Source: an uncultured Collinsella sp. (GTDB lineage: Bacteria > Actinomycetota > Coriobacteriia > Coriobacteriales > Coriobacteriaceae). Taken from it: 17,388 nucleotides of DNA. The notes under the pieces were generated by a model. It saw only the letters and a program-made list of their open reading frames with translations, was not told the DNA's origin and made no database searches. The DNA lies in NCBI GenBank assembly GCA_900556605.1, contig USPC01000017.1:1-17388 (forward strand), written 5' to 3'. Positions 1 through 17,388 of the stretch are shown here, one piece after another. The position numbers and the translations under genes were made by a program. The stretch's first letter is position 1. Every line of letters begins with the position of its first letter.

Positions 1-126
1 ATATGGCACCGTGGGGACACATGTATGTCAATCCTGGTCTAACAGAGCCTTAAATAATCATTCGGAGCAAATTTATTTCTATCCCCGTCCCAGAAAAATC
101 ATCGGGCGTGGTCTTGGACAAACAGT
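1..126. other. Short non-coding flank
   Basis: This 126-base stretch lies downstream of the methyltransferase gene, which reads on the minus strand and stops at 127. I see no convincing open reading frame, promoter or T-tailed hairpin in it. It contains an imperfect dyad around GACACATGTATGTC (17-30) and a short ATCCCCGTCCCAG segment near 101 that faintly recalls the arms of the inverted repeat at 17065-17128, but the match is too short to call a repeat. No terminator for the methyltransferase gene is visible here. Confidence 0.5.
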
Positions 127-1440
127 CTAGTTGCGCTTGAGGTGGACGACCGTTTCGCAGTGGAAGGTTTGCGGGAATAGGTCGACCGGTGTGATCTTGA
201 TGGGAGAGAAGGTGCCTTCTTCGACAAAGCGTTTGAGATCGCGCGCCAGGGTGGCCGGGTCGCAGCTCACGTAGGCGACATCGCGGGCACTCGTGCTGGC
301 GATAAGGTCGATCGCTTCGGGGGCGAGGCCTGCGCGCGGCGGGTCGACCACCAAGACGTCGGCATCCTGGTCGGGGAACTCGCGCACCGCGTCTCCGCCA
401 ATGACGTCGACGTTATCAAGCTTGTTGATCTCCAGGTTACGGCGCAGGTCGCGCACGGCGGGGCCGTAGGCCTCGACGGCGGCGACAAAGTCGCAGCGGC
501 GGGCGAGCGGCAGGGTAAAGGTGCCGGCACCGCAGTACAGGTCCACGGCAAGCTCGTCTTCCTGCGGATCGAGCGCTTCCATGACAAGCTCGATCAAAAT
601 CTCGGCACCCTTGGTGTTGACCTGGAAAAAAGACGGGGCAGACAAGCGCATCTGACCCTCGGCGATATTCTCGGTCCATGAGCCCTCTCCGGCGAGCATT
701 TCGACCTTGGAAACACGGCGGGCCTTCTTTTCGCCCTTGCTCATCACGCGTACGATGCTTGTGGGGTGCGCGGCGTCTGCCAACACGCGCGAGACTTGCG
801 AGCGCGGAAAAGAGCCTGTGGGCGTCCAGAGTGCGACCTCGAGTGCCTTGGTGCGGCGCGATGCGCGAATGCCCACGCGTTCGAGCCCCAAGTCATGGCT
901 GCCGCTTAGATAGTTGAGTGCGCCGACGACCGATTTGAGTGCCTTGGGGAAGCGTTTGTCGAACAACGGGCACGAATCGACGGTCACGATCTTGCGAGGA
1001 TCGACACCGTGCATGCCAAGACGCACGCGACCGTTGACGACGGTCGGTTCGAGCTCGATTTTATTGCGGTAGCCCCAGTCGTCCTTGGTGTGGCAGATGG
1101 GCTGTACCAACTCATCGACCTGCTCAGGAGCGAACTTGCCGATGCGCTCGAGCGTGGAGCGCAGGTTTTGCTCCTTGGCGGCGAGCTGTGCCGTGCGCGA
1201 GAGATTGCCCCACGAGCAGCCGCCGCAGATGCCCACGAAGGGGCAGGGAGGCTGAATGCGATCGGGGCTTGGCTCCAGAATCTCGGTGGTGCGGGCACGC
1301 ATGAACGACTTGCCGTCCTGTACGACCTCGGCCTCGACGGTGTCGCCTGCCACGGCACCCTGCACAAAGACGGCCTTGCCGTTGTCGGCGTGCGCCAGCC
1401 CGTCGGCGCCGTAGGTCATCGATTCTATAGTGAGCTTCAT
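127..1440 (-). CDS. 23S rRNA (uracil-C5)-methyltransferase, RlmD/RlmCD (TrmA/RumA) family
   Basis: Predicted SAM-dependent RNA methyltransferase that makes 5-methyluridine in RNA, most likely 23S rRNA. The chosen ATG (1438-1440) follows a GGCAGGA ribosome site and gives 437 aa; a longer reading from 1476 only adds 12 residues of unlikely sequence. An N-terminal TRAM-like RNA-binding segment covers about residues 1-55. The iron-sulfur cluster cysteines of the RumA type are visible as C66, C72, C75 (CPFVGICGGC) and C157 (VDSCPLF). The Rossmann SAM site is DLYCGAGTFTL (300-310), followed by DPPRAG (366-371), the catalytic cysteine C393 in VSCDPATLARD, and the C-terminal general-base glutamate E429 in FHCETV. 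All key residues are present. In Gram-positive bacteria one enzyme, RlmCD, often modifies both U747 and U1939; which target applies here cannot be read from sequence. It lies downstream of ppk1 on the same strand but behind a terminator, so it is probably a separate unit. Confidence 0.88.
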   Translation of the reverse strand: MKLTIESMTYGADGLAHADNGKAVFVQGAVAGDTVEAEVVQDGKSFMRARTTEILEPSPDRIQPPCPFVGICGGCSWGNLSRTAQLAAKEQNLRSTLERIGKFAPEQVDELVQPICHTKDDWGYRNKIELEPTVVNGRVRLGMHGVDPRKIVTVDSCPLFDKRFPKALKSVVGALNYLSGSHDLGLERVGIRASRRTKALEVALWTPTGSFPRSQVSRVLADAAHPTSIVRVMSKGEKKARRVSKVEMLAGEGSWTENIAEGQMRLSAPSFFQVNTKGAEILIELVMEALDPQEDELAVDLYCGAGTFTLPLARRCDFVAAVEAYGPAVRDLRRNLEINKLDNVDVIGGDAVREFPDQDADVLVVDPPRAGLAPEAIDLIASTSARDVAYVSCDPATLARDLKRFVEEGTFSPIKITPVDLFPQTFHCETVVHLKRN

Positions 1441-1488
1441 ATTCCTGCCTGTCATTCGCGTTGTTGTTCGCACCATGGTAGCAGGGAA

Positions 1489-1530
1489 AAGCGCCCCGCA
1501 TCCGAGGCTTTCCTCAAATGCGGGGCGCTT
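1489..1530 (-). terminator. Intrinsic terminator of ppk1
   Basis: The arms AAGCGCCCCGCAT (1489-1501) and ATGCGGGGCGCTT (1518-1530) form a perfect 13-bp stem. The loop carries a nested GAGG/CCTC helix. Read on the minus strand, the stem ends in a run of four T residues. It lies 23 nt beyond the ppk1 stop codon and before the methyltransferase start, so it separates the two genes. Confidence 0.8.
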
Positions 1531-1553
1531 CTACAAACTGCTTCTACAAACGA

Positions 1554-3962
1554 CTATTTCGTCTTGCCGGTAATGAGCGTCTTAAGACCCAGGCCGATCA
1601 GACCCAGGCCCATGCGCACGCGGCCGGGGCGATGGCGCTCGATGGCCTTGGTCTTGCCGGCGGGCTTATCGCGACGGGCGCTCGTCTCGGGTGCGGGCTT
1701 GGTGACCTGCGGCTCGGGCTGAGGTACAGGTGCGGGCTCGGGCTCAATGACGGTAGCCTGGACCTTCTGAACCTCGGTTGTGGCCGGCTGCGGTTCGGGC
1801 TCCGGCTGGGATGCGAGTGCGGGTTCTGCCTTGGCGGCGGCCTCGGCGTTGCGATAGGCACGCTCCAGCAGAGCCTCCTGCGAGTTGAAGGGTTTCTCAC
1901 CCTCTGCACGCTCCACGGGGACCCAGGTGCCGTCGCTCGTGAGGCTGCGGGCCTTCACGTTGTCGCGCAGCTGCATGCCCATGTACTCGTGCACTAGGGC
2001 GCGGCAGGTGGGGTCGAGCACGGGGAAGGCAATCTCCACGCGGTGCTCGGTGTTGCGCGTCATCATGTCTGCCGAGCTCAGGTAAATCATGTCCGAGTCC
2101 ACGCCGAAAGCATAGACGCGCGCGTGCTCCAAAAAGCGTCCGACGATGGAGCGGACATGCACGTTCTCGGTCTTGCCTGGAACACCGGGCTTGAGGCACG
2201 AGATGCCGCGGATGATCATGTCTACGCGGACTCCAGCGCACGATGCCTCGGCGATCTTGTCGATGACCTCGCGGTCGGTCAGCGAGTTGAGCTTAAAGAA
2301 CACGCGGGCGGGCTCGCCAGCGAGGGCGCGCTGGATCTCGCGATCCAGGCCGCGCATGATGAGCGGCTTGAGGCCGACCGGCGCTACGCCCAGGAAGCGG
2401 TAGTCGCCGCGCAGGTTGCCCAGCGACAGATTGCGGAAGAACAGGTTGGCGTCTTCACCGATGCCGGGATGGGCTGTCATGAGCATAAAGTCGCTGTAGA
2501 GTTTGGCCGTCTTCTCGTTAAAGTTGCCGGTGCCCAAAAGCGTGAGGCGCGTTAGCGCCATGCCCTCGCGATAGGTGAGCTGGCAGATCTTTGAGTGGCA
2601 TTTAAAGCCCTCGGAACCATAGATGACGGTGCAGCCGGCCTCTTCCAGGCGCTCGGCCCACTCGATGTTGTTCTGCTCGTCAAAGCGGGCACGAAGTTCC
2701 ATGAGCACCGTGACCTCTTTGCCGTTCTCGGCAGCATCGATCAGCGACTCGCACAGGCGGCTCTGCTTGGCCACGCGGTAGAGCGTGATGCGCAGCGAGA
2801 TGCACTCGGGGTCGTAGGCGGCCTCGTGCACCAGATCCAGGAAGGGGTTCATGGCCTCGTAGGGATAAAAGAGCAGCTTGTCGTGCTGCAGCACCTGCTC
2901 GCGGATGGAGCGGGTCATGTCGATGGTGGGATTGGGCTGCGGCCTAAACGGCGTAAAGAGCAGCTCGTTGCGCAGGTGCTCGGGAATCTTGCCCTCAATG
3001 CCAAAGACGTAGCCCAGGTCGAGCGGGATATCGCAGGTAAAGACAGAGCGGCGCGAAAGCTCGAGCGCCTTGCGGATGGTCTTGAGCGTTGCCTTCTCGA
3101 GCGACCCCGAGACCGCGAGCACTACCGGCTGCAGACGCAGGCGCTTCTTGAGGATGCGCTTCATGTGCTGGCGGTAGTCCTCTTCCTCTTCGACGCCCTC
3201 GCCGTCCGGATCGATGTCGGCGTTGCGGGTGACGCGGATCAGCGCACGATCCAGCGGCTTATAGGAGCCAAAGCAGCTGTCCAGGCAGGCGAGGATGACG
3301 TCCTCGAGCAAGATGTAGGAGTAGGTGCCGGTGGGCGAGGGAATCTCGACCACGCGGTTCATCGAGGCGGGAATCTCGATAAGGCCCAGCAGGCTCTCCT
3401 CGTCGGTGGCGCCGTCCAGACCACAGGCCAGATAGAGCGCGCCATTGCGTAGGTTGGGGAAGGGGTGGCGAGGATCGATGACCAGCGGCGAGATGACCGG
3501 CGACACGTAGGCCTGGAAGTAGCGGGTTACAAAGGTGCGCTCCTCGAGCGTAAGCGAATCGATGCGGGCGCGGTGAACGCCCAAGGTGTCGAGCTTGCCC
3601 TCGATGCTCTTAAAGATGGACTCCCAACGGGTAAGGAGCCCGGGCATTTCGGCCATGACAGCATCGACCTGTTCGGAGGCGGTCATATTGCTCTTGTTGT
3701 CGACAGGTTGCTTTTTGAGCTCTGCCAGATCGGACAGGCCGCCCACGCGCACCATGAGAAACTCGTCGAGGTTAGACTCGAAAATCGACACGAACTTTAG
3801 ACGCTCGAACAGCGGAACGGTCTCATCGAAGGCTTCGTCAAGCACACGGTTGTCAAAGCGTAGCCAGCTGAGCTCTCGGTTCTGCGTGTACGAGAAGTCG
3901 CGAGGCGGTTTGCGCAGCTTTGCGGCGGCTTGCTTTTTTTCGATTTTGCTCGGCATATGCAT
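1554..3962 (-). CDS. ppk1: Polyphosphate kinase 1 with Pro/Glu-rich C-terminal extension
   Basis: Ppk1 transfers the gamma phosphate of ATP reversibly to inorganic polyphosphate, a phosphate and energy store. The protein is 802 aa if the first ATG is used; a second ATG two codons later (3954-3956) is equally possible, and no strong ribosome site separates them. The four-domain Ppk1 core is intact: the N domain begins with NRELSWLRFDNRVL (28-41), H456 in GFKCHSKIC corresponds to the autophosphorylated histidine (E. coli H435), followed by GTGNFNEKTAKLYSDF (477-492), and H613 in RFLEHARVYAFG corresponds to E. coli H592. The core ends near residue 710. Roughly 90 extra residues follow: a stretch rich in Pro, Glu and Gln (about 713-757), a basic segment (about 763-782) and a glycine/leucine-rich end (GLGLIGLGLKTLI). 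Family members are usually about 690-720 aa, so this tail is an addition. It is transcribed away from arcA copy 1 across a 550-bp shared intergenic region. Confidence 0.93.
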   Translation of the reverse strand: MHMPSKIEKKQAAAKLRKPPRDFSYTQNRELSWLRFDNRVLDEAFDETVPLFERLKFVSIFESNLDEFLMVRVGGLSDLAELKKQPVDNKSNMTASEQVDAVMAEMPGLLTRWESIFKSIEGKLDTLGVHRARIDSLTLEERTFVTRYFQAYVSPVISPLVIDPRHPFPNLRNGALYLACGLDGATDEESLLGLIEIPASMNRVVEIPSPTGTYSYILLEDVILACLDSCFGSYKPLDRALIRVTRNADIDPDGEGVEEEEDYRQHMKRILKKRLRLQPVVLAVSGSLEKATLKTIRKALELSRRSVFTCDIPLDLGYVFGIEGKIPEHLRNELLFTPFRPQPNPTIDMTRSIREQVLQHDKLLFYPYEAMNPFLDLVHEAAYDPECISLRITLYRVAKQSRLCESLIDAAENGKEVTVLMELRARFDEQNNIEWAERLEEAGCTVIYGSEGFKCHSKICQLTYREGMALTRLTLLGTGNFNEKTAKLYSDFMLMTAHPGIGEDANLFFRNLSLGNLRGDYRFLGVAPVGLKPLIMRGLDREIQRALAGEPARVFFKLNSLTDREVIDKIAEASCAGVRVDMIIRGISCLKPGVPGKTENVHVRSIVGRFLEHARVYAFGVDSDMIYLSSADMMTRNTEHRVEIAFPVLDPTCRALVHEYMGMQLRDNVKARSLTSDGTWVPVERAEGEKPFNSQEALLERAYRNAEAAAKAEPALASQPEPEPQPATTEVQKVQATVIEPEPAPVPQPEPQVTKPAPETSARRDKPAGKTKAIERHRPGRVRMGLGLIGLGLKTLITGKTK

Positions 3963-4364
3963 CTGTCCGTTCAGTCCCCGCAGGGGACGGTAGCCTAACC
4001 CTATTCACTATTGTCTCAATTTAGTCGACTTGTGGCACGGACGTATTGTGCGAACGGTATCTTTACCTACTTCTTACGCTGACAAGTCATAGGACTGACG
4101 CCCTGCTCGTCTGCAAGCGGTCTATATCCTCACTCAACTGGTACGTAAGTGTGAATAAGAATGATGGATAGCTGAATATCATTGAATGCAGGCGGAAACG
4201 TAAACAAACATCATTTATATACATAAAACCGATTTAGCTATGCAATTATGAATCAAAAGTTTAGAGATGCAATTGCAAATAGTTTTTAGGAAAAAAGAGC
4301 GTTTACCTTTGAAAAGTTACTTTAGAACGCCGAAGTACATTATGGGGGAATCTCATGCGATATA

Positions 4365-4391
4365 CCGTTCATCGCACTTTGCTGACCGTTC
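4365..4391 (+). promoter_or_regulatory. Paired CCGTTC direct repeats upstream of arcA copy 1
   Basis: Two CCGTTC hexamers, at 4365-4370 and 4386-4391, start exactly 21 bp apart, two helical turns. The downstream one begins 15 bp before the weak -35 element. The same hexamers, the same 21-bp spacing and the same 15-bp offset occur before arcA copy 2 although the sequence between them has changed. This is what binding sites for a dimeric activator acting near -50 and -70 would look like. The protein is not identified by the sequence. Confidence 0.6.
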
Positions 4392-4400
4392 GGGGGCGAG

Positions 4401-4430
4401 GTGGAATTGCGGGTGGTTTTTGGATATAAC
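4401..4430 (+). promoter_or_regulatory. arcA copy 1 promoter, weak -35 and clear -10
   Basis: GTGGAA (4401-4406), an 18-bp spacer and TATAAC (4425-4430) match the element found before arcA copy 2 in spacing and sequence. The -35 is far from TTGACA, consistent with dependence on an activator bound at the upstream CCGTTC repeats. Transcription would start near 4437 and leave a leader of about 76 nt. Confidence 0.55.
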
Positions 4431-4476
4431 TAGAGCTGTCAGCAAGCAGCGTCCCATACGGAGGGGCGCTGATACA

Positions 4477-4510
4477 TTCGGCCAGTAAGGCCCGAAAGAA
4501 AGGTAGGAGG
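4477..4510 (+). promoter_or_regulatory. Leader hairpin and ribosome site of arcA copy 1
   Basis: TTCGGCC (4477-4483) pairs with GGCCCGAA (4489-4496) with one bulged base and a 5-nt loop. Two Shine-Dalgarno-like segments follow: AAAGG (4499-4503), nine nt before the ATG, and AGGAGG (4505-4510), only two nt before it. The first has the usual spacing and resembles the arcB site, so it is probably the one used. The hairpin is conserved before arcA copy 2. Confidence 0.5.
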
Positions 4511-4512
4511 CC

Positions 4513-5754
4513 ATGACGAAAGGTCTGCACGTGCCTTCCGAGATCGGCAAGCTCAGGAAGGTCTGCCTGCACCGTCCCGGCGACGAGCTCCTCAACCTGC
4601 CGCCCGACGAGCTCGAGCGACTCCTGTTCGACGACGTCCCGTTCCTGGAGGTCGCGCAGCAGGAGCACGACACCTTCGCCCAGATCCTGAGGGACCAGGG
4701 CGTCGAGGTCCTCTATCTCGAGAACCTCGTCGCCGAGGTGTTCGACCAGGTCCCCGGCGCCCGCGCCGAGTTCACCGACCAGTACATCGCCGAGGCCGGC
4801 ATCCGCGGCCAGCACATGCCGCAGATCGTCCGCGAGAAGCTGGACTCCATCGAGGACAACCTCGAGTTCGTCAAGAAGACCATGGCCGGCATGACCAAGG
4901 CCGAGATCGACCTGCCCCTCACGGCGTCCACGACCCTCGACTCCCTGGTCAACTCCGAGTCCGAGTCCGACCTGATCATCGACCCGATGCCCAACCTCTA
5001 CTTCACCCGCGACCCGTTCGCGGTCGTCGGCGAGGGCGTCAACCTCAACCGCATGTACTCGGTCACCCGCAACCGCGAGACCCTGTACGGCAAGTACGTC
5101 TTCAAGTACCACCCCGACTACAAGGACGTCTCCCTGTACTTCCGCCGCGACTGCCAGTTCCACACCGAGGGCGGCGACGTGCTGAACATCAACGAGAAGA
5201 CCCTCGCCGTCGGCATCTCCCAGCGCACCCAGGCCGCCGCTATCGACGTCATGGCCCAGAACATCTTCTGGAACTCCGACTCCAAGGTCGAGCGCATCCT
5301 GGCCTTCGACATCCCGGTCTCGCGCGCCTTCATGCACCTCGACACGGTCTTCACCCAGATCGACGTCGATAAGTTCACGATCCACCCCGCCATCATGGGC
5401 ACCCTGCGCGTCTACGAGCTGACCGCCGGCAAGAACCCGGGCGACGTGAACATCCGCCTGATCGAGGACACCCTCGAGCACGTCCTGGAGGACGCCACCG
5501 GCGTCGACCAGGTCAAGCTGATCCCCTGCGGCGGCGGCGACCCGATCGCGGCCTCCCGCGAGCAGTGGAACGACGGCTCCAACACCCTGTGCGTCGAGCC
5601 CGGCAAGATCTGCGTCTACGCCCGCAACACCGTCACCAACGACGTGCTGTACAAGGAGGGCCTGGACCTTCTCGTCGTGCCCTCCGCCGAGCTCTCCCGC
5701 GGCCGCGGCGGCCCGCGCTGCATGAGCATGCCCTTCTGGCGCGAGGACCTCTAA
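4513..5754 (+). CDS. arcA: Arginine deiminase, copy 1
   Basis: ArcA hydrolyses L-arginine to citrulline and ammonia, the first step of the fermentative arginine deiminase pathway, in the cytoplasm. The 413-aa length is typical. The guanidino-group-modifying fold residues are all present: D167 in NLYFTRDPF, E219 and D222 in EGGD, H275 and D277 in FMHLDTVF, and the nucleophile C403 in GRGGPRCMSMPFW; their spacing agrees with the well-studied Mycoplasma and Pseudomonas enzymes. The start is fixed by the conserved N terminus (HVPSEIGKLRKV). Codons end overwhelmingly in C, more so than in ppk1 or the methyltransferase, which suggests very high expression. This copy is identical in DNA to 7602-8843. 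It has its own promoter upstream and a terminator at 5815-5848, so it can be transcribed alone. Confidence 0.97.
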   Translation: MTKGLHVPSEIGKLRKVCLHRPGDELLNLPPDELERLLFDDVPFLEVAQQEHDTFAQILRDQGVEVLYLENLVAEVFDQVPGARAEFTDQYIAEAGIRGQHMPQIVREKLDSIEDNLEFVKKTMAGMTKAEIDLPLTASTTLDSLVNSESESDLIIDPMPNLYFTRDPFAVVGEGVNLNRMYSVTRNRETLYGKYVFKYHPDYKDVSLYFRRDCQFHTEGGDVLNINEKTLAVGISQRTQAAAIDVMAQNIFWNSDSKVERILAFDIPVSRAFMHLDTVFTQIDVDKFTIHPAIMGTLRVYELTAGKNPGDVNIRLIEDTLEHVLEDATGVDQVKLIPCGGGDPIAASREQWNDGSNTLCVEPGKICVYARNTVTNDVLYKEGLDLLVVPSAELSRGRGGPRCMSMPFWREDL

Positions 5755-5787
5755 GGTCTTCAAGGACCCGTACAGGTCATAATACAT

Positions 5788-5848
5788 ACATCTAGCTGCC
5801 ATTAGATGTCTCCCATTGGGGCGGTGCGGGTTTTCGCACCGCCCCAAT
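5788..5848 (+). terminator. Double hairpin terminator after arcA copy 1
   Basis: A first small stem, ACATCTA/TAGATGT (5788-5794 with 5803-5809), is followed by a perfect 14-bp stem ATTGGGGCGGTGCG/CGCACCGCCCCAAT (5815-5828 with 5835-5848) with a GGTTTT loop. The second stem is strong but is followed only by CTTGTA, not a real T run, so termination may be partial and allow readthrough into the aminotransferase gene 55 nt downstream. Confidence 0.65.
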
Positions 5849-5903
5849 CTTGTATGAGGAACGTCAACACGATTGGATGACTGCTTTTGTAAGGAGCTTG
5901 GCC

Positions 5904-7028
5904 ATGGACATCAAGACGATTGGCGTTGAGGAATGGCTCAACGTTTGGGAGAAGAGCGCCACGTGGGACATCGCCCAGTCGACGATCTCGTCGCTCACCA
6001 TGGGCGAGCTGCGCGCGCTCGATGAACAGGACGGCGCCACGTTCTACGAGCGCCTGGACCGCGAGAAGATGAACTACGGCTGGATCGAGGGCTCGCCGGA
6101 GTTTAAGGCCGAGGTTGCCAAGCTGTATCGTCGGGAGGTCAATCCCGATCACATTCTGCAGACCAATGGCTGCACGGGCGCTAACCTCAACGCCATCATG
6201 GCTGTGGTCGAGCCCGGCGACCATGTTATCGCCGAGTGGCCCACCTACGCGCCGCTCTACGAGATTCCGCGCACGCTGGGCGCCGAGGTCGAGTATTGGG
6301 AGCTTCGCGAGGAACTCGGCTGGAAGCCCGATATCGAGGAACTCAAGCGCTTGGTGCGTCCCAACACCAAGCTTATCTGCATAAACAACGCATCTAACCC
6401 CATCGGTACGGTGCTCGATGCCGATATGCTCGGCCAGATTGCCGAGATCGCCCGCTCGGTGGGCGCCTACGTGCTGTGCGACGAGGTATATCTGCCGCTC
6501 GAAAACACTGAGTCCTTTATGTCGATGGTCGACGTGTACGAGAGGGCCATTGTCACCAACTCGTTGTCGAAGACCTATTCGACACCTGCGGCCCGCGTGG
6601 GCTGGGTCCTGGCCGACAAAGAGGTGTCCAACCGCATCCGTACCTATCGCGATTACACCATGATCTGCGGCGGCGTGTTCAACGATGCTCTGGCGACCTA
6701 TGTGCTTGAGCACAAGGATAAGATTCTCGAGCGCAATCGCAAGATCGTGTTTGGCAACCGCGATATCGCGCAGGCTTGGATCGATACGCAGCATCGCGTT
6801 TCCTGGACGGCCCCGCAGGGCGTGTCCACCTCGTTTATCCAGCTGGATATTCCCGAGGATGACGAGGAGTTCTGCAGGCGCCTGCTGTCCGAGAGGGGAG
6901 TGCTGCTGGTCCCCGGTAGCCGTTTTGAGCTTCCCTGCGGCGCACGCCTGGGCTACTGCGCGAGCGAGGACGTTCTGCGCGAGGGCCTGAGGCTTTTGGG
7001 CGAGGCACTGGCGGAGTTCGATCGCTAG
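5904..7028 (+). CDS. ArcT-like class I/II PLP-dependent aminotransferase
   Basis: A fold-type I PLP enzyme of 374 aa. The ATG at 5904 follows AAGGAG by 7 nt; an upstream TTG at 5850 in the same frame would overlap the preceding terminator and is rejected. Visible residues are N165-P166 in NNASNPIG, D193 and Y196 in CDEVY (cofactor pyridine and phenol contacts), the Schiff-base lysine K223 in SLSKTYSTPAARVGW, and R348 in ARLGYC, which should bind the substrate carboxylate. Aminotransferases of this type, named ArcT, sit in arc operons of lactobacilli and streptococci; the position between two arcA genes suggests the same family, but the substrate is unknown in those systems too. No strong promoter is visible in the 55 nt between the terminator and the gene, so expression may depend on readthrough from arcA copy 1. 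A good terminator follows at 7078-7116. Confidence 0.85.
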   Translation: MDIKTIGVEEWLNVWEKSATWDIAQSTISSLTMGELRALDEQDGATFYERLDREKMNYGWIEGSPEFKAEVAKLYRREVNPDHILQTNGCTGANLNAIMAVVEPGDHVIAEWPTYAPLYEIPRTLGAEVEYWELREELGWKPDIEELKRLVRPNTKLICINNASNPIGTVLDADMLGQIAEIARSVGAYVLCDEVYLPLENTESFMSMVDVYERAIVTNSLSKTYSTPAARVGWVLADKEVSNRIRTYRDYTMICGGVFNDALATYVLEHKDKILERNRKIVFGNRDIAQAWIDTQHRVSWTAPQGVSTSFIQLDIPEDDEEFCRRLLSERGVLLVPGSRFELPCGARLGYCASEDVLREGLRLLGEALAEFDR

Positions 7029-7077
7029 GATTCCGATGGTCTTCGGGGGCCTTATCCAAATTAGCCGAAGATAATCG

Positions 7078-7117
7078 AAAACGGACCCGTTTCCCTAGGG
7101 GAAGCGGGTCCGTTTTT
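7078..7117 (+). terminator. Intrinsic terminator of the aminotransferase gene
   Basis: AAAACGGACCCG (7078-7089) pairs with CGGGTCCGTTTT (7105-7116), and the helix continues inward through TTTCCC/GGGAAG to a tiny loop, with one G-T pair. It ends in five T residues (7113-7117). This is a textbook Rho-independent terminator that closes off the unit before arcA copy 2. Confidence 0.85.
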
Positions 7118-7197
7118 CTATACCGAGAAGTCAAGTTGTTACAAATGGGGCCGTAAAGCGAGGCGGTATCCGCTGGGCCTTATACTGAGTTTCCGGT

Positions 7198-7224
7198 GAA
7201 CGGTATCAAGCGTCTGGTAAACGG
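7198..7224 (-). promoter_or_regulatory. Reverse-orientation CCGTTY pair with 21-bp spacing
   Basis: GAACGG (7198-7203) and AAACGG (7219-7224) are the reverse complements of CCGTTC and CCGTTT. They again start exactly 21 bp apart. The sequence TGAACGGTAT here is the exact reverse complement of ATACCGTTCA before arcA copy 1. It may be a distal site for the same regulator, about 250 bp upstream of the proximal pair of copy 2. Confidence 0.4.
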
Positions 7225-7453
7225 TAATTTATTTATCAGAAATGAATAGGACAAACTTTTTTCTGAATAAAAATGAAAATGGTTGAGACGCGGTGTGAAC
7301 CGCTAATTCTATTCATAGCTTTATTGGAAATATGCAATTTGAGGATGGTTTAACAAAGTTTAGTTCCATTTGATTTTAGGATTAAAACGCGTTTAAGCAC
7401 GTAAATACGCTTTATTAAGATGAAGTGTGCCATGCGTGAAGTATATGTGTATG

Positions 7454-7480
7454 CCGTTCACCCCCTATAAAAAACCGTTC
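7454..7480 (+). promoter_or_regulatory. Paired CCGTTC direct repeats upstream of arcA copy 2
   Basis: CCGTTC at 7454-7459 and 7475-7480, 21 bp apart, with the second starting 15 bp before the -35-like hexamer. Both are followed by the same bases as in copy 1: CCGTTCA for the first and CCGTTCGGGGGC for the second. The DNA between the hexamers is almost unrelated to copy 1, so the hexamers and their spacing are what has been kept. Confidence 0.6.
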
Positions 7481-7489
7481 GGGGGCAAG

Positions 7490-7519
7490 GTGGAAGTATG
7501 AGCTGATTTTGGATATAAA
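7490..7519 (+). promoter_or_regulatory. arcA copy 2 promoter
   Basis: GTGGAA (7490-7495), an 18-bp spacer and TATAAA (7514-7519), the same architecture as before copy 1. The start of transcription would be near 7526. The poor -35 and the flanking repeats point to activation rather than constitutive use. Confidence 0.55.
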
Positions 7520-7563
7520 TATGTCGTCAGCAATAACGCCTCACACGGAGGGGCGCTAACGAA

Positions 7564-7599
7564 TCGGCCCTGACAAGGGCCCGAAAGAAAGGTAGGAGG
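7564..7599 (+). promoter_or_regulatory. Leader hairpin and ribosome site of arcA copy 2
   Basis: TCGGCCC (7564-7570) pairs with GGGCCCGA (7577-7584), again with a single bulge. Compared with copy 1, one extra C on the left and one extra G on the right lengthen the stem by a base pair, so both arms have changed together. The ribosome site that follows is identical to copy 1. Confidence 0.5.
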
Positions 7600-7601
7600 C
7601 C

Positions 7602-8843
7602 ATGACGAAAGGTCTGCACGTGCCTTCCGAGATCGGCAAGCTCAGGAAGGTCTGCCTGCACCGTCCCGGCGACGAGCTCCTCAACCTGCCGCCCGACGAG
7701 CTCGAGCGACTCCTGTTCGACGACGTCCCGTTCCTGGAGGTCGCGCAGCAGGAGCACGACACCTTCGCCCAGATCCTGAGGGACCAGGGCGTCGAGGTCC
7801 TCTATCTCGAGAACCTCGTCGCCGAGGTGTTCGACCAGGTCCCCGGCGCCCGCGCCGAGTTCACCGACCAGTACATCGCCGAGGCCGGCATCCGCGGCCA
7901 GCACATGCCGCAGATCGTCCGCGAGAAGCTGGACTCCATCGAGGACAACCTCGAGTTCGTCAAGAAGACCATGGCCGGCATGACCAAGGCCGAGATCGAC
8001 CTGCCCCTCACGGCGTCCACGACCCTCGACTCCCTGGTCAACTCCGAGTCCGAGTCCGACCTGATCATCGACCCGATGCCCAACCTCTACTTCACCCGCG
8101 ACCCGTTCGCGGTCGTCGGCGAGGGCGTCAACCTCAACCGCATGTACTCGGTCACCCGCAACCGCGAGACCCTGTACGGCAAGTACGTCTTCAAGTACCA
8201 CCCCGACTACAAGGACGTCTCCCTGTACTTCCGCCGCGACTGCCAGTTCCACACCGAGGGCGGCGACGTGCTGAACATCAACGAGAAGACCCTCGCCGTC
8301 GGCATCTCCCAGCGCACCCAGGCCGCCGCTATCGACGTCATGGCCCAGAACATCTTCTGGAACTCCGACTCCAAGGTCGAGCGCATCCTGGCCTTCGACA
8401 TCCCGGTCTCGCGCGCCTTCATGCACCTCGACACGGTCTTCACCCAGATCGACGTCGATAAGTTCACGATCCACCCCGCCATCATGGGCACCCTGCGCGT
8501 CTACGAGCTGACCGCCGGCAAGAACCCGGGCGACGTGAACATCCGCCTGATCGAGGACACCCTCGAGCACGTCCTGGAGGACGCCACCGGCGTCGACCAG
8601 GTCAAGCTGATCCCCTGCGGCGGCGGCGACCCGATCGCGGCCTCCCGCGAGCAGTGGAACGACGGCTCCAACACCCTGTGCGTCGAGCCCGGCAAGATCT
8701 GCGTCTACGCCCGCAACACCGTCACCAACGACGTGCTGTACAAGGAGGGCCTGGACCTTCTCGTCGTGCCCTCCGCCGAGCTCTCCCGCGGCCGCGGCGG
8801 CCCGCGCTGCATGAGCATGCCCTTCTGGCGCGAGGACCTCTAA
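7602..8843 (+). CDS. arcA: Arginine deiminase, copy 2
   Basis: This is a second full arginine deiminase gene encoding the same 413 aa, with D167, E219, H275, D277 and C403 in place. On reading both copies line by line I found no base difference from 24 nt before the ATG to one base after the stop codon. It leads the arcA-arcB stretch: arcB starts 105 nt after its stop and only a T-less double hairpin lies between, so the two are probably cotranscribed. Because the protein is unchanged, the second copy most likely serves dosage or separate regulation (copy 1 monocistronic or with the aminotransferase, copy 2 with arcB and the carrier) rather than a new activity. An assembly artefact is a real alternative, since a 1.27-kb identical repeat is hard to place with short reads. 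Confidence 0.95.
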   Translation: MTKGLHVPSEIGKLRKVCLHRPGDELLNLPPDELERLLFDDVPFLEVAQQEHDTFAQILRDQGVEVLYLENLVAEVFDQVPGARAEFTDQYIAEAGIRGQHMPQIVREKLDSIEDNLEFVKKTMAGMTKAEIDLPLTASTTLDSLVNSESESDLIIDPMPNLYFTRDPFAVVGEGVNLNRMYSVTRNRETLYGKYVFKYHPDYKDVSLYFRRDCQFHTEGGDVLNINEKTLAVGISQRTQAAAIDVMAQNIFWNSDSKVERILAFDIPVSRAFMHLDTVFTQIDVDKFTIHPAIMGTLRVYELTAGKNPGDVNIRLIEDTLEHVLEDATGVDQVKLIPCGGGDPIAASREQWNDGSNTLCVEPGKICVYARNTVTNDVLYKEGLDLLVVPSAELSRGRGGPRCMSMPFWREDL

Positions 8844-8855
8844 GTCTTTCCGTTT

Positions 8856-8903
8856 CCGGTGCGGTCCCCCTACAACCGCACCGGCTTCGCCCGTTAAACG
8901 GGC
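8856..8903 (+). other. Tandem hairpins in the arcA-arcB spacer
   Basis: CCGGTGCGG/CCGCACCGG (8856-8864 with 8876-8884) makes a perfect 9-bp stem, and GCCCGT/ACGGGC (8889-8894 with 8898-8903) a second, tight one. Neither is followed by a T run. They are better read as mRNA processing or stability elements, or weak attenuators, than as full terminators. Confidence 0.5.
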
Positions 8904-8948
8904 ACCACTAATACTTACGTAATTCATTTCTTCGAAAGGAATCAAACC

Positions 8949-9944
8949 ATGGGTGTTAACCTTTCCGGCCGTAGCTTCCTCAAGCTTCTCGACCTCACCA
9001 CCGAGGAGATCGAGTACCTGCTCAAGCTCTCCAAGAACTTCAAGGATATGAAGCGCGCTGGCGTTCCGCACCGCTATCTCGAGGGCAAGAACATCGTTCT
9101 GCTCTTCCAGAAGACCTCTACTCGTACCCGCTGCGCCTTCGAGGTCGGCGGCATGGATCTGGGCATGGGCGTCACCTACCTCGATCCGGGTTCGTCGCAG
9201 ATGGGCAAGAAGGAGTCCATCGAGGACACTGCCCGCGTTCTCGGCCGCATGTATGACGGCATCGAGTTCCGTGGCTTTGCCCAGGACGACGTCGAGGAGC
9301 TCGCTGCTAAGTCCGGCGTGCCCGTGTGGAACGGCCTGACCACCGAGTGGCACCCCACCCAGATGCTCGCCGACATCCTGACCGTCCAGGAGAACTTCAA
9401 CTACGACATCAAGGGCAAGACCCTCGTCTTCATGGGCGACTGCAAGAACAATGTCGCTCGCTCCCTCATGGTCGTCTGCTCCAAGCTCGGCATGAACTTC
9501 GTGGCCTGCGGCCCCGAGGAGTGCATGCCCGCTGACGACGTCATCGAGGCCTGCAAGCCCATCGCCGAGGCTAACGGCTGCACCATCAAGCTGACCACCG
9601 ACGTCAAGGACGGCGTCACCGGTGCCGACGTTATCTACACCGACGTGTGGGTCTCCATGGGCGAGCCCGACGAGGTCTGGGCCGAGCGCATCGCTCAGCT
9701 CACCCCGTATCGTGTCACCTCCGAGGTCATGGCTATGGCCAACCCGGGTGCCATCTTCCTGCACTGCCTGCCCAGCTTCCACGACACCAACACCACCATT
9801 GGCGCCGAGAAGTGCGAGCAGTTCGGCATCACCGAGCAGGAGGTCACCGACGAGGTCTTCGAGAGCCCCGCTTCCAAGGTCTTCGACGAGGCCGAGAACC
9901 GCATGCACACCATCAAGGCTGTCATGTACGCCACGCTCAAGTAA
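8949..9944 (+). CDS. arcB: Ornithine carbamoyltransferase, catabolic
   Basis: In the arginine deiminase pathway this enzyme splits citrulline with phosphate into ornithine and carbamoyl phosphate. The 331-aa protein has the carbamoyl-phosphate loop STRTR (57-61), HPTQ (135-138), the ornithine-binding DVWVSMGE (232-239) and the active-site HCLP (272-275) with C273. The start follows GAAAGGA by 8 nt. The arc context and the C-ending codon bias shared with arcA favour a catabolic role and the name arcB over the biosynthetic argF, although the two cannot be separated from sequence motifs alone. It lies between arcA copy 2 and the YfcC carrier and ends in a terminator at 9961-9994. No carbamate kinase gene, the usual third enzyme, follows. 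Confidence 0.95.
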
Positions 9945-9960
9945 GAGCATCTAGCATCTC

Positions 9961-9996
9961 GCTCGGGGTGTATTGCTGCACACCCCGAGCGGTTTT
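9961..9996 (+). terminator. Terminator after arcB
   Basis: GCTCGGGGTGT (9961-9971) pairs perfectly with ACACCCCGAGC (9980-9990) across an 8-nt loop and is followed by GGTTTTA. The short T run suggests moderate strength; the carrier gene downstream may be reached partly by readthrough. A further small stem AAGCGGC/GCCGCTT (10018-10024 with 10042-10048) lies in the leader of the carrier gene. Confidence 0.75.
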
Positions 9997-10091
9997 ATCT
10001 GGTAATAATCTCGCATCAAGCGGCAGGCACGGCACGGAAGAGCCGCTTCTGGCGAGATCAGTAAATGATTTATGAAGGGGGGATGAGAACT

Positions 10092-11570
10092 ATGACTGAG
10101 ACCGCTAAGAAAAAGCGCGGTATGCCTTCATCGTTCACCATTCTTCTTGCTCTGCTGGCAATTGTCGCAGTGATTACCGTTATCGTCTCCGGCACGTCCG
10201 GCGGCGCGGTTACTGCCGCCCGTCTGAGCGATTTCTGCACCGCCCCGATTAAGGGCTTCGCTGACGCTCTGCCCGTCTGCCTCTTCGTTATGATCCTGGG
10301 CGGCTTCCTCGGTATGATGACCGAGACCGGCGCCCTGGACAACGGCATCGCCGTTCTGGTGCAGAAGCTTAAGGGCAACGAGATTATGCTCATTCCCGTG
10401 CTGATGCTCATCTTCTCCCTCGGTGGTACCACCTATGGTATGTGCGAGGAGACCGTTCCCTTCTACGCCCTGCTCGCCGCTACCATGATGGCCGCTGGCT
10501 TCGACCCCATGGTCGGTGCCGCTACCGTCCTGCTCGGCGCTGGCTGCGGCTGCCTGGGCTCCACGGTTAACCCGTTCGCCGTCGGCGCTGCCGTCGACGC
10601 TCTGACCGGCGTTGGCATTGAGGTCAACCAGTCCATCATCATCGGCCTCGGTGCCGTCCTGTGGATTGTCACTACCGCTATGTCCATCTTCTTCGTGATG
10701 AGCTACGCCAAGAAGGTCAAGGCTGACAAGGGTTCCACCATCCTGTCGATGCAGGAGCTCAAGGACGCCGAAGAGGCTCACGGCAAGGCTGCTTCCGAGG
10801 TCCACAAGGAGGTCAAGCTCACCGGTCGTCAGAAGGGTGTTCTGATTGCCTTCGCCTTCACCTTCGTCGTCATGATCGTCGGCTTCATTCCGCTGGCCGA
10901 CCTCAACGAGGGCGTCGCTAACTTCTTCGACGCTGGCGCTGTCTACGACGCCGACGGTAACGCCGTCGTCCAGGGCTGGTCTGCCCTGATCACCGGCCTG
11001 CCCATTGGCCAGTGGTACTTCGACGAGGCTTCCACCTGGTTCTTCCTTATGGCCGTCCTGATCGGTATCATCGGTGGCCTGTCCGAGAAGCAGATCGTTA
11101 ACACCTTTATCACCGGCGCTGCCGACATGATGTCCGTTGTTCTCGTCATCGCCCTCGCCCGTGGTATCTCCGTCCTCATGGCTAACACCGGCCTCGATGT
11201 CTTCGTCCTCGACGCTGCCGCCAATGCCCTGGCTGGCCTGTCCGGCGTGATCTTCGCTCCCATGAGCTTCCTGGTCTACTTCGGCCTGTCCTTCCTGATC
11301 CCCTCGACCTCCGGTATGGCCACCGTCTCCATGCCCATCATGGGACCGCTGGCTGTTAAGCTCGGCTTCTCGCCCGAGGTCATGGTCATGATCTTCTCCG
11401 CTGCCATCGGTGTCGTGAACCTGTTCACCCCGACCTCCGGCGCCATCATGGGCGGTCTCGCCCTGGCCAAGATCGAGTGGACGACCTGGCTCAAGTTTGC
11501 CCTTAAGCTCATCGTCGCTCTCTCCGTCGTCTGCGCCGTCATCCTGACCGTCGCCTGCGTGCTGATCTAA
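10092..11570 (+). CDS. YfcC-family (DcuC superfamily) carrier, probable arginine/ornithine exchanger
   Basis: An integral membrane protein of 492 aa with about 12 hydrophobic helices, the first at residues 15-33. Signature segments include GGTTYGMCEETVPFY (111-125) and GSTVNPFAVG (156-165), and a repeat-like partner segment near SFLIPSTSGMATVSMPIMGPL in the second half. A charged cytoplasmic loop of about 45 residues (206-248) joins the halves. The ATG at 10092 is preferred because AAGGGGGG lies 9 nt before it; two upstream ATGs (10065, 10083) precede or overlap that site. YfcC-type carriers occur in arc operons of several Firmicutes in the place of the classical ArcD, so arginine uptake coupled to ornithine export is the likely job; this is inference from context. 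Codon use matches arcA and arcB. Confidence 0.88.
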   Translation: MTETAKKKRGMPSSFTILLALLAIVAVITVIVSGTSGGAVTAARLSDFCTAPIKGFADALPVCLFVMILGGFLGMMTETGALDNGIAVLVQKLKGNEIMLIPVLMLIFSLGGTTYGMCEETVPFYALLAATMMAAGFDPMVGAATVLLGAGCGCLGSTVNPFAVGAAVDALTGVGIEVNQSIIIGLGAVLWIVTTAMSIFFVMSYAKKVKADKGSTILSMQELKDAEEAHGKAASEVHKEVKLTGRQKGVLIAFAFTFVVMIVGFIPLADLNEGVANFFDAGAVYDADGNAVVQGWSALITGLPIGQWYFDEASTWFFLMAVLIGIIGGLSEKQIVNTFITGAADMMSVVLVIALARGISVLMANTGLDVFVLDAAANALAGLSGVIFAPMSFLVYFGLSFLIPSTSGMATVSMPIMGPLAVKLGFSPEVMVMIFSAAIGVVNLFTPTSGAIMGGLALAKIEWTTWLKFALKLIVALSVVCAVILTVACVLI

Positions 11571-11703
11571 GTACCCAACGGGTACCCCACGGAAACCTTG
11601 ACGATCCTGTAAAGGATCACCTGGTCATCGTCTGTCCGGTGGGGTCAACCCACCGGTAGACTCCTACCTTTAGCCCCCTCCCGTTCCGTGCGCGGGAGGG
11701 GGC
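11571..11703 (+). terminator. Series of four dyads after the carrier gene
   Basis: In order: GTACCC/GGGTAC (11571-11585), GATCC/GGATC (11603-11618), CCGGTGGG/CCCACCGG (11636-11656) and GCCCCCTCCCG/CGGGAGGGGGC (11673-11683 with 11693-11703). Only the last is long enough for a strong terminator, and none is followed by a T run. Together they should block 3' exonuclease or slow polymerase behind the arc locus. Confidence 0.5.
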
Positions 11704-11711
11704 GCACTTAT

Positions 11712-11738
11712 GTTGCGCGGTTCTACGAACCGCGCAAC
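11712..11738. repeat. Perfect 12-bp inverted repeat with 3-nt loop
   Basis: GTTGCGCGGTTC (11712-11723), TAC, GAACCGCGCAAC (11727-11738). The arms are perfect and the loop is minimal, giving a very stable cruciform or RNA hairpin on either strand. No T run follows. Confidence 0.7.
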
Positions 11739-11777
11739 CAGTCGACGCTGCGCGCCGCCCAGGACGACAATTTGTCA

Positions 11778-11823
11778 TTCAAAAGGCAAGGCATGACCAA
11801 AAGGTCTATGCCTCGCCTTTTTC
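11778..11823. terminator. Probable intrinsic terminator
   Basis: AAAAGGC, A, AGGCAT pairs with ATGCCT, C, GCCTTTTT around a loop near GACCAAAAGGTCT that can itself fold. The right arm ends in a five-T run, and the left arm starts with four A, so it could work on both strands. It is the first well-formed T-tailed hairpin behind the carrier gene. Confidence 0.7.
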
Positions 11824-11863
11824 ATGCCAACTTGTACGTCCTGGACGGCGCTCGCTGTCCGTC

Positions 11864-11971
11864 CTCTGCCTGCGGCGCTTTCCATTGTTGGTGCAGAGGG
11901 CGCTTTGCCTACTCTGGCGGGCTTTCGCTGGCTTATGCTCAACCTGCGACGTTTCCATTATTGATACAAAG
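11864..11971. repeat. Two diverged copies of a ~35-bp element
   Basis: The segments 11864-11898 and 11938-11971 align over their full length with about ten changes and one gap, sharing the cores CCTGCG and TTTCCATT-TTG. They are 74 bp apart, start to start. The first copy has complementary ends (CTCTGC/GCAGAG) that the second has mostly lost. Origin and function are unknown. Confidence 0.4.
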
Positions 11972-11998
11972 GCCAGGTTTGTTTGAACCAAAAAGGGG

Positions 11999-12067
11999 AA
12001 GTTGCGGTGGAATAGTTCCTGTTTGGCCGTCTTGAGGGGTTAAACGGGAACTATTCCACCGCAACTT
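11999..12067. repeat. 26-bp near-perfect inverted repeat
   Basis: The arms 11999-12024 and 12042-12067 are complementary at 25 of 26 positions; the exception (T at 12020, G at 12046) would be a U-G pair in RNA. The loop is 17 nt. There is no T run on the plus strand; on the minus strand CCCCTTTTT follows the stem. There are no direct target-site repeats at the ends. The form fits a REP/BIME-like or small palindromic genome repeat better than a standard terminator. Confidence 0.7.
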
Positions 12068-12129
12068 ATCGATGGCGTGTTTGGTTGGTGCCAGTTGATT
12101 GCTTGGGCGTTGGGGAGGGTCTGCTCCGT

Positions 12130-12135
12130 TATAAT
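12130..12135 (+). promoter_or_regulatory. -10 element of the DUF1846 gene
   Basis: A perfect TATAAT lies 40 nt before the chosen start codon. No good -35 hexamer lies 16-18 bp upstream (the bases there read GCGTTG), so the assignment rests on the -10 alone. The leader would be about 33 nt. Confidence 0.45.
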
Positions 12136-12174
12136 CGCCTAGAACATTAAATGGAAACGGGACGGGAGCCATAT

Positions 12175-13656
12175 ATGCGCCAGGGTTTCGACAACGCGAA
12201 GTATATCGAGCTGCAGGCTGCTCACATTAAGGAGCGCATCTCGCAGTTTGGTGGCAAGCTCTATTTGGAGTTTGGCGGTAAGCTGTTCGATGACTATCAT
12301 GCGAGCCGCGTGCTGCCGGGTTTTGAACCGGACAGCAAGTTCCGCATGCTCAAGAGCATCGCCGACGATGTCGAGGTTATCATCGCGATCAACGCAAACC
12401 ACATCGAGAAAAACAAGGCTCGTGGTGACCTCGGCATTACCTATGACGAGGATGTGCTGCGCCTGGTTGACCTGTTCCGCGGCAACGGCTTTGCTGTCGC
12501 GGCTGTGGTCATCACCCAGTACGCCGGCCAGCCTGCTGCCGATGTGTTCCGCAACCGCCTGAACGCGCTCGGTATTCCCGCCAAGCTGCACTATCCCATC
12601 GAGGGGTATCCGCACGATGTCGATCTGATCGTGTCCGACGATGGCTACGGCAAGAACGAGTTTGTCGAGACCACCCGACCGCTCGTCGTGGTCACTGCCC
12701 CCGGTCCTGGCTCGGGCAAGCTTGCCACCTGCCTGTCTCAGCTCTATCACGAGCACAAGCATGGCACGGCCGCCGGCTATGCTAAATTCGAGACCTTCCC
12801 GGTCTGGAATCTTCCTCTGACGCATCCGGTCAATATTGCCTACGAGGCTGCCACGGCAGACCTCGACGATGCCAACATCATCGATTCCTTCCACCTTGAG
12901 GCCTACAACAAGACCACGGTCAACTACAACCGAGACGTCGAGGCCTTCCCGGTGGTCCGTGCCCTGATGGAAAAGATTCTGGGCAAGAGCCCCTACCAGA
13001 GCCCCACGGACATGGGTGTCAATATGGTCGGCTTTGCCATCACCGATGACGATGCCTGCCGCGACGCTTCCAAGATGGAGATCGTCCGCCGCTACTTTAC
13101 CGCGGTCGAAAATGTGCGCCGTACCGGCGTGGGCGATGAGCAAGTCGACCGTCTCAAGATTATTATGAAGAAGGCCGGCATCGATAAGAACTACTCGCCG
13201 GCGCGCTCGGCCGCCCTTACCAGGGAGCAGCTGACGGGTGGTCCCGTGGGTGCCATGGTCATGCCCGATGGCTCCGTGGTGACCGGTAAGACCTCCACGC
13301 GCCTGGGCGCCGCAAGTTCGCTCATCATGAATGCGCTTAAACATGTTTCGGGCGTCGACCTTGAGCTCGAGGTCATCAGCGACGAGGCAATCGAGCCCAT
13401 CAGCAAGCTCAAGACGCATTTCCTGGGTAGCAAAAACCCGCGCCTCCACACCGACGAGACGCTTATGGCGCTGTCGATCACCTCTGCCACGAGCGAGACT
13501 GCTGCTCGTGTTCTTTCTGGCCTGGAGCAGCTGCGCGGTTGCGATGCCTTCTTTAGCGTGATTATCTCGCCGACGGACGAGACGGTGTTGCGCAAGCTGG
13601 GCATCAACGTGTGCTGCGAGCCCAAGTTCGAGCGCCGTGGGTTCTTCCATCGATAA
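12175..13656 (+). CDS. DUF1846 (UPF0371) family protein
   Basis: A 493-aa soluble protein recognised as a DUF1846 member, a family widespread in anaerobic gut bacteria with solved structures but, to my knowledge, no settled biochemical role. The ATG at 12175 follows GGGAG by 6 nt; an in-frame ATG at 12151 has no such site. Features include the conserved start (GFDNAKYIELQAAHIKERI), FGGKLFDDYHASRVLPGF (33-50), a glycine-rich loop APGPGSGK (175-182) that resembles a nucleotide-binding P-loop but lacks its exact spacing, and a C-terminal half rich in short catalytic-looking motifs such as GGPVGAMVMPDG. There are no signal peptide or membrane segments. It has its own -10 element and terminator and is therefore probably monocistronic. 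A nucleotide-dependent enzyme is a guess. Confidence 0.88.
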   Translation: MRQGFDNAKYIELQAAHIKERISQFGGKLYLEFGGKLFDDYHASRVLPGFEPDSKFRMLKSIADDVEVIIAINANHIEKNKARGDLGITYDEDVLRLVDLFRGNGFAVAAVVITQYAGQPAADVFRNRLNALGIPAKLHYPIEGYPHDVDLIVSDDGYGKNEFVETTRPLVVVTAPGPGSGKLATCLSQLYHEHKHGTAAGYAKFETFPVWNLPLTHPVNIAYEAATADLDDANIIDSFHLEAYNKTTVNYNRDVEAFPVVRALMEKILGKSPYQSPTDMGVNMVGFAITDDDACRDASKMEIVRRYFTAVENVRRTGVGDEQVDRLKIIMKKAGIDKNYSPARSAALTREQLTGGPVGAMVMPDGSVVTGKTSTRLGAASSLIMNALKHVSGVDLELEVISDEAIEPISKLKTHFLGSKNPRLHTDETLMALSITSATSETAARVLSGLEQLRGCDAFFSVIISPTDETVLRKLGINVCCEPKFERRGFFHR

Positions 13657-13689
13657 GTTTGAAGTACCGCGGTAATTGCATTGCATTTT

Positions 13690-13723
13690 AGCCGTATCGG
13701 GTTAGCGCCCGGTACGGCTTTTT
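13690..13723 (+). terminator. Terminator of the DUF1846 gene
   Basis: AGCCGTATCGGG (13690-13701) pairs with CCCGGTACGGCT (13708-13719), with one G-T pair and a 6-nt loop, and the right arm runs into TTTTT. This is a canonical Rho-independent terminator 33 nt past the stop codon. Confidence 0.85.
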
Positions 13724-13912
13724 GATCAATTAAGCATCTATTTCGGCGAAAAATAGCCGTTTACCTGCCTGGAAACGATTTGAGCGGTATAAAATAACCG
13801 TAACTGTTTCATCCTTAGCGGGATGCCGCATGATGGATATTACCTGCCATCGTGAGGTGTGTCGGTCGTGCACGGCGCGCTGGATGCTCGTGCTCGGTTA
13901 GAGGAGGCTGCC

Positions 13913-14248
13913 ATGGCGGGCAAGGGTCGTGCGAGTGTCAATGATATGAAGCGTGTCGAAGTGCTGGTGTTGATGGAGATCGCCCAGCAATCCGAAAGTG
14001 GCGGGACATATGGTTTCTCGCGCAAAACGCTTGCGGAGCACGTCGGGGTGTCTCCGTATCGAGCCCGTGCCGCAATTGAACGTTTGGATTCTGATGGCTT
14101 GATCGAGGTCGTTTCGCGATATAGCGAGGATGGCGGCCAGCTTGCAAATGGTATTTGCCTTACCGAGCGCGGTGCGTGGTATCTGAAAGGCATCCGCGCG
14201 GGTATGCTCGTTCGGGATATGCTAAGGGACGAGCTTGCCGATCGGTAG
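13913..14248 (+). CDS. Small winged-helix DNA-binding protein
   Basis: A 111-aa protein with a predicted winged helix-turn-helix: helices around residues 12-27, a recognition-type HTH at 39-58 (TLAEHVGVSPYRARAAIERL) and a wing with surrounding strand at about 62-83 that reads DGLIEVVSRY and ICLTERG. The architecture is like that of MarR/PadR or replication-initiator-type winged helices, but I cannot assign a family. The ATG at 13913 is chosen because GAGGAGG lies 4-5 nt upstream; an in-frame GTG at 13859 would add 18 residues without a ribosome site. It lacks any ligand or dimerisation domain beyond a short C-terminal helix (about 94-111). It sits between the DUF1846 gene and pyrG, with terminators on both sides, so its target cannot be told from context. 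An AT-rich TATAAAAT segment at 13788 may be its -10. Confidence 0.7.
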   Translation: MAGKGRASVNDMKRVEVLVLMEIAQQSESGGTYGFSRKTLAEHVGVSPYRARAAIERLDSDGLIEVVSRYSEDGGQLANGICLTERGAWYLKGIRAGMLVRDMLRDELADR

Positions 14249-14272
14249 CGATCTGCCGCCTAAGTTGTTGTG

Positions 14273-14300
14273 ACGCCGCTCAGGTTCCGGGCGGCGTTTT
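14273..14300 (+). terminator. Terminator of the winged-helix gene
   Basis: ACGCCGCTC (14273-14281) pairs with GGGCGGCGT (14289-14297) with one G-T pair and a 7-nt loop, followed by TTTTGTTTC. It isolates the small regulator gene from pyrG. Confidence 0.75.
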
Positions 14301-14338
14301 GTTTCAAGATTGAGAAATGCAATCGCACGCGAGAAAAA

Positions 14339-14367
14339 TTGCGAACGGTCCGCGGCGCGAGTATTAC
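14339..14367 (+). promoter_or_regulatory. pyrG promoter
   Basis: TTGCGA (14339-14344), a 17-bp spacer and TATTAC (14362-14367) form the best sigma-70-type promoter before pyrG; TACAAT three bases further on is an alternative -10. Transcription would begin near 14374, giving a leader of about 50 nt. Confidence 0.5.
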
Positions 14368-14384
14368 AATGAAGACCCGTAAGA

Positions 14385-14393
14385 TGTGGATAA
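14385..14393 (-). promoter_or_regulatory. Perfect DnaA-box sequence in the pyrG leader
   Basis: TGTGGATAA here is TTATCCACA on the minus strand, an exact match to the high-affinity DnaA box. It is a single site, about 11 nt after the predicted transcription start, flanked by complementary CCCGTA (14376-14381) and TACGGG. A chance match is possible. Confidence 0.35.
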
Positions 14394-14419
14394 ACAACTT
14401 CTACGGGAAGCGCAGGTAA

Positions 14420-16087
<1,668 letters not shown>

Positions 16088-16089
16088 GG

Positions 16090-17031
16090 GTGCCGGCGAA
16101 TAAGGAACATACCGAAGCTACTCCCTCGTCGCTCGCCGTGGCGGCGGGGGAGTATCTCGATTACCTCGCGGTCGAGCGGGGTTTGGCGCGCAACACGATT
16201 GCGGCCTATCGTCGTGACCTGACGACGTACTGCGCCTATCTGGAGCGGGCGGGTATTGTGTCTTTTGAAGAGGTGACCCGTCAGGTCGTGGAGGGCTTTG
16301 TTGCCGACCGTCGCGATGGGGGCCATTCCGATGCCTCGGTGGAGCGTGCGCTTGCGGCCGTGAAGGGCCTGCATGCCTTTTTGGTGCGCGATGGGGCTGT
16401 GGCCCAAAATCCAACGGCGGCGTTGCGCCTGCCTAAAAAGGCTGAGCGTTTGCCGGAGTATCTATCGGTGGAGGATGTCTCGGCGCTGCTCGATCAAGAC
16501 TTCCCCGAGGGCGAGATGGGACTGCGCGATCATGCCATCTTGGAAGTGCTTTACGGTTGTGGTTTGCGCGTGAGTGAGCTGGTTGGGCTCGATGTGGGCG
16601 ATATCCATATCGATGACGGGTTTGTCCTGGTGCGCGGTAAGGGCTCCAAGGAGCGTCTGGCCCCGTTGGTGGGAAGCGCGGCGCGTGCCCTGACACACTA
16701 TATAGGTGATGGGCGCACTCTCCTGGCCGCCCATGCTCACGGGACGGAGACCTCGGCGGTCTTTTTAAATAAGAACGGACGTCGCCTGTCGCGCCAGAGC
16801 ATCCATGCCATCTGTGAGCGCTACGGGCGCCAGGTGGGGCTGGTGGGACTCCATCCCCACACGCTGCGTCACTCCTTTGCTACCCATATGCTTGCGGGCG
16901 GCGCAGACCTCCGTGTGCTACAGGAGATCTTGGGACATGCCGATATATCGACCACGCAGGTCTACACGCATGTCGATCGTACGCAACTGACCGAGGTCTA
17001 TCTGGCGGCGCACCCGCTGGCGCATCGTTAA
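16090..17031 (+). CDS. xerD: Tyrosine recombinase XerD
   Basis: A site-specific recombinase expected to resolve chromosome dimers at dif, possibly with a XerC partner encoded elsewhere. From the GTG at 16090 it is 313 aa, slightly longer than usual. The N-terminal SAM-like core-binding domain spans about 16-104 (EYLDYLAVERGLARNTIAAYRRDL). The catalytic domain carries the full set: R160 in GCGLRVSEL, the beta-hairpin lysine K184 in RGKGSKER, H257 and R260 in HPHTLRHSFATH, H283 in LGHADISTTQ and the nucleophile Y292 in VYTHVD. GTG at 16090 is chosen because any earlier start would run inside pyrG in another frame. The LGHADISTTQVYTHV end is closer to XerD than XerC, but the distinction is not certain. 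No integrase partners, att sites or phage genes surround it, so a housekeeping role is likely. Confidence 0.88.
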   Translation: MPANKEHTEATPSSLAVAAGEYLDYLAVERGLARNTIAAYRRDLTTYCAYLERAGIVSFEEVTRQVVEGFVADRRDGGHSDASVERALAAVKGLHAFLVRDGAVAQNPTAALRLPKKAERLPEYLSVEDVSALLDQDFPEGEMGLRDHAILEVLYGCGLRVSELVGLDVGDIHIDDGFVLVRGKGSKERLAPLVGSAARALTHYIGDGRTLLAAHAHGTETSAVFLNKNGRRLSRQSIHAICERYGRQVGLVGLHPHTLRHSFATHMLAGGADLRVLQEILGHADISTTQVYTHVDRTQLTEVYLAAHPLAHR

Positions 17032-17064
17032 CTCATCGCTGACCTGCAAATTTATAGGTATTTG

Positions 17065-17134
17065 GGGACGGGCCCCAGATTGCCACGGCGTGCTTTTGCG
17101 CGCGCATGGGCAATCTGGGGCCCGTCCCATTTTT
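17065..17134. terminator. 20-bp perfect inverted repeat, terminator or REP-like
   Basis: Arms at 17065-17084 and 17109-17128 are perfectly complementary over 20 bp (GGGACGGGCCCCAGATTGCC on the left). The 24-nt loop is GC-rich and the right arm is followed by ATTTTT. It can end xerD transcription, but the stem is far longer than other terminators in this window, and each arm contains the self-complementary GGGCCC, which fits a repeated palindromic element. Confidence 0.7.
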
Positions 17135-17226
17135 CGCCACTTGGCATCGCGGTGGTGGGCCGCACGTGCCTTGGGTGGGGGAGTTTAGGGGCGATGTGAA
17201 CGGCATGTAAAGGGACGTAAAAATCG

Positions 17227-17252
17227 CCTCAAGGTCAACTTGAAGGTTGAGG
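17227..17252. promoter_or_regulatory. Compound dyad, possible operator
   Basis: CCTCAA (17227-17232) and TTGAGG (17247-17252) form the outer arms, and TCAAC/GTTGA forms inner arms. Dyads built on TCAAG/CTTGA-type halves are typical of MerR-family operators, but no matching 19-bp-spaced promoter is evident, so this is tentative. Confidence 0.25.
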
Positions 17253-17255
17253 TTG

Positions 17256-17289
17256 AAAGGCGGGGTGCTACAGGTGGCATCCCGCCTTT
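17256..17289. terminator. 13-bp hairpin, weak bidirectional terminator candidate
   Basis: AAAGGCGGGGTGC (17256-17268) pairs with GCATCCCGCCTTT (17277-17289), with one G-T pair and an 8-nt loop. The arms end in three A and three T, so it could act weakly in either direction or as a leader structure for the missing downstream gene. Confidence 0.5.
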
Positions 17290-17296
17290 GCTCTAA

Positions 17297-17312
17297 ACAC
17301 AACATATTGTGT
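17297..17312. promoter_or_regulatory. NrdR-box-like palindrome
   Basis: ACACAACATATTGTGT matches the known NrdR-box pattern (ACACWATATATWGTGT) at 15 of 16 positions and extends to a perfect 8-bp dyad AAACACAA/TTGTGTTT (17295-17314). NrdR boxes control ribonucleotide reductase genes and usually come in pairs; a much weaker partner containing AACATATAG lies 41 bp further on. Confidence 0.5.
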
Positions 17313-17348
17313 TTTCGAACATATGCTCGGGGGTGTTTTGCAACATAT
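17309..17348. repeat. Two GTGTTTTNNAACATAT direct repeats
   Basis: The 16-nt unit occurs at 17309-17324 and 17333-17348, 24 bp apart, differing only in the two central bases. The AACATAT half also occurs at 17301-17307. They overlap the NrdR-like site and are likely part of the same control region. Confidence 0.5.
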
Positions 17349-17359
17349 AGGGGGTGGAG

Positions 17360-17388
17360 CTGTCTCTTATACACATCTCCGAGCCCAC
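17360..17388. other. Nextera/Tn5 adapter remnant (not genomic)
   Basis: CTGTCTCTTATACACATCT (17360-17378) is the 19-bp Tn5 mosaic end, and CCGAGCCCAC (17379-17388) is the first part of the Nextera read-2 adapter tail. It sits at the very end of the window. This is untrimmed library sequence, and it marks the window end as a contig end. Confidence 0.97.

What the first reader, a model, noticed from the sequence alone, without database searches (positions are those of the whole stretch)
4365..7519. Twin arcA promoters share CCGTTC direct repeats at exact 21-bp spacing
Before both arcA copies, two CCGTTC hexamers start exactly 21 bp apart, the second starts exactly 15 bp before GTGGAA, and an 18-bp spacer leads to TATAAM. 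The bases between the hexamers differ, so spacing and hexamers are what is kept. Two helical turns and positions near -50 and -70 suggest a dimeric or tandem-bound activator. I know of no described arc regulator with this site; Coriobacteria carry many LuxR-type regulators, which would be candidates.
Basis: partly seen in the sequence, partly recalled or inferred. Interest (0 to 1): 0.72.

Follow-up and report, generated by a model that had tools for sequence, protein, structure and literature searches.

The report
BtsR-like regulator sites before arcA
The paired CCGTTC repeats before the two arginine deiminase genes of this gut bacterium look like binding sites for a BtsR-like LytTR response regulator, and the same sites sit before many sugar and amino-acid breakdown genes, which suggests a carbon-use control network that I found no description of.

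Summary
In detail: CCGTTC-N15-CCGTTC occurs at 4365 and 7454 and nowhere else in the window (2 found, 0.01 expected), with the stated spacings. A third pair lies on the minus strand at 7225-7198.

The real unit is a 21-bp-period tandem box, about ACCGTTYACSGG-nn-AAAA-nCT-ACCGTTC. It fits the published LytTR site format and closely resembles the E. coli BtsR (YehT) site ACCGCTTA-N13-ACCACTCA.

In 43 Collinsella genomes, exact ACCGTT-N15-ACCGTTC occurs 174 times against 13 for the reversed pattern. In the nearest genome, 16 of 20 neighbouring proteins scanned are transport or catabolic families. In 18 of 18 arcA promoters compared, box spacing and box-to-minus-10 distance are invariant; GTGGAA is not.

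A BtsR-like response regulator (RR-B) beside a histidine kinase is widespread in the order. In G003, G029 and G041 it is the only LytTR protein found, yet boxes are enriched.

Best reading: LytTR activator sites of a broad catabolic regulon. The LuxR guess is not supported. Binding, expression and signal are untested.

The parts
4364..4393 (+). LytTR-type box pair before arcA copy 1: 9-mers ACCGTTCAT (4364-4372) and ACCGTTCGG (4385-4393), 21-bp period
   Evidence: boxes at -61 and -40 from the TATA in 18 of 18 Collinsella arcA promoters
7453..7482 (+). LytTR-type box pair before arcA copy 2: GCCGTTCAC (7453-7461) and ACCGTTCGG (7474-7482)
7198..7225 (-). third box pair ACCGTTTACCAGACGCTTGATACCGTTC, about 250 bp upstream of the arcA2-proximal pair, opposite strand; also in L001-L004, and a similar one in L005
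   Evidence: Role unknown: relic of a ppk-directed site or a distal site
4401..4430 (+). putative arcA1 promoter: GTGGAA (4401-4406), 18-bp spacer, TTGGATATAAC with TATAAC at 4425-4430
   Evidence: the -10 region is conserved in the genus, GTGGAA is not. A generic sigma-70 scan did not list it
7490..7519 (+). putative arcA2 promoter: GTGGAA (7490-7495), 18-bp spacer, TATAAA at 7514-7519
   Evidence: not listed by the generic scan
4513..5754 (+). arcA copy 1, arginine deiminase (413 aa)
   Evidence: TIGR01078, 494.6 bits, cut-off 489.1
7602..8843 (+). arcA copy 2; coding sequence identical to copy 1 (0 of 1242 differences)
8949..9944 (+). ornithine carbamoyltransferase (argF/arcB type)
   Evidence: TIGR00658 over cut-off
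10065..11570 (+). YfcC-like basic amino-acid transporter
   Evidence: PRK11588 E 3.8e-60, below its cut-off

Best explanation
The repeats are a LytTR-type operator. Two 9-bp half-sites, ACCGTTYAY, lie on the same face of the helix two turns (21 bp) apart, with an A/T-rich tract between them. A BtsR-like response regulator binds as a dimer or tandem pair and activates an extended -10 promoter that has little -35 of its own. The most likely protein is RR-B (L176:11024-11737), encoded beside a GAF-type histidine kinase, HK-B. In Collinsella the same operator precedes many other operons for PTS sugars, permeases, glycosidases, uronate and amino-acid breakdown, so arcA is one member of a broad catabolic regulon. 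Shown: the sites, their spacing, their enrichment, their placement in the genus, the likeness to the E. coli BtsR site, and the presence of LytTR regulators. Inferred: that a LytTR protein binds, that it is RR-B, and that the effect is activation. Unknown: the signal.
For: (1) Format: published LytTR sites are 9-11 nt repeats 11-13 nt apart (passage, PMC4847170); S. mutans-type ones are 9-bp repeats mostly 12 bp apart, upstream of the -35 (passages, PMC6193735); AgrA sites centre near -60 (passage, PMC4227749). Here 9 + 12 bp, centre about -58 if the start is near 4437. (2) Sequence: the E. coli btsT upstream region contains ACCGCTTACATCCCTAAAATAACCACTCA, the stretch carried by the YehT binding-site oligo of PMC4847170: same period, same A-rich centre. 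(3) Spacing: of 134 pairs with spacers 8-24 in 24 genomes, 101 have N15, 13 N16, 8 N17, 12 others. (4) Enrichment: 174 against 13; degenerate ACCRYTYR-N13-ACCRYTYR, f1 328 against 55 in 32 genomes and f5 114 against 22 in 33, but f2 23 against 34 and f6 17 against 17. (5) Promoter geometry: boxes at -61/-40 in 18 of 18 Collinsella arcA promoters; -72/-51 in Olsenella phocaeensis, an 11-bp shift. In 51 non-redundant sites a TATAAT-like word lies at offset 73 in 8; 300 shuffles gave at most 5 at any offset. (6) Regulator: LytTR domains in 43 of 43 Collinsella genomes. G003, G029 and G041 have one LytTR match each and no RR-A, yet 12, 7 and 10 degenerate sites against 1, 1 and 1 control. RR-B's best NCBIfam model is BtsR, 173.8 bits. 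(7) Targets.
Against: No binding or expression data. RR-B is 33% identical to E. coli BtsR and falls below NCBIfam's BtsR cut-off of 246 bits. RR-B relatives also occur in families with no site enrichment, so its presence alone does not predict the sites. G013 has one LytTR but no clear enrichment (4 against 3). RR-A could bind the sites too in the 21 of 149 sampled genomes that have it. No site with up to 2 mismatches was found in the G001 stretch that encodes both LytTR systems, so autoregulation is not seen. A generic sigma-70 scan does not list the arcA promoters. The wider regulon shows no single box-to-minus-10 distance: offset 73 holds only 8 of 51, and the 4.5-bit threshold was set after a first look. 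At up to 2 mismatches in one genome the reversed control is the commoner. No background rate of catabolic genes was computed.
Confidence: 0.74

Rival explanations
1. The site is a LytTR operator, but the paralogue RR-A (L176:5120-5851), or both proteins, binds it.
For: RR-A is also BtsR-like. In G025 a one-mismatch site lies 5' of an amino-acid permease and an amidohydrolase gene that precede HK-A and RR-A.
Against: RR-A matches of at least 59% identity occur in 21 of 149 sampled genomes, all in family f1, and are missing from 11 of 32 f1 genomes, including G003 and G088, which are rich in sites.
Confidence: 0.12
2. A transcription factor of another family with a 21-bp direct-repeat site (AraC/XylS type, recalled) or a LuxR-type protein binds the repeats.
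For: AraC-type half-sites at 21 bp are known (recalled, from no call). LuxR domains occur in 6 of 6 Collinsella genomes tested, AraC-type in 5 of 6.
Against: The half-site is close to a BtsR site letter by letter. The family I take for Eggerthellaceae, where LuxR expanded, shows no enrichment. AraC-type domains are absent from G013, though that genome is not clearly enriched either.
Confidence: 0.1
3. There is no regulator: the two promoters are alike only because arcA and its upstream region were duplicated.
For: The arcA copies are identical in coding sequence and the upstream regions align; the duplication is seen only in the window and L001-L004 among the window and 13 Collinsella loci compared.
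Against: Single-copy arcA genes of other Collinsella species keep the same boxes at the same distances while the sequence between changes, and non-homologous operons carry the pair.
Confidence: 0.03

Closest known systems
E. coli BtsS/BtsR (YehU/YehT) and its site before btsT (yjiY)
   Same: Box ACC[G]-[C/T]-T-[C/T]-A, 21-bp period, A-rich centre; BtsR is the best NCBIfam model for RR-B and RR-A; a nutrient-related system with a transporter as target.
   Different: RR-B is 33% identical to BtsR and below the family cut-off. HK-A and HK-B gave no membrane pyruvate-receptor domain hit in Pfam, only His_kinase, HATPase and, for HK-B, GAF_3. The passages I read present one main target each for BtsR and YpdB; here dozens of candidate sites.
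LytTR regulatory systems of streptococci (HdrR/BrsR) and AgrA
   Same: 9-bp direct repeats about 12 bp apart, placed upstream of the promoter. Several published boxes read ACCGCTTAT or similar.
   Different: Those act on bacteriocin, competence or virulence genes and on their own operons; here the targets are catabolic and no box pair was seen in the stretch encoding RR-A and RR-B.
10-12-transmembrane LuxR regulators of Coriobacteriia (DadR, HcdR, CadR)
   Same: Metabolic regulators in the same class of bacteria (abstract and section 13 of PMC9734109).
   Different: No direct-repeat site is described in the passages searched; the numerous Eggerthella-type LuxR set does not coincide with the site-rich families (the family identification is my inference).

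Membership tests
LytTR operator | two repeats of 9-11 nt separated by 11-13 nt | tested here: met
   9-mers with 12 bp between; 101 of 134 pairs at this spacing, 13 more with one extra base; format
LytTR operator | position upstream of the core promoter, centre near -60 | tested here: met
   centre about -58 if transcription starts near 4437 (inferred, not mapped); boxes at -61/-40 from the TATA in 18 of 18 arcA promoters; other operons vary
LytTR operator | a LytTR protein encoded in the genomes that carry the site | tested here: met
   43 of 43 Collinsella genomes
LytTR operator | bound by a LytTR protein | not testable with these tools
   needs EMSA, footprinting or DAP-seq
BtsR equivalog (protein RR-B) | score over NCBIfam NF008677 cut-off | tested here: not met
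   173.8 bits against 246
BtsS-type kinase (protein HK-B) | membrane pyruvate-receptor region (5TM type, recalled as PF07694) | tested here: not met
   no such hit at E <= 0.001; His_kinase, HATPase_c and GAF_3 only among the named domains besides a sub-cut-off SpoVT_C
LuxR-type operator | a known LuxR site of this form in Coriobacteriia | tested here: inconclusive
   no direct-repeat site described in the passages of PMC9734109 searched; LuxR proteins are present

The most novel reading that the evidence does not exclude
RR-B with HK-B is the global carbon- or energy-status regulator of Coriobacteriaceae and probably Atopobiaceae. A BtsR-type LytTR protein, elsewhere reported with very few targets, has been recruited to a regulon of twenty or more operons (PTS, permeases, glycosidases, uronate breakdown, arginine deiminase), doing the job that CRP or CcpA does in other bacteria and phasing its site to the -10 in whole helical turns.
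Probability: 0.35. Interest if true: 0.78.

Novelty: new variant of a known kind. Interest (0 to 1): 0.6.

Why it matters
Collinsella is a common gut actinobacterium whose gene regulation is little known; my searches for Collinsella with LytTR, or with regulon and binding terms, gave nothing on point. If right, one operator and one two-component system explain when it burns arginine and which sugars it takes up, and turn a simple sequence pattern into a testable regulon map. It would also widen what LytTR regulators do, from single-target switches to a broad catabolic regulon.

Tried and rejected
LuxR as the regulator: not supported, not strictly excluded. AraC type: not supported. Pure duplication: explains the likeness of the two copies but not the genus-wide conservation. 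MalT-like and SARP-like sites were considered from memory only and dropped because the LytTR match was far closer. RNA element: no Rfam match in the window, no tRNA. Low-stringency genome scan (2 mismatches): too noisy. A fixed -10 distance for the whole regulon: not found; only a preference at offset 73. RR tree: most deep forks open, so orthology rests on identity and shared sequence rather than on the tree. A genome-wide scan of E. coli with the Collinsella-derived pattern could not be run.

Rows dropped before counts: for I left out 11 loci that I judged chance or intragenic hits (L091, L094, L096, L103, L107, L113-L116, L128, L194) and dereplicated 106 sites to 52 or 51. For some searches I gave 20 of the 26 zero- or one-mismatch places of G001; the two arcA sites and the arcA2-distal site were known, and three places (L091, L096, L107) had no candidate start nearby. 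For L099 and L106 the divergent gene was scanned instead of the one downstream.

Full report
Observation. Coordinates of all elements were rechecked. A third pair lies on the minus strand at 7225-7198. The two arcA coding sequences are identical (0 of 1242 differences, with 24 identical bases just upstream), and the upstream regions are alignable paralogues. Likeness between the two copies is therefore weak evidence, and I turned to other genomes.

Conservation in Collinsella. ArcA loci L001-L013 come from named Collinsella records, except L010 (Candidatus Limicola). In the window and L001-L009, L011-L013 there are 18 arcA promoters with a recognisable TTGGATA-type -10. In 18 of 18 the boxes lie at -61 and -40 from the first T of the TATA (the scan prints -60 where the first box starts with G instead of A). 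L010 has the same spacing read by eye. L001's arcA1 upstream stretch is partly masked. GTGGAA is in 9 of 18, all in the window and L001-L004. In Olsenella phocaeensis (L016) the boxes are at -72 and -51, a shift of 11 bp. The duplicated order arcA - aminotransferase - arcA is seen only in the window and L001-L004; the other loci show one arcA within the fetched stretch. An arcA-type pattern with up to 2 mismatches finds 41 of 43 genomes, with 2 reversed-control matches in all; some of those matches are other sites.

Enrichment. The bare hexamer pair is not enriched in the nearest genome (6 against 8). Adding the flanking A's gives 174 exact matches in 43 genomes against 13 for the reversed pattern, and 42 of 43 genomes have at least one; the exception, G027, has an arcA-type site with 1 mismatch. 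With spacers from 8 to 24 in 24 genomes, 101 of 134 pairs have N15. Thirteen have N16, several with the same A-rich centre. The reversed pattern is the only control used. At 2 mismatches in one genome it exceeds the pattern.

What the site looks like. A logo from 52 non-redundant sites (11 loci judged chance were left out) reads ACCGTTYACSGGnn, an A/T tract, nCT, ACCGTTCRCCGG. The ACCGTT letters are there by construction; the extension YACSGG, the A/T tract and the second CACC/CGCC are not.

What binds it. Published LytTR sites are 9-11 nt repeats 11-13 nt apart (passage in PMC4847170), often 9 bp with 12 bp between, placed a little upstream of the -35 (passages in PMC6193735), with AgrA sites centred near -60 (passage in PMC4227749). 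The E. coli btsT upstream region, fetched and scanned here, contains ACCGCTTA-N13-ACCACTCA, which is the stretch used as the YehT binding-site oligo in PMC4847170. The Collinsella box differs mainly by T for C at its fifth base, and arcA promoters of several species even have ACCGCT in the second box. LytTR domains occur in 43 of 43 Collinsella genomes. G001 has two BtsR-like regulators, RR-A and RR-B, each beside a histidine kinase, plus one more distant Agr-like one. RR-A matches of at least 59% identity are found in 21 of 149 order-level genomes, all in family f1. A strong match of RR-B or RR-A type (E below 1e-48) is found in 139 of 149; ten, mostly incomplete genomes, lack it. Alignment of 20 fetched regulators puts f1 members at 80-99%, f5 at 67-70% and f2, f6, f7, f9 at 58-65% identity to RR-B. 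G003, G029 and G041 have a single LytTR match, no RR-A, and 12, 7 and 10 degenerate sites against 1, 1 and 1 control. G013, the fourth such genome, is not clearly enriched (4 against 3). This is why RR-B is preferred. The sites are enriched in f1 and f5 but not in f2 or f6, although RR-B relatives exist there. So the sites cannot be predicted from RR-B's presence alone; either its specificity or its regulon changed. Families carry no names in these data: f1 is Coriobacteriaceae by the Collinsella link (contig length of G017 equals that of the C. provencensis record); f5 as Atopobiaceae and f2 as Eggerthellaceae are my inference.

Targets. In G001, 26 places match ACCGTT-N15-ACCGTTC with at most one mismatch (7 exact, 19 with one). 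Three are at the arc genes (L088, L089, L095). Of 20 neighbouring proteins scanned, 15 belong to clear transport or catabolic families (DcuC, PTS components, GntP, xanthine/uracil permease, GH32, GH1, solute-binding protein, UxaC, MFS_2), one is a short-chain dehydrogenase, one is Mbeg1-like, and three have no Pfam match. Three places have no candidate gene start nearby, and at least L107 is inside a coding gene. Contexts in other species show by eye further PTS genes, a pyruvate kinase, an AdhE-like protein and sugar dehydrogenases; those were not run against Pfam. No background rate of catabolic genes was measured.

Mechanism. Invariant distance from boxes to -10 at arcA, an 11-bp shift in Olsenella, and a preferred offset of 73 in other operons (8 of 51; at most 5 in 300 shuffles; threshold set after a first look) fit an activator bound on one face of the DNA upstream of RNA polymerase. 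Activation is inferred, and no start site is mapped. A generic sigma-70 scan does not list the arcA promoters, which fits weak, activator-dependent promoters but is also simply absence of support. The signal is unknown: HK-B has a GAF-type domain and neither kinase shows a BtsS-like membrane receptor hit, so pyruvate sensing should not be assumed.

Literature. Dong et al. 2022 (PMC9734109: abstract and outline, searched passages, section 13) describe membrane LuxR regulators in Coriobacteriia; Collinsella is not mentioned in the main text. Searches for Collinsella with LytTR (2 papers by listing, not on point), Collinsella aerofaciens with regulon and binding terms (0), ACCGTTC with direct repeat (0) and Collinsella with arginine deiminase and promoter terms (7 by listing, none on point by title) found no prior description. 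The library holds open-licence papers only. Kraxenberger 2012 on YehT is not held.

Noticed in passing
window 17360-17378: A 19-base Nextera mosaic-end (adapter) sequence near the end of the window: the last bases are probably a sequencing artefact; it yields the telltale MYKRQ start of a spurious minus-strand ORF.
   Followed up: yes
window 7225-7198 (-): Orphan third box pair between the aminotransferase gene and arcA2, pointing away from arcA2. In L005 a similar pair lies between ppk and arcA and points to ppk, so this may be a relic of the arcA duplication.
   Followed up: partly
window 4513-5754 and 7602-8843: Two arcA copies with identical coding DNA but diverged flanks, suggesting gene conversion or recent duplication; seen only in the window and L001-L004 among the loci compared.
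   Followed up: partly
L108, L123, L134 (uxaC upstream): Two GTGAACGTTCAC palindromes just downstream of the box pair: probably local repressor operators overlapping the same promoter.
   Followed up: no
G014, G036, G037, G041, G042: Pairs with 16 instead of 15 bases between, sharing a GAAA centre (e.g. ACCGTTCAGGCACCTGAAATCGACCGTTC): possibly real sites with a 22-bp period.
   Followed up: no
L180 (G017) and L179 (G025): HK-A/RR-A lies beside an amino-acid permease (L179: and an amidohydrolase) and, in L180, a protein that looks by eye like carbamate kinase; in L179 a box pair precedes the permease.
   Followed up: partly
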